This document shows positions 1 through 49,355 of a stretch of DNA of 49,355 bases, piece by piece. Location of the stretch: positions 1-49,355 of the forward strand of contig JAJTGZ010000011.1 in NCBI GenBank assembly GCA_021299385.1, written 5' to 3'. The position numbers and the translations under genes are program-made. Source of the stretch: Phycisphaeraceae bacterium. Its GTDB lineage: Bacteria > Planctomycetota > Phycisphaerae > Phycisphaerales > UBA1924. A model generated the notes under the pieces. It was not told the DNA's origin. It ran no database searches and was given only the letters and a program-made list of their open reading frames with translations. Position 1 is the stretch's first letter, and each line of letters opens with the position of its first letter.

Positions 1-330
1 CCCAACCCCCGACGCCCCACCCCCGCCGCAACCCGACCCGCTCGCCAGCAAGACGGACGCATGACCGCCCACTCACCTCGCAGCAACCGCCGCCCGCACA
101 AACTCGGCCATCGTCCGCTCTACAACGTGCGCCGACGCGTCCCGAGGGCCTACAACCCCTGCCGCTCCGACGCGCTCGACCCCCAACGGCCAGGCACAAC
201 TCTTGACCACACCTCGGCCATTGCCCAGAGCCAAACAGCCGTGGGCAGCAACCTCATCGCCCTGTCAAAGGCTCTCCGCGGGCTGCGCGAGCCGATCGAC
301 GAGGCCTCGAAAACGAAACTCGACCTATGA
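1..330 (+). CDS. 3' end of a hypothetical protein, cut by window edge
   Basis: The frame is open from the first base to a TGA at 328-330, so this may be the C-terminal part of a gene that starts outside the window. The first internal ATG is at 61 (89 residues from there). Codons are strongly biased to G or C in third position, which supports coding. The first half is Arg/Pro-rich. The last roughly 40 residues look like a helix (TSAIAQSQTAVGSNLIALSK) followed by LREPIDEASKTKLDL. I do not recognise a family. It points toward the glycosyltransferase gene on the opposite strand, so the two would be convergent. It could also be chance open frame in GC-rich DNA. Confidence 0.3.
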   Translation, partial: PNPRRPTPAATRPARQQDGRMTAHSPRSNRRPHKLGHRPLYNVRRRVPRAYNPCRSDALDPQRPGTTLDHTSAIAQSQTAVGSNLIALSKALRGLREPIDEASKTKLDL

Positions 331-393
331 ACGCCTACACAGGTCACAAGGCAAGTCCCGCACGGCTCAAAACCCCGCGGGCAGCATCGAGAT

Positions 394-1701
394 TCAAGCC
401 CCCAGGGCCGACCTGTGTCTGTGCTCGGACACCACGGCCCAGCACAAACACAACGCAAACACCAGCATGCACCACGACGGCCCAGCCGCGCGTTGCCACG
501 CCACCACTGACTCCCGCGCACTCACCCCCCCCGGCGGCAGCACAAACCCGGCCACCAGCACCGCGCACCCGATACCCACCACCCACCGCGCCGCCGCCCG
601 CCGAGTCGACAACAGGCACGCCACCGCCACCATCACCGGGATGAGCATCTGCACCAGATGCGGCGAGTTTGTCTGCGGGCTAAAACAGAGCACAGCGATG
701 ATCAGCAGCGACCACTCCAGCGCGACGATATCCCCCATCCCCTGCTCCCCCGCAGGCCTGTTGAACACCTTGACGCCGTAACGCCGGTAGAGCATCACCA
801 CGGCTAGGCCAAACGCACCCGCGACCGCCCCCACCAGCGCCACCGTCAGCAGGTTCATCCCCGCCGAGGCTGTCTGGCGTGCCGCCCACGAGGTAATCGC
901 AACCCCGATCGACTGCACCGGCATCACCTTGGCCCCCACGGCCTCTGCGGGGTCTCCCGCCATGCCCGCAAGCCCCCGCATCGCCCGCACCAGATACTCA
1001 GCGTTCTGGCTCCAACCAAGGTACAACGCCGGCACCAGCGCCCACAATGCCGCCGAGCCCACCGTCGCCCCCGCCGCCGCGAACCTCTTGCGCAGCAACA
1101 AATACGGCACCGCCGCCAGTGTTACATACTTGATATTCGCCCCAAACCCCAACGCAACCCCAGCCAGCACAGGCCGACGCACCATCCACCGCAGCGCGAG
1201 CAGCCAGCAGAGCACCATCAACAGGTTGCTCTGGCCCATGTTCATCTCCGCACGCAACTTGTCGGCCAGCAGCAGCAGCACTCCAAGCGCAAACGCGGCA
1301 AAGGTCATCGCATCCCGCCGAAGGTTGAACCGCCTGGTCATCTCATCAGCGCCCAGCACCAGGATCAGCACCAGCAGCGCCAGCCGAATGCACAGCCACA
1401 CCACCCCGGCTACCTGTATCCCCAGCGCGACCAAAGGCGCCATCAGCACCGCCAGCAGTGGGGGGTAGATGTACCCGAGCTCCCCCGCCTTGTACAGGTC
1501 CGTACCCCGCACCAGCGCCTCGGCACCACTATAAAACTCGTAAAAATCCCGGAACTGCCGGTCCAGCGGCTCACCCGCACGCGTCATGCGGTTCACCGAG
1601 CCCGTCGCCAGCCAAGTCAACAACCCCACTATTCCCAACACCATCGCCACCGTCGCGGCCCGTTCCAGTGCGCTGCGACCCCTCGTGTGTGCCTCGGGCA
1701 T
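394..1701 (-). CDS. GT87 family (DUF2029) membrane glycosyltransferase
   Basis: The 435-residue polytopic membrane protein has the signature of the GT87/DUF2029 family: an N-terminal helix at about 16-36, then a short extracytoplasmic loop with FRDFYEFYSGAEALVRGTDLY and the YIYPPLLAVLMAP motif. Family members such as actinobacterial mannosyltransferases transfer sugars from polyprenyl-phosphate donors on the outer face of the membrane; the acceptor here is unknown. About ten further hydrophobic segments follow, which is normal for the family. The ATG has no Shine-Dalgarno sequence, but a TATGCT hexamer (1710-1715, minus strand) lies 8 nt upstream, so the leader may be very short. The family call is firm and the substrate is not inferable. 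Confidence 0.85.
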   Translation of the reverse strand: MPEAHTRGRSALERAATVAMVLGIVGLLTWLATGSVNRMTRAGEPLDRQFRDFYEFYSGAEALVRGTDLYKAGELGYIYPPLLAVLMAPLVALGIQVAGVVWLCIRLALLVLILVLGADEMTRRFNLRRDAMTFAAFALGVLLLLADKLRAEMNMGQSNLLMVLCWLLALRWMVRRPVLAGVALGFGANIKYVTLAAVPYLLLRKRFAAAGATVGSAALWALVPALYLGWSQNAEYLVRAMRGLAGMAGDPAEAVGAKVMPVQSIGVAITSWAARQTASAGMNLLTVALVGAVAGAFGLAVVMLYRRYGVKVFNRPAGEQGMGDIVALEWSLLIIAVLCFSPQTNSPHLVQMLIPVMVAVACLLSTRRAAARWVVGIGCAVLVAGFVLPPGGVSARESVVAWQRAAGPSWCMLVFALCLCWAVVSEHRHRSALGA

Positions 1702-1841
1702 GATCTAGCAGCATAGCCCGTGGATGCACCGTCAGGAGAACAAGACCCCCACCTTCACCCCCGCCCACGCAGCAGGCACCCCTCATCAAGCACGCAACCA
1801 TCCAACGCCACGACCACTTCGCCAAAGCCTTCGAGGCAGGC

Positions 1842-1926
1842 AAGTGAGCGACGAGCGACGAGTAAAGGCAGGCGCACGGCCTGTGCTTGTCTTTCCTCAT
1901 CGCTCATCGCTCGCCACTCATCGCTT
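1842..1926. repeat. heptad repeat family B, inverted pair
   Basis: Two short tracts of the period-7 repeat GAGCGAY lie in opposite orientation, at 1844-1865 (plus) and 1897-1925 (minus), separated by about 30 nt. Together they could fold into an imperfect hairpin. The right arm supplies the last codons and the TGA stop (1904-1906) of the small membrane-protein gene on the minus strand. The same repeat occurs at 36724-36747 and 47600-47630. Confidence 0.7.
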
Positions 1927-2212
1927 TCCTTCCCCCCTCCGCGCTGGCCATCGCCGCCACGAACAGCGTCCACGCCGGGAAGAGCTCTAACACAGGCACC
2001 ACCTCGATACCCAACGCTATCAGCAACGGCCACCGGAACCCCAGCACCGCAAAGAGCACCAGCGCCGTCGCCACATCGAGCACCCACTGCACGGGGGGCA
2101 AAAACACCATCCCAAACCCCAGCACATCAGACACCCCCGCCACCAGCAACGCCCATCGCCACCTCGGCAACCTCCACGCCACCAAAAACTGCTCGTACAA
2201 CCTCTTCAACAC
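1904..2212 (-). CDS. small hypothetical membrane protein
   Basis: From a GTG at 2212 this encodes 102 residues; an alternative TTG follows directly and an ATG exists at 2278. The protein begins LKRLYEQFLVAWRLPRW and has three hydrophobic segments: about 17-35 (ALLVAGVSDVLGFGMVFL), 40-58 and 62-85. The GTG is preferred because a GGGAAGGGG tract precedes it and the residues upstream look non-coding. The C-terminus (KAMSGER, stop) is encoded by a dispersed heptad repeat, so the original 3' end may have been replaced by repeat sequence. I do not recognise a family. Confidence 0.55.
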   Translation of the reverse strand: MLKRLYEQFLVAWRLPRWRWALLVAGVSDVLGFGMVFLPPVQWVLDVATALVLFAVLGFRWPLLIALGIEVVPVLELFPAWTLFVAAMASAEGGRKAMSGER

Positions 2213-2282
2213 GCCACCCCTTCCCCGGCAACCCACCACCACCCTAACCCGTACACCCCTCAACAGGCCCCCCAACACACCC

Positions 2283-2310
2283 TTGACGCACGCCGGCCCG
2301 GTGCTAATCT
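2283..2310 (+). promoter_or_regulatory. promoter of tRNA-Phe
   Basis: TTGACG (2283-2288) and TAATCT (2305-2310) are separated by 16 bp and end 8 bp before the tRNA. This is a good match to a housekeeping sigma promoter, with the start point predicted at the mature 5' end or a few bases before it. Confidence 0.6.
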
Positions 2311-2318
2311 TCCCGCTC

Positions 2319-2391
2319 GGGCAGTTAGCTCAGTTGGTAGAGCACCGCATTGAAAATGCGGGTGTCCCCGGTTCAAGTCCGGGACTGCCCA
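2319..2391 (+). tRNA. tRNA-Phe (GAA)
   Basis: The 73-nt cloverleaf has a 7-bp acceptor stem (GGGCAGT/ACTGCCC, discriminator A), a D arm with AGCTCAGTTGGTAGAGC, anticodon stem CCGCA/TGCGG with loop TTGAAAA giving anticodon GAA, and a T arm with TTCAAGT. CCA is not encoded. A clear promoter lies just upstream. The next gene, phenylalanine hydroxylase, is on the other strand, so there is no operon. Confidence 0.97.
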
Positions 2392-2420
2392 TTCCCCCAC
2401 CCCCAACAAACCACACCTCA

Positions 2421-2454
2421 TTTGACCATTCGGCCATCTGGCCATCTGGCCACC
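2421..2454. repeat. GGCCATCT octamer tandem repeat
   Basis: Between tRNA-Phe and the end of the hydroxylase gene there are two and a half copies of an 8-nt unit, GGCCATCT, at 2432-2452, preceded by a degenerate copy (GACCATTC). It resembles the other short tandem tracts in this window but is seen only once. Confidence 0.5.
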
Positions 2455-2455
2455 T

Positions 2456-3436
2456 TCACACCCTCCCCGCCAACTCCAGCCCCTTCTTACCAATCACCTG
2501 CTCGGCATACGCGTTCATCGCGTCGCGCAGCTGCTCAAAGCTCTCCAGCACGTAGTAAATCGGCTGAAAATGGTCGATCTCAAACGCCGTGCTGCACACG
2601 CGATCTAAATCAAACGCCCTCCACTCCGCCACCGGCCGCTCGACGCACGGCTGCGCTGACTCCGGGCCATCGATCCTCTTCTCCCACGAACCACTTAACG
2701 CATACGGCGCCTCCCCATGGCTGCTCACCAGCCCGCTGCCATAAATCTTCACACGCCCGCCCTCCTTGATAAGCCCAAACTCCACCGTGAACCAGAACAG
2801 CCGCCCAAGCCGCTCGATGTGGTACGGATCATCGCACAACAACGCCGCACGCCCGTACGTCTGCAAAAAGTCCGCAAACACCCGGCTGGCGTGCAGCGGC
2901 ACATGCCCGAACACATCGTGAAAAATGTCCGGCTCGGGCAGATAATCCATCACCTCGCGCGGGCGGATCAGCACCGTCGTCGGGAACTGCCTTGCCGCCA
3001 GGCACGCAAAGAACGACTTGGCCGGCAAGTACCCCGGCACCCCAAAGCTCGCCCAGTCCGAAACCTCCCCCAGGTACCGGTTGATCCCCTCCAACTTCGT
3101 GCCCTTCTTGAGCACCACGCCGTCGCACCCGATGCACTCCTGCTCCAACGCCGTGTCTACTAGCAGCGGTATCCGCTCACCCGTCAGGCGGAGGATCTTC
3201 AACCCATCAATAAACGTTCGGCTGACCTGCTCTTCCAGCACCGACCACCGCCGCTTGAACAACTCACGCCAGACCTCGTGGTTCTCACGCGTGTACTTGT
3301 GGTACCGCTGCGTGATGTAGAACCGGCTCGCGTCGATCTTGCTCGCCGGCAGCCCCGGTGCCGCGTCGGCGTTCTGCTGCGCCAGCCGGGCCTCGTCTGA
3401 GTCGATGATGTTGTTGTACCGGATATCAGCCCGCAT
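2456..3436 (-). CDS. phhA: phenylalanine 4-monooxygenase (aromatic amino acid hydroxylase)
   Basis: This non-haem iron, tetrahydropterin-dependent enzyme hydroxylates phenylalanine to tyrosine in the cytoplasm. The 326-residue protein has the biopterin hydroxylase catalytic core. LPEPDIFHDVFGHVPLH at about 165-180 contains the two iron-ligand histidines (FHD and GHV), and FWFTVEFGLIKEGG carries the ligand glutamate, followed by IYGSGLVSSHGE as in animal and bacterial PAH. There is no ACT regulatory domain, as is usual in bacteria. The ATG at 3436 is chosen because AGGAG lies 8 nt upstream; a GTG 30 nt earlier is possible. Tryptophan hydroxylase activity cannot be excluded from sequence alone. 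No pterin dehydratase gene is adjacent. Confidence 0.93.
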   Translation of the reverse strand: MRADIRYNNIIDSDEARLAQQNADAAPGLPASKIDASRFYITQRYHKYTRENHEVWRELFKRRWSVLEEQVSRTFIDGLKILRLTGERIPLLVDTALEQECIGCDGVVLKKGTKLEGINRYLGEVSDWASFGVPGYLPAKSFFACLAARQFPTTVLIRPREVMDYLPEPDIFHDVFGHVPLHASRVFADFLQTYGRAALLCDDPYHIERLGRLFWFTVEFGLIKEGGRVKIYGSGLVSSHGEAPYALSGSWEKRIDGPESAQPCVERPVAEWRAFDLDRVCSTAFEIDHFQPIYYVLESFEQLRDAMNAYAEQVIGKKGLELAGRV

Positions 3437-3508
3437 CGTATAGGCTCCTAACAAGGGACTACCCACCCATCCCCGACCGGCAACTCTATATCGGCCCCAC
3501 CCCCTGCG

Positions 3509-3517
3509 TGCTATACT
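3509..3517 (+). promoter_or_regulatory. extended -10 promoter candidate for bL9
   Basis: TGCTATACT is a good extended -10 element (TGn plus TATACT at 3512-3517). No convincing -35 is seen 17 bp upstream. It would give a leader of about 90 nt ahead of the bL9 start. Confidence 0.4.
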
Positions 3518-3613
3518 TCCCCCCGCGTTGAAGCCGGCCCCGGGCGTGTGCCCCGGCCACCCGGCTCCTAACTCTCAGCCCCACCCATCGGCAGGGCTTG
3601 AAAGGACAGCACC

Positions 3614-4402
3614 ATGGCTCGTAACGTCCAGGTACTCCTCGTTGAAAACGTCGACAACACCGGCATCGTCGGCGATGTCGTTAACGTCCGCAAGGGCTTT
3701 GCCCGCAACTATCTCCTCCCCCGCGGCCTGGCCACCACGCCCGACGAGGCCAAAGTAGCCGAACTGCAGGTCAAACGCAAAGACGCCATCAAGGCCCTGG
3801 GCACGCTCCGCACCGCACGCGAGGCCCTCATCGCCAAGCTCGCCGGCCAGCAACTCACCATGGTCCGCTCCTGCAATGACCTGGGGATTCTCTACGGTGC
3901 CGTTACCCAGCACGAGATCGCCGTCGAACTGGCTAAAGCCGGGTTCCCGGGCGTTGTCGACCGCGAGGTCCGCATCGCCCTGCCGATCAAGCGCGTCGGC
4001 GATTACGCCGTGACCATCAAGTTCAGCCAAATCCAAATCCCCGACGACGACTCGGCCAAGGCCTCGGCCAAGCCAAGCAAGAAGGCCGACGCCGTCCAGC
4101 CCGATCTGGAGGCCGAGGTCAAAGTCTTAGTCAAGCCCGACCGCGAGCTGGACCTCAACCGCACGCGCGACGAGGCCGAGGCCGCCGTCGATGCCTCGAT
4201 CATCGAAAAACGTGCCAAGGACAAGTCGGCCACCTTTGCGACCGAAAAGCCCAAGTCCAAAGAAGCCCCGGCTGAGCCGAAGCCCTCAAGCAAAATGGGC
4301 TGGGGCACCAAGCCCGCCGCCGACACAGGCGATACGCCCCCCAAGGCCGAGAAGGCACCCAAGGCCGAGAAGGCCGACAAAAAGGCCGACAAGAAGAAGT
4401 AA
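3614..4402 (+). CDS. rplI: 50S ribosomal protein bL9 with long C-terminal tail
   Basis: Residues 1-150 match bL9. The N-terminal domain has VQVLLVENVDNTGIVGDVVNVRKGFARNYLLPRGLA, followed by the connecting helix and the C-terminal rRNA-binding domain. bL9 binds 23S rRNA near the L1 stalk and helps keep the reading frame. The start has a good AAAGGA site. At 262 residues the protein is over 100 longer than usual (about 149). The extension is charged and low-complexity and ends in a Lys/Ala/Glu repeat (APKAEKADKKADKKK). bL20 and bL35 in this window have similar tails. The gene stands alone, without the usual rpsF-rpsR neighbours. Confidence 0.95.
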   Translation: MARNVQVLLVENVDNTGIVGDVVNVRKGFARNYLLPRGLATTPDEAKVAELQVKRKDAIKALGTLRTAREALIAKLAGQQLTMVRSCNDLGILYGAVTQHEIAVELAKAGFPGVVDREVRIALPIKRVGDYAVTIKFSQIQIPDDDSAKASAKPSKKADAVQPDLEAEVKVLVKPDRELDLNRTRDEAEAAVDASIIEKRAKDKSATFATEKPKSKEAPAEPKPSSKMGWGTKPAADTGDTPPKAEKAPKAEKADKKADKKK

Positions 4403-4411
4403 CCCCTGCCC

Positions 4412-4472
4412 CTAGGCACCCCGGACCTCGGGCACCCCGGACTTTGGGTAGCCCGGAGGTCCGGGCTATCCA
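4412..4472. repeat. palindromic repeat family E, three units
   Basis: Just downstream of bL9 there are three units of the form GGCACCCCGGACCT or GGGTAGCCCGGAGGTCC. The last unit forms a perfect 9-bp stem, TAGCCCGGA/TCCGGGCTA (4449-4457 with 4460-4468). Position after a stop codon fits a terminator or mRNA 3'-end role, although no T tract follows. Related units occur at 12083-12127 and 23326-23362. Confidence 0.65.
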
Positions 4473-4596
4473 GCAAAACAATCTCCCAACCCCCGGCAAT
4501 ACCGCGCCACCCCGTGGCGTTTGGCCGATAGCCTTACGCAGTTTCCACCCCACGTAAGCACACCCGGGGGTGCGCGGGCACGTATGGAGGTTGGCC

Positions 4597-6135
4597 ATGA
4601 TCCCTGCTCCACTAAAGTCTGATGCCGTGCCCACGACGTCGGTTGCCCCCATCGCCCCCAAGGCCTTCGGCCTCGACCACGCCCGGCACCTGCTCTGGCG
4701 TGCTGGCTTCGGCGCCTCCCCGGCACAGGTGCGCACCGTCGCCGGGTGGGGGCTTGACCGCTCGTTGGACTATCTGATCAACTTTGATAAGGTCAAGGAC
4801 GAGCCTGTCGAGGCCTCCCTCTTCCGCAGCGACATCATCCGCCCGCCAACGCCCGAGGAACGCGAGCTCAACCGCCGGGCGCAGCGCGAACGCGACGAGG
4901 ACACTTTGGCCGAGCTTCGCCTGCGCCGCCAGCAGGCCGAGCGCGAGGACCGCGAGCAGATGAAAAAACTCCAGCAGTGGTGGCTGACCAAGATGGTCGA
5001 GACCAGCCGGCCGCTGCAAGAAAAACTCACGCTCTTCTGGCACGGGCACTTTGCCACCAGCTACCGCACGATCGAAGACAGCTACCACATGTTCGCCCAG
5101 AACCGCCTCTTCCGCAAGCACGCCGCGGGGAGCTTTGCCGACCTGCTCGGCGGGATCATCAAAGACCCCGCCATGATCGCATACCTCGACAACAACGATA
5201 GCAAAAAAAACAAGCCCAACGAGAACCTCGCACGCGAACTCATGGAGCTCTTCGCCCTCGGCGTCGGCAACTACACCGAGCAGGACATCAAAGAAGCCGC
5301 ACGCGCCCTGACCGGTTACACCTTCAAGGACGACGAGTTTGTCCTCGAGAAAAACAACCACGACACAGGGAGCAAACGCATCCTCGGCCGCACCGGCAAC
5401 ATCGACGGCGACGAGTTCGTCGCCATCCTCCTCGCCCACCCCGCCTGCAGCACCTTCCTTGCCACCAAACTCTACCGCTTCTTCGTCCACGACTACCCCA
5501 CCGGCGACACACCATTTGACAACGCGGCCAAGCTCGTCATCAGCGACATGGCACAGCGCTTGCGCGCCACACGCTACAACGTCGGCAAAACCCTCGACGC
5601 CCTCTTCCGCAGCGAGCACTTCTACAGCCCCGCCATTATGAACCAGCAGATCAAAGGTCCCGCCCAGATGGTCGTCGGGGCCATCCGCTCGATGGGCGTC
5701 CCACCCAGGGATATCAGCGTCCTCTCCGACGCCGCCGAACGCATGGGCCAGACCGTCTTCGCACCACCCTCAGTCAAGGGCTGGGACGGCGGACGCTCCT
5801 GGGTCAACACCAGCACCATGTTCGTACGCCAGAACCTCATGGTCTTCCTCCTCACTGGCCGACGCCCCCAAGGCAAAGACGGCCTGGCCGACCGCGAAAA
5901 CTTCCAAGGCGCACTCCTGCTCGCCGGCCTGGCCGATACCTACCCCGAAGCCAAGACCGGCAAGACCCCCGACATGCTCACCGCACTCCTCCGCTTCACC
6001 GTCGGCACCCCCACCCCCGCTGGCCGCCCCGTCCTCGAAGAATACCTCGCCGACACCGGCAACACAATCACGCCGGAAAACCTCACCGATCTGATGATGC
6101 TGGTCACGGCGCTGCCCGAGTATCAGTTGTGTTAG
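4597..6135 (+). CDS. DUF1800 domain protein
   Basis: The 512-residue protein belongs to the DUF1800 family, which is nearly always paired with a DUF1501 gene, as here. Family hallmarks visible are HARHLLWRAGFGASP near residue 25, LFWHGHFATSY, and NENLARELMELFALGVGNYTEQDIKEAARALTGY. The N-terminal third contains an Arg/Glu-rich helical stretch (about 85-125). The biochemical role is unknown; in planctomycetes the pair is commonly found among exported or cell-surface proteins. No signal peptide is seen. The ATG at 4597 is chosen because GGAGG lies 7 nt upstream; an in-frame GTG at 4570 is less likely. Confidence 0.9.
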   Translation: MIPAPLKSDAVPTTSVAPIAPKAFGLDHARHLLWRAGFGASPAQVRTVAGWGLDRSLDYLINFDKVKDEPVEASLFRSDIIRPPTPEERELNRRAQRERDEDTLAELRLRRQQAEREDREQMKKLQQWWLTKMVETSRPLQEKLTLFWHGHFATSYRTIEDSYHMFAQNRLFRKHAAGSFADLLGGIIKDPAMIAYLDNNDSKKNKPNENLARELMELFALGVGNYTEQDIKEAARALTGYTFKDDEFVLEKNNHDTGSKRILGRTGNIDGDEFVAILLAHPACSTFLATKLYRFFVHDYPTGDTPFDNAAKLVISDMAQRLRATRYNVGKTLDALFRSEHFYSPAIMNQQIKGPAQMVVGAIRSMGVPPRDISVLSDAAERMGQTVFAPPSVKGWDGGRSWVNTSTMFVRQNLMVFLLTGRRPQGKDGLADRENFQGALLLAGLADTYPEAKTGKTPDMLTALLRFTVGTPTPAGRPVLEEYLADTGNTITPENLTDLMMLVTALPEYQLC

Positions 6136-6137
6136 TT

Positions 6138-6240
6138 AGGCAATAGGCAATGGGCAATGGGCAATAGGCGCACAAGTGCTTCTCCCGGCCCAACAAACAC
6201 GTTCGCGCCGATTGCCCATTGCCCATTCCCCATTGCCCTG
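6138..6240. repeat. heptad repeat family C, inverted arms
   Basis: The gap between DUF1800 and DUF1501 is largely filled by period-7 tandem units GGCAATG/GGCAATA (6138-6171) and their inverse ATTGCCC (6211-6239), separated by about 40 nt. The arms are complementary over roughly 30 nt and could form a long hairpin between the two co-directional genes, able to separate or attenuate their expression. The right arm ends 14 nt before the DUF1501 start and leaves its Shine-Dalgarno (GGAG) free. Confidence 0.75.
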
Positions 6241-6254
6241 CCTTGGAGCTTTCC

Positions 6255-7601
6255 ATGTTCGACCTCAACAACCCCTCGGCGTTCACCCGGCGGCGGTTCC
6301 TGGCGCACGGGCTGACGCTCGCCTCCGCCGCCGTTACCGTCCCAGCCTTCCTGCAGCGCAGCGTGCTCGGGCTGCCGCAGCCCGCGCCCGGCATGACCAG
6401 CATCCCCGGCGTGCCCGAGGAGCGCATCGTCGTCGTCGTCCAACTCTCCGGCGGCAACGACGGGTTGAACACCGTCGTCCCCTACCAGGAGGCCGCCTAT
6501 TACAAGTCACGCACCAGCATCGGCATCCCAGCCGGGCGCGTCCTCAAGGTCGGCGATGAGGTCGGCCTCCACCCGACGATGACCGGGTTCAAGGACCTCT
6601 ACGACCAGGGCCTGCTGACCATCGTCCAGGGCGTCGGCTACCCCAACCCCAACCGCTCCCACTTTAAAAGCATGGACATCTGGCACACCGCCGACACCAC
6701 CGCCACAGGCGACGGGTGGCTCGGACGCTACTTCGATAGCCAGTGCTGCGGGTACGGCGCAGGCGAATCAGGCCAGGCACCCACCAAGCAGGCCAAGGCC
6801 GCCGCGAAGATCGACAACACCCAGATCGGCATCGCCATGGGACGCGAGGCCCCCCTCGCAATGCGTGGCCGCTCGATCCAGCCGATCGCCTTCGAGTCGG
6901 CAGACCTCTTCCGCTGGACTGGCAGCGCGGAAGAAAAATCGTTGACAAAGTACTACGACAAACTGACCAAGGCCAGCGCGCAGGAAGTCGCCGCGGGCAT
7001 GCGCGAGACCAACTCAGACTTCCTCGGACGCACCGCCCTCGATGCACAGGTCTCCAGCGACCTCATCCGCAAAGCCGTCGCCACCAAGCCGACGACCCCC
7101 TACCCCGGCGGCAACCCCCTGGCCGACCAACTCCGCATGGTCGCCAGCATGATCCACGCCAAGCTCCCCACACGCGTCTACTACGTAACCCTCGGCGGCT
7201 TTGACACCCACGCCGGGCAGGGTGGTGAGAATGGCAACCACGCCCGCCTCGTCGGGCAGTTCGCCGCCGCCGTCAAGGCCTTCTACGACGACCTCAAAGC
7301 CCAACGCAACGACACACGCGTCCTCTCGATGGTCTTTAGCGAGTTCGGCCGGCGCGTGGGCCAGAACGGCAGCGGGGGCACCGACCACGGCACCGCCGCG
7401 CCGATGTTCCTCATCGGCCCCATGGTCAAAGCCGGCGTCAGCAACAAGCACCCAAGCATGACGGACCTCGACTCCGGCGACCTCAAGCACAACGTCGACT
7501 TCCGCTCCGTCTACGCCACCGTCCTGGCCAACTGGCTCAAGGGCGACGCCGACGCCATCCTCGAAGGCAAATACATGCGAGCACCGGTCCTCAAGGCCTA
7601 A
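6255..7601 (+). CDS. DUF1501 family protein with Tat-type signal
   Basis: The 448-residue protein begins with a twin-arginine-like signal (FTRRRFLAHGLTLASAAVTVPAF), so it is probably exported folded. Conserved DUF1501 features are VVVVQLSGGNDGLNTVVPY near residue 60, LGGFDTHAGQ near 310, and FSEFGRRVGQNGSGGTDHG near 360. These resemble metal-binding positions of the alkaline phosphatase superfamily, but no enzymatic activity is established for the family. The ATG at 6255 is preceded by GGAG; an in-frame ATG at 6219 lies inside the repeat hairpin and is unlikely. It probably works together with the preceding DUF1800 protein. Confidence 0.9.
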   Translation: MFDLNNPSAFTRRRFLAHGLTLASAAVTVPAFLQRSVLGLPQPAPGMTSIPGVPEERIVVVVQLSGGNDGLNTVVPYQEAAYYKSRTSIGIPAGRVLKVGDEVGLHPTMTGFKDLYDQGLLTIVQGVGYPNPNRSHFKSMDIWHTADTTATGDGWLGRYFDSQCCGYGAGESGQAPTKQAKAAAKIDNTQIGIAMGREAPLAMRGRSIQPIAFESADLFRWTGSAEEKSLTKYYDKLTKASAQEVAAGMRETNSDFLGRTALDAQVSSDLIRKAVATKPTTPYPGGNPLADQLRMVASMIHAKLPTRVYYVTLGGFDTHAGQGGENGNHARLVGQFAAAVKAFYDDLKAQRNDTRVLSMVFSEFGRRVGQNGSGGTDHGTAAPMFLIGPMVKAGVSNKHPSMTDLDSGDLKHNVDFRSVYATVLANWLKGDADAILEGKYMRAPVLKA

Positions 7602-7619
7602 GAGATCGTTTCACAACCC

Positions 7620-7646
7620 GGTGGCACGGGCTTCCAGCCCGTGCAT
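7620..7646. repeat. palindromic repeat family F, copy 1
   Basis: A 27-bp element contains a perfect 9-bp stem, GCACGGGCT (7624-7632) with AGCCCGTGC (7636-7644), and loop TCC. An identical 27-bp copy is at 44639-44665. It lies 18 bp after the DUF1501 stop and before the converging ABC exporter gene, so it may end transcription from either side. Confidence 0.8.
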
Positions 7647-7720
7647 TTGGATTATCAAAACAGATTCAACGCCGCCCAGCTGGTTCCCAACCCGCGCGGC
7701 CCAGATCTCGCCCCACGCGA

Positions 7721-9553
7721 TCACCCCATCGCCGGCCCACTCACGAGCTGCGTGCTGGCAATCAGCCGGTACGTCGCCGAGCGTTCCAGCAACTCCGCAT
7801 GCCGGCCCACGTCCTCGATGCGCCCCTGGTTCATCACCACGATCCGGTCGGCGTGCACAACCGTGCTCAGCCGGTGGGCCACGATCAGGCACGTACGCCC
7901 GCGCGAAAACTCCGCCAGGGCCTCGGCGATCTTCTGCTCGCTGTCGGCGTCGATCATGCTCGTCGCCTCGTCGAGGATCAGGATCGACGGGTCCCGCAGC
8001 ACCGCCCGCGCGATGCACAGCCGCTGCCGCTGCCCACCGGACAGCCCCGACCCACCCTCACCCAGCAGCGTGTCGTACCCGTCGGGCTTGGCGAGGATGA
8101 ACTCCTCGGCCCGCGCCTTGCGTGCCGCCGTGCGCACTTGCTCCTCGCTCGCCCCCGCCGTTGCATAAGCAATATTCTCAGCGATCGTCCCCGTAAAGAG
8201 CGCAGCGTCCTGCGTCACCACCCCAATCTGCGCCCGCAGCGACCCGATGCTCACCCGCGCGATATCCACGCCGTCGATCAAAATCGTCCCCGCGTCCGGC
8301 TCAAACAACCTCGGCAGCAGCGACAGCAGCGTCGTCTTCCCGCACCCGTTGGGCCCCACAATCGCCACCGTCTCCCCGTGGCGGATATGCAGCGATGCCC
8401 CGTCCAGTGCCGGGTGGTCGGTGTTTGGGTAACGCAGCACCACCCCCTTGAACTCGATACTGCTGGTGTGCCTGGCCAGCGGCGGCAGCGTTGCGTCCTG
8501 CCCAGGCTCCAGCGGCGCTTGCTCCAACTCCCGCAGCCGGCCCGCCGCCGCCCCGGCTACCTGCAACTCGTTGTACAAACCCGTCAACGGCTTGAAGCAC
8601 GCCGCCGCCACCCCCAGGCTCGCCAGTGTCAGGATGAACTGACCCGGGTCCAACCGCCCGTCGATGATCGCCTTGGCCGGGATGATCGCCATCGTCCCCA
8701 GCACAATGATCCCCACGGCCTCCACCAGCGGGCTTGACAGCGACCGCGCCGAACGAACCTTCAGATCATGGTGCAAAAACTCATCGACCGCCTCCGCAAA
8801 CCGCGCGTCCTCGCGCGGCTCTGCGCTGCTCGTCTTGACCACACGCAACTGCCCGATCGCCTCGTTGCTCACACGCTGCGTCTTCCCGTAGGCCTCCAGG
8901 CTCTTGCGCGACGCCCGCCGAACCTTCGTCCCGAGTTTCTTGATCACCACACCCAGCAGCAGCCCGACGGCCAGACCACCCGCCGCCAGACGCCAGTCCG
9001 TCCAGAACGCAACACCCAACGCCGCCACACCCCTCAAAATCTGCCCCACGGCCTTGCTGATGATCCCGATAAACCCACCCCACAACTGCCACGTATCAAA
9101 GATCACACGCGAGACCAGCGCACTGGGCCCCTCGGTCAGTGCACGACGCAACGGCATCCGGATCACATGCCCAAAGACCCGCTTGCGGATATCCGCCACC
9201 GTCCGCGAGGCGATCGTGTACGAAAGGTAACTGTGCAGAAAGTTCGCACCCGCCCCGAAGATCGTCAAAAAACCCAGCGCGATCATCACCCACAGCACAG
9301 CCTCATAACGCCCCGTCGGCAACTGCGCGATCCACCCCGCTGGGATGATGTGGTAAGCCTTGTTGTTGAGATCGTTGGCAAACCCCGGCAAATCCTTCCC
9401 CCCCGTCGGGCTCAGGATGTTGCTCAGCACCGGCCCGGTCGCCGCCAGGCCAGCCCCCAACCCGCCAGCCGACAGCAACGCCGCAACCATCGCCAGCATC
9501 AGCGCACCGCGATACTTGAGCATGTCCCCGGCATAATGCCAGATGTTTCGCAT
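7721..9553 (-). CDS. ABC exporter, fused permease-ATPase (MsbA-like)
   Basis: The 610-residue half-transporter exports lipids or other hydrophobic substrates as a dimer in the inner membrane. The N-terminal half holds six membrane helices of the exporter fold (starting RGALMLAMVAALLSAGGLGAGL). The C-terminal half is an ATPase with Walker A GPNGCGKTT (about 395), Q-loop, signature LSGGQRQRL (about 503), Walker B ILILDEATSMID and the switch histidine in VAHRLS. All catalytic residues are present. The start is taken at ATG 9553 (MRNIWHYAGDM); the residues from an upstream ATG at 9583 look spurious. Nearby LPS-type genes make lipid A or glycolipid flipping plausible, but the substrate is not shown. 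Confidence 0.9.
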   Translation of the reverse strand: MRNIWHYAGDMLKYRGALMLAMVAALLSAGGLGAGLAATGPVLSNILSPTGGKDLPGFANDLNNKAYHIIPAGWIAQLPTGRYEAVLWVMIALGFLTIFGAGANFLHSYLSYTIASRTVADIRKRVFGHVIRMPLRRALTEGPSALVSRVIFDTWQLWGGFIGIISKAVGQILRGVAALGVAFWTDWRLAAGGLAVGLLLGVVIKKLGTKVRRASRKSLEAYGKTQRVSNEAIGQLRVVKTSSAEPREDARFAEAVDEFLHHDLKVRSARSLSSPLVEAVGIIVLGTMAIIPAKAIIDGRLDPGQFILTLASLGVAAACFKPLTGLYNELQVAGAAAGRLRELEQAPLEPGQDATLPPLARHTSSIEFKGVVLRYPNTDHPALDGASLHIRHGETVAIVGPNGCGKTTLLSLLPRLFEPDAGTILIDGVDIARVSIGSLRAQIGVVTQDAALFTGTIAENIAYATAGASEEQVRTAARKARAEEFILAKPDGYDTLLGEGGSGLSGGQRQRLCIARAVLRDPSILILDEATSMIDADSEQKIAEALAEFSRGRTCLIVAHRLSTVVHADRIVVMNQGRIEDVGRHAELLERSATYRLIASTQLVSGPAMG

Positions 9554-9596
9554 ACTCGATTGAAGGGACGCCCCGGCCCACAAGCAAATCTACCTC

Positions 9597-9626
9597 TTGG
9601 GCACCAAACCCACCTCGGCATAACCT
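9597..9626 (+). promoter_or_regulatory. promoter giving a leaderless rluB mRNA
   Basis: TAACCT at 9621-9626 ends 5 nt before the GTG start at 9632, and TTGGGC at 9597-9602 lies 18 bp further upstream. There is no Shine-Dalgarno sequence. Confidence 0.5.
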
Positions 9627-9631
9627 CCACC

Positions 9632-10786
9632 GTGAAACGCATCAAACGCCCGATCAACAAACTCCCCACCGCGACGACCCGCCCCAAGCCCGTCGCAGGG
9701 TGGTCCGACAAAGCCGAAACCCCCGCCGACACGCAAACCCTCCCCACCCGCCCCAGCCCACACCCCTTCGGCCCTGAGCCGCACGCCCAGCCTATCCAAC
9801 TCGGCGATGAGCCAGAAAAGTTCGACCCCGGCGCCGGCACACGCCCGGTCCGCCCCCCCCGCGCACCGCACCGCAACGCCCAAGAGGACGCCGAAACCGA
9901 CGCCCCGCCCATCAAGGTCCGCCTCCAGCGTTTCATGGCCGACAGCGGCGTCGCCTCCCGCCGGTTCTGCGAGGGGATGATCGAAGCCGGCAAGGTCGAG
10001 GTCAACGGACGCATCGTCCGCGAACTGCCGATCTTCATCGACCCCACCGCCGACCGCGTCGTCGCCGACGGGCACGAACTGCCCAGGCTCAAGCCCCGCC
10101 GTGGCAGCAGTGGGGGGCGCGGCAAGCCCGACGGCCCAGCACGCAAGGTCTATCTCCTCGTCCACAAGCCCGAGCGCGTCCTCACGGCTATCGGCGACCC
10201 AGGCGGCAGGCTCACCCTCGCCGACCTCGTCCAACACCCCGGCAACGTCCGACTCTTCCCCGTCGGACGCCTTGACTACGACGCACGCGGCCTCGTCCTG
10301 CTCACCAACGACGGCCAACTCGCCAACCGCCTCACACACCCACGCTTCGGCGTCCCCAGAGTCTTCGAGGCACACGTCAAGGGCCTTTACCCCGCCAACC
10401 TCCTACCCGACCTCGAACGCGGCCTCAATATCAAAGCCCAACGCGCAGCCGGCCAAGCAGGCAAACGCGCCGGCACGATCAGACTCGAAATCGCCGGCGT
10501 CAAGAAGCCCGACAAAGTCGAGGTCCGCCGGGTGAACAAGGCCGTGCGCGAGGAACTGATCCAAAGCCGGGGCGTGCAGCCGGGGAGCAAAACGGTCCTC
10601 CGCGTAACCCTCACCGGCCCCCTGCACGTGCCGATGCAAGAGTTGTTCTTAGAAGCGGGCGTGATGGTGGTCCGGTTGACACAAGTCGGGCTTGGGCCTT
10701 TGCAACTCCTCGACGTCCGCCCAGGCCAGTGGCGCGAACTCGACCGCCACGAAATTAACTCTCTTAGGCGCGCTGGGAAGGCGTAA
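9632..10786 (+). CDS. rluB: 23S rRNA pseudouridine synthase, RsuA/RluB type
   Basis: The 384-residue enzyme isomerises a uridine in rRNA to pseudouridine. After a Pro-rich basic N-terminal region (1-90), an S4 RNA-binding domain begins at IKVRLQRFMADSGVASRRFCEGMIEAG. The catalytic domain has the family motif GRLDYDARGLVLLTNDG, with catalytic Asp at about 215, and ends with LTQVGLGPLQL. The motif places it in the RsuA/RluB/RluE/RluF group; RluB is the closest guess. The reading frame runs far upstream through the ABC gene on the other strand, but that part is shadow. The GTG at 9632 is chosen from a TAACCT box 5 nt before it. Confidence 0.88.
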   Translation: MKRIKRPINKLPTATTRPKPVAGWSDKAETPADTQTLPTRPSPHPFGPEPHAQPIQLGDEPEKFDPGAGTRPVRPPRAPHRNAQEDAETDAPPIKVRLQRFMADSGVASRRFCEGMIEAGKVEVNGRIVRELPIFIDPTADRVVADGHELPRLKPRRGSSGGRGKPDGPARKVYLLVHKPERVLTAIGDPGGRLTLADLVQHPGNVRLFPVGRLDYDARGLVLLTNDGQLANRLTHPRFGVPRVFEAHVKGLYPANLLPDLERGLNIKAQRAAGQAGKRAGTIRLEIAGVKKPDKVEVRRVNKAVREELIQSRGVQPGSKTVLRVTLTGPLHVPMQELFLEAGVMVVRLTQVGLGPLQLLDVRPGQWRELDRHEINSLRRAGKA

Positions 10787-10795
10787 AGAAACTTT

Positions 10796-10885
10796 ACTCC
10801 AGAGGCCCAGAGGACCCAGAGGGGTAGTCACTCAGAGGACGGAGGTATGGAGTAGAAATACAGAGAAGAGGTTTCGGAAAGACAG
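10796..10885 (+). repeat. dispersed element family G, copy 1
   Basis: The element begins ACTCCAGAGGCCCAGAGG, continues with CACTCAGAGGACGGAGG and then TATGGAGTAGAAATACAGAG. A 46-nt block (10829-10874) recurs exactly and inverted at 11193-11238. Other members are at 21940-22020, 23076-23142, 28596-28680 and 46524-46608. All are intergenic. Confidence 0.8.
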
Positions 10886-11140
10886 GTGCTTTGAGGTGGT
10901 TGATTAGGGTGGTTTGGTGCATTTGGGTCTTCGGGCGATTGTCCGCCTCTGTGCAGACTACAGAGTTGCGATTCAATCGTGCGGCCGCTTCATCAACGTA
11001 GTCAACCAGCCCGACCACCACCACTCCGGCGCTCCTCGCCCAGCAACCAATCCTCAGCAACCAATTTAAATGACAACCCCACCACCACCCACCAGATATC
11101 TCCAATCTGTCTTTACCTATCCTCCCCCTCTGCATTTCTT
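10886..11140. other. spacer enclosed by two inverted family G elements
   Basis: No supported gene is seen here. The stretch is less GC-rich than its surroundings (for example CAACCAATTTAAATGACAAC at 11057-11076) and no coding bias is visible in any frame. Its main property is that it is bracketed by a perfect 46-nt inverted repeat, so the whole block 10829-11238 could fold as a long stem or behave as one mobile unit. Confidence 0.5.
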
Positions 11141-11239
11141 ACTCTGGGCCCTCAGGGCCTCTGGAGTAAAACTCATCTGTCTTGCCTTTCCAAAACCTCT
11201 TCTCTGTATTTCTACTCCATACCTCCGTCCTCTGAGTGC
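11141..11239 (-). repeat. dispersed element family G, copy 2 (inverted)
   Basis: This is the inverted partner of the copy at 10796. Read on the minus strand, the CTCAGAGGACGGAGG module comes first and the ACTCCAGAGGCCCTGAGG module second, the opposite order from copy 1, so the family appears to be built from two exchangeable modules. Confidence 0.8.
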
Positions 11240-11273
11240 CCCCCCAGTTGCCGGTGTAAACCCAAAACCTGCC

Positions 11274-11279
11274 TACCCT
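11274..11279 (+). promoter_or_regulatory. -10 box for a leaderless tpiA mRNA
   Basis: TACCCT ends 5 nt before the ATG at 11285. TTGCCG at 11248-11253 is a possible -35 with a long 20-bp spacer. There is no Shine-Dalgarno sequence. Confidence 0.45.
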
Positions 11280-11284
11280 CCTGC

Positions 11285-12076
11285 ATGCGCAACCCGATCA
11301 TCGGCGGCAACTGGAAGATGAACACCGACAAGGCCTCCGCCGTCGCCCTCGCCCGCGGCGTCCTCTCCGCCGCCGCCGCCAGCCCGGGGCCGGAGGTTGT
11401 CGTCTTCCCACCCTTCCCATACCTGCTGCCCGTCAAAGAGGCCCTCTCACACCCGACCATCGGCGGGCGCACCGTCGCCGTCGGGGCCCAAGATGTCTAC
11501 CACGCCGACCGCGGCGCATTCACCGGCGAGGTCTCACCCCTGATGCTCCGAGACTGCGGCTGCACATGGGCACTCGTCGGCCACTCTGAACGCCGGCACA
11601 TCCTGCACGAGGGGGACGACAACATCAACCTCAAGTTGCGATCGGCCCTCCACGCCGGCCTCTCCGTCATCCTCTGCGTCGGCGAGTCCCTCCACCAGCG
11701 CGACGTCGGCGAGACCAACCACGTCAACGAGAAGCAAACCCGCCTGGGCCTCCGCGAGGTCAAGGCCGAGGAGATCGACCGCGTCGTCATCGCCTACGAA
11801 CCTGTCTGGGCCATCGGCACGGGCAAAACGGCCACGCCCGACGACGCCCAGGACGCACACGAGCACATCCGCCGAGTCGTCGCCGATATCTTCGGCCGCG
11901 ACGCCGCCGAACGCATCCGCATCCAATACGGCGGCTCGATGAACCCATCCAACGCCGCCGAACTCATGGCCATGCCCGACATCGACGGCGGCCTCATCGG
12001 CGGCGCAAGCCTCAAGCCCGAGGACTTCGGCAAGATCATCGCCGCAGCTGCTGCCGCCGCACGGGTACTGGGGTAA
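11285..12076 (+). CDS. tpiA: triosephosphate isomerase
   Basis: This glycolytic enzyme interconverts dihydroxyacetone phosphate and glyceraldehyde 3-phosphate. The 263-residue length is normal. The N-terminal GGNWKMN carries the catalytic lysine (about 11). GHSERR includes the region of the catalytic histidine, AYEPVWAIGTGK contains the catalytic glutamate and start of loop 6, and the phosphate-binding IQYGGS and GGLIGGASL follow. The frame is open further upstream, but the family start and the TACCCT box fix the ATG at 11285. GAPDH is also in this window (45032) but separately. Confidence 0.97.
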   Translation: MRNPIIGGNWKMNTDKASAVALARGVLSAAAASPGPEVVVFPPFPYLLPVKEALSHPTIGGRTVAVGAQDVYHADRGAFTGEVSPLMLRDCGCTWALVGHSERRHILHEGDDNINLKLRSALHAGLSVILCVGESLHQRDVGETNHVNEKQTRLGLREVKAEEIDRVVIAYEPVWAIGTGKTATPDDAQDAHEHIRRVVADIFGRDAAERIRIQYGGSMNPSNAAELMAMPDIDGGLIGGASLKPEDFGKIIAAAAAAARVLG

Positions 12077-12082
12077 ATCGCT

Positions 12083-12127
12083 CTGGGTACCCCGTCTTGG
12101 GTACCCCGGACCTCCGGGCCGGGCGTT
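12083..12127. repeat. palindromic repeat family E, two units
   Basis: Two GGGTACCCCG units follow tpiA; the second continues GGACCTCCGGGCC and forms a CCGGA/TCCGG stem. A GTTTTG run follows at about 12125, so it may act as a weak terminator for tpiA. Confidence 0.6.
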
Positions 12128-12203
12128 TTGTGTACTCAGATAGCCGGGGCGGGTAGGTGGTAGAAGGACGCCCGCCCCGCAGGTTCGGGTTACCCCAAAG
12201 CCC

Positions 12204-12983
12204 TTACCCCAGCGGATCCACCCTCGGCACCGCGCTCCCGTGCCCGCGCACGATCTCGCCCAGTTGCCGCCAAAGTTTCAACCTCTCCCCCTTCCCCCCC
12301 GACTCAACCGTCGCGATGAACCGAGCGATCAGCCCGCGCCGGATCGGCACGCCACACCCGATCGGCTCGATCGCCAGCATCGCCATCGATCGCAACCACC
12401 GCCTGCGCCCACCCCGCCGAATCGCCACGCAATCAATCATCGCGATGCACGCCACCTCGGCATCCGTGCTCGTAACGATCAGGTTCGACGGCTTCGGGTC
12501 CCGGTTGACAACCCCCGCGTGCCGAAGCGATGTAAAGTAGTGTGCCAGCTCGCGCGCCAGCGCGTGCTGCGTGCGCGTCGGCAAGTCCGCCGAGGCCAGG
12601 TGCGCTAGCGCCGACCGCCCCGGCAACCTCTGCATGATGAGCCAGCGTTCGCGCGTGCGCCCCTTGCCCTGGTCGATGATCGCCAGGCAGTGTGCCGTCG
12701 GGATGCCCAGGTCAATGAGCCTCTGGCTCCCCCGCCAGTGCCGCTCGGCACGCGAGGCGTGCACAAACGCTTTCACCGCGTCGGCACGCGAGCGGAGCGT
12801 CCACCGTTTGAGCACCACCGCCTGCCCGAGCAACTCGGCAAAGTAGACCGCCGTGCCCCCCTCGGCCTTGACGAGCCTCGCGGCAGCCAGGTCCAGCCCG
12901 GCCAGGGCCTCACCCCAGTCGCCAAGCCCCCGCCCTGGCCCCGGCTCGGCACGCCTTGTGATAAAGTCGTCACGCACATTCAC
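12204..12983 (-). CDS. lipopolysaccharide kinase (WaaP/Kdo kinase)-like protein
   Basis: The 259-residue protein has a protein-kinase-like fold typical of heptose/Kdo kinases that phosphorylate the LPS inner core at the cytoplasmic face. An N-lobe lysine candidate lies in AVVLKRWTLRSRADAVKAF. The hinge region is RERWLIMQRLPG, and the catalytic loop reads NRDPKPSNLIV at about 157-168, followed by AMIDCVAIRRG in place of DFG. The catalytic Asp and Asn are kept, but the usual preceding His is Asn. An LPS-core-type glycosyltransferase lies at 13534, which supports an envelope role. Start GTG has TATCGT 7 nt upstream and no Shine-Dalgarno. A small-molecule or protein kinase is the alternative. Confidence 0.72.
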   Translation of the reverse strand: MNVRDDFITRRAEPGPGRGLGDWGEALAGLDLAAARLVKAEGGTAVYFAELLGQAVVLKRWTLRSRADAVKAFVHASRAERHWRGSQRLIDLGIPTAHCLAIIDQGKGRTRERWLIMQRLPGRSALAHLASADLPTRTQHALARELAHYFTSLRHAGVVNRDPKPSNLIVTSTDAEVACIAMIDCVAIRRGGRRRWLRSMAMLAIEPIGCGVPIRRGLIARFIATVESGGKGERLKLWRQLGEIVRGHGSAVPRVDPLG

Positions 12984-13129
12984 CGCCGCGACGATAGCGG
13001 CATCGATGGTCGAAGGTGGGCAATGGGCGCGGCTACCAAGCCCTCGGTTTAGCCCTGGATATGCTTAAACCACCCATCCCCAAAGCGTTCCTGACACATG
13101 AGCGAAACTCGGGATACAGCAGTCTCCCA

Positions 13130-13459
13130 ATGACCGCCCCCTCCACAAAGAAGAAGCGGTGGCTTGCAGCGACACTCGCCATGATGCTCCTCATGGCAAC
13201 TGTGGCCATTCTTAACCCAGTACTTGCAGGAGGCATCGACAATTCGGGTTTTCCAGGGTGCATAGAGCTTCTGGTAGCGGCCTGGGCCCTTATGTGGGGC
13301 TTTTTTGCCGCCTGGGGCCTCTTCATCAAGCCGGGGCCCACAGTCCGGCGGGCCACGGATGAGTCTTGGGTTACTGTGGTCGTCTTTGGCATGGGCACCT
13401 TTGTGCTCTGGGTGCTCCTGTGGTACGTGGTATGGATCTTGTTGGCTCTACTACGTTGA
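13130..13459 (+). CDS. small hypothetical membrane protein
   Basis: The 109-residue protein starts MTAPSTKKKRW and has three hydrophobic helices: about 11-30 (LAATLAMMLLMATVAIL), 42-62 (IELLVAAWALMWGFFAAWGLF) and 82-106 (VVVFGMGTFVLWVLLWYVVW). Orientation by the positive-inside rule puts the N-terminus in the cytoplasm. Codon choice is less GC3-biased than in neighbours, which may mean recent arrival or weak expression. An 11-codon ORF (13098-13133) ends in an ATGA overlap with this start. Longer in-frame starts at 13016 and 13061 exist. I do not recognise a family. Confidence 0.55.
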   Translation: MTAPSTKKKRWLAATLAMMLLMATVAILNPVLAGGIDNSGFPGCIELLVAAWALMWGFFAAWGLFIKPGPTVRRATDESWVTVVVFGMGTFVLWVLLWYVVWILLALLR

Positions 13460-13521
13460 GCGGAACCGTCCCCGGCCCCCAGTCCTCTTGCACCGGTTGG
13501 AACTTCCCCCCGCCCCGCCGA

Positions 13522-13527
13522 TAGACT
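13522..13527 (+). promoter_or_regulatory. -10 box for a leaderless glycosyltransferase mRNA
   Basis: TAGACT ends 6 nt before the GTG at 13534. TTGGAA at 13497-13502 is a possible -35 with a 19-bp spacer. Confidence 0.45.
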
Positions 13528-13533
13528 CCACCC

Positions 13534-14328
13534 GTGCACCAACCCCCGCCCGACAGCACGCCGCTGGACCTCTCTGTCGCCATCGTCTGCAAAAGCAACG
13601 AGCCGACGATCACCCGCACGCTCCAATCCGTCCAAGGCCTGGCCAGCGAGATCGTTGCCGTTGATTCCGGCTCCACCGACGGCACCATCGACATCCTCCG
13701 CTCCTTTGGCGCACGCGTCGAGCACTCACCCTGGCTCGGGCACGTCCGCACCAAGCAACTCGCCCTGGACCACTGCACACGCACCTGGGTCCTCGCACTC
13801 GACAGCGACGAGAGCCTCGAACCCCCCCTGCAATCCGCCATCCGCTCCGCCCTCACCACGCCCACCCCCCACACCCACGGCTACCAACTCAACCGCAAAG
13901 TCTTCTACAACGGACGCTTCCTCAACTACGCCTGGCAGCCCGAACTCCGCCTCCGCCTCGTCCGCAAAGGCGCCGCCAAGTGGGCTGGCATCGACCCCCA
14001 CGACGGCATGGTCATGGCCAACGGCACCCAACCCGCACGCCTCACCGGCGACATCCGCCACGACTCCTTCAACACCTTCGAAGAGCAACTCCGCAAGCAG
14101 GTCACCTACGCCAGGCTCGGCGCCGCCGAGCTGGTCGCACGCGGCCACCGCGGCAGCCCGCTCCGCCTGGTCACCTCACCCATCGGCGCGCTCGCCAAGC
14201 AACTGATCCTCAAGCAAGCCTGGCGCGACGGCTGGCCCGGCTGGCTCGCCGCCGGCTCCGCCGCCGCGCAGGCAATGATGAAGCACATGCTCATCATCGA
14301 GCAGGCCCGCAAGCAAAACATGCATTGA
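13534..14328 (+). CDS. GT2 family glycosyltransferase, LPS core (WaaE/KdtX) type
   Basis: The 264-residue cytoplasmic or membrane-associated enzyme transfers a sugar from a nucleotide donor, probably to LPS core. The GT-A fold begins at LSVAIVCKSNEPTITRTLQSV. The nucleotide-binding Asp is in VAVDSGSTDGT and the metal-binding motif is LALDSDESL. The region DPHDGMV with GDIRHDSF is typical of the WaaE/KdtX subgroup. The C-terminal part has a hydrophobic segment. The start is the GTG at 13534, with TAGACT 6 nt upstream and no Shine-Dalgarno. The LPS-kinase-like gene nearby supports an envelope role. Confidence 0.85.
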   Translation: MHQPPPDSTPLDLSVAIVCKSNEPTITRTLQSVQGLASEIVAVDSGSTDGTIDILRSFGARVEHSPWLGHVRTKQLALDHCTRTWVLALDSDESLEPPLQSAIRSALTTPTPHTHGYQLNRKVFYNGRFLNYAWQPELRLRLVRKGAAKWAGIDPHDGMVMANGTQPARLTGDIRHDSFNTFEEQLRKQVTYARLGAAELVARGHRGSPLRLVTSPIGALAKQLILKQAWRDGWPGWLAAGSAAAQAMMKHMLIIEQARKQNMH

Positions 14329-14376
14329 TCCAGCCCGCGTCTGCCCCGAATACAACCCCTGCCACCGCGGTCATCC

Positions 14377-15132
14377 TTACGCACGGTTAAGCGTGGCAAA
14401 GTCGGCAGGCGCGGGCAGGTCCTTGAGGTTGGCCAGGCCAAAGGCCTCAAGAAACTGGCGCGTGGTGCCATACAGCATCGGACGCCCGAGTTCCTCTGCC
14501 CGGCCGACGATGGTGATCAGCCGGCGCTCCAAAAGCGAGCGCAAGACCTCGCCACAAGCCACCCCACGGATGGCCTCCAGTTTGGCCCGCGTGATCGGCT
14601 GTTTGTACGCGATGATCGCGAGCGTCTCGACGGCGGCCTTCGAGAGCCGCCCGGCGGCCTGCGTCCCGTGGAAGGCGTCCAGAGCCTTGCGGTGGTGCGA
14701 AAGGATCATCACTCGATAACTGCCGGCGAGTTTCTCGATCCGGAACTGCCGGCTGGACTGGGCGTACTGCTCGTTGAGCAACGCGACGGCCTGCTCGATG
14801 AGTGCAACCGGGTCGTGCAAGGCTTTGTTCTTCCGTGGGCGCTTGGGCTTGGGTGTGCAAGCCTCCGTACTCGGAGGTTGGGTTGTGGTGATCGCATCGC
14901 CGTCCTCAAGCAGAGGCTGCTCGGGCGTGATCAGGCCAAGGGCCTGGCCAAGTTTCGTCGGCGGCACCGGCCGCGGGCTGCTGATCAGCAAAGCCTCAAC
15001 CTGCTGCGCGAGCGCGGCGATGTCGGGCTGCGCGCCCTCAATCGGCACCCGCACAGCCTCAGCCGGCGCGAGATCGGCAATCGTGGCAGTGTGGTCGGCT
15101 GGTGTCGTCGAGAGGGTTGGGCTGGCTTCCAT
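14377..15132 (-). CDS. scpB: segregation and condensation protein B
   Basis: ScpB is the winged-helix kleisin partner that, with ScpA and SMC, forms the condensin that compacts and segregates the chromosome. The 251-residue protein has the characteristic second winged-helix motif LSKAAVETLAIIAYKQPITRAKLEAIRGV, then LRSLLERRLITIVGRAEELGRPMLYGTTRQFLEAFGL. The N-terminal 55 residues are variable. There is an internal extension rich in Thr/Pro/Lys between about 75 and 100. The ATG at 15132 is chosen; upstream frame is repeat-derived. A TTTTACACTC box lies about 20 nt before it. scpA is not adjacent in this window. Confidence 0.92.
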   Translation of the reverse strand: MEASPTLSTTPADHTATIADLAPAEAVRVPIEGAQPDIAALAQQVEALLISSPRPVPPTKLGQALGLITPEQPLLEDGDAITTTQPPSTEACTPKPKRPRKNKALHDPVALIEQAVALLNEQYAQSSRQFRIEKLAGSYRVMILSHHRKALDAFHGTQAAGRLSKAAVETLAIIAYKQPITRAKLEAIRGVACGEVLRSLLERRLITIVGRAEELGRPMLYGTTRQFLEAFGLANLKDLPAPADFATLNRA

Positions 15133-15246
15133 GCCTTGGCTCGCTGGGAGTGTAAAAGAGCGGTGCGTCGAGGATATTTTACGCAGGTGGGTGGCTTGCT
15201 GCTCGCGTCGTTGACGGCAGTGGGCTGTCGGTTGTAACTGACAGCC

Positions 15247-15334
15247 GGCGGGTAGATCGCCTCTCCGAGCCGATCCGGGCGGGTAGATCGGCTCTCCGAG
15301 CCGATCCGGGTACCCCGGCTCTCCGAGCCGGGCG
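15247..15334. repeat. palindromic repeat family D, three tandem units
   Basis: Three units each carry a CGGCTC-TCC-GAGCCG hairpin (the first has one mismatch); the second forms a 9-bp stem GATCGGCTC/GAGCCGATC. A single further unit is at 28560-28593. The TCC loop is the same as in family F, although stem sequences differ. Confidence 0.7.
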
Positions 15335-15449
15335 TCTCTGTGATCGCCCGCCGTCATGGTGTCAGAACCCCACCCCCACCCCCCACAACGTTCAGGCTAC
15401 GGGTTCATAGAACGTTGCGACGGTCATCGTCGTGCCGCGCTCGCTTTCC

Positions 15450-15612
15450 CTGCCGGTGTATGCTTGCTCCACTGGCGTCGGCAGACGCAGCAACGACAGC
15501 AGCCAAGCATGCCCGGCAGCAAGGGTGCAATCTTCGTGCCGGGGCAGTCGGGGGGCAGGCCCGCAGCAGGGCCTGGTCCAAGCACGCGGGCCATCGGCAA
15601 GTCCCTTGCCGA
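15450..15612 (+). ncRNA. candidate structured RNA: three consecutive strong hairpins
   Basis: The spacer between scpB and the E2 gene holds no convincing reading frame but has three stable stem-loops in a row. The first is nested: CTGCCGG (15450-15456) pairs with CCGGCAG (15513-15519), ATGCTTG (15460-15466) with CAAGCAT (15504-15510), and GCGTC with GACGC around loop GGCA (15475-15488). The second is AGGCCC/GGGCCT (15557-15574). The third is TCGGCAAG/CTTGCCGA (15594-15612). It could be an independent small RNA or the long leader of the E2 mRNA. It does not contain the conserved core of SRP RNA, RNase P RNA or tmRNA. Structure is seen; function and transcription are inference. Confidence 0.3.
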
Positions 15613-15760
15613 CAAGGCCGTCAAGGGTGGTTGATACCCTTGGTTGCTCGTCGGGGGTGTGGGGGGTGTGTTGGCCTTGGTCCCGGTCTTTGCATACAAG
15701 TCCCCTCGCTTCGTCAACGATTAACAGCGCATCTGCAAGCAACTTTATGAGGCCCCGTTC

Positions 15761-17191
15761 ATGTCCCAGCACACATCGAGCAACCCAAACGAGTTCATCC
15801 TCCCTGACCTGGGCGAGGGCGTGGCCGAGGCGGAACTGATCAAGTGGCGTGTCAAGGTCGGCGATGTCGTACGCGAGCACGACATCCTGGCCGACATGGA
15901 AACAGACAAAGCCCTCGTAGAGGTCCCCTCACCCAGGGGCGGCGCGATCCTCGAACTCCTCGGCAGCGAAGGTGAGATCATCAAGGTCGGCTCGGTGCTC
16001 GTCCGGTTCGGTGAGCCTGCCAGCGCACGCACACCCGTGGCTGCGCCGGTCGTAGTGGAACTGCCAAAGGTGCCCGAGGCACCGTCGACCAACGGCCACA
16101 GCACCCACGCACCGGCAAGCGGCGATGCCGGGACGGTCGTCGGCTCCATGGGTGGTGCCCTCGCCGGCCTATCCGCCGACGGCTCGGCACTGGCAACGCC
16201 CGCCGTACGCAGGCTCGCCCGCGACCTCGGCGTGAACATCGGTGCCGTCGCCGGCACGGGCATCGGCGGACGCGTTACCGAAAAAGATGTCCGCAGCGCA
16301 ACGGGGGCGGGTGCCAAAGTCGCAACCCCCGTCGCCCACTCGGCCCCGCAACCTGTCGCCAAGCCTGCCGAGCCACTGGTCAAGGTTCCGCCACCCGTGC
16401 AACCCGCACCGCGCCCGACACCGGCCCCCGCACCGGCCCCCGCTCCCGCAGCGCCGGCCCGGCCCGTTGCGGCCCCCTCGCCCACCGGCCAAGACGTAAT
16501 CCGTGTCCCATTCAGAGGCGTTCGGCGGACAATCGCCAACCGCCTCCGCGAGAGCGTCAGCAACACCGTCCACTTCACCGTCATGGACGAAGCAGACGTC
16601 TCCGCCCTCGACGCCCTCCGCAAACGCATCGGCGCGGCAAGCGGTGAAAAAGTCAGTTTCCTCCCCTTCGTGGCCGCGGCCGTCTGCCGCTGCCTCGCCG
16701 GCGAGTTCGCCGAGTTCAACAGCACCACCGACGACGCCAAAGAAGAAATCCTCCGCCACCGCGGCGTGCACATCGGCATCGCCACCGACACCGACAACGG
16801 CCTGATGGTGCCGGTGGTGCGCGACTGCGATAAACTCGGCGTCCTCGAGATCAGCCGCCAGATCGCAACCGTCGCCGACAGCGCACGCAACCGCTCGGCA
16901 CCCCGCGACGCCCTCATGGGCAGCACCTTCACCATCAGCAACGTCGGCAGCCACGCGGGCCGGTTCGCAACGCCCATCATCAACTACCCGGAGGTCGGAA
17001 TCCTGGCCGTCGGGCGCGCACGCGATGCCGTCGTGGTCCGCCACGGCGGGATGGCCGTCGGCAAAGTGCTCCCGCTCAGCCTCGCCTGCGACCACCGGGT
17101 TGTCGATGGTGCCTCGGCAGCACTCATGCTCTCACGCATCATCGCCCTGCTCGGCACCCCCGATGAGCTGCTCGGCCCGGCCCGCGGGTGA
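15761..17191 (+). CDS. dihydrolipoamide acyltransferase (E2 of a 2-oxoacid dehydrogenase)
   Basis: The 476-residue E2 component transfers an acyl group from lipoyl-lysine to CoA at the core of a pyruvate- or branched-chain 2-oxoacid dehydrogenase complex. A single lipoyl domain (11-90) carries the target lysine in METDKALVEV (K50). An Ala/Pro/Thr linker leads to the E3/E1-binding domain (about 143-176, ATPAVRRLARDLGV with GTGIGGRVTEKDV). A second APAPAPAPA linker precedes the catalytic domain from about 245, with the active-site motif DHRVVDG (His445, Asp449). GAGG lies 7 nt before the ATG. The E1 and E3 genes are not adjacent, so the substrate (pyruvate or branched-chain) cannot be decided here. 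Confidence 0.93.
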   Translation: MSQHTSSNPNEFILPDLGEGVAEAELIKWRVKVGDVVREHDILADMETDKALVEVPSPRGGAILELLGSEGEIIKVGSVLVRFGEPASARTPVAAPVVVELPKVPEAPSTNGHSTHAPASGDAGTVVGSMGGALAGLSADGSALATPAVRRLARDLGVNIGAVAGTGIGGRVTEKDVRSATGAGAKVATPVAHSAPQPVAKPAEPLVKVPPPVQPAPRPTPAPAPAPAPAAPARPVAAPSPTGQDVIRVPFRGVRRTIANRLRESVSNTVHFTVMDEADVSALDALRKRIGAASGEKVSFLPFVAAAVCRCLAGEFAEFNSTTDDAKEEILRHRGVHIGIATDTDNGLMVPVVRDCDKLGVLEISRQIATVADSARNRSAPRDALMGSTFTISNVGSHAGRFATPIINYPEVGILAVGRARDAVVVRHGGMAVGKVLPLSLACDHRVVDGASAALMLSRIIALLGTPDELLGPARG

Positions 17192-17226
17192 ATCACTGGC
17201 TGAGGGCGGGCACACCGTCAGGGCCG

Positions 17227-18054
17227 CTATCCCAGCAGCAGCCCATCATGCGCCAAACGCACACCCTCGGGCAACTGCGCATTCGTTTCCTCATGCGGCA
17301 GGTCATGGGCGATGTGCGTCAAAAACGTCTGCCTCGGCGCGACCCGCTCGGCGATCCCCACCGCCTGCTCCACCGTCAGGTGCGTCGGGTGCCGCCTGTG
17401 CCGCAACGCGTCAAGCACGAGCGTCCCCAAACCCTCCAAGTACGGCCAGCTCTCCGGCGGGATCGCCGAGACGTCCGTGCAGTACGCCAACGGCAAAAAC
17501 CCCGCACGCATCGACCCGTCCCGGTGCGCGTTGACAGCATCAAACCGAAAACCCAAGATCGGCGTCCGACCGTGCAGCAGCCGGATCGGCGTGATCCGCA
17601 GCCCGAACAACTCAAAGCCCACCCACGGCTGGATCGTCTGCGTGATCAGCGACGCCACAAACGAGTCGTTCGCGTTCGCCTCACGCTCGAAAATATGCGC
17701 ATACACCCGGCGGAGGTTCCCCATCGTCTGCACGTCCGCGTGCACCTCCACAGGCCCGTTCTGCAGCAGGTTGAACCGCCGAACCTCATCAAGCCCAAAG
17801 ATGTGGTCCACATGGTGGTGCGTGAACAAAATCGCATCGCACCGGGTGATCTTGTGCGCCAGCGCCTGCTGGCGCAGGTCGGGCGTCGCGTCGATGAGGA
17901 TCACACGCGCCTGCCCGCCCGGATCCACAAACCGGATCGCCGCCCCGCACCGCAGCCGCTGGTCCCGCGCGTCCGTAGACATACACACGCCGCACCCGCA
18001 CCCAATCGCCGGCACCCCGGCGGAAGTCCCAGTACCAAGAAATAGAAACTCCAC
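17227..18054 (-). CDS. MBL-fold metallo-hydrolase, PhnP-like
   Basis: The 275-residue protein belongs to the metallo-beta-lactamase fold, closest in pattern to PhnP-type phosphoribosyl cyclic-phosphate phosphodiesterases. It starts EFLFLGTGTSAGVPAIGCGCGVC, where the GCGCGVC cluster matches the structural zinc site of PhnP. The metal motif FTHHHVDHIFGLDEVRRF carries the HxHxDH signature, and later HRRHPTHLTVEQA and FLTHIAHDLPHE supply further ligands. There are no phn genes nearby, so a general cyclic-phosphate or tRNA-type phosphodiesterase role is also possible. The start is GTG 18054, from a TATTCT box 5 nt upstream; a TTG at 18060 lies inside that box. Confidence 0.85.
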   Translation of the reverse strand: MEFLFLGTGTSAGVPAIGCGCGVCMSTDARDQRLRCGAAIRFVDPGGQARVILIDATPDLRQQALAHKITRCDAILFTHHHVDHIFGLDEVRRFNLLQNGPVEVHADVQTMGNLRRVYAHIFEREANANDSFVASLITQTIQPWVGFELFGLRITPIRLLHGRTPILGFRFDAVNAHRDGSMRAGFLPLAYCTDVSAIPPESWPYLEGLGTLVLDALRHRRHPTHLTVEQAVGIAERVAPRQTFLTHIAHDLPHEETNAQLPEGVRLAHDGLLLG

Positions 18055-18059
18055 CCCCA

Positions 18060-18065
18060 AGAATA
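18060..18065 (-). promoter_or_regulatory. -10 box for a leaderless MBL-hydrolase mRNA
   Basis: On the minus strand TATTCT is followed by TGGGG and the GTG start at 18054. No good -35 is seen. Confidence 0.45.
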
Positions 18066-18102
18066 GATGCGATCGACCACCCCGCCCGGTCTACCTACCC
18101 CC

Positions 18103-18522
18103 TCACGCCACCTTGCGTTGCCCCTGGGCCGCCAAGCCGATGCCCCCACCCGCCGCGCCCGCCCCCGGCGTGCCGACAAACTCGCAGATCGCACGCCGCG
18201 CCTCCGGCTCAAGCCCGCTGAACATCAGCCCAACATCAAACCAGAAAAACCGCACACGCTTGATCCACCGCACCGTGCACCGCACCGGCAGTTGCCCGTG
18301 CTGCGTCAACAAAAGCGTCTCGATCCCCTGGCCCAGCACAGGCCTCGCCCGCGTGCGGATTTTCATCCCGCCGGCCGAGATATCGATGATCTCCCCGAGC
18401 GTGCACCGTGCCATCGAGCACCGCTGTCGCCCGAACGTCCGCTCCATCTGGGCCCCCGACTGGCCGGGCGTTCCACCCGGGGCGTGCAGGCCAGCGTTGC
18501 CGTGTTCGTCCAATACGGGCAT
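18103..18522 (-). CDS. PilZ domain protein
   Basis: The 139-residue protein is a likely cyclic-di-GMP receptor. The PilZ signature is present: an Arg-rich start (RTFGRQRCS) and, 20 residues on, IDISAGGMKIRT, matching D-x-S-x-x-G. The rest is a beta-barrel pattern (TVRWIKRVRFFWFDVGLMFSGL), ending in a Gly/Ala-rich tail. No output domain is attached, so it probably acts as a single-domain adaptor. The ATG at 18522 is preceded by GATACT 6 nt upstream and TTGCAG a further 18 bp away, so it too may be leaderless. A GTG at 18540 is the alternative start. Confidence 0.75.
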   Translation of the reverse strand: MPVLDEHGNAGLHAPGGTPGQSGAQMERTFGRQRCSMARCTLGEIIDISAGGMKIRTRARPVLGQGIETLLLTQHGQLPVRCTVRWIKRVRFFWFDVGLMFSGLEPEARRAICEFVGTPGAGAAGGGIGLAAQGQRKVA

Positions 18523-18670
18523 AGCAGAAGTATCGATCACTATCCCCCGCACCTGCAACCGCAAAGCAACACCACCTCGGGTTTCTCCCCTACGCCCCCC
18601 GCACAACCGGCCACGCAACCCGCACGGCCACCTCTACCGCCCGGTAACACACCCAAACCCCACCCCTCGC

Positions 18671-18676
18671 TACACT
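18671..18676 (+). promoter_or_regulatory. -10 box for a leaderless mRNA
   Basis: TACACT ends 5 nt before the ATG at 18682. No Shine-Dalgarno sequence is present. Confidence 0.5.
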
Positions 18677-18681
18677 CACGC

Positions 18682-19590
18682 ATGAACAACACCCTGCCCA
18701 AACTCGGCCTCGGCTTCGCCGCAACACTCTGCGCTAGCGGCATTGCCCTTGCTAACACCGACGGCCTCAACTCGGCCACCCCGCCGAGCGTCGTCCCGCA
18801 GGAACTCGTGCTCGGCAAGCCCACCCCAGCCGTACGCGACGGGCAGGCCATTAGCGATGCCCAGGCCCCCTGGACCGTGCAACTACGCCCCCTCGCCTGG
18901 TACGCCGCCTTCGCCGGCGATGTCCGCGTCGGTGGCTCGGCCACCTCACGCAAACTCGACGTCCGCGACATCAACGCCGACTCACCACGCATCACCCCCC
19001 TGGCCGAGGTCGCCTTGCGCATCCCAGACAAGCAACTCCTTTTCACCCTCCAGGGTGGTGGATACTCCGCCGAGAGCATCTGGTCCCCCACAGCACCGAT
19101 CCAAGTCGGCACACTCGCCGTAACACCAGGACAGGCTGTAACCAACAAGTTCGAGATGGCTAGTTTCGAGGCCATGGGCGGCTGCTACTGGCTGCTAACA
19201 GACTTTGACGACAACACCGGCAACACCTTCCTCCGCCTCACCTGCCTCGGCGGCGTCCGCGTCGTCGACCAGACCTTCCGCTTCACCACCAGCGCAGGCA
19301 CCACCCAGACCCAGAGCACTTACGCCGCGCCGGCCGTGGGCATCAAACTCGACGCCCAACTCAGCCGAGAGTTTGTCGCCACCGTCGCCAGCACCGCCGG
19401 CATCTGGCCCGATCAATCCAGTTTCGACATCGACACCTCCTTCACCTACACCCCCAACGGCGGCTGGCTCGGCCTCCAGGCCGGCTACCGCCTCCTGAGC
19501 ATCGACTACAGCAGCGGCAGCGGGGCCGACGAAAACTCCTTCTCCGGGTCCCTCGCCGGGCTGTACTTCGGCGTGCAAATACGGTTCTAG
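18682..19590 (+). CDS. secreted beta-rich protein, probably outer-membrane barrel
   Basis: The 302-residue protein begins with a signal peptide (MNNTLPKLGLGFAATLCASGIALA). The mature part alternates hydrophobic and polar residues in many short strands (for example FLRLTCLGGVRVVDQTFRF and WLGLQAGYRLLSIDY) and ends GLYFGVQIRF, with the terminal Phe typical of outer-membrane proteins recognised by BamA. No named family is recognised. The open frame upstream of 18682 overlaps the PilZ gene and is shadow. The start is supported by the signal peptide and by a TACACT box 5 nt upstream. Confidence 0.7.
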   Translation: MNNTLPKLGLGFAATLCASGIALANTDGLNSATPPSVVPQELVLGKPTPAVRDGQAISDAQAPWTVQLRPLAWYAAFAGDVRVGGSATSRKLDVRDINADSPRITPLAEVALRIPDKQLLFTLQGGGYSAESIWSPTAPIQVGTLAVTPGQAVTNKFEMASFEAMGGCYWLLTDFDDNTGNTFLRLTCLGGVRVVDQTFRFTTSAGTTQTQSTYAAPAVGIKLDAQLSREFVATVASTAGIWPDQSSFDIDTSFTYTPNGGWLGLQAGYRLLSIDYSSGSGADENSFSGSLAGLYFGVQIRF

Positions 19591-19642
19591 CCCCGCAACC
19601 GTTGCACCAGAACCCCTCGAATCAACTTTCCTAACCCGTGCC

Positions 19643-19672
19643 TTGACAAGGCCTTAGATTCATGACAAACTA
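19643..19672 (+). promoter_or_regulatory. promoter candidate upstream of HU/IHF gene
   Basis: TTGACA at 19643-19648 is a perfect -35. The -10 is weak (AAACTA at 19667-19672, 18 bp spacer). The leader would be about 85 nt. Confidence 0.3.
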
Positions 19673-19764
19673 GGTGTCTACGGGGTTATCCTACCCCGGC
19701 GGTCCACGTTGCAGGCACCCCCGACCCAGCTGCCCATCGCTCTGGTCGCGCAAGCGAGCAATGC

Positions 19765-20079
19765 ATGAAGACACTGACGAAAAAAGACTTCATCGAAGCC
19801 CTCCGGCTCAGGCTCGGCATCGACCCGCGCCACGCCGATGAACGCATCCGCCCCGCCCTCCAGGCCTTCCTCGATGAAATCGTCGAACAACTCGGCCAGG
19901 GCAATCGCATCGAGTTCCGAGACTTCGGCATCTTCGAGGTCCGACAGCGCGCCGCACGCACGGCACAGAACCCCAAAACACTCCAGCCCGTCCCCGTCCC
20001 CGCACGCAAGAGTGTCAAGTTCAAGCCCGGCCTGCTCATGAAGCTACGCGTCGCCGGCGACGCTAAGCCCAGCGTCTAA
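19765..20079 (+). CDS. HU/IHF family DNA-binding protein
   Basis: The 104-residue protein is a histone-like DNA-bending protein. It begins MKTLTKKDFIEALRLRLGI, has the dimerisation helices (IRPALQAFLDEIVEQLGQGNRIEF), then RDFGIFEVRQRAARTAQNPKT, the DNA-minor-groove arm with a PVPARKSVKFKPG end, as in HU and IHF. It is slightly longer than typical HU (90) and closer to IHF subunits. GCGAG lies a few bases before the ATG. Whether it forms homodimers or pairs with another subunit is not visible. Confidence 0.9.
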   Translation: MKTLTKKDFIEALRLRLGIDPRHADERIRPALQAFLDEIVEQLGQGNRIEFRDFGIFEVRQRAARTAQNPKTLQPVPVPARKSVKFKPGLLMKLRVAGDAKPSV

Positions 20080-20087
20080 GTCTGTCG

Positions 20088-20930
20088 CTAGCGCTCGGGA
20101 ATCTGGACCAGCTGCGAGGCCTGCACCTGCTCATTGCCAAGTTTGTTCCGCTGCTTCAGCCCCGCGCCGTTGTACAGGTTGTGGGGGAAGCGTTTTTTCA
20201 ACGCCGTCAGTTCGGGGTTCTCTGGACGCGATGGTGCCTCATCCGTCGCCCGCCGGGGGAGGTCCTCGTCGCTCCAAACGCCGATCGTTACCATGCTCCG
20301 ACGCGGGCCGTGGAAGTAGAACGCCAACTCACCCTCCTTCCGCAGCGACGCCGCCGCCTCCTCCGCGGCCCTCCGCAGCTCGGCCAGTTCAGCCTCGGTC
20401 GGCTCCCGGTTGATGTCCTCGCGCGAATACACCCCCACCTGCAGCGTGTACTGCGCGCGGGCACCAAACTCCTTCCTCGCCGAGATCAGGTTGTACTCCG
20501 GACGCGCCCCAACATTGATGACATCCCCGGCCGGTGCAAGGAACGCGCCCAAAAAAGGACGCGTCTGACCAACCTTCGTCTTGCGCACCTCATCAAGCCT
20601 GCGCACGGCCTCCGGGCTCGATGGATCAGCAAAGCGACCAACAGCCACAACCGTCGCCCCCCCGCGGACCTCGCTGAACACGTCATTGATCTTCGCCTGC
20701 TCGCGCACGCGTGCCACCCCCGCCTCGGCCAGCACGGCCTGCTCAGCGCCGCGGAACGTCGCCAGGATGATCGACCACGGCCCCTGCGTCTTGCCCTCTG
20801 CCGGGGCCTCCTTCGCCGGGGGCTGCCCCTTCTGCACGCCAAGCCCAGCAGGCTGCGCGCAAGCGGAAGATACTGGCGTGGCCACGAAACCCGCCAGGAG
20901 CAGGACCGACAGCAAAAGTCTCAACATCAT
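20088..20930 (-). CDS. secreted protein with SPOR-like repeats
   Basis: The 280-residue protein starts with a signal peptide (MMLRLLLSVLLLAGFVATPVSSACAQ). Two segments look like SPOR-type alpha/beta units that in other proteins bind denuded peptidoglycan: WSIILATFRGAEQAVLAEAG with VVAVGRFADP (about 48-100), and YTLQVGVYSRED with FYFHGPRRSMVTIGVWSDED (about 150-225). A Glu/Ala-rich helix lies between. The similarity is by pattern only and no family is firmly recognised. It is divergent from flgM across a 470-bp AT-rich spacer. Confidence 0.55.
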   Translation of the reverse strand: MMLRLLLSVLLLAGFVATPVSSACAQPAGLGVQKGQPPAKEAPAEGKTQGPWSIILATFRGAEQAVLAEAGVARVREQAKINDVFSEVRGGATVVAVGRFADPSSPEAVRRLDEVRKTKVGQTRPFLGAFLAPAGDVINVGARPEYNLISARKEFGARAQYTLQVGVYSREDINREPTEAELAELRRAAEEAAASLRKEGELAFYFHGPRRSMVTIGVWSDEDLPRRATDEAPSRPENPELTALKKRFPHNLYNGAGLKQRNKLGNEQVQASQLVQIPER

Positions 20931-21403
20931 GCCCAATCTTTGCCACACAAAGCAGTGCGGGTGCAGAAAAATCGTCGAAGGCACCAACGTGCTGATCTGC
21001 ACCGCAGATGCCCCGTCCAGTCGCACCCGGGCGGGGAATTGTACATTTATAAAAAGAATAATCACCCCTGCAACCGGTGCGCAAAGGCGACGCGCAAAAC
21101 CTGACAAAGTGCGAATATCTTGTTGGTATTTATCCTCCCGAACAAGGCAAATGGCCATCTAAATACATATTTTACAAGCACTTACGGGAAGATCACCTGG
21201 ACCGATAGACTCAAGAAAAAACGGACCAACCGACGATAGACAGTGAACGAAGATCGCACACGGGCTGACAGAGACTGAACCGCTCACGCCCGTATCAAGT
21301 AAATACCCGAGAAGGATCTCAGCGGGGGCAAGGCCAGGACGGCCGGCAACCTGAGTTGTTGCATTGTCCGCGTCGCATCGGCAGTTTCGTTCTGGAGTAG
21401 ACC
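20931..21403. other. AT-rich divergent promoter region
   Basis: The 473-bp spacer between two divergent genes is clearly richer in A and T than its surroundings, notably 21040-21065 and 21110-21180 (GTACATTTATAAAAAGAATA, CTAAATACATATTTTACAAG). No reading frame has coding bias. A possible sigma-28-like -10 (CCGATA) is at 21202-21207, and CCGACGATA at 21230-21238 follows TCAAGAAA by 11 bp. These are weak matches but would fit a flagellar anti-sigma gene downstream. Confidence 0.4.
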
Positions 21404-21712
21404 ATGTCAACCATCCCAAGCACACCCCGCAACCCCGGCATGGTCACCCTTGTTGATCGGGCCAGTGTCATCGCCCGCCTCGGGCCGCGCGCCATCCCCG
21501 GCGAAACACAGCCGCAGAGCACCGCCCGGGGTGTCGATGAGGTCAGCCTCTCGGCCGAGGCCCAGTCGGCCTCCCGCCAGCAGCCAAGCGACCAGCCCAA
21601 CGCCCGTGCCGAGCGTCTGGCCCTGATCAAGGCCCAGATCCAAGATGGCACCTACGACAGCGACGATAAACTGACGATCGTCGCCGACCGCATCGCCCGC
21701 CGCCTCGGCTGA
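21404..21712 (+). CDS. flgM: anti-sigma-28 factor FlgM
   Basis: FlgM holds the flagellar sigma factor FliA inactive until the hook-basal body is complete and it is exported. The 102-residue protein has the usual disordered Ser/Gln-rich first half and the conserved C-terminal sigma-binding segment RAERLALIKAQIQDGTYDSDDKL followed by IVADRIARRL. Lengths in the family are about 90-105. CTGGAG lies 7 nt before the ATG. It is the only flagellar gene in the window, which implies that the organism has a motile stage. A strong terminator follows. Confidence 0.85.
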   Translation: MSTIPSTPRNPGMVTLVDRASVIARLGPRAIPGETQPQSTARGVDEVSLSAEAQSASRQQPSDQPNARAERLALIKAQIQDGTYDSDDKLTIVADRIARRLG

Positions 21713-21747
21713 GTGCCAGCCTCTGGCATAGATCAATCAATGACCAC

Positions 21748-21779
21748 CGCGGGGCCCCTAGTGTTGGCCCCGCGTTTTT
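21748..21779 (+). terminator. Rho-independent terminator of flgM
   Basis: A perfect 9-bp stem CGCGGGGCC/GGCCCCGCG with a 9-nt loop is followed by TTTTT. It lies 35 bp after the flgM stop. Confidence 0.9.
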
Positions 21780-21939
21780 ACATATCCCCGAAGTTGGAAT
21801 GATCGTCTTCGAGTTTGAGCCTTTTCAGTATCAAACCCCGCCCCTACTCCTCCCGCCAGCATGTTCCAGGCGAGGGGTTCTGCAACAGGCATCCCACCAC
21901 TCTGAATCGAATCCACTCTGCATCTTCTTCACCTGCATC

Positions 21940-22020
21940 TGCATCACTCTGTATGTCTTCCCCATACCTCCCATCTCTGAGTTCCCCCACTGGGCCCTCC
22001 GGGCCTCTGGAGTAAAACTC
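21940..22020 (-). repeat. dispersed element family G, copy 3
   Basis: Read on the minus strand it has TTTTACTCCAGAGGCCCGG, GGGCCCAGTGGG and AACTCAGAGATGGGAGG, then diverges. It ends 17 nt before the ftsY start, so GAGTAAAACTC at its edge could serve as ftsY promoter sequence. Confidence 0.7.
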
Positions 22021-22037
22021 TCTCCCGACCCCCCACA

Positions 22038-23003
22038 ATGGCTTTCTTCAAAGACCTCATCGCGAAGGTTTCCCAGGGCCTGGCCAAAACCAGGCAGGCC
22101 GTCGTCGCCAAACTCACAAGCCTGATCCTCGGCCGGACGCTCGATGAATCCCTCCTGGCCGATGTCGAGCGTGCACTCCTCGAAGCCGACGTCGGCGTCG
22201 GCGCAACCGGCAAGATCATCGCCGCCGCACGCGAAGACTTCCGCGCCGGCAAGATCAAAGACTCCGCCGAACTCCTCGTGCACCTCAAACGCAGCCTCAA
22301 GGCCCTCCTGGCCGCCGGCGGCCCCGACGTAGACGTCCGCGCCGCCTCAGCATTCATCCCCGCCCCGCTGCACCTCCGCCCCCACGGCGAGTTGACCATC
22401 ATCCTCGTCACCGGCATCAACGGCGCGGGCAAGACCACCAGCATCGCCAAACTCACCAAGCACCTGCAAGAGCAGCGCAAAAGCGTCCTCCTCGGCGCGT
22501 GCGACACCTTCCGTGCCGGCGCAGTCAAACAACTGGAAGTCTGGGGTGAACGCCTCGGCGTAGACGTCATCCGCGGCCAGGCCAACGCCGACCCCGCCGC
22601 CGTCGCCTTTGATGCCTGCAAGGCCGCCCTCGCACGCAAGGTCGATGTCCTCATCATCGACACCGCCGGCCGCCTGCAAACCCAAGACCCGCTGATGAAA
22701 CAACTCGCCAAAATCCGCAGCGTCCTCGCCAAGCAGGCCCAAGACGCACCACACGAGGCCCTGCTCATCCTCGACGCAACAACCGGGCAGAACGCCCTCC
22801 GACAGGCCGAGGCCTTCGGCAACGCCGCAGGCATCACCGGCATCATCCTCTCCAAACTCGACGGCACAGCCAAAGGCGGCATCGTCGTCGCCATCCGCTC
22901 CGCAGTCGACATCCCCGTCAAGTTCGTCGGCACCGGCGAACGCCCCGAAGACTTCGCACCCTTCGACCCCGACACCTTCGTCGAAGGAATGTTCGGCCAG
23001 TGA
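22038..23003 (+). CDS. ftsY: signal recognition particle receptor FtsY
   Basis: FtsY is the SRP receptor GTPase that docks ribosome-SRP complexes at the membrane. The 321-residue protein has the four-helix N domain (1-100) and the G domain: G1 TGINGAGKTTSIAKL, the insertion-box motif ACDTFRAGAVKQLEVW, G3 IIDTAGRLQ, G4 LSKLDGTAKGG and the closing FVGTGERPEDFAPFDPDTFVEGMFG. The long acidic A domain of E. coli FtsY is absent; the short basic amphipathic N-terminus (MAFFKDLIAKVSQGLAKT) is the likely membrane anchor. There is no Shine-Dalgarno sequence. A family G repeat lies directly upstream. Confidence 0.95.
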   Translation: MAFFKDLIAKVSQGLAKTRQAVVAKLTSLILGRTLDESLLADVERALLEADVGVGATGKIIAAAREDFRAGKIKDSAELLVHLKRSLKALLAAGGPDVDVRAASAFIPAPLHLRPHGELTIILVTGINGAGKTTSIAKLTKHLQEQRKSVLLGACDTFRAGAVKQLEVWGERLGVDVIRGQANADPAAVAFDACKAALARKVDVLIIDTAGRLQTQDPLMKQLAKIRSVLAKQAQDAPHEALLILDATTGQNALRQAEAFGNAAGITGIILSKLDGTAKGGIVVAIRSAVDIPVKFVGTGERPEDFAPFDPDTFVEGMFGQ

Positions 23004-23075
23004 GTCCCTCGTTGCCCCGGCAGCACATGCCAGGCATCAAACTTCGCACTTCCAAAAACTACCGCGCTAAGCCCA

Positions 23076-23142
23076 CCCCAAAAACCTCTCTGAAAACCTC
23101 TGCCCCTCCGTCCTCTGAGTGATTCCCCCCGCTGGACCCCTC
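23076..23142 (-). repeat. dispersed element family G, copy 4
   Basis: The minus strand reads GAATCACTCAGAGGACGGAGG then GCAGAGGTTTTCAGAGAGG. The ACTCCAGAGG module is degenerate here. It lies between ftsY and tRNA-Ser. Confidence 0.65.
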
Positions 23143-23208
23143 AACCCAGCCCGTCTAAACTCCGATACACGCCCTGAACGTGCGCGCAGCAAGCCCGCAC
23201 GCCTCGCC

Positions 23209-23296
23209 GGAGAGGTGCCAGAGCGGTTGAATGGGCTAGTCTCGAAAACTAGTTAAGGCCATTGGTCTTACGGGAGTTCGAATCTCCCCCTCTCCG
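23209..23296 (+). tRNA. tRNA-Ser (CGA)
   Basis: The 88-nt class II tRNA has acceptor stem GGAGAGG/CCTCTCC with discriminator G, D arm GCCAGAGCGGTTGAATGGGC, anticodon stem CTAGT/ACTAG with loop CTCGAAA giving CGA, and a long variable arm (TTAAGGCCATTGGTCTTAC) that marks serine tRNA. T loop TTCGAAT is present. CCA is not encoded. Confidence 0.97.
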
Positions 23297-23325
23297 CTTT
23301 CTCCTTCCCGCGCACCCCGCATCGC

Positions 23326-23362
23326 CTACCCCGGTTTGGGCACCCCGGACCTCCCGGCCCGG
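23326..23362. repeat. palindromic repeat family E, one unit
   Basis: GGGCACCCCGGACCTCCCGG follows tRNA-Ser. The 190 bp from here to cysE hold no supported gene. Confidence 0.5.
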
Positions 23363-23552
23363 CACCAACCCGCCGGCTATCATCAAGCAGCATGCAACGC
23401 CGCCCCCACCAGTGTTGTTGTTGATCGCCTCAAAGCCCCCCGGCACGCACGTGCCCGGCTGCGCGATCCTGGCCCTCTGGCCGCCGTAAACACCGATCCC
23501 TTTCCCAGGCCTGCCCTGCTCGCTCGCCTGTCGAGCCACAACTGTCGCCCTT

Positions 23553-24377
23553 ATGAGTTCCCACCCCTACCAAGTCGATCTCCACCGAGCCGGCTTCGCC
23601 CTCGACGCCCTCCAAGGCGAGCTCACCGGCTCAGGCCTACGCGCACCCGACCCCGCACCATTCGTCCACGCCCTCCGCCAGGCCCTCTTCCCGCACTTCC
23701 GCACAGGCCAGGCCACCACCGCCGAGCTGCTCGCTCAGCTCCACGACGCCGCCCACCAACTCGCCGCCCAAGCCCTCGGCACGCCCCAGACCTGGCCCGA
23801 CCACCTCATCGACGCCCTCCCAACCATCGCCGCACAGCTTTACGCCGACGCCGCCTTCACCCTCGCGCAAGACCCCGCCGCACACTCACTCGACGAAGTC
23901 ATCACCACCTACCCCGGCTACGCCGCCATCGTCATCCACCGCGTCGCCTCGGCCATCCACCTGCTCAACGTCCCGCTCATCCCCCGACTCCTCGCCGAGC
24001 TCGCACACGCGCAGACAGGCATCGACATCCACCCCGGCGCAACCATCGCCTCCCCCTTCTGCATCGACCACGGCACAGGCGTCGTCATCGGCCAGACCGC
24101 CGTCGTCGGCAAAAACGTTGTCCTCTACCAGGGCGTAACCCTCGGCGCACTCCGCATCAGCAAAGCCGTCGCCGGCACCAAGCGACACCCCACCATACAA
24201 GACGACGTCGTCATCTACGCCAACGCCACCGTCCTCGGCGGCAACACCGTCATCGGCGCACGCAGCGTCATCGGCGGCAACACCTGGATCACACGCTCGG
24301 TACCCCCCGACTCCACCGTCCTCCGCAAGCCCGACCTGCCCATCCCCACCAACGCCGGCGACGAATACACCATCTAA
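23553..24377 (+). CDS. cysE: serine O-acetyltransferase
   Basis: CysE acetylates L-serine with acetyl-CoA to make O-acetylserine, the first step of cysteine synthesis. The 274-residue protein has the N-terminal helical domain (to about 150, with [17 protein letters not shown]) and the left-handed beta-helix of hexapeptide repeats: [62 protein letters not shown]. The catalytic His lies in CIDHGTG. The C-terminus extends past the helix and could dock into CysK. cysK follows 73 bp downstream on the same strand, so the pair is probably co-transcribed. Confidence 0.95.
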
Positions 24378-24436
24378 CCCACGCACCAAACCCATCCACC
24401 AAACCCACGCACCAAACCCATCCACCAAACCCACTC
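24378..24436. repeat. 26-bp tandem repeat in the cysE-cysK gap
   Basis: Two exact copies of a 26-nt C/A-rich unit (24378-24403 and 24404-24429, containing ACCAAACCCATCCACCAAAC) are followed by the beginning of a third. The unit is itself made of the shorter word CCA(C)CAAACCCA. It separates cysE from the cysK ribosome binding site and has no stem-forming potential. Confidence 0.85.
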
Positions 24437-24450
24437 ATAAGGAAACACAC

Positions 24451-25368
24451 ATGCGCACAGAAAACATCCTCCAGACCATCGGCAACACCCCATCCGTCCG
24501 CATCAACCGCCTCTTCCCAGGCCGCCAGGTCTGGCTCAAAATGGAAAAAGCCAACCCAGGCGGCAGCATCAAAGACCGCATCGCACTGGCCATGATCCAG
24601 GACGCCGAGCAACGCAACCTCCTCAAGCCCGGCACCACCATCATCGAGCCGACCTCCGGCAACACGGGCATCGGCCTGGCGATGGTCGCCGCCGTGCGCG
24701 GGTACAAACTCATCCTCGTCATGCCCGAGTCCATGAGCGTCGAACGCCGGGCCATCATGCGCGCCTATGGAGCCGAACTCGTCCTCACCCCGCGCGAGCA
24801 AGGGATGAAAGGGGCCATCGCCAAGGCCCAGGCCCTCGTCGCCGAGCACCCGCCCGCGTGGATGCCCATGCAGTTTGACAACCAGGCCAACGTCCACATC
24901 CACCGCCAGACCACCGCACGCGAAATCCTCGCCGACTTCCCCGAAGGCCTCGACGCGATCATCACAGGCGTCGGCACCGGCGGGCACATCACCGGGTGCG
25001 CGCAGGTCCTCAAAGAGCACTGGCCCAAACTCAAAACCATCGCCGTCGAACCTACAAAGTCACCCGTCCTCAGCGGCGGCACGCACACCCCCCACGCCAT
25101 CCAGGGCATCGGCGCGGGCTTCGTCCCATCGATCCTCGACCGCCAGGCCCTCGACGGGATCGTCCAAGTAACCGACGACGACGCCAAGAACTACGCTCGA
25201 CGCGCCGCACGCGAGGAGGGCCTCTTCATCGGCATCTCCAGCGGGGCGACCCTCGCGGCCATCAGCCAGTCCCTCCCCACCCTCCCCGCCGATGCGCGCA
25301 TCCTCGGCTTCAACTACGACACCGGCGAACGCTACCTCTCTATCGAGGGCCTCTACCCAGCCCAGTGA
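24451..25368 (+). CDS. cysK: cysteine synthase A (O-acetylserine sulfhydrylase)
   Basis: This PLP enzyme makes cysteine from O-acetylserine and sulfide. The 305-residue protein has [19 protein letters not shown], the PLP lysine in [12 protein letters not shown] (K41), the substrate loop [12 protein letters not shown], the PLP-phosphate loop [10 protein letters not shown] and the late ISSGATLAA serine site. The start has AAGGA 8 nt upstream. It is preceded by cysE, a classical pair whose products form the cysteine synthase complex. Its last 29 bp overlap the 3' end of the convergent comB gene. Confidence 0.96.
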
Positions 25369-26155
25369 TCCCCCCGCTCGCATCGTCATAAACGGGCGCA
25401 ACGCCGTGGAGTTGGTGTTCCACACAGAACACAATGTCCGCGTCTAGCCCGATCCGCCTCAGGTTCCGACCACCCCGGCTGTCGCGAAAGACACGCAGCA
25501 CCCCATCGGGTCTGCTTGTCGCCTGCGCGTGCAGCAGCACGCACAAGCGTGCCGAGTCGTCGGCCACCAGCGTCCGCCCCGCGCCCACCAGGCGCTCCGT
25601 CAACGCCCCGGCAACCAGCGCGTCCTCCATGCTCACCTCCTCGCGCGTCCCGGCGCACAGGATGTGCACAGGCCGCGCGTCCTTGGCGATCGCGTCGGCA
25701 ATGGTCTGAACGTTCCCCATGCAGGCGACGAGGACCAAGCCCGCGTGCCGGGCGTGCAAAAGCGTCGCCGTGCCGTTGGTGGTGGTAAAGACGATCTCTC
25801 GCCCCCCGACGGCCCCCGGCGTGTACGCCGACGGTGAGTTGCCCAGATCAAACCCCTCGGGCCTCACCCCCGCACGCTCGCCCCCGAGCAGCACGTTGTT
25901 CCCTTGCGCCCGCAGATGGTCGGCCTTGTCGCGGGCATCCTGCACCGACAGCACCGGGTGGATGCACGGGCAACCGCTCGCCAGCGCCTGCGTGATCGTT
26001 ACGCTGGCGCGCAAAGCATCAATGACCACCGCGATGCACCCGGCCAGGTCCTCGGGCGCGATCAGCGTGGGCAGGAGGTGGACCGCCGTGGGGCGCGGCC
26101 CGGCCTCGGAGTCGGGTGAGGGTGGAGGGAGGTTGGCGTCAAGGACTTTGTACAC
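25340..26155 (-). CDS. comB: 2-phosphosulfolactate phosphatase family protein (ComB)
   Basis: ComB hydrolyses 2-phosphosulfolactate in the coenzyme M/sulfolactate pathway; many bacteria carry homologues whose role is less certain. The 271-residue protein has [18 protein letters not shown], then [20 protein letters not shown], and [12 protein letters not shown], all typical of the ComB fold. The start is GTG 26155, with TAACCT 6 nt upstream and no Shine-Dalgarno. Its final 29 bp overlap the end of cysK on the other strand, so transcripts from both sides would be antisense at their 3' ends. The sulfur link with cysE-cysK may be coincidence. Confidence 0.87.
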
Positions 26156-26161
26156 GCGGTG

Positions 26162-26167
26162 AGGTTA
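26162..26167 (-). promoter_or_regulatory. -10 box for a leaderless comB mRNA
   Basis: On the minus strand TAACCT is followed by CACCGC and the GTG start at 26155. Confidence 0.45.
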
Positions 26168-26183
26168 GCGTGCAGGTAGCAGA

Positions 26184-26218
26184 TAAAAAAACGCCCCGGG
26201 CCACTGGCCCGGGGCGTT
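26184..26218 (-). terminator. Rho-independent terminator of the PTPGAA-tail gene
   Basis: Minus-strand stem AACGCCCCGGGCC with GGCCCGGGGCGTT, loop AGTG, then a run of T. It sits between the 26255-26968 gene and the comB promoter and insulates the two. Confidence 0.92.
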
Positions 26219-26254
26219 GAAGGGAAGATGCACAAAGTGGAACGACCGCACGTC

Positions 26255-26968
26255 TTAGCGACGACGGCGGCCGAGGGCCAGACCGCCGAGGCCGAGCAGT
26301 GCGGCTGCGCCGGGGGTTGGGATCAGGTAGCGGTTGAAGCTGGTGTAGGCAACGGTGCTGCCGGCAGCGCCGAAGCCGGGGTTACCACCGGCGATGTTGC
26401 TGTTGGGGAGCGACTCGTCGCTGTTGTAGTTGCTGTCGGAGGTATAGGCCGCGAACCAGTCGATCTGCGTCGGGTTGCCGAGGGCGGCCAGGGAGATCGT
26501 CTGCACCCACCCGGCGTTGCTGTAGCTGCCGGCGAAGTAGTTGAGGTGGCCCGGGGTGTTGCCGGCGGTCAACTCGAAGCCGACGGTCTGCGTCCCACTC
26601 CAGAACGCGAAGCCGAAGTCGGGGAGGATGGGGAAGGTGTCGTCGCTGTCGCGGGTCAGGTTCGATATGACCCGACGGCCGCCGTCGGCGCTGTCGTCCA
26701 TCTGCGCGTCGGTGAAGCCACCTGCGCGGGTATCGAGGAAGATGGCAACGTAGTCGTTAACGTTGTTGCCTGGCACGAAGGTGATGCGGAGATCGGCACC
26801 GCCGTTGACGACCTCCATGGTGATCGACCCGCTGCCGAGCGTGCCGCCGAAGCCGCTGCCGCCGCCGTTGGCGAAGGTCTGCGGGCCGGGGCCGGCCAGG
26901 GTCAGGGTTTGGGCGGATGCCGCACCAGCACAGGCCACAAGGGCCAAGACAGCAAGAACGTTCTTCAT
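26255..26968 (-). CDS. secreted protein with PEP-CTERM-like PTPGAA sorting tail
   Basis: The 237-residue protein has a signal peptide (MKNVLAVLALVACAGAASA), a beta-rich Gly/Asn/Ser-rich body without recognised domain, and a C-terminal tripartite tail: the motif IPTPGAA, the hydrophobic helix ALLGLGGLALG and a final RRRR. This layout is that of PEP-CTERM/exosortase substrates. A second example is at 30066. Start ATG 26968 has GAGGGAGAT 6 nt upstream. The gene has its own terminator, so it is monocistronic. It is probably a cell-surface or extracellular-matrix protein. Confidence 0.8.
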   Translation of the reverse strand: MKNVLAVLALVACAGAASAQTLTLAGPGPQTFANGGGSGFGGTLGSGSITMEVVNGGADLRITFVPGNNVNDYVAIFLDTRAGGFTDAQMDDSADGGRRVISNLTRDSDDTFPILPDFGFAFWSGTQTVGFELTAGNTPGHLNYFAGSYSNAGWVQTISLAALGNPTQIDWFAAYTSDSNYNSDESLPNSNIAGGNPGFGAAGSTVAYTSFNRYLIPTPGAAALLGLGGLALGRRRR

Positions 26969-27211
26969 AAATATCTCCCTCGACACAGTTCATTCATTGA
27001 ATATCGAACATCTACACGGGCACGCGCGTGTTCCGTGGCCGCACAGTGGAATCGCCAAGTCGTGGGGTTTCCACGCGATGCTCTCTCCGCTCTGCGGTAC
27101 TCTGAAGATACCACTAAAATGGGCTATTGCAAGGTGGAAGCTCACGCCCAGTGAAAATCGTGTAAGTTATCGGGTGTATTTGGTCTTTGATCGGTATCTG
27201 GGGGGTGGTGG

Positions 27212-28243
27212 TTAGGACCCGACGTACCGTGCATAGACGGCCCGCGCCGTGGCCGGGTCGGTCGTCTGGCCGACGATCGCACGCCCGTCGGCGAAGATGG
27301 TCAACGGCCGGCCGTCGGTGAGTTTGCCTGCGAGCGTGGTCGTCGAGGTGGCGAATCTGCCGTGCGGGGCCAGGCGCGTGGCCAGGTCGGCAAGGTTCAA
27401 TTGTGTGCCGCGTGCGGGCGATGGCACCTGCACGGCGTTGCGCCCGCACAGCACCGTGCACTCGGTGCTGCTCTCAGACGCATCAAGAAACGCAAACTCC
27501 CGGCGTGCGCAGCACGGGCACTTTGGGTCCATCGCCCCACTCAAGTCCATGCGTGCCCGCCGGTTCGCCCATAGGTCAAAGCTCAGCATCGACGCGCTCA
27601 GTGCGCCCGGATCGACGAGCAGCTTGATCGCATCGGCCGCCTGCGTGCAGCCGATGATCGCGCTGACGGGTGCGAAGATGCCAGCGGTGTCGCATGTCGG
27701 GGCGACGCCCGGCTGCGGCGCGTCGGGGTAGAGGCAGCGGAGGCACGGCGTCAGGCCCGGGCGGATCGTCAACTGCATCCCGGCGGTGCCGACCGCGCCG
27801 CCGTAGACCAGGGGGATGCCGTGCTTGACGCACGCGTCGTTGAGGAGGTAGCGGGTCTGGAAGTTGTCGGTGCAGTCCAAGACGACGCTGGGGCGCGGGT
27901 GGGCAAGCAGGATCGGCTCGGCGGCGTACGGCGTGAAGTCCTCCACGATGGCATCGACGGCGATGGCATCGTTGACGGCCCGCAGCCGGGCCGACGCGGC
28001 CTCGGCCTTGGGCTGCCCGACGTCGTGCTGCGAATAGAGCGTCTGCCGCTGGAGGTTCGTCAGCTCGACGGTGTCCCGGTCGATGACCGAGAGCCTCCCG
28101 ACGCCGGCGCGGGCAAGGAGGTCGAGCGCCGGGCACCCAAGGGCCCCGGCACCGACAACCATCACGTGCGCGCGGGCCAGCGCACCCTCGGCGGCGGGGC
28201 CGAAGCCGGGCAAAATGCTCTGGCGGTGGTAACGCGATTGCAC
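27212..28243 (-). CDS. moeB: MoeB/ThiF-like E1 adenylyltransferase
   Basis: The 343-residue enzyme adenylates the C-terminal Gly of a sulfur-carrier protein (MoaD or ThiS type). It starts QSRYHRQSILPGFG as in MoeB. The ATP site is VMVVGAGALGCPALDLLARAGVG, and the Arg finger/Asp pair appears in DRDTVELTNLQRQTLY and LDCTDNFQTRYLLND. Zinc cysteines are in CLRCLYPD and CPCCARR, and the active-site Cys region is TCDTAGIFAPVSAIIG. The last 90 residues form an extension ending in TIFADGRAIVG. An ATG at 28303 would overlap the divergent gene; GTG 28243 has TACGAT 5 nt upstream and fits family starts. Thiamine or other sulfur transfer remains possible. Confidence 0.88.
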   Translation of the reverse strand: MQSRYHRQSILPGFGPAAEGALARAHVMVVGAGALGCPALDLLARAGVGRLSVIDRDTVELTNLQRQTLYSQHDVGQPKAEAASARLRAVNDAIAVDAIVEDFTPYAAEPILLAHPRPSVVLDCTDNFQTRYLLNDACVKHGIPLVYGGAVGTAGMQLTIRPGLTPCLRCLYPDAPQPGVAPTCDTAGIFAPVSAIIGCTQAADAIKLLVDPGALSASMLSFDLWANRRARMDLSGAMDPKCPCCARREFAFLDASESSTECTVLCGRNAVQVPSPARGTQLNLADLATRLAPHGRFATSTTTLAGKLTDGRPLTIFADGRAIVGQTTDPATARAVYARYVGS

Positions 28244-28248
28244 GGCTG

Positions 28249-28254
28249 ATCGTA
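28249..28254 (-). promoter_or_regulatory. -10 box for a leaderless moeB mRNA
   Basis: On the minus strand TACGAT is followed by CAGCC and the GTG at 28243. It is one half of a 52-bp divergent promoter region. Confidence 0.45.
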
Positions 28255-28284
28255 GCGAGGGGGCTCTTTTCGCGTGCGTAAGGC

Positions 28285-28290
28285 TAAACT
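28285..28290 (+). promoter_or_regulatory. -10 box for a leaderless mRNA of the 87-residue protein
   Basis: TAAACT is followed by CGACC and the ATG at 28296. It lies 31 bp from the opposing moeB box. Confidence 0.5.
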
Positions 28291-28295
28291 CGACC

Positions 28296-28559
28296 ATGGC
28301 CAAGCAGGACCTCAGCGCGTATCAGCAGAAGATCGTCAAGCGGTACTACGAGCACCACGAGGGGATCCACATCACCAAACTGATGGAACTGGTCAGCGAA
28401 CTGGCCGTGGCAACGGGGGGGAAGAAGGCCGAGGGATTGTGGAAGCGCGCCGAGATCGCCCTCCGGCAGGCAGGCGCGGATGAGGCCAAAGCACGTGCGT
28501 GCATCGATGGGAAGAACGTCAAAGCGCTGGCGGAGCTAGTGGGGAAGTTGGCCAGGTAA
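28296..28559 (+). CDS. conserved-looking 87-residue hypothetical protein
   Basis: The small soluble, mostly helical and basic protein reads SAYQQKIVKRYYEHHEGIHI then TKLMELVSELAVATGGKKAEGLWKRAE and ends KALAELVGKLAR. Codon bias is strong and the start is defined by a TAAACT box. It resembles small helical planctomycete proteins of unknown role, but I cannot name a family. It is divergent from moeB over 52 bp. Confidence 0.8.
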   Translation: MAKQDLSAYQQKIVKRYYEHHEGIHITKLMELVSELAVATGGKKAEGLWKRAEIALRQAGADEAKARACIDGKNVKALAELVGKLAR

Positions 28560-28593
28560 CCGGGTAGGTCGGCTCTCCGAGCCGACCCGGGCA
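28560..28593. repeat. palindromic repeat family D, single unit
   Basis: GTCGGCTC-TCC-GAGCCGAC is a perfect 8-bp stem with loop TCC, starting right after the stop codon of the 87-residue gene. It may define the mRNA 3' end. Confidence 0.7.
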
Positions 28594-28595
28594 CC

Positions 28596-28680
28596 CGAGG
28601 CCCAGAGGGCCCAGAGAAGGAATTACTCAGAGGACGGAGTTACAGAGATTTTCAGAGTGGTTTCTGGGGTTGGGTTTGGG
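28596..28680 (+). repeat. dispersed element family G, copy 5
   Basis: It has GAGGCCCAGAGGGCCCAGAG, then TTACTCAGAGGACGGAG and TTTTCAGAGTGGTTTCTGGGG. A separate track at 28720-28763 (CTCCGCGAACCTCTT) matches the window end at 49301-49317 in inverse. Confidence 0.75.
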
Positions 28681-28787
28681 AAGGACTTTGGTAGAAGGGG
28701 CATCAAACCTGGTATCTACTCCGCGTCCCTCCGCCAACCTCCGCCCCCTCCGCGAACCTCTTCTATCGAGTGATTTGCGATAGCCAA

Positions 28788-28821
28788 CCCCACCCCTGCC
28801 CCTCCCCTCGGGGGAGGGGTT
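28788..28821 (-). repeat. family A hairpin, copy 1
   Basis: The minus strand reads AACCCCTCCCCCGAGGGG followed by AGGGGCAGGGGTGGGG. It lies 12 bp after the stop of the EamA gene. Copies 2-4 are at 36760, 46097 and 48130. Confidence 0.85.
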
Positions 28822-28833
28822 CTGAATCAACTT

Positions 28834-29322
28834 TCAGTTTGACATCGGCGGCTTGCCCGGCGTGCTGGCGAGTATCGCCACCCCTAGCAGGATCAGCGTG
28901 ATCCCTGCCGCCTTGCGTGCCGTCATGCTCTCGCCGAGGATCAGCCAGCCGAGCAGCACCGCCGAGGCGGGTGCGATCGTGAAGGCGATCGGCTTGACCA
29001 GCGAGACGTCGGCGAGTTTGAGCGATGAATAAAACAAGATCAGCGCCACCGCCCCGGCACAGACCCCCGCGCCGACGATCAGTTTCACCAGCGTCGCAGG
29101 CTCGGCACGGGTGAAGTCTGGCTCAGGCGTTACCAACTTGCCCACCAGCAGCCACGCGAGCCAGACCAACGGCAGCGCGACAAGCGTCCGCACCGCCACG
29201 GCCGTCAGGGGCCCGACCTGACCGGTCTTGAGCACGATCTTGGTGCAGACCTCACCAACGCCCCAGAAAAGCCCGGCCCCGACGGCCATGAGGATGGCCC
29301 AGGTTGGTGTGGAGATGTTCAT
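28834..29322 (-). CDS. half-size EamA (DMT superfamily) transporter
   Basis: The 162-residue membrane protein has a single EamA domain with about five helices: WAILMAVGAGLFWGVGEVCTKIVL, VAVRTLVALPLVWLAWLLVG, TLVKLIVGAGVCAGAVALILFY, PIAFTIAPASAVLLGWLILG and AAGITLILLGVAILA. Most DMT transporters have two EamA units in about 300 residues, so this one probably works as a dimer, as small multidrug-type members do. Substrate is unknown. The start at ATG 29322 has a consensus promoter ending 6 nt before it, so the mRNA is probably leaderless. Confidence 0.85.
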   Translation of the reverse strand: MNISTPTWAILMAVGAGLFWGVGEVCTKIVLKTGQVGPLTAVAVRTLVALPLVWLAWLLVGKLVTPEPDFTRAEPATLVKLIVGAGVCAGAVALILFYSSLKLADVSLVKPIAFTIAPASAVLLGWLILGESMTARKAAGITLILLGVAILASTPGKPPMSN

Positions 29323-29328
29323 GCCCAG

Positions 29329-29357
29329 AGCATCCCGTGCCGGGGGTGGATTGTCAA
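29329..29357 (-). promoter_or_regulatory. promoter for a leaderless EamA mRNA
   Basis: On the minus strand TTGACA (29357-29352), a 17-bp spacer and GATGCT (29334-29329) are followed by CTGGGC and ATG. The -35 is perfect. Confidence 0.55.
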
Positions 29358-29439
29358 GAGGCGATGCAACGGCGTGCGGTCGGGGGGCGTGCGTGTTGCT
29401 ACGCTTGTCGCCGGTGGCGGGCATCGACAAGGAGCAGGC

Positions 29440-30036
29440 ATGGGCGCGGAGACACCGAGCAACGCAGCAAGCAACGCACCGGGCAAAGGGCCGAACCTGG
29501 ACCACCCGGTCTTCGCCCTCGTCAAGGGGCACTTTGCCAGCAAGCGGTTCAGTGCGACGGAGTTCCGCGGGCAGAGCACGCTGATCGTCCAGCCCGGCGA
29601 TGCGCACGCGGTGCTGGGGTTTCTAAAGAATGACCCGCGGTGCGGCTTCAACTTCCTGGCCGACGTGGTGGGCGTTGACTACCTCGGCTACCCGAGCAAA
29701 ACCATCGGCCGCTTCGCGGTCGTCTACGTCCTGCGCTGCTTTGAGCGCGAGGACCTCTTCTTTGTCAAAACCTTCCTCGACCCCTCGCTCCCAACCGACG
29801 GCATCGTCGAGGACCCGGCGTTGTACCTCGACAGCGTCACCGACCTCTGGCCAGGTGCCGAGTGGATGGAGCGTGAGGTCTATGACATGCTGGGCATCCG
29901 CTTCCGCAACCACCCAGACCCTCGCCGCATCCTTACGTGGGAGGCCTACCCGGCCCACCCGCTGCGGAAGGACTATCCCGTCCGCGGGCGTGAAGAACGC
30001 GAGCAGTTCAGGCTGGTGGACCGGACGGATGCCTAA
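29440..30036 (+). CDS. nuoC: NADH-quinone oxidoreductase subunit C, isolated gene
   Basis: NuoC is a peripheral-arm subunit of respiratory complex I. The 198-residue protein has the 30-kDa subunit signature WMEREVYDMLGIRFRNHPDPRRIL and ends with LRKDYPVRGREEREQF. AAGGAGCA precedes the ATG at 29440. Normally nuoC lies between nuoB and nuoD (or is fused to nuoD), but here the neighbours are a transporter on one side and a convergent surface-protein gene on the other. A TACGCT box is at 29399. It is either the sole nuoC displaced from the operon or a second copy. Confidence 0.92.
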   Translation: MGAETPSNAASNAPGKGPNLDHPVFALVKGHFASKRFSATEFRGQSTLIVQPGDAHAVLGFLKNDPRCGFNFLADVVGVDYLGYPSKTIGRFAVVYVLRCFEREDLFFVKTFLDPSLPTDGIVEDPALYLDSVTDLWPGAEWMEREVYDMLGIRFRNHPDPRRILTWEAYPAHPLRKDYPVRGREEREQFRLVDRTDA

Positions 30037-30065
30037 GAGCGGGCCAGTGCCAGATCGCACCTAGA

Positions 30066-30695
30066 TCACGCGCGACGGCGGGGGAGTGTCATGGCCGCGA
30101 CAAGGCCCAGCAGCCCAGCGGCGCCGGGGGTCGGGATGACGCGGATGCCGAAGGAATGGTCATACTGCCGGCTGCGGTCGAGCTCCATGATCCAGAGCGT
30201 GTAGGTGCCAGGCCCGAGTGTGCCGTCAAAGCCGATGGCACCGGGGCTGGCGCTGAGGGGCAAGAGGATGTCCTGCCCTTGGTCGGCCGAGCCGTAGTGG
30301 TACCAGCCCAGCAGGGTGCTGGCATCGACGGTGTCATACGGGACGCTGACCTGCGGCCCACGCTCGATCCCGATGAACGAGAACGCGCCGCCGACGTCAG
30401 AGATAAGCACCTCCAGCCGGTCAATCCGCTGCCCCGGCGCGATGGTGAAGGTGGCGTAGTCGATATCGGCCTGGAGCTCCGGGTCGCCGGGCGTGGCATT
30501 GACCGGCAGGCCAGAGCGTCCGGAGATCACGCTCACGCCCAGGCCCAGCGGGCCGATGTTCGTCGGGGCGAGGTTGTTGTTGGACAAGTCCCCACCGATG
30601 GCCTCGTTGAACGTGATCGCCGCGGTGGCCGGCGACGACAGCGCGGCGAGGGCAAAGACTGGCAGGGCGAGAAACGATGCGCACGAGCGTGTCAT
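30066..30695 (-). CDS. secreted protein with PEP-CTERM-like PTPGAA sorting tail
   Basis: The 209-residue protein has a signal peptide (MTRSCASFLALPVFALAALSSPATA), then a beta-rich domain starting FNEAIGGDLSNNNLAP with several short strands (TYTLWIMELDRS), and a C-terminal tail VIPTPGAAGLLGLVAAMTLPRRRA. The tail has the motif, helix and Arg cluster of exosortase-type sorting signals and matches the protein at 26255. GGAG precedes the ATG. The body resembles other planctomycete PEP-CTERM proteins, but its function is unknown. Confidence 0.78.
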   Translation of the reverse strand: MTRSCASFLALPVFALAALSSPATAAITFNEAIGGDLSNNNLAPTNIGPLGLGVSVISGRSGLPVNATPGDPELQADIDYATFTIAPGQRIDRLEVLISDVGGAFSFIGIERGPQVSVPYDTVDASTLLGWYHYGSADQGQDILLPLSASPGAIGFDGTLGPGTYTLWIMELDRSRQYDHSFGIRVIPTPGAAGLLGLVAAMTLPRRRA

Positions 30696-30715
30696 GGGTG
30701 AACTCCGTGTGAAAT

Positions 30716-30757
30716 CTACTTTTACAAAGTAGCATGAACCCGGATGAGGTGTGTCAA
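30716..30757 (-). promoter_or_regulatory. promoter and overlapping palindrome of the 30066-30695 gene
   Basis: On the minus strand TTGACA (30757-30752) lies 20 bp before TACTTT (30731-30726), with GCTACT at shorter spacing. The -10 region is inside a perfect palindrome, CTACTTT-TAC-AAAGTAG (30716-30732), which could be a repressor operator. Confidence 0.4.
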
Positions 30758-30890
30758 GACTGCGCTGTGTTTGTGTGAATGCTTGATGAACGGGTACTAG
30801 AAATGAAGGGGGATTCGGCTACTCGATCCGCGCTGGTTGCTCCGGGCGAGGCGTGGCCGTGTGTGACATTGAGTCTTCGTGTGGTGATTG

Positions 30891-32438
30891 CTACTGCCGC
30901 AAGTGGAGTTCTGTCAGCACCCCGTCCAGGGGCTTGGTGCTGACGCTGGCGCGGGCCTCGTTTGCGGGGTTCACAGCGACGAACTGAAAGAGCTTCACGA
31001 ACGCGCCGACAACCAACGCGACCTCGAGCTGCCCCAGGCTTTTGCCTGGGCAGAAACGCGGGCCGTGGCCAAAGCCGAAGTGCAGCAGCTCGTTGGTGCC
31101 CTTGTTGCGACCGGCCTGCGCGATGTTCTCCCAGCGTTCGGGGACAAAGTCGGCCGCAGGAAACCCGGTCGCGGCGGTGCCCCAGTGGTCATCGTGGCGG
31201 TTGGCGTGCCAGATGTCCAGCAATATGTGGGTGCCCTTGGGTACGTACAGTCGCAGGCCCCCGGCGGTCTGCACCCACGTGTCGGCCGAGGCTCGGCGGG
31301 GATGGAAATAGAGCGACGGGGTCAGCCGCAGCGTCTCGTTGAGCACGTGCCCGAGGTACCTCGCCTGCTCGAGCGTCCCGGGCGTGTACTCGTTGATCCC
31401 CTGGATCTCGGCGAAGAGCTTCTCCTGTGCGGTGGTGTTGCGGGCAAGGTGCGCGATCGCCCACGACGCGTAAGAGGTGGTCGCCTCAAGCGCACCAGCG
31501 AGAAAAACGCGGATGTTGCTACGGAGCAGTTCATCGGGCACGTCTGACTTGAACTGCGCCCAGAGGCCCAGGCCCTGCTTGCGGGTGGCAATGACCGTGT
31601 CCGTCAGTTCCTCAAACGTGGCCCGTGCGGCCTTTGCATCGGTGATGCCCCTGCTGAGGCCGGGCATGCGGTGCAGCGGGCAGCCGACCTTGTTGACGAC
31701 AGTGTCAAAGACGATGTGATTGATCACCGCATCGATCGCCGGGACGTAGCGGTTGCGGATCTGCCCGTACGCAACGGTCGCCCCGAAGAAGTTGTTCACC
31801 AGCAGCTCGAGCATCACGGCCTTGATCTCCGGCTCGAGCTGGACGCGGACAGGGCCCCCGTGCTGCTGGATATGGGCACGCACGGCCTCCAGGCGGTGCC
31901 CGACGGTGTGCCGGAACGTGCGCTCAAACTCGGCAAACATCTCGGGCTGGAAGAGCGTCGTGCGGGCGAATGGGGGCGTAGATAGTTTCTTCTGATGCTT
32001 CCAGCTCGGCCCGTTGGCATACAGCAGTGAGTCCTTGCCCGTGGCGCGGGCAATGCCCCCCGAGGGGAGTGTGTCCCGATCAAACTGGCCAGGGCGGTCG
32101 CCGGTGTCGGCCGAAATAGAACGGATCAGGCCCGGGTCCCGCGTAACAAGCACAGGCGCGAAGCCCGGCACATCGAGGTAGCGTGTATGCCGACCGGGGC
32201 CATCGTCGGCATCGGCATCCCAGAAGTAGGTGTCCAAGATCCTGATCGGCTTGCCGTAGTTCCACGGGTGCGGGAAAGGGAGCGTCGGCCGGCCAGAGAA
32301 AATCCCCAGCAGCGGGACGCGGGCGGGCGTGATGTCGCCCATAAAAGGGCTACGGCCAAGCAACTGCTGTGGCAAGCGTTCCAAACGCTGGTAGAGCGGG
32401 ATGCGGTCCTGCAGGAACGTGCGAATCTGGCTGGCCAT
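30891..32438 (-). CDS. cytochrome P450
   Basis: The 515-residue haem monooxygenase is recognised by the Cys-ligand motif FGFGHGPRFCPGKSLG (Cys about 463), the K-helix ExxR in LNETLRLTPSLYFHPRR and the I-helix AGALEATTSYASW, in which the usual acid-alcohol pair reads E-A-T-T. The PERF-like motif is FVPERWENIAQ. It is longer than soluble bacterial class I enzymes (about 400) and has an N-terminus like CYP4/CYP102-type fatty-acid hydroxylases, without a membrane anchor. No ferredoxin or reductase gene is adjacent. The start is ATG 32438 (MASQIRTFLQ). Substrate is unknown. Confidence 0.93.
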   Translation of the reverse strand: MASQIRTFLQDRIPLYQRLERLPQQLLGRSPFMGDITPARVPLLGIFSGRPTLPFPHPWNYGKPIRILDTYFWDADADDGPGRHTRYLDVPGFAPVLVTRDPGLIRSISADTGDRPGQFDRDTLPSGGIARATGKDSLLYANGPSWKHQKKLSTPPFARTTLFQPEMFAEFERTFRHTVGHRLEAVRAHIQQHGGPVRVQLEPEIKAVMLELLVNNFFGATVAYGQIRNRYVPAIDAVINHIVFDTVVNKVGCPLHRMPGLSRGITDAKAARATFEELTDTVIATRKQGLGLWAQFKSDVPDELLRSNIRVFLAGALEATTSYASWAIAHLARNTTAQEKLFAEIQGINEYTPGTLEQARYLGHVLNETLRLTPSLYFHPRRASADTWVQTAGGLRLYVPKGTHILLDIWHANRHDDHWGTAATGFPAADFVPERWENIAQAGRNKGTNELLHFGFGHGPRFCPGKSLGQLEVALVVGAFVKLFQFVAVNPANEARASVSTKPLDGVLTELHLRQ

Positions 32439-32487
32439 GAGTGGTTCTTTGGTAGGCCGTCGATGCTCGATCACTCCGCCGGGCCCC

Positions 32488-32521
32488 TTTAGAAACGGCC
32501 CCGGTGTGTTGCCGGGGCCGT
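32488..32521 (-). terminator. Rho-independent terminator of the binding-protein gene
   Basis: Minus-strand stem ACGGCCCCGG/CCGGGGCCGT with a 7-nt loop is followed by TTCTAAAG. It lies about 85 bp after the stop of the upstream gene and before the P450 start. Confidence 0.7.
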
Positions 32522-32577
32522 CTGGGTTTGTGCCTAATGAATGAAGTTGCCGGCTCCAACCCCAACGATGCCACGCC

Positions 32578-32597
32578 CCGCCAGAACGTTCTGGCGG
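32578..32597. repeat. perfect 20-bp palindrome
   Basis: CCGCCAGAACGTTCTGGCGG is fully self-complementary and lies 9 bp after the stop codon of the binding-protein gene. The absence of a loop and of a T tract makes it look more like an operator or nuclease/3'-end site than a terminator. Confidence 0.6.
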
Positions 32598-32606
32598 TGG
32601 AGTTAC

Positions 32607-33626
32607 TTACTTCTTAGCCGTCCCCAGCCAGAGTTCCCAGTTCTTTCCATAGGCGTCGGCATTGGCCTTGGTTACGCGGTCCAGCGGGGCGTTGACCATG
32701 GGCTTAGCCGGGGTCTTCCCTTCCAGGATGTTCTCCATCAGCAGGCGGACGCTCTCGGTCCCCCAGGCGAAGTACTTCTGCCCGAGCAGCACCTCAACGT
32801 CGCCGTTCTTCAAGTACGGCAGCGTCGGGGGCAGTGTGTCAAGGCTCACAACCTTTGCCTTGCCACGCAGGCTGTCCAGCGCGTTCTGCGTGTACAGCGG
32901 CCAACCGCCGACGAAGACCCACGCGGTGATCTGCGGGTTGCCCGCCTGCACTTCCTCGATCTTCTTGACGGCGTCCTGCGGCGTCTCCTCGTGGTAGTAG
33001 GTGTTGATCACGCTGATATCCGGGGCGATCTTCTTGAGCGTCTCCTTGACGCCACGCACGCGGGCCTGCAGGTTCGGCGCGTTCTGGTTCCCCGCCAGGA
33101 TTGCCACCACGCCCTTGCCGCCGAGTGCCGCCTTGACCTCCTCGGCTAGCGCGGCACCGGCCTGGAAGTCGTCGGTCCCGAAGTAGGCAAACCGCTTGCT
33201 CGCCGGCACGTCGCTGTCGAAGGTAACAACCGGAATCCCACTCTCGACGGCGCTGTCAATGGCGACCTTGAGCTTCGCCGCGTCCGACGCCGACACAGCG
33301 ATGCCTGCCGCCCCGCGTGCCGCAAGCGCGGCGATCAGGTCCGCCTGCTTCTGCGCGTCCTCGCCGACGGGCGTCTGCCAGTCGATCTTGATCTCGACGT
33401 TGTACTTCTTGCCAAGCTCAACGGCGGCGGACTCTGCACCTGCTCGCGCAGCGATGAAGACCGGGTTGTCCTGGCTCTTGGCCACCAGGCCGATGGTGTA
33501 GGTCTTGCCCGCACCCTTGGCCGGGGTCGGTTGCGCCGACGTGGCCGTCATGCTACCCTGCGCGGCAAAGGCCACCGCAGCAAGCATCACGGCAAGGCCC
33601 GCACTCAGAATCGTCTTGATACCCAT
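32607..33626 (-). CDS. sugar-type ABC transporter substrate-binding protein
   Basis: The 339-residue periplasmic protein has a signal peptide (MGIKTILSAGLAVMLAAVAFA) and a LacI-like type I periplasmic-binding fold: YTIGLVAKSQDNPVFIAARAG, ALAARGAAGIAVSASDAAKL, IPVVTFDSDVPASKRFAYFG, GKGVVAILAGNQNAPN and AWVFVGGWPLY. This matches the ribose/xylose-binding group (Peripla_BP_4). There is no ATPase or permease gene nearby, so it is an orphan, possibly feeding a remote transporter or a chemoreceptor. The start has AGGAG 8 nt upstream and a TATACT box at 33667-33662. Residues before it in the open frame are shadow. Confidence 0.88.
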   Translation of the reverse strand: MGIKTILSAGLAVMLAAVAFAAQGSMTATSAQPTPAKGAGKTYTIGLVAKSQDNPVFIAARAGAESAAVELGKKYNVEIKIDWQTPVGEDAQKQADLIAALAARGAAGIAVSASDAAKLKVAIDSAVESGIPVVTFDSDVPASKRFAYFGTDDFQAGAALAEEVKAALGGKGVVAILAGNQNAPNLQARVRGVKETLKKIAPDISVINTYYHEETPQDAVKKIEEVQAGNPQITAWVFVGGWPLYTQNALDSLRGKAKVVSLDTLPPTLPYLKNGDVEVLLGQKYFAWGTESVRLLMENILEGKTPAKPMVNAPLDRVTKANADAYGKNWELWLGTAKK

Positions 33627-33696
33627 GCGAAAACTCCTGTATGGGGTGAATGATCCACGTAAGTATATTGCCCCAAAGCGCCGCCGGGGGATGCTG

Positions 33697-36687
33697 TTAC
33701 CGATCCTCAAGTTCCTTACGCGCCCGACGCTTGGCCGCCAGCAGCGTGTTCTCCTCGGCCGGCGCGGCGGCAGTTGGAGTTGGCGCGGACGTACTACTAC
33801 TCGCAGGTTCAGCCCGTGGTCTCGGTGCCGCCCTCGGCACCACGGCGGAGGGTTCCGTCCTCGGCGGCGGAGCGATCGCCCTCGTGCTCGCCTTGCGCTG
33901 GGCTGCCTCAGCAATCGTCAAGCTTGGTGCAACGGACGGGGCGCTGCCCCGAGCGCGGTCGGCTAGGCGTTCCCACGCAACTCGCCGTGCGGCGATATCC
34001 ACCAGCAGCATCGCAATCGCCAGCGGTATCAACCACGGCCAGAGCGGGTTGCGCGCCTCCTTGGGCGTATTGGCATCGCGCCCCAAGAGCGTCCGTGCAT
34101 CCATTGCCGACAGCGCGGGGATCGTCAGCACCCGCCCACCTGTCGTGCGCGCGATCTCTTGCAGCAACGCATCGTTGCTCTTGAGCCTCCGGAACTCCTC
34201 CCCCGGCGGGCGCACCGCACCGCCAACGACCGGCCGCAGCGACGCACCCTTGCCCACCCCCCGCGGCGACACAAGCGCAACATACGTCCCCGCATCCTCT
34301 GCCGGCATCGACCCCTCATACACCCCAGGCCCCGTCTGCGCCAGCGTGATGGAAGCCCGATCCCCACGCGGCGAAAAAACCGTCCCCGCCACGGCCAGCG
34401 AGTCGATCGGTTTGCCCGAGGCGTCCAGCGCCTCCAGCCGCAAGTTCAACTGCCCGCTCTCGAGTGTCAGCGTCAGGTCCGTCAGTTGCTCAGCCGGCGG
34501 CCGCGCGATCGCACGGGCGAACTGACCCCAGAACTTCCCATACCCCGCCCAACCCTGCCGCCACTGCGTCGCCCAGCGCGAGGCATCGCTCGTGAACGCC
34601 GCGACCTGCCCAAGCCCCACGGCCCACGATGCCAGCACAGGCTCACCCTGCGGCGTCAACATCGCGTAGGTAACGCTCTCGACCGTCCGCCGATCCGCAC
34701 CGATCTTCGGCTGCGTCAGCGTCAACCCACCCAGCGGGGGGATCGACTGCCCCGCCAGCCCCGCAACAATCGGCGACGCCCCCGCCGGCAGCACCGGCAC
34801 AAACGGCTCCTCACGCACCATCGGCGAACGCACCACACGCACCGCACGCAGGAAAATCCTCGGCAACAAGTCCGGGTCCGTCGCCATAAAAAACTCACCC
34901 TTGCCGACCGTCGCCAGACGCTCAAGGCTCTCCCCATCGGCATCATCACCCACGGCAATCGATGAGACCTTGATCCCATCGTTGCTCAGTTGCTGCGCAA
35001 TCTCCGCCAACTGATCCCGCCCCTGGCTCTGCCCGTCCGAGAGCACGATGATGTGCTTGACCGTCGCCTTCACAGGCAGCAACGCCTGACGCGCCAGCAC
35101 CAACGCCGGCGGCAAGTTGGTCCCACCGTCGGGCATGATCCCAAGGATTTTTTCCTGCGTCCCAGCCGGGTCCTTGTTCGGCCCCAGCGGCACAACCCAC
35201 TCCGACTGATTGTCAAAGCGCACGACCCCGACAAGGTCGCCGGCATCCAGCGACTTGATCGCCGACGCCGCGCCCGCGTTGGCTATCGCCTGCTGCGACC
35301 GCCCGCTGCCCATCACCCGCCGGGCCATTGAGCCTGACGAGTCCATCACGATCACCACGGCGGTGCTGGGCACGACGAGTTTCTCGGGCAGGTCCAGCGT
35401 TACCGGCAAGATCGGCTCCAGCGCCGAGCCGCGCCACCCGCCCGAGGCAAACGAGTCCGGCCCGCCGACCATCACCAGACCGGCGCCAAAGTCTTGCACG
35501 TGCGCGACGAGCAGCTCCTGCGTTGCCGAGGCGATCGCGTCGGCACTGACGTTCTGCAAGATCACAAGGTCATACGCCTGCAGCGAGAGCACATCCTCGG
35601 GCACCCCCGCCGGGGGAACCACGCGCACGGCAAATCCCTGCCCCTCCAGCACGCGGGCCAAGTCCCGCCCCGGCGAGTCGGCGGCCGCGTTCCCAACGCC
35701 GTCGACGAGCAACACCGCCCCCGACCCCGGCGTGGTCGTAACAGCCAGCCCCCGGTTGTTGACCTCGATGGTGTCGCCAGCGGGCTTCCCACCCGCGTCG
35801 CGGTCCGGCTCAAAGAGCGCCTCGATGCGGTGGACTCGCCCGAGCGCCAGCGGCGCGTTGAGCGTGATGGTCGTCCGCCCTGGCTTGAGCGCCACACGCT
35901 GCCCTGGGTCGCTGGCCGGGTCTTTGCCCGGCTCGGTGCGCACCTGCACACCCTCGACAAACAAACGCAGCACACCCGACGCCGGCGCGGTCGAGACGAG
36001 CGTAACACGCACCGGTGCGATGCTCCCCGCCGCCGCCCGCGTCGGCGCCTCGACGCGTTCGATGAGCACCTCACCGGCCAGGTCATACCGCAGCGGCAGC
36101 ACGTCGATCGGCGTGCCGGCCCCCTGCGCCACGGCCAGCGCGTCGCCGAGCGTCTCGTTGCCGTCGCTGATGAGCAAGATACGCGAGTTGGCATTCGGTG
36201 CCGCCGCGGCCAGCGCCAATCGCAACGCTGACGCAAGGTCCGTCCCCTCCCTGGCCGGTGCAGGCAGCGGCCTGTCAAGCGGCAACACCGCCCTGGGCGT
36301 GCTGACAATCTCAGGCGCCGGCCCGGCGACGATCAGCCCAAACAGGTCCTCCGCCCCGTGCGTCTTGAGCGGCCCGGCCAGCGCACCGCGCACCATCGCC
36401 TCGACGCTCTGCGCCTGCCCCTTGGCATCGGGCGCTGCAGGGACAAACGCGCGGACCGAGCCGGAGAGGTCAAGCACCACCGTCGTCCCGGCCCGATCAC
36501 TCCGCCGAATGCTCGTCGCACCGGCCAACGCAAAGGCCAGCAACACCATCAACCCCGCCCGGCAGACCACGGCCAACCAACGCCGAGGCCAGTGCATCGC
36601 CCACAGCAACGCCAACCCGACCAACGCCAACGCAACACCCCCGGCGGCGAGCCAAAGCCATTCAGGGTGCTCAAAGCGGAGGGTCAT
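33697..36687 (-). CDS. large VWA-domain membrane protein
   Basis: The 996-residue protein starts with two or three membrane helices (LRFEHPEWLWLAAGGVALAL, WLAVVCRAGLMVLLAFALAGA). A region beginning TTVVLDLSGSV follows. A class I glutamine-amidotransferase-like domain comes at about 340-440 (LARVLEGQGFAVRVV, YDLVILQNVSADA, GLVMVGGPDSFASGG). Next is a VWA domain with intact metal site VVIVMDSSGSM at about 455 and VVRFDNQSEW. A last helix, LWPWLIPLAIAMLLVDIAA, lies near 890. This is the layout of BatA-like planctomycete proteins thought to act in surface-complex assembly. The 930-residue protein is 125 bp upstream on the same strand. No MoxR ATPase is present. Confidence 0.85.
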   Translation of the reverse strand: MTLRFEHPEWLWLAAGGVALALVGLALLWAMHWPRRWLAVVCRAGLMVLLAFALAGATSIRRSDRAGTTVVLDLSGSVRAFVPAAPDAKGQAQSVEAMVRGALAGPLKTHGAEDLFGLIVAGPAPEIVSTPRAVLPLDRPLPAPAREGTDLASALRLALAAAAPNANSRILLISDGNETLGDALAVAQGAGTPIDVLPLRYDLAGEVLIERVEAPTRAAAGSIAPVRVTLVSTAPASGVLRLFVEGVQVRTEPGKDPASDPGQRVALKPGRTTITLNAPLALGRVHRIEALFEPDRDAGGKPAGDTIEVNNRGLAVTTTPGSGAVLLVDGVGNAAADSPGRDLARVLEGQGFAVRVVPPAGVPEDVLSLQAYDLVILQNVSADAIASATQELLVAHVQDFGAGLVMVGGPDSFASGGWRGSALEPILPVTLDLPEKLVVPSTAVVIVMDSSGSMARRVMGSGRSQQAIANAGAASAIKSLDAGDLVGVVRFDNQSEWVVPLGPNKDPAGTQEKILGIMPDGGTNLPPALVLARQALLPVKATVKHIIVLSDGQSQGRDQLAEIAQQLSNDGIKVSSIAVGDDADGESLERLATVGKGEFFMATDPDLLPRIFLRAVRVVRSPMVREEPFVPVLPAGASPIVAGLAGQSIPPLGGLTLTQPKIGADRRTVESVTYAMLTPQGEPVLASWAVGLGQVAAFTSDASRWATQWRQGWAGYGKFWGQFARAIARPPAEQLTDLTLTLESGQLNLRLEALDASGKPIDSLAVAGTVFSPRGDRASITLAQTGPGVYEGSMPAEDAGTYVALVSPRGVGKGASLRPVVGGAVRPPGEEFRRLKSNDALLQEIARTTGGRVLTIPALSAMDARTLLGRDANTPKEARNPLWPWLIPLAIAMLLVDIAARRVAWERLADRARGSAPSVAPSLTIAEAAQRKASTRAIAPPPRTEPSAVVPRAAPRPRAEPASSSTSAPTPTAAAPAEENTLLAAKRRARKELEDR

Positions 36688-36723
36688 TGGGGAGAGGGCT
36701 CAGGGGTGAGGGCCGAGGGCCGA

Positions 36724-36747
36724 GTGATGAGCGACGAGCGACGAGTG
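36724..36747 (+). repeat. heptad repeat family B, copy 2
   Basis: GTGATGAGCGACGAGCGACG is in the gap between the two large membrane-protein genes, next to a family A hairpin. Confidence 0.7.
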
Positions 36748-36759
36748 CATTTGCTTTTC

Positions 36760-36793
36760 AACCCCTCCCCCGAGGGGAGGGGCAGGGGTGGGG
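36760..36793 (+). repeat. family A hairpin, copy 2
   Basis: AACCCCTCCCCCGAGGGG followed by AGGGGCAGGGGTGGGG lies 20 bp after the stop of the 930-residue gene and 73 bp before the VWA start. Confidence 0.85.
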
Positions 36794-36812
36794 TTCGATC
36801 GCGCCGCGATCC

Positions 36813-39605
36813 TCAAGGAGGCGGCGCATCACCCGGCGAGTTTGTCTGCGCCGGCGCAGCCGGGGCATTCGCCGGCGCAGCCGGCACACCCAACTGCCCA
36901 GGCAGTCGATCAAAGTATTTCCGAATAATCCCGTTCAACCTCGGCGGGGTAACGCGCTGCTCGATCGCCTGCTCCGCCGACTGCCCCGCCTGCCGAAGTG
37001 CATCGCTCACCGCCGCAGGTGGACCCCCCGGGCTTGCCGGCTTGGACTTGTTGTTGCTCAACCACTCGGCGATCGTGCGCCCCGCGTCGCCCGGCGATGC
37101 CGAGGCAGTGGGGGCAGTGGGAGATGCTGGTTCTGTCGCACCCACCTGCCCGTCGCGCGAGGGTTTGTCTGAGCCTGCACCACCCCGCTCGGGCGTGCCA
37201 CCATCAGGGCCACCGCTCCGCGCCATTGGCTCAAGGCCCGTTGTGCTCGGGCCACTGCCTTGGCCATTGTTTGCGCCGGGTTGATCAGGCTTGCCCTCCC
37301 CCGCCTGCGGTGATGCCGCACGTTGATCGGTCTTCTTCTCACGCCCCGAGTTGCGGGCCATCTCGCGTGCGAGTTGCTCAAGCTCCTGCCGTTGCCCCGG
37401 CGTGGCGTCCTCCCACATGCGCTGGGCCTGCTCGCGCAGGCGCTGTGCGTCCTGCCGATCTTGCTTGGCACCATCACGCGACCGGCGGAGGGCGTCGATC
37501 TGCTCGCGCAGTCTCTCAACACCCGGCGTCCCCGACTCGCCAGGAGTCTGCCCCGGTTGCTGACCGGGCTTTGTGCCGGTGGGCTGCTGGCCAGGCTGCT
37601 TTGCACCATCTTGGCCGGGCTTGGGTTGGCCGGCTTCCCCTTGCCCAGGCGCGGCTGATTCGCCCGGCTGCTGCGATTGCTGCTCTTGCTGCTGGCCAGG
37701 TGGCGATCCCTTGGATGAACCCGGCTCAGACTTGCCCGGCTCAGACATAGATGGTTCAGACTTAGATGGTTCAGACTTAGATGGTTCAGGCTTGGATGGA
37801 TCACTCGCCCCACGATCACCCGGGCGAGATTCCGGCCCTGTGCCCGGCTGCTCCTTGGCCCCCTCACGCCGACGATCACCCTTCTCCCCCGGCGAAGACC
37901 CAGGCTCACCGTTCGGCGAAGCTTCGGGCTTCCCCTCTGCCTTGTCGCTCTGCTGCCCCTGAGACTTCTCCGCCGATGGGCCACTGGGTTTCTCGCCTTG
38001 CGTGCCCGCTGGCTTGTCGGATTGCTGCTCCCCTGGTTTTTCCCCCGGCTTCTCTGACGGCTCCTCGCCCCGTGTCTCTCCCCGCTCGATGTCTGCTTTA
38101 CCCTCGCCACCAGGCGTTGATTCTGGCTTGCGATCCGCCGAAGGCTCACCCTTGGCCGCAGGCGGAGCCTTGGACTCCGCTTGCCGATCCTCTCCCGGCT
38201 GCTCCCTCGGCTGTGGCGGCTTTGGCCCCTGCAACTCCTTGGCCGCCTCTTTGAGACGCTCGCGCAGCGCATCAATCTCACGCTCGGCCTTCTGCTCGCC
38301 CTCGTTCTTCCCCGCGCCCTCGGGCTTTGACTCCTCCCCCGCCGGGGACTTCTCACCGGGCTGCAAAGCTGCCGGAGGTGCCGGTGGCGTTGCAGGTTTG
38401 CCCTCGGCTGGCTGCGGGCTTTGCGCACCATCGGGTGCGACCGGCTTGTTCTCGCCGCTGCCCTCAGCCTCGGGTTCCCCAGACGTACTCGCAGCGAGTG
38501 CGGCACCATCGGCTGGCGTGCCGCTGTTTTCCCCCGCCTTTGCCGAGCGATCCTCCTGCGTCTTCTTCAAGTCCTCAGCAAGTTTCCGCAACTCCTCGGC
38601 CAGCCTCTCCCGCTCGGCCATTGGCATTGACTCAAACGCCTTGCCGAGTTCCTCCGCCGCGTTGCCCGCCCCATCCAGGTCCCCTCGGCGCAGCGCACGA
38701 GCCAACTCCGATGCACGCTGATTCCCCTTCTCCAACCGCTGCATCTCCGCCAGACGATCGCGCAGCGCCGCCGACGCGGCCTCCGCCTCCTTCGCCCGAT
38801 CCTCAAGCCTCTCGGCGGCCTGCTCCACGGCCTGCGCAACTTGCTGTCGGGCCTCAGCCGGCGTTGCCGACCCGTTCTCAAGCTGCTGCTGTAACGCCTC
38901 CAGCGCCTTGGCTTCAGGGGTGGCTTGAGCCGTGGGCGGTGCCAAAGGATTCGGCGCAAACACCCCCGCACCCTCCCCCGGCGTTTGCACCGCCTGCAAA
39001 ATCTGCCGCGCCAACTGCACCTCTTGCTTGGCCCCTTCAACCTCCCCACCCTTTGCCACCTTGCCCCCAGCCATCGCCTGCACCCCACGCGACCACCACC
39101 CCTGCGGCAGCACGATCGCCACCGCAACCCCCGCCGTGAGCACCAATGCCGGGGCCACCCAACGCCGCGTCCACACAATCGGCATCGCCCGGCGAAGGTC
39201 TGCCGGGGCCACCCTCGCGGCCACTTGCTCCCCCGCCTCGATCGCGGCGACCTCAAACGGCCCACCCCCCGGTGCACGCGCCAGCAGGTGTGCCGAGGCA
39301 AGGGCGTCATCAAGTCCAAGCCCCGCATCGACCTCACTGGCCACCTCAGCCGGGCTTGGCCGGTCCAGCCACGACCAAACCGCCACGACCACCCCGGCCA
39401 GCACCACCGCCAAGCCCAGCACCCCCAACGCCCCCGCCACGCCCACCAGCCCGAGCGAAAAGCCCAGAACCCCCGCCCTCTCAAGCACCACCAGCACCAC
39501 CCCGCACCCCAGCCCAACGCTCAACGCGCCCGCACCCCGACCGGCGCACGCCCGCGCGAACGCACGCCGGCGTGCCCGCACAATCACCCTGTCCAGCGCA
39601 CTCAT
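36813..39605 (-). CDS. 930-residue membrane protein with long disordered Pro/Gln/Glu/Ser region
   Basis: N-terminal helices at about 25-80 and near 150 (WVAPALVLTAGVAVAIVLPQGWW) anchor the protein. Residues about 190-360 form Gln/Glu/Ala coiled coils (RLEDRAKEAEAASAALRDRL). About 360-690 is low-complexity Pro/Gly/Glu/Lys/Ser/Gln, including the SKSEP tandem at 37741-37800. A second coiled coil (VERLREQIDALRRSRDGAKQ) follows, then a short folded-looking end (VTPPRLNGIIRKYFDRLPGQLG). The layout resembles DUF4175-like proteins. TAGTAT lies 6 nt before the ATG. The VWA gene follows, suggesting a joint complex. Confidence 0.8.
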   Translation of the reverse strand: MSALDRVIVRARRRAFARACAGRGAGALSVGLGCGVVLVVLERAGVLGFSLGLVGVAGALGVLGLAVVLAGVVVAVWSWLDRPSPAEVASEVDAGLGLDDALASAHLLARAPGGGPFEVAAIEAGEQVAARVAPADLRRAMPIVWTRRWVAPALVLTAGVAVAIVLPQGWWSRGVQAMAGGKVAKGGEVEGAKQEVQLARQILQAVQTPGEGAGVFAPNPLAPPTAQATPEAKALEALQQQLENGSATPAEARQQVAQAVEQAAERLEDRAKEAEAASAALRDRLAEMQRLEKGNQRASELARALRRGDLDGAGNAAEELGKAFESMPMAERERLAEELRKLAEDLKKTQEDRSAKAGENSGTPADGAALAASTSGEPEAEGSGENKPVAPDGAQSPQPAEGKPATPPAPPAALQPGEKSPAGEESKPEGAGKNEGEQKAEREIDALRERLKEAAKELQGPKPPQPREQPGEDRQAESKAPPAAKGEPSADRKPESTPGGEGKADIERGETRGEEPSEKPGEKPGEQQSDKPAGTQGEKPSGPSAEKSQGQQSDKAEGKPEASPNGEPGSSPGEKGDRRREGAKEQPGTGPESRPGDRGASDPSKPEPSKSEPSKSEPSMSEPGKSEPGSSKGSPPGQQQEQQSQQPGESAAPGQGEAGQPKPGQDGAKQPGQQPTGTKPGQQPGQTPGESGTPGVERLREQIDALRRSRDGAKQDRQDAQRLREQAQRMWEDATPGQRQELEQLAREMARNSGREKKTDQRAASPQAGEGKPDQPGANNGQGSGPSTTGLEPMARSGGPDGGTPERGGAGSDKPSRDGQVGATEPASPTAPTASASPGDAGRTIAEWLSNNKSKPASPGGPPAAVSDALRQAGQSAEQAIEQRVTPPRLNGIIRKYFDRLPGQLGVPAAPANAPAAPAQTNSPGDAPPP
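37741..37800. repeat. 15-bp coding tandem repeat, four copies
   Basis: Exactly four 15-bp units (TCAGACTTAGATGGT and close variants) encode the SKSEP pentapeptide run inside the 930-residue protein. Copies 2 and 3 are identical at DNA level and their codons (TCT, AAG, TCT) are unlike the GC3-rich neighbours, which suggests recent slippage expansion. Confidence 0.9.
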
Positions 39606-39611
39606 GCCCGG

Positions 39612-39617
39612 ATACTA
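39612..39617 (-). promoter_or_regulatory. -10 box for a leaderless mRNA of the 930-residue protein
   Basis: On the minus strand TAGTAT is followed by CCGGGC and the ATG at 39605. Confidence 0.45.
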
Positions 39618-39787
39618 CGGGTTCAGCTCCGCTGGTGTTCTGAGCAAGCCCCCCGGCCGGTCTGCCAGGTTTGGCCCCCAGCAGGGCGAGAATATTGCCT
39701 TTGCCCCACTCATGGCCTCGGCCCCCCCGGCCCGATAAGATCATTTGCCGTTCGCTCGTTTGCTAGAAGCGTCGCAGGAGTTGTACC

Positions 39788-40840
39788 CTGGCTAAGTGGA
39801 TTGACAAGTTCTCCAACCTCTTCGGGATCGATATGGGCATCGACCTGGGCACCTGCAACACGCTCGTCAGCGTGCGCGGCCAGGGGATCGTCCTCAACGA
39901 ACCCTCCGTCGTCGCTGTACGCAAGGGCACCAACCAGGTCCTCTACAACGGGCAGGCCGTCGGATGGGCCGCCAAAGAAATGCTCGGCAAAACGCCCGGC
40001 GGCATCACCGCCATCCGCCCGCTCAAAGACGGCGTCATCAGCGACTTTGAGATCACTGAGGCGATGCTCACCTACTTCATCCGCAAGGCCAACGGCAACC
40101 GCTGGCAAAAGCCCCGCGTTGTCATCAGCGTCCCCTCGGGGATCACCGCCGTTGAGAAGCGGGCCGTCTATGAGAGCGCCCAACGCGCCGGCGCACGCCG
40201 GGTGTATCTCTGCGAGGAGCCCCTCGCCGCCGCCGTCGGCGCCGGGCTGCCCTACACCGAAGCCACCGCCAGCATGATCGTCGACATCGGCGGCGGCACG
40301 ACCGAGGTCGCGATCCTCAGCCTCGCCGACATCGCCGTCTGCGAGAGCCTCCGCGTCGCCGGCGACGATATGGACGAGGCCATCATCGCCCACATGAAGA
40401 AGACCTACAACCTCATGATCGGCGAGCAGACCAGCGAGCGCATCAAGATCGAGATCGGCTCGGCCTCGCCCATGGGCGAAGAAAAATCCATGGAAGTCCG
40501 CGGGCGCGACATGGTCAGCGGCCTGCCACGCAAAACGGTCGTAACGGCCGAGGAAATCCGCGAGGCCCTCTCCGAGCCTGTCAGCGCCATCCTCGAATGC
40601 GTCAACCGCACACTCGAACGCACCGAGCCGGAGCTCTCGGCCGACCTCGTCGAGAACGGGATCATGTTGGCAGGCGGCGGCGCGCTCCTGCGCGGCCTGG
40701 CCACCGTCATGCAGAACTCCACAGGCCTGCCCGTCAAACTCAGCGACGACCCGCTCACCTGCGTTGCACGCGGCACCTGCATGTTCCTTGAGAACATCGA
40801 GCTGCTCAAGCAGACCCTCGAAAACGACCTGGACAACTAG
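39788..40840 (+). CDS. mreB: rod-shape actin MreB, apparent CTG start
   Basis: MreB polymerises at the inner membrane and guides the elongasome. Motifs are complete: phosphate 1 IDLGTCNTLVSVRGQGIVLNEPS, connect 1, phosphate 2 IVDIGGGTTEVA, and adenosine MLAGGGALLRGL. The first ATG (39833) would begin directly at MGIDLG. However, the frame stays open and reads AKWIDKFSNLFGID upstream, an amphipathic N-terminus like that of other MreB proteins. An AGGAG at 39776-39780 lies 7 nt before an in-frame CTG (39788), an in-frame TAG closes the frame at 39764, and there is no ATG, GTG or TTG between. A CTG start giving 350 residues is therefore likely. mreC and mreD follow. Confidence 0.93.
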   Translation: MAKWIDKFSNLFGIDMGIDLGTCNTLVSVRGQGIVLNEPSVVAVRKGTNQVLYNGQAVGWAAKEMLGKTPGGITAIRPLKDGVISDFEITEAMLTYFIRKANGNRWQKPRVVISVPSGITAVEKRAVYESAQRAGARRVYLCEEPLAAAVGAGLPYTEATASMIVDIGGGTTEVAILSLADIAVCESLRVAGDDMDEAIIAHMKKTYNLMIGEQTSERIKIEIGSASPMGEEKSMEVRGRDMVSGLPRKTVVTAEEIREALSEPVSAILECVNRTLERTEPELSADLVENGIMLAGGGALLRGLATVMQNSTGLPVKLSDDPLTCVARGTCMFLENIELLKQTLENDLDN

Positions 40841-40901
40841 ACCTCGCTGCTCACCAGCCCTTGTTGACAACCAGCCTCCCCGCCCCCGGCACCACCGCGC
40901 G

Positions 40902-41864
40902 ATGCTCCATAGGCGACCCATCCTCAACGCCCGCTCGGCACTGACGATCTGTGCCGGGCTTGCGGCCCTGCTCGCGGTCCTGCCCACGCGCTGGAGTTGG
41001 TGGACCAGCGACCTGTCCGCCCCCGTGCAGTTTGCCGCGTTGCCCGTCAGCTGGGTTGTAACCAAGGCCGTCCGCGCCGCCAGGCCCGCCATGGCCCATG
41101 ACGCCAACTCCCCGACCGTCGAACGCTTGCGCCTCGACCTGGCCGAGCTGACAACCCGCAACCTCCGCCTGGCCGCCGAGAACGACCAACTCGCCCAGCA
41201 GGTCCGCCAACTCCAGAGCGGGCTGCAACTGGCCGGCAACCAGGAGGTCCCCCGCCTGATCGCACCCGTCTTTGCCAGCCAGGCCGGGGGCTCGACGCTC
41301 CTGATGGTCCGCACCGCCGGCCTGCGCGGCGTTGACGGGCAAAGCACCGTCGTCACCCCAGGCTCCATCGCCGTACACGCCGGGGTCAACCTCGTCGGGC
41401 AGGTCATCGGTGTCCGCGGCGTCGTTGCCGACATCCGCCCGATCTCCGACCCCGCCGCCGGTGTGCTGCGGGCAACGCTCTTCCCGCTCGAAACCGACCC
41501 CGCCGCGGACCAATCCTCCATCGCGCTGGCGGCGCAACTCGCCCCGATCCCGGGCCCAGGCGGGCGCGGCCGGTTGCGCGGGCCCGTCTATGTCCTCAAA
41601 CTCCCCGACGGGCAGACCGAGCCGACCATCACCCCCGGCATGCAGGTCCGCCTCACCGACCCCTCCTGGCCACGTGCCGCACAAATGCTCGTCGTCGGCG
41701 TGGTCGACAGCGTCGAGATCGCCGACAACGGCCGGCCCATCATCATCGTCCGCCCGGCCTTTGACGTGCAACGACTTGAAGAGGTAACCATCCTCGTTAC
41801 CAGCGAGGCCCTCCCGCCGACGAGCACAACAAACACACCCACCCCGCGCGGAGGGGCCCGATGA
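40902..41864 (+). CDS. mreC: rod shape-determining protein MreC
   Basis: MreC is the bitopic periplasmic scaffold linking MreB to the PBP2/RodA synthase. The 320-residue protein has a short cytoplasmic start, one membrane helix (SALTICAGLAALLAVL), a periplasmic coiled coil (VERLRLDLAELTTRNLRLAAENDQLAQQV), and a beta-rich domain (APVFASQAGGSTLLMVRTAG, VVTPGSIAVHAGVNLVGQVIGV, VVGVVDSVEIADNGRPIIIVRPAFDVQRLEEV). It lies 61 bp after mreB and overlaps mreD by 4 bp. Sequence identity to model MreC is probably low, but the order of genes supports the call. Confidence 0.85.
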   Translation: MLHRRPILNARSALTICAGLAALLAVLPTRWSWWTSDLSAPVQFAALPVSWVVTKAVRAARPAMAHDANSPTVERLRLDLAELTTRNLRLAAENDQLAQQVRQLQSGLQLAGNQEVPRLIAPVFASQAGGSTLLMVRTAGLRGVDGQSTVVTPGSIAVHAGVNLVGQVIGVRGVVADIRPISDPAAGVLRATLFPLETDPAADQSSIALAAQLAPIPGPGGRGRLRGPVYVLKLPDGQTEPTITPGMQVRLTDPSWPRAAQMLVVGVVDSVEIADNGRPIIIVRPAFDVQRLEEVTILVTSEALPPTSTTNTPTPRGGAR

Positions 41865-42433
41865 ACTGGGCCGTCGCGTCGCTGCTGCTCTACCTCGGCC
41901 TAGCCGTCGAGATCGGCCTGCGCGGCGGGCTGACGATCGGCCAGAGCGCGTCCCCTTCAGTGATGTTCGCGCTCGTGGCCCTCGTCGCGGCGTACGCACC
42001 GTTGCAGCACGCGCTCTGGTTTGCGTTCTTGGCAGGCCTGGCCGTGGACCTGATGTCCCCGCTCGCGCCCCTGGGCAGTGGGGAGGCGGTGGTCGTTGTC
42101 GGTCCGTATGCGATCGGGTCTTTGACCGGCGCGTACCTGGTCTATCTTCTGCGCGGGTTCCTCTTCGCCCGCAACGCCGCCACGCTGACGCTGCTGGGCA
42201 TCATCGGCGCCTCTGCCGGGGGCGTGGTGGCGCTGGCGTTCTTGCAGGTGCGTGCCATAACCGACCCGGGTGTGCTCTTCCGCCGGCTGGGGATTGTCTC
42301 GGTGCTGCTCTCGGCCGTCTACACGGGCCTGCCGACGCTGCTGCTGGCGCTGGTCTGGAAGCGGATGCTCCCGTGGCTCGGGCTTGTTGACCCCTCCCAA
42401 CGCCGCTACGACCGCATGGGCCAGGGGCGCTGA
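41861..42433 (+). CDS. mreD: rod shape-determining protein MreD
   Basis: MreD is the integral membrane partner of MreB-MreC. The 190-residue protein has about five helices (ASLLLYLGLAVEIGL, SVMFALVALVAAYAPL, HALWFAFLAGLAVDLMSPLAPLG, TLTLLGIIGASAGGVVALAF, VSVLLSAVYTGLPTLLLAL), with the family-typical GLAVDLMSP motif. The start overlaps the mreC stop (ATGA), implying translational coupling. The downstream penicillin-binding protein gene often found with mreBCD is absent; a convergent small gene follows. Confidence 0.85.
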   Translation: MNWAVASLLLYLGLAVEIGLRGGLTIGQSASPSVMFALVALVAAYAPLQHALWFAFLAGLAVDLMSPLAPLGSGEAVVVVGPYAIGSLTGAYLVYLLRGFLFARNAATLTLLGIIGASAGGVVALAFLQVRAITDPGVLFRRLGIVSVLLSAVYTGLPTLLLALVWKRMLPWLGLVDPSQRRYDRMGQGR

Positions 42434-42452
42434 GCCGCCGGGCACCCACCGC

Positions 42453-42782
42453 CTAGAGGTCCGTGTCAAACGCGTTGAACGCTGCCGTCTCAGGCCGGCG
42501 GAGCCAGAAGGCCCCGCGCCCGCGCGGCTTCTCCTTGGCGTCCAGGCGTTCGAGGTAGTGCCGGAGCGAGTCGTCGTTGAATGTCGCCAGGAAATCGGCC
42601 GACGCCCCGTGGCTCGTCCGCAGGATCGACTCGATGACATGCTCACGTGGAAGGCGCGACCGGCTTGGCTCGGACGCAACACCGGCAACCCCTGAGATGC
42701 CCGCGCTGCGGTGGGCACCGGGTTGGGCAGTGGTGGCAACAGAACTGACGGCAATAGCCGCGGCGGCAGAAATAAGGCGCAT
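42453..42782 (-). CDS. small secreted hypothetical protein
   Basis: The 109-residue protein starts with a short signal peptide (MRLISAAAAIAVSSVATTAQ). The mature part contains LPREHVIESILRTSHGAS, FNDDSLRHYLERLDAKEKP and FDTDL. AAGGACG is 8 nt before the ATG at 42782. No family is recognised. It converges on mreD with a 19-bp gap. Confidence 0.6.
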   Translation of the reverse strand: MRLISAAAAIAVSSVATTAQPGAHRSAGISGVAGVASEPSRSRLPREHVIESILRTSHGASADFLATFNDDSLRHYLERLDAKEKPRGRGAFWLRRPETAAFNAFDTDL

Positions 42783-42946
42783 GCTTCGTCCTTGAAGTGC
42801 GTGGGAATAATCCCGCTGGTCTTGTGGTGCGCTCCGCGCGTCGATTCCCGCGGACATGCTCCGCCGCGAATGTGATCCATCGGTGCGCCCACCCCCACGC
42901 CCACAAAGTTTTTGCCGGCCTCATTCTCAACCCCCACATCCCCGGC

Positions 42947-42952
42947 TACCGT
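42947..42952 (+). promoter_or_regulatory. -10 box for a leaderless mRNA
   Basis: TACCGT is followed by CGCGC and the ATG at 42958. Confidence 0.45.
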
Positions 42953-42957
42953 CGCGC

Positions 42958-43668
42958 ATGAAACGCCTGGCCACCCTCATCCCCGCCGATCCATCGGGGA
43001 CACCTAAGGGTGATACGAACGAAGCCCTTCTCTGGAACCCCACCTTCAACCTCCTACGCGACGACCCGCAGACCCTGCCGGGCTTGCACACCTCAGGCTT
43101 TGTCCTGCGCTGCTGGTCCGGCTGGACCAGCGACGACCCAACCGACCCCGACCCGGCAAGGTGGTCCCCACAAACTTTCAACGCCCTGCACTCGGCGTGC
43201 ACAAACTTCTTCCACCTCTACCCAAGTGTGCAGCTCATCCTGCGCAACCACCACCGCCACGTGCTGCACGACCACCACACGCTGCTGCGCTTCGCCCAGC
43301 GCTGGGAGCAGGCCCCGCACGGGAATCTCTCGTTTTTGATCGACCCGGCCTCGTGGCTGACGGCACAGATGATCCCCGACTACGAAGACCACCTCGCACG
43401 CACCGCCGAGGGCTTGGAGGGCACGCCGATGTGGCGCGAACTGATGCTTACCAACCTCGCACCCGACGCCGAGCAAGACCCGCTGAGCACCGAGAAACTC
43501 GGCATCGACATCGGCCCACCCATGCGCCAAGCCCCACTGCACAGGGGCTTGCTTGACGCAAGGAGGATGGTAAAAATACTCAGCGACCCGATCGGGCGGG
43601 CTGATACGGTGGTACTCTCCCCCGGCGACCGCTTGGCACAGACAGAGTTTTTGCCCGCCGTCCCCTGA
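42958..43668 (+). CDS. hypothetical protein, possibly a TIM-barrel sugar-isomerase-like fold
   Basis: The 236-residue soluble protein has NPTFNLLRDDPQTLPGL, LHSACTNFFHLYPSVQLILRNHHRHVL with clustered histidines, and LSFLIDPASWLTAQMIPDYEDHLARTAEGL. The LIDPA segment preceded by a His-rich strand recalls the sugar phosphate isomerase/epimerase fold, but the match is by eye and weak. Codon bias is strong. A TACCGT box 5 nt before the ATG and the absence of a Shine-Dalgarno sequence suggest a leaderless mRNA. Confidence 0.65.
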   Translation: MKRLATLIPADPSGTPKGDTNEALLWNPTFNLLRDDPQTLPGLHTSGFVLRCWSGWTSDDPTDPDPARWSPQTFNALHSACTNFFHLYPSVQLILRNHHRHVLHDHHTLLRFAQRWEQAPHGNLSFLIDPASWLTAQMIPDYEDHLARTAEGLEGTPMWRELMLTNLAPDAEQDPLSTEKLGIDIGPPMRQAPLHRGLLDARRMVKILSDPIGRADTVVLSPGDRLAQTEFLPAVP

Positions 43669-43751
43669 TTTGGGCAATCTACCGGAGGTTGGCTGAATCC
43701 CGCAGCGGCAAAGCCCCGTAGACGCAGATGGATATGGAGGCATCGCAACGC

Positions 43752-44597
43752 ATGCCCAAGACTCGCGCAAACGCCAACCGATCAGCCGGGGCCATCGGCC
43801 TGCCGGTGCTGGTTGCCTGCGCGCTCTGCTGGTGCCCCCCAGCCGACGCACGCGCCGACGGCCTCGATGAGAACGCGTTCTTCTCCTGGACAATCGACGC
43901 ACCCTCGGCGTTCTGCGGGCCGACGCTCGCATCCGTCCTCGATGACGCCCAGGCCAACAGCACACCACTGCTCATCACCCAATCACCCGAGCAGGTCGTC
44001 AACCCCACGCACACGGCACTCGCGCCAGCGGAGTTTGCAGCCCTGCTGCGCCACAGCGGCCAACTGAGCCTCTCTCAGAGCAGGCTTGCCAACGCGAGCG
44101 TTGAAACGTTGGAACTGGCAAACGCAACTCGCTCCAAGGGTGCCGTGGAGATCTTCGAGGGCGTCAACCTCGCGGGCACACGCAGCGAGATGACCCTCGG
44201 CAGCACAGGCGGGCGGAGCGCGGTGCAGGTCTACGACGCCTCGGCAATGGTCGACGCGGTCAAGGTGGCCGATGTGGCGCTCTCGTTTGTCGGTGCCGTG
44301 CGCGTCGCCAGCCAGGGGCCGGTGGACGCGGCACCGGTGCGGACGCAAGTTACGCCGATGATCGGACCGGGGCTGCGCTGGCAACGCGGCCAGGCCGAGA
44401 CACGCTTGATGGCCCTGGGCGACGCCTCCGGGCACAACGAGGGGCTCATCGAGTTGCGTGCCGATCAGGTCTGGCGGATCACTGGGTGGACAACAATCTC
44501 GGTGGGGTACCAGCACCAGATGACCCCCACGGCGGAGCGCCGGCTGGCCAATGAGCCGAGCGACTCGATCATCCTGGAACTGCGCCTGAAGTTTTAG
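43752..44597 (+). CDS. secreted protein, probably outer-membrane associated
   Basis: From the ATG at 43752 the protein has 281 residues: a basic start, a signal helix (AIGLPVLVACALCWCPPADARA), a Ser/Ala/Leu-rich middle (about 70-110), and a C-terminal half of amphipathic strands (RWQRGQAETRLMALGDASG, WRITGWTTISVGYQHQM) ending SIILELRLKF. The terminal Phe and strand pattern resemble outer-membrane barrels, as in the protein at 18682. GGAGG lies 11 nt upstream of this ATG; an alternative ATG at 43728 adds eight residues. No family is recognised. Confidence 0.65.
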   Translation: MPKTRANANRSAGAIGLPVLVACALCWCPPADARADGLDENAFFSWTIDAPSAFCGPTLASVLDDAQANSTPLLITQSPEQVVNPTHTALAPAEFAALLRHSGQLSLSQSRLANASVETLELANATRSKGAVEIFEGVNLAGTRSEMTLGSTGGRSAVQVYDASAMVDAVKVADVALSFVGAVRVASQGPVDAAPVRTQVTPMIGPGLRWQRGQAETRLMALGDASGHNEGLIELRADQVWRITGWTTISVGYQHQMTPTAERRLANEPSDSIILELRLKF

Positions 44598-44599
44598 AA

Positions 44600-44635
44600 C
44601 CTGTTCCAAAAGCCGTTCCAAAACCCGTTCCAAAA
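44600..44635. repeat. 12-bp tandem repeat CCGTTCCAAAA, three copies
   Basis: Three 12-bp units (CCTGTTCCAAAA, GCCGTTCCAAAA, CCCGTTCCAAAA) follow the stop of the previous gene and abut the second family F hairpin. Confidence 0.85.
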
Positions 44636-44638
44636 TCT

Positions 44639-44665
44639 GGTGGCACGGGCTTCCAGCCCGTGCAT
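44639..44665. repeat. palindromic repeat family F, copy 2
   Basis: The 27 bp are identical to 7620-7646, with stem GCACGGGCT (44643-44651) and AGCCCGTGC (44655-44663). Again it lies just after a plus-strand gene. Confidence 0.8.
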
Positions 44666-45031
44666 CCGCCTCTCTGCGCACCCATGTTGTCAGCGGCGCG
44701 CAAATACACGGCGATCCAAAATCGGGTATCCGCCACAAGCCCCACGGCGACGTTTACAGCCCGGCCCAGGAGCACGCGTCCGATAGGGTCCAAGATGACC
44801 ACCCGATACCGCCGGGCGGCTCCTGGAGGGTTTGGGTGCATCTCCATTTCTAGTCGCACTTGCGCGGAGTTACACGGCGTGAATCTCAATCGCCGCTGCC
44901 CGGGGCCGATCGACATCGGCCTTCACTGCTTCTATGCTGCGCACCCTCAGCGTGCTGATGGGAAAGCCTTGCTTTGTTCGGGTTTGGTTCACTGAGATAC
45001 TCATCTAACCTCTGATCTTTAGGAGTTTGCC
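44666..45031. other. spacer upstream of GAPDH
   Basis: No supported gene is seen. A minus-strand frame (44569-44916) has partial codon bias but runs into the repeats and ends there, so it is left out. Near the gap gene, GATACT at 44996-45001 with TTGTTC 16 bp upstream (44974-44979) is a possible promoter. Confidence 0.4.
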
Positions 45032-46069
45032 ATGGCCATCCGCATCGGTATCAACGGGTTTGGACGCATCGGCCGGCTGGTGTGCCGGATGGCAAGCGAG
45101 GATGCGAACATTCAGGTTGTAGCCGTCAATGACCTGGTCCCGGCTGACAACCTGGCGTACCTGCTCAAGTATGACACGATGCACCGCCAGTTCATGCTCG
45201 CGGGCAAGCCGGCCGACGTGGCCGCGACCGAGACGAGCTTCACGATCAACGGCAAGCAGACGCGGACGCTCGCCGAGAAGGACCCGGCGAAACTGCCCTG
45301 GAAGGACATGGGCGTCGATTACGTCCTGGAGTCCACCGGGCTCTTTACCGACCTTGAGAAGGCGAGCCTGCACATCCAGGCCGGGGCCAGGCGTGTGATC
45401 ATCTCGGCGCCGACCAAGAGCGAGCCGGCCCAGGTGCCAACTTTTGTACACAAGGTCAACTGCGGGCAATACGACCCGGCCAAGCACGCCGTCATCAGCA
45501 ACGCGAGTTGCACGACCAACTGCTTGGCGCCCGTCGCCAAGGTCATCAACGATACCTTTGGCCTTGAGGAAGGGCTGATGACGACGATCCACGCCGTGAC
45601 GGCGACGCAGCCCACGCAGGACGGCCCGAGCAAAAAGGACTGGCGTGGTGGTCGCAACGCCTACCAGAACATCATCCCTGCCAGCACCGGCGCGGCCAAG
45701 GCGGCGGCGCTGGTCATCCCCGCGCTCAAGGGCAAACTCACCGGGATGTCCTTCCGCGTGCCGACGGCGGACGTGAGTTGCGTGGACCTGACGTTCCGCA
45801 CGGGCAAGGAAACGTCGCTGGGCGAGATCAACGCGGCGATGAAGGCTGCCAGCCAGGGCCCGATGGCCGGGGTGCTGGGGTACACCGAGGAAGAGGTCGT
45901 CAGCAGCGACTTTGTCAGCGACCGCCGCAGCAGCATTTATGATGCCGGGGCTGGGATCGAACTGAACAAACGGTTCTTCAAGATTGTTGCCTGGTACGAC
46001 AACGAGGCCGGGTATGCCGCACGGTGCGTGGACATGCTGCGCTTGCTGGCGAGCAAGGACGGCAAGTAA
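45032..46069 (+). CDS. gap: glyceraldehyde-3-phosphate dehydrogenase
   Basis: This glycolytic enzyme oxidises and phosphorylates glyceraldehyde 3-phosphate with NAD. The 345-residue protein has the NAD fold [15 protein letters not shown], Asp34 in AVNDL (favouring NAD over NADP), the catalytic [12 protein letters not shown] (Cys160), the partner His in [15 protein letters not shown], and [16 protein letters not shown] near the end. AGGAG lies 8 nt before the ATG. A family A hairpin follows the stop by about 27 bp. Confidence 0.97.
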
Positions 46070-46096
46070 ACAAAGCCCCGATCGTTCTTGCCTATG

Positions 46097-46130
46097 AACC
46101 CCTCCCCCGAGGGGAGGGGCAGGGGTGGGG
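46097..46130 (+). repeat. family A hairpin, copy 3
   Basis: AACCCCTCCCCCGAGGGG then AGGGGCAGGGGTGGGG lies downstream of gap. Confidence 0.85.
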
Positions 46131-46224
46131 CTTGATCCCGCCGACAGCCCCATCAAACACTGCGGTGGGGGGCCAAGGCGTCTGCGTTGTGTAACACTTT
46201 TTGCAAGCCTCGATGGAGTCGCCT

Positions 46225-46476
46225 GTGGCCCGCCTCGTTCGCCTGACCAGTTTGCAGCCGATGAAGTTCCAGGCCCAGGACATCCCCGAGGGGAAGGTGC
46301 TGTCGATCTGCACGTGCGGCCTGAGCCAAAAGTTCCCGATCTGCGACGGCTCGCACAAGGCGGCACGCGCCAGCGAGCAGGCCGGGATGTTGTACGTCTA
46401 TAACGATGCGCGGACCCAGGTCGTCGAGGTCCGGCCAGATCCGGCAGGCGAGGGTGGCCCGGCCAACCCCACCTGA
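46225..46476 (+). CDS. CDGSH iron-sulfur domain protein
   Basis: The 83-residue protein carries one CDGSH motif, CTCGLSQKFPICDGSH, with three Cys and one His for a 2Fe-2S cluster as in mitoNEET-type proteins. These act in redox sensing or cluster transfer. The family usually begins (M)ARLVRL; the GTG at 46225 gives exactly VARLVRL and has GGAG 6 nt upstream, so it is preferred to the ATG at 46213. The C-terminal tail is short and acidic. No partner gene is evident. Confidence 0.88.
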   Translation: MARLVRLTSLQPMKFQAQDIPEGKVLSICTCGLSQKFPICDGSHKAARASEQAGMLYVYNDARTQVVEVRPDPAGEGGPANPT

Positions 46477-46523
46477 CATCTCATACAAATCAACGCGGAA
46501 GTACCGTTGCCTGGCTTTGTTAC

Positions 46524-46608
46524 CCCAAAAACCCCCCTCTGAAAACCTCCACACCTCCGTCCTCTGAGTGATCCGCCCTGGGCACTCCGGGCCTCTGGAG
46601 TAACACTC
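46524..46608 (-). repeat. dispersed element family G, copy 6
   Basis: The minus strand reads GTTACTCCAGAGGCCCGGAG, ATCACTCAGAGGACGGAGG, then GGTTTTCAGAGGGGGG. It ends 18 nt before the argF start, the same placement as copy 3 before ftsY. Confidence 0.75.
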
Positions 46609-46626
46609 TTCCCGTCCGAGCGACCA

Positions 46627-47613
46627 ATGCCCAACTCTAAAGCCAGGCCGAAACCCGCACGCCACGCCAAGCCAGCCGCCAAGGCCACCAAGCGCGACTT
46701 GCTGACCATCACCCAGTTGACCGGCGACCGGCTTCGTGCGCTCATTGCAAGCGCCTCTGCGATCAAGGCACGCCCCGAGGAGTTTGCAACGCGCCTGCGG
46801 GGCAAGGGTGTTGTGCTCTTGTTCGAGAAGCCCTCGCTGCGCACGCGCGTCAGTTTCGAGGTCGGCGTCAGCAAGCTCGGCGGGCACGCGATTTTTTATG
46901 ACCACTCTGCCGACCGCATCGGCATGCGCGAGGGTCTGCAGGACTACGCACGCGTGCTGGGTCGGTATGTCGATGCGATCGTCGCGCGCGTCTATGAGCA
47001 GAGCGTGCTAGAGGGGCTGGCAAAGTTCAGCCCCGTGCCGATCATCAACGCCCTGAGCAACACGCACCACCCCTGCCAAGCGCTGGCGGATGTCTTTACG
47101 ATCCACGAGAAACTGGGCACGGTCAAGGGGGTGCGGGTTGCTTTCTTGGGCGACGGCAACAACGTGTGCACCAGTTTGGCGCACGCCGTGTGCATGCTCG
47201 GCGGGGAGATGCAGGTGATCTCACCACCCGGGTATGCGCTGCCGGAGGTTGTGCTGCAAGAGTGCCGGGCGTTGGCCAAGGGCAGTGGGGGGAGCATCAC
47301 GACGACAAGCGACCCCGACGCGGTGGCGGGAGCGCAGGTGGTTTACACCGACGCGTGGGTGAGCATGCACAACACCGACGCGGAGGAACGCTACCGCGTG
47401 CTGCGGCCGTACCAAGTGAACGCCAAGTTGATGGCCAGGGCGGCGCGTGGTGCGATCTTCATGCACTGCCTTCCCGCCGAGCGCGGGGACGAGGTAACCG
47501 ACGCGGTGATGGACGGTGCGCGATCGGCCGTGTATGACCAGGCCGAGAACCGCCTGCATACGCAGAATGCGTTGATGCTCGAGTTGATGGGGCGGAGTAG
47601 TGATGAGCGATGA
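46627..47613 (+). CDS. argF: ornithine carbamoyltransferase
   Basis: This arginine-pathway enzyme joins ornithine and carbamoyl phosphate to citrulline. The 328-residue protein has the carbamoyl-phosphate loop EKPSLRTRVSFEVG (S70-R74), NTHHPCQALADVFTI, the mobile loop region DAWVSMH and the catalytic FMHCLPAERGDE. About 22 Lys/Ala/Pro-rich residues precede the usual family start. The C-terminal residues and stop (SSDER, TGA) come from a heptad repeat. No Shine-Dalgarno is seen; a family G element lies directly upstream. Confidence 0.94.
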   Translation: MPNSKARPKPARHAKPAAKATKRDLLTITQLTGDRLRALIASASAIKARPEEFATRLRGKGVVLLFEKPSLRTRVSFEVGVSKLGGHAIFYDHSADRIGMREGLQDYARVLGRYVDAIVARVYEQSVLEGLAKFSPVPIINALSNTHHPCQALADVFTIHEKLGTVKGVRVAFLGDGNNVCTSLAHAVCMLGGEMQVISPPGYALPEVVLQECRALAKGSGGSITTTSDPDAVAGAQVVYTDAWVSMHNTDAEERYRVLRPYQVNAKLMARAARGAIFMHCLPAERGDEVTDAVMDGARSAVYDQAENRLHTQNALMLELMGRSSDER

Positions 47614-47630
47614 GCGATGAGCGATGAGTG
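47600..47630 (+). repeat. heptad repeat family B, copy 3
   Basis: Three to four GATGAGC units overlap the last codons and stop of argF. Confidence 0.85.
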
Positions 47631-47643
47631 GGGAGTTGCTATT

Positions 47644-48105
47644 TCAAACTCCCGGCACGCCGATGTCCTCGTTCCATAACTCTGGGTTCGCAGCGATAAA
47701 CCGCGTCATCAGCTCCACGCACCGCGCATCATCGAGCACGTCCACGCGCACCCCCTCGGCGGCCAGCCAGTCCTCCCGGCCCTGGAACGTCCGGCGTTCG
47801 CCGATGACCACACGCGGAATCCTGTGCAGAATGCTCGTACCCGTGCACATCGCGCACGGCGAGAGCGTGCTGACCAGCGTGAGCGTCTGCCAGTCGCGCC
47901 GACGGCCGGCGTTGCGGATGCAGACGGTCTCGGCGTGGGCCGTCGGGTCGCCGGTCTGCACACGCAGGTTGTGCCCGAGCGCGACGATCACGCCGCGCGG
48001 GCTGACGAGCGCGGCACCGATCGGGATCCCACCCTCGCGCAACCCCTTGCACGCCTGCTCATACGCGGCCTCGATGCCCACAGCGGCGATGGTGTCCGTT
48101 GCCAT
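47644..48105 (-). CDS. cytosine deaminase, fungal (Fcy1) type
   Basis: The 153-residue zinc deaminase has TAHAET (His57, Glu59) and LSPCAMCTG (Cys84, Cys87). The context matches yeast cytosine deaminase more than TadA or bacterial CodA: GGIPIGAALVSPRG, LGHNLRVQTGDPTAHAET, STLSPCAMCTGTSILHRIPRVVIGE, FIAANPELWNEDIG at the end. It would convert cytosine to uracil in pyrimidine salvage, although guanine or other amine substrates cannot be excluded. The ATG has TATGCT 5 nt upstream and no Shine-Dalgarno. Confidence 0.87.
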   Translation of the reverse strand: MATDTIAAVGIEAAYEQACKGLREGGIPIGAALVSPRGVIVALGHNLRVQTGDPTAHAETVCIRNAGRRRDWQTLTLVSTLSPCAMCTGTSILHRIPRVVIGERRTFQGREDWLAAEGVRVDVLDDARCVELMTRFIAANPELWNEDIGVPGV

Positions 48106-48110
48106 GGGCC

Positions 48111-48116
48111 AGCATA
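48111..48116 (-). promoter_or_regulatory. -10 box for a leaderless deaminase mRNA
   Basis: On the minus strand TATGCT is followed by GGCCC and the ATG at 48105. Confidence 0.45.
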
Positions 48117-48129
48117 GAGGCGCACAAAA

Positions 48130-48163
48130 AACCCCTCCCCAGAGGGGAGGGGCAGGGGTGGGG
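48130..48163 (+). repeat. family A hairpin, copy 4
   Basis: AACCCCTCCCCAGAGGGG then AGGGGCAGGGGTGGGG lies between bL20 and the deaminase promoter, about 70 bp after the bL20 stop, where it may end the ribosomal transcript. Confidence 0.85.
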
Positions 48164-48233
48164 TCGATTCAATCAACAGCGAAGCGATCTTCGTTATCTG
48201 GTTATCTGTCAGTCAACAGGCCACCATCAACGA

Positions 48234-48704
48234 TCACTTGCTCGCGGCAACCTTGGCCGGCTTTGCAACCTTCGCCGCTGGCTTGGGGGCAGCTTTGGGT
48301 GCGTCTGCAAACTCGATCCCAGTTTTGATCCCCGACTTACCCATGTGCGCCTTGGAGGCCTTGACGGCCGTCTCGCAGATGGTGTCGAAGGCCTTGGTGT
48401 CGTGGATGGCCAGTTCGCTGAGCATCTTGCGGTTGAGGAGGATGCCGCTCATGCGCAGCCCGTTGACGAAGATGGAGTAGCGCGTGCCGCGGATTTTGCA
48501 GGCCGCGGTCAGGCGTGTGATCCAGAGCGAGCGCATGTCGCGCTTGCGCAGCCGGCGGTGGCGGTACTTAAAGACGCCGGCCTTGACGAGGCCGACCTTT
48601 GCCTTCCACTTGTGCTTAGAGCGTGCGCCGTAGAAACCACGGGCCAGGCGGAGCAACTTCTTACGGGCTTGGGTGCGAGCGGCACCTTTACGAACGCGTG
48701 GCAT
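48234..48704 (-). CDS. rplT: 50S ribosomal protein bL20 with C-terminal tail
   Basis: bL20 is an early 23S rRNA assembly protein and, in many bacteria, a repressor of its own operon. The 156-residue protein starts MPRVRKGAARTQARKKLLRLARGFYGARSK and continues through RRLRKRDMRSLWITRL and YSIFVNGLRMSGILLNRKML. It is about 38 residues longer than usual because of an Ala/Lys/Pro tail (KVAKPAKVAASK). GGAGG precedes the ATG at 48704; the upstream open frame is not coding. bL35 lies 161 bp upstream. Confidence 0.97.
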   Translation of the reverse strand: MPRVRKGAARTQARKKLLRLARGFYGARSKHKWKAKVGLVKAGVFKYRHRRLRKRDMRSLWITRLTAACKIRGTRYSIFVNGLRMSGILLNRKMLSELAIHDTKAFDTICETAVKASKAHMGKSGIKTGIEFADAPKAAPKPAAKVAKPAKVAASK

Positions 48705-48865
48705 AGGCCACCTCCAGGTTATCGCCGGCACGGGGATGGGCCAGCGCGGCCCATGCTTTGACTCCCGGCAGACCGATGCGCCCCGCGACCCTTGCGGGCG
48801 GGGGCAATGCGGCATGCGGGCACTCCTGCCGGCACGCCACGGGTTCATTGACCAACATCACTTGA
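48705..48865 (-). promoter_or_regulatory. hairpin-rich gap between rpmI and rplT
   Basis: Usually rpmI and rplT are almost contiguous. This 161-bp gap contains an exact ATGGGCC/GGCCCAT stem (48735-48753) just before the bL20 ribosome binding site, and other GC stems (for example CCCGCAAGGGTCGCGGG near 48795). It could hold an rRNA-mimicking site for bL20 autoregulation. No gene is seen. Confidence 0.35.
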
Positions 48866-49174
48866 TCACTTGCCAGCGGCGGCGGCCTTGGCGGCCTTTG
48901 CAGCCTTGAGTGCCTTGCTCTGGGCGGGTGAGGGGCTTTTGCGGATCGTTGCCAGGGACTGGTCCCGGCCGCGTAGCCGGCGGTGCAACTGACGCTCGAG
49001 TGCCTTGGCGTCGGCGTTGGATGCCAGGCGGTCGCGGCGCAACTTGCGGAGGCGGTTGGGGCTTTTGCCGCTCTTTAAGTGCTTGCTGTTGGCGCTCTTG
49101 TGCTTGACAAGGCCAGACTTGGTAACACGCACTCGCTTGAGCAGGCCCTTGTGCGGTTTGTTCTTCTTCTGCAT
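48866..49174 (-). CDS. rpmI: 50S ribosomal protein bL35 with C-terminal tail
   Basis: bL35 binds 23S rRNA. The 102-residue protein has the family start QKKNKPHKGLLKRVRVTKSG and KHKSANSKHLKSGKSPNRLRKLRRD, then an added section rich in Arg and ending ALKAAKAAKAAAAGK. Typical bL35 has about 65 residues. The start at 49174 is fixed by homology. The usual upstream gene infC is not in the 180 bp left in the window. Confidence 0.93.
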   Translation of the reverse strand: MQKKNKPHKGLLKRVRVTKSGLVKHKSANSKHLKSGKSPNRLRKLRRDRLASNADAKALERQLHRRLRGRDQSLATIRKSPSPAQSKALKAAKAAKAAAAGK

Positions 49175-49300
49175 GCTTCGCTCCAACCAAAGATGGCGAA
49201 TCTGACCCGGGCCGTTTTGAGCCTGGCCTAGATGATAGACCCGCGTGGCGGCCCTGTCGAGCGGGGGAAGTGAACCCGAATATCCACCTGAAATGCACAA

Positions 49301-49317
49301 GAGGTTCGCGGAGGGGG
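49301..49317 (+). repeat. 17-bp match to the 28720-28763 repeat tract
   Basis: GAGGTTCGCGGAGGGGG is the inverse of 28744-28760 and probably belongs to another dispersed family that continues past the window end. Confidence 0.5.
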
Positions 49318-49355
49318 AGGTTGATGGGGTGCAGGGGTGCAGTGGTGTAGGTGCA

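Follow-up and report, generated by a model that had tools for sequence, protein, structure and literature searches.

Structured 5' leaders are a general kind of element upstream of metabolic genes. A second source of short hairpins in bacterial chromosomes is the repetitive extragenic palindrome (REP), and Di Nocera et al. (2013; PMC3733652) report in their abstract that both kinds of REP occur in deep phyla, the Planctomycetes among them. The spacer described here lies between scpB and a gene for the E2 protein of a 2-oxoacid dehydrogenase in a Phycisphaeraceae genome, carries a confirmed excess of hairpins over chance and borders on a REP cluster. We tentatively favour, as possible rather than probable, a reading in which the spacer is specific to its lineage and forms a hairpin-rich 5' leader, or spacer, for an E2 gene that has been relocated.

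Gene context of the scpB-E2 spacer

The window, meaning the whole stretch of 49,355 nt that was analysed (contig C104), comes from a 2.63-Mb genome assembled in 111 contigs. The scpB gene (14377-15132, minus strand) was recognised from the Pfam family SMC_ScpB and the list of open reading frames, and the E2 gene (15761-17191, plus strand) from the families 2-oxoacid_dh, Biotin_lipoyl and E3_binding. The two are divergent and separated by 628 bp, so that the spacer lies 5' to both. For scpB a start at 15132 is assumed: the listed frame opens at 15357, and its upstream part translates the REP palindromes. Also within the spacer, a stem search detected a perfect 8-bp inverted repeat, CAACGTTC/GAACGTTG, with a 16-nt spacer (15386-15417). 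On its sequence this is a possible candidate operator for either of the divergent genes; no second copy was present in a 276-kb sample of the genome when up to five mismatches were allowed.

Relatives of the E2 protein came chiefly from metagenome genomes of the Phycisphaerales or Phycisphaeraceae. They gave 109 loci (29, with the window's own copy left out, plus 80), of which 92 included the N-terminus together with 1200 nt or more of upstream sequence. A gene for E1-beta stood directly upstream of E2 on the same strand at 62 of these 92 loci, or 55 of 82 after the merging of duplicates, some of which loci may be paralogs. As 27 of the 82 distinct relatives also have no E1-beta upstream, the relocation of E2 is not special to this genome. 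Here, the E1-alpha and E1-beta genes are on another contig, C22 (Pfam E1_dh, Transket_pyr and Transketolase_C; tblastn), and comparison of E2 with the 6.5 kb around them gave nothing better than E 0.7. Nor were scpB and E2 within 30 kb of one another in any of the 56 other genomes with the best places of both listed, a count made by eye and limited by fragmented assemblies. The E2 gene has left the usual gene order, as in about a third of its relatives, and the scpB-E2 neighbourhood is not conserved.

Contig C22 also holds a partial second copy resembling the C-terminus of E1-beta (L187, positions 1034-1255, minus strand). It covers the last 74 residues with 58% identity (E 7.5e-19) and, lying about 2.4 kb downstream of the intact gene, suggests a rearrangement at that place.

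Hairpins in excess of chance

The perfect stems reported in the original prediction were confirmed in the sequence at the places where it had put them. They belong to four hairpins on the plus strand. H1 (15450-15519) is 70 nt long with 26 pairs, all of them standard, and contains nested stems at 15450-15456/15513-15519 (7 bp), 15460-15466/15504-15510 (7 bp) and 15475-15479/15484-15488 (5 bp). H2 (15552-15579) includes a 7-bp stem at 15556-15562/15569-15575. H3 (15589-15619) has an 8-bp inner stem (15594-15601/15605-15612) and a 4-bp outer one, with 12 of 12 pairs standard, and H4 (15621-15643) has nine pairs, two of them G-U, around a 7-bp perfect stem at 15622-15628/15636-15642.

A count of perfect stems (arms of 7 bp or longer, loops of 3-60 nt) gave nine in the region 15340-15760; dinucleotide shuffles averaged 1.56, and none of 5000 reached nine. 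Of 1000 sequences generated by a second-order Markov model fitted to this region, two did so. Elsewhere in the window (outside 15133-15760), none of 113 non-overlapping tiles of 426 nt reached nine stems, the maximum being eight. Overlapping tiles reached this number in five of 462 cases, three over the spacer and two near 11.8-12.2 kb, where a GCC-rich and mostly coding stretch gave up to 11 stems on overlapping tiles. At the relatives' E2 loci, 4 of 729 tiles had at least seven stems per 200 nt, the density found here, with a maximum of 11; such density is therefore rare, not unique. None of the 426-nt regions upstream of E2 at 95 relative loci (not de-duplicated) reached seven stems per 200 nt, a weak control because the majority of these regions contain E1-beta coding DNA. 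As the region was picked for its hairpins, any chance probability has to be raised by a factor about equal to the number of places inspected. With these scopes, the excess of hairpins above chance is confirmed.

Predicted folding and strand preference

On the plus strand, the segment 15446-15523 folds at -37.3 kcal/mol (z -3.8) and 15546-15645 has z -3.9; in each case none of 400 shuffles was as low. The minus strand gave weaker values for both (-3.0 and -2.9 respectively), a modest difference, and G-U pairs in H2 and H4 are allowed on the plus strand only. The joint segment 15446-15645 (plus strand, z -3.2) lies inside the tail of 394 background values from the window, which have a mean of -0.33, a standard deviation of 1.21 and a lowest value of -4.14. 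Longer cuts fold less strikingly, with z -1.15 for 15420-15665 and z -0.9 for 15340-15760.

In the fold of 15420-15760, H1-H4 stand in a row over 15450-15643, with probabilities of at least 0.99 for the main stems tested; the 5-bp stem inside H1 has 0.84. H2 has probability 1.0 in all five folds that include it, and the inner stem of H3 lies at 0.97-1.0. The outer stem of H1 reaches at least 0.99 in three folds and falls to 0.02 in the fold of 15446-15660; H1 is absent from the minimum-energy fold of 15420-15665. H4 has 0.997-0.999 in three folds, dropping to 0.21 in 15446-15645 and 0.75 in 15446-15660. The stem search also found an alternative plus-strand stem that competes with the base of H1, CCCGGCA/TGCCGGG, which spans 15512-15543 (arms 15512-15518/15537-15543); its probability is 0.82 in 15446-15660, and below 0.01 in 15446-15645 and 15420-15760. 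These competing pairings could represent a switch, or merely an unsettled fold.

Search for relatives of the hairpin region

Searching 162 other genomes of the family by blastn found no convincing relative, with two matches of 32 and 42 bp in long open frames. The short matches (G006, G053 and G102; 32-42 bp) were rejected as relatives and treated as chance because they sit inside such frames. A structure model of H1 (R1), with 26 of 26 pairs set correctly, had no relative in 161 other genomes; run on 22 further sequence sources, it found, besides itself, its own reverse strand (18 bits), everything else having E of at least 1.9. No orthologous spacer for comparison was found by either route.

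The models of H2-H4 (R2) and H1-H4 (R3) had H3 and H4 offset by one column. As built, 15 of the 31 pairs in R2 were standard (31 of 31 with the corrected structure), and R3 had one of 12 standard pairs in H3 and four of nine in H4. Because of this offset, the negatives for H3 and H4 rest on sequence more than on structure, and the structural search is sound for H1 and H2 only. Over the 162 genomes, R2 gave three weak matches besides the window, with E 0.010-0.036 per genome, which is no more than the chance level over 161 genomes. R3, run with stricter filters on 40 genomes, gave four matches besides the window. The best of them (21.9 bits, E 0.0013), in a genome of the same genus, is the strongest result against the region being unconserved. 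However, the place is covered by long minus-strand frames, presumably those of DnaJ-like and MnmG-like proteins, and the alignment of H1 has several broken pairs; it was treated as chance on both grounds. On 39 further sequence sources, R3 found only itself below E 0.35. The negative result for relatives is limited further by the completeness of the genus's three other genomes, at 55, 86 and 90%. Collections of phages and plasmids gave no match at E 0.01, and one exact 22-base pattern taken from H3 had zero matches in viral contigs. As far as searched, the spacer is lineage-specific, with no recognisable relative; a hairpin-rich spacer of this sort cannot be called a conserved RNA.

The failure of blastn and the H1 model to find conservation bears on one alternative, which we regard as doubtful: that the hairpins are functionless, and that a GC-rich, unconstrained spacer happens to be rich in inverted repeats. 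Such a spacer would fit the equally dense or denser tiles at relatives' loci, the other windows that match the folding z-scores and the existence of alternative folds. The stem count argues against it, being beyond every shuffle and every other non-overlapping tile of the window and rare even under the Markov model that was trained on the region's own composition.

Coding potential, signals and known RNA families

The absence of coding signal that had been claimed for the region was borne out: G+C by codon phase is 0.64, 0.63 and 0.71 over the hairpins, with no clear periodicity, and five open reading frames spanning the region matched nothing in Pfam at E up to 1. Phase composition and Pfam likewise left a coding remnant unsupported. 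Neither a sigma-70-like promoter nor an intrinsic terminator was matched at the spacer.

Comparison with Rfam, which the original prediction had proposed as a check, gave no family match over H1-H4, and no riboswitch among them. At gathering scores, the only matches in the window are two tRNAs; at E up to 10, the segment 15100-15900 has two matches (E 2.5 and 3.5), far under the cut-offs and outside H1-H4, covering the REP cluster (15217-15324) and 15700-15748. A suggested resemblance to the distal arm of SRP RNA did not hold, no SRP match being obtained at E up to 10 in 15100-15900. Bacterial SRP RNA (RF00169) is ruled out as the identity of H1-H4, there being no model match and the genome having its SRP RNA elsewhere, on contig C13, at 46.6 bits against a 40-bit cut-off. 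The tip of the distal arm of that RNA (L001, positions 1501-1597) is, by eye, apparently without GGAA. The genome has no match to 6S RNA (RF00013), but the same search was silent in 9 of 14 control genomes too, which deprives this negative of weight.

These searches weigh on the suggestion that H1-H4 make up a small RNA gene of their own, about 200 nt long and specific to the lineage, between the divergent genes. We think this unlikely. The compact run of hairpins at about 15450-15643 would suit it, as would the orientation of the neighbours, neither of which needs a terminator there; however, H1-H4 match no Rfam family, the H1 model has no relative in the 161 other genomes, and neither a promoter nor an intrinsic terminator was matched. 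The original proposal of a structured RNA between scpB and E2 thus stands as far as local structure and lack of coding signal go. Its role as E2 leader or small RNA was not confirmed, given that no orthologous spacer was found, that E2 stands behind E1-beta at most distinct relative loci and that no promoter or terminator was matched. Either kind of working RNA is possible.

REP palindromes at the left edge

Three head-to-tail REP palindromes on the plus strand (repeat family D1) occupy 15252-15333. Two are tagged with GTAG, at 15252-15275 (one mismatch) and 15283-15306 (no mismatch), where none is expected in shuffles; in the third, at about 15310-15333, the outer stem is changed and GTAC replaces the tag. 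The interval first proposed for the structured RNA, 15335-15760, includes the hairpin stretch, but the tail of this cluster takes up its first letters (15335 to about 15340).

Exact REP cores number 56 in the whole genome (29 + 27), against 0 + 1 for the backward pattern. Their consensus is a 9-bp stem with a 3-nt loop, and some form head-to-tail clusters; in the 33 copies that were read, GTAG precedes the stem in 31 and the outer stem changes in pairs. The palindromes at 15252-15333 belong to a set of many short, dispersed palindromes that carry GTAG on one side, and so represent a known kind of repeat, the GTAG-tagged REP. The window has a further copy at 28564-28587, and one other place in the genome (L078, contig C7) has the two hairpins in the same arrangement, with the GGGCGTCT tail as well.

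Seven pieces of H1-H4 showed no recurrence beyond shuffled controls in the 276-kb sample, about 10% of the genome, in which the REP pattern had 17 matches. A mobile origin for H1-H4, as DNA-level palindromes akin to the adjoining REPs, is accordingly improbable: the genome does have an IS200-type transposase frame, along with two other Y1_Tnp matches, but in that sample the hairpin pieces do not recur as the REPs do and match no phage or plasmid at E 0.01.

A RAYT transposase with REPs on its flanks was sought among the three Y1_Tnp matches: the one that lies outside tRNA synthetase frames is of IS200 type, and the 3 kb around it have no exact REP loop core. A class I tRNA synthetase frame on contig C87 (L183, 1-2091 on the minus strand), which we take to be valyl, contains an in-frame Y1_Tnp segment (E 7.8e-7, residues 502-583) with repeat-like peptide flanks and no stop in the frame. 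On contig C88 (L184, plus strand, 103-3150), a leucyl-tRNA synthetase-like frame with an editing domain has a similar segment, scoring 23.9 bits in one search and 20.3 in another against a cut-off of 23. A literature search returned no paper with such inserts in tRNA synthetases as the subject of its title; passages of one source record that tRNA synthetase genes in other species contain plain REPs (PMC3733652). Two synthetases of one genome with Y1_Tnp-like inserts merit separate study.

The spacer as a leader of the E2 gene

Strand preference and position are the reasons for putting the leader reading first. The E2 gene is separated from its usual E1-beta partner, and the spacer there would be lineage-specific DNA. 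Beyond the observed hairpins, their excess and the gene order, we infer that the E2 transcript would start to the left of about 15450 and carry H1-H4 in its 5' leader, about 118-311 nt upstream of the start codon, where they might influence mRNA stability or the access of ribosomes. In favour of this leader count the plus strand, which is that of E2, and its better folding; against it count the lack of a promoter match, the z of only -0.9 for the whole spacer and the yielding of H1 and H4 in some cuts.

A more specific model, in which H1-H4 would form a lineage-specific structured RNA of about 195 nt and the competing pairings at the foot of H1 would act as a switch in the leader of an operon-departed, pyruvate dehydrogenase-type E2, seems to us most improbable. 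If the hairpins form a working RNA, they would show how an enzyme gene detached from its operon acquires control of its own. As matters stand, the locus is chiefly a caution: even where hairpins in a GC-rich planctomycete spacer far outnumber chance expectation, they can be lineage-specific and REP-adjacent.

Comparison with described elements

With bacterial SRP RNA (RF00169) the spacer shares the eleven letters AGCAGCCAAGC at 15498-15508, but it gives no match to the covariance model. Its left-edge cluster fits the GTAG REPs described by Di Nocera et al. (2013; PMC3733652) in tag, stem, loop, paired outer-stem changes and clustering, whereas H1-H4 are single-copy as far as sampled. From the structured 5' leaders of metabolic genes it differs in that no conservation and no Rfam riboswitch match were found; what it has in common with them is a set of hairpins upstream of an enzyme gene, on the coding strand.
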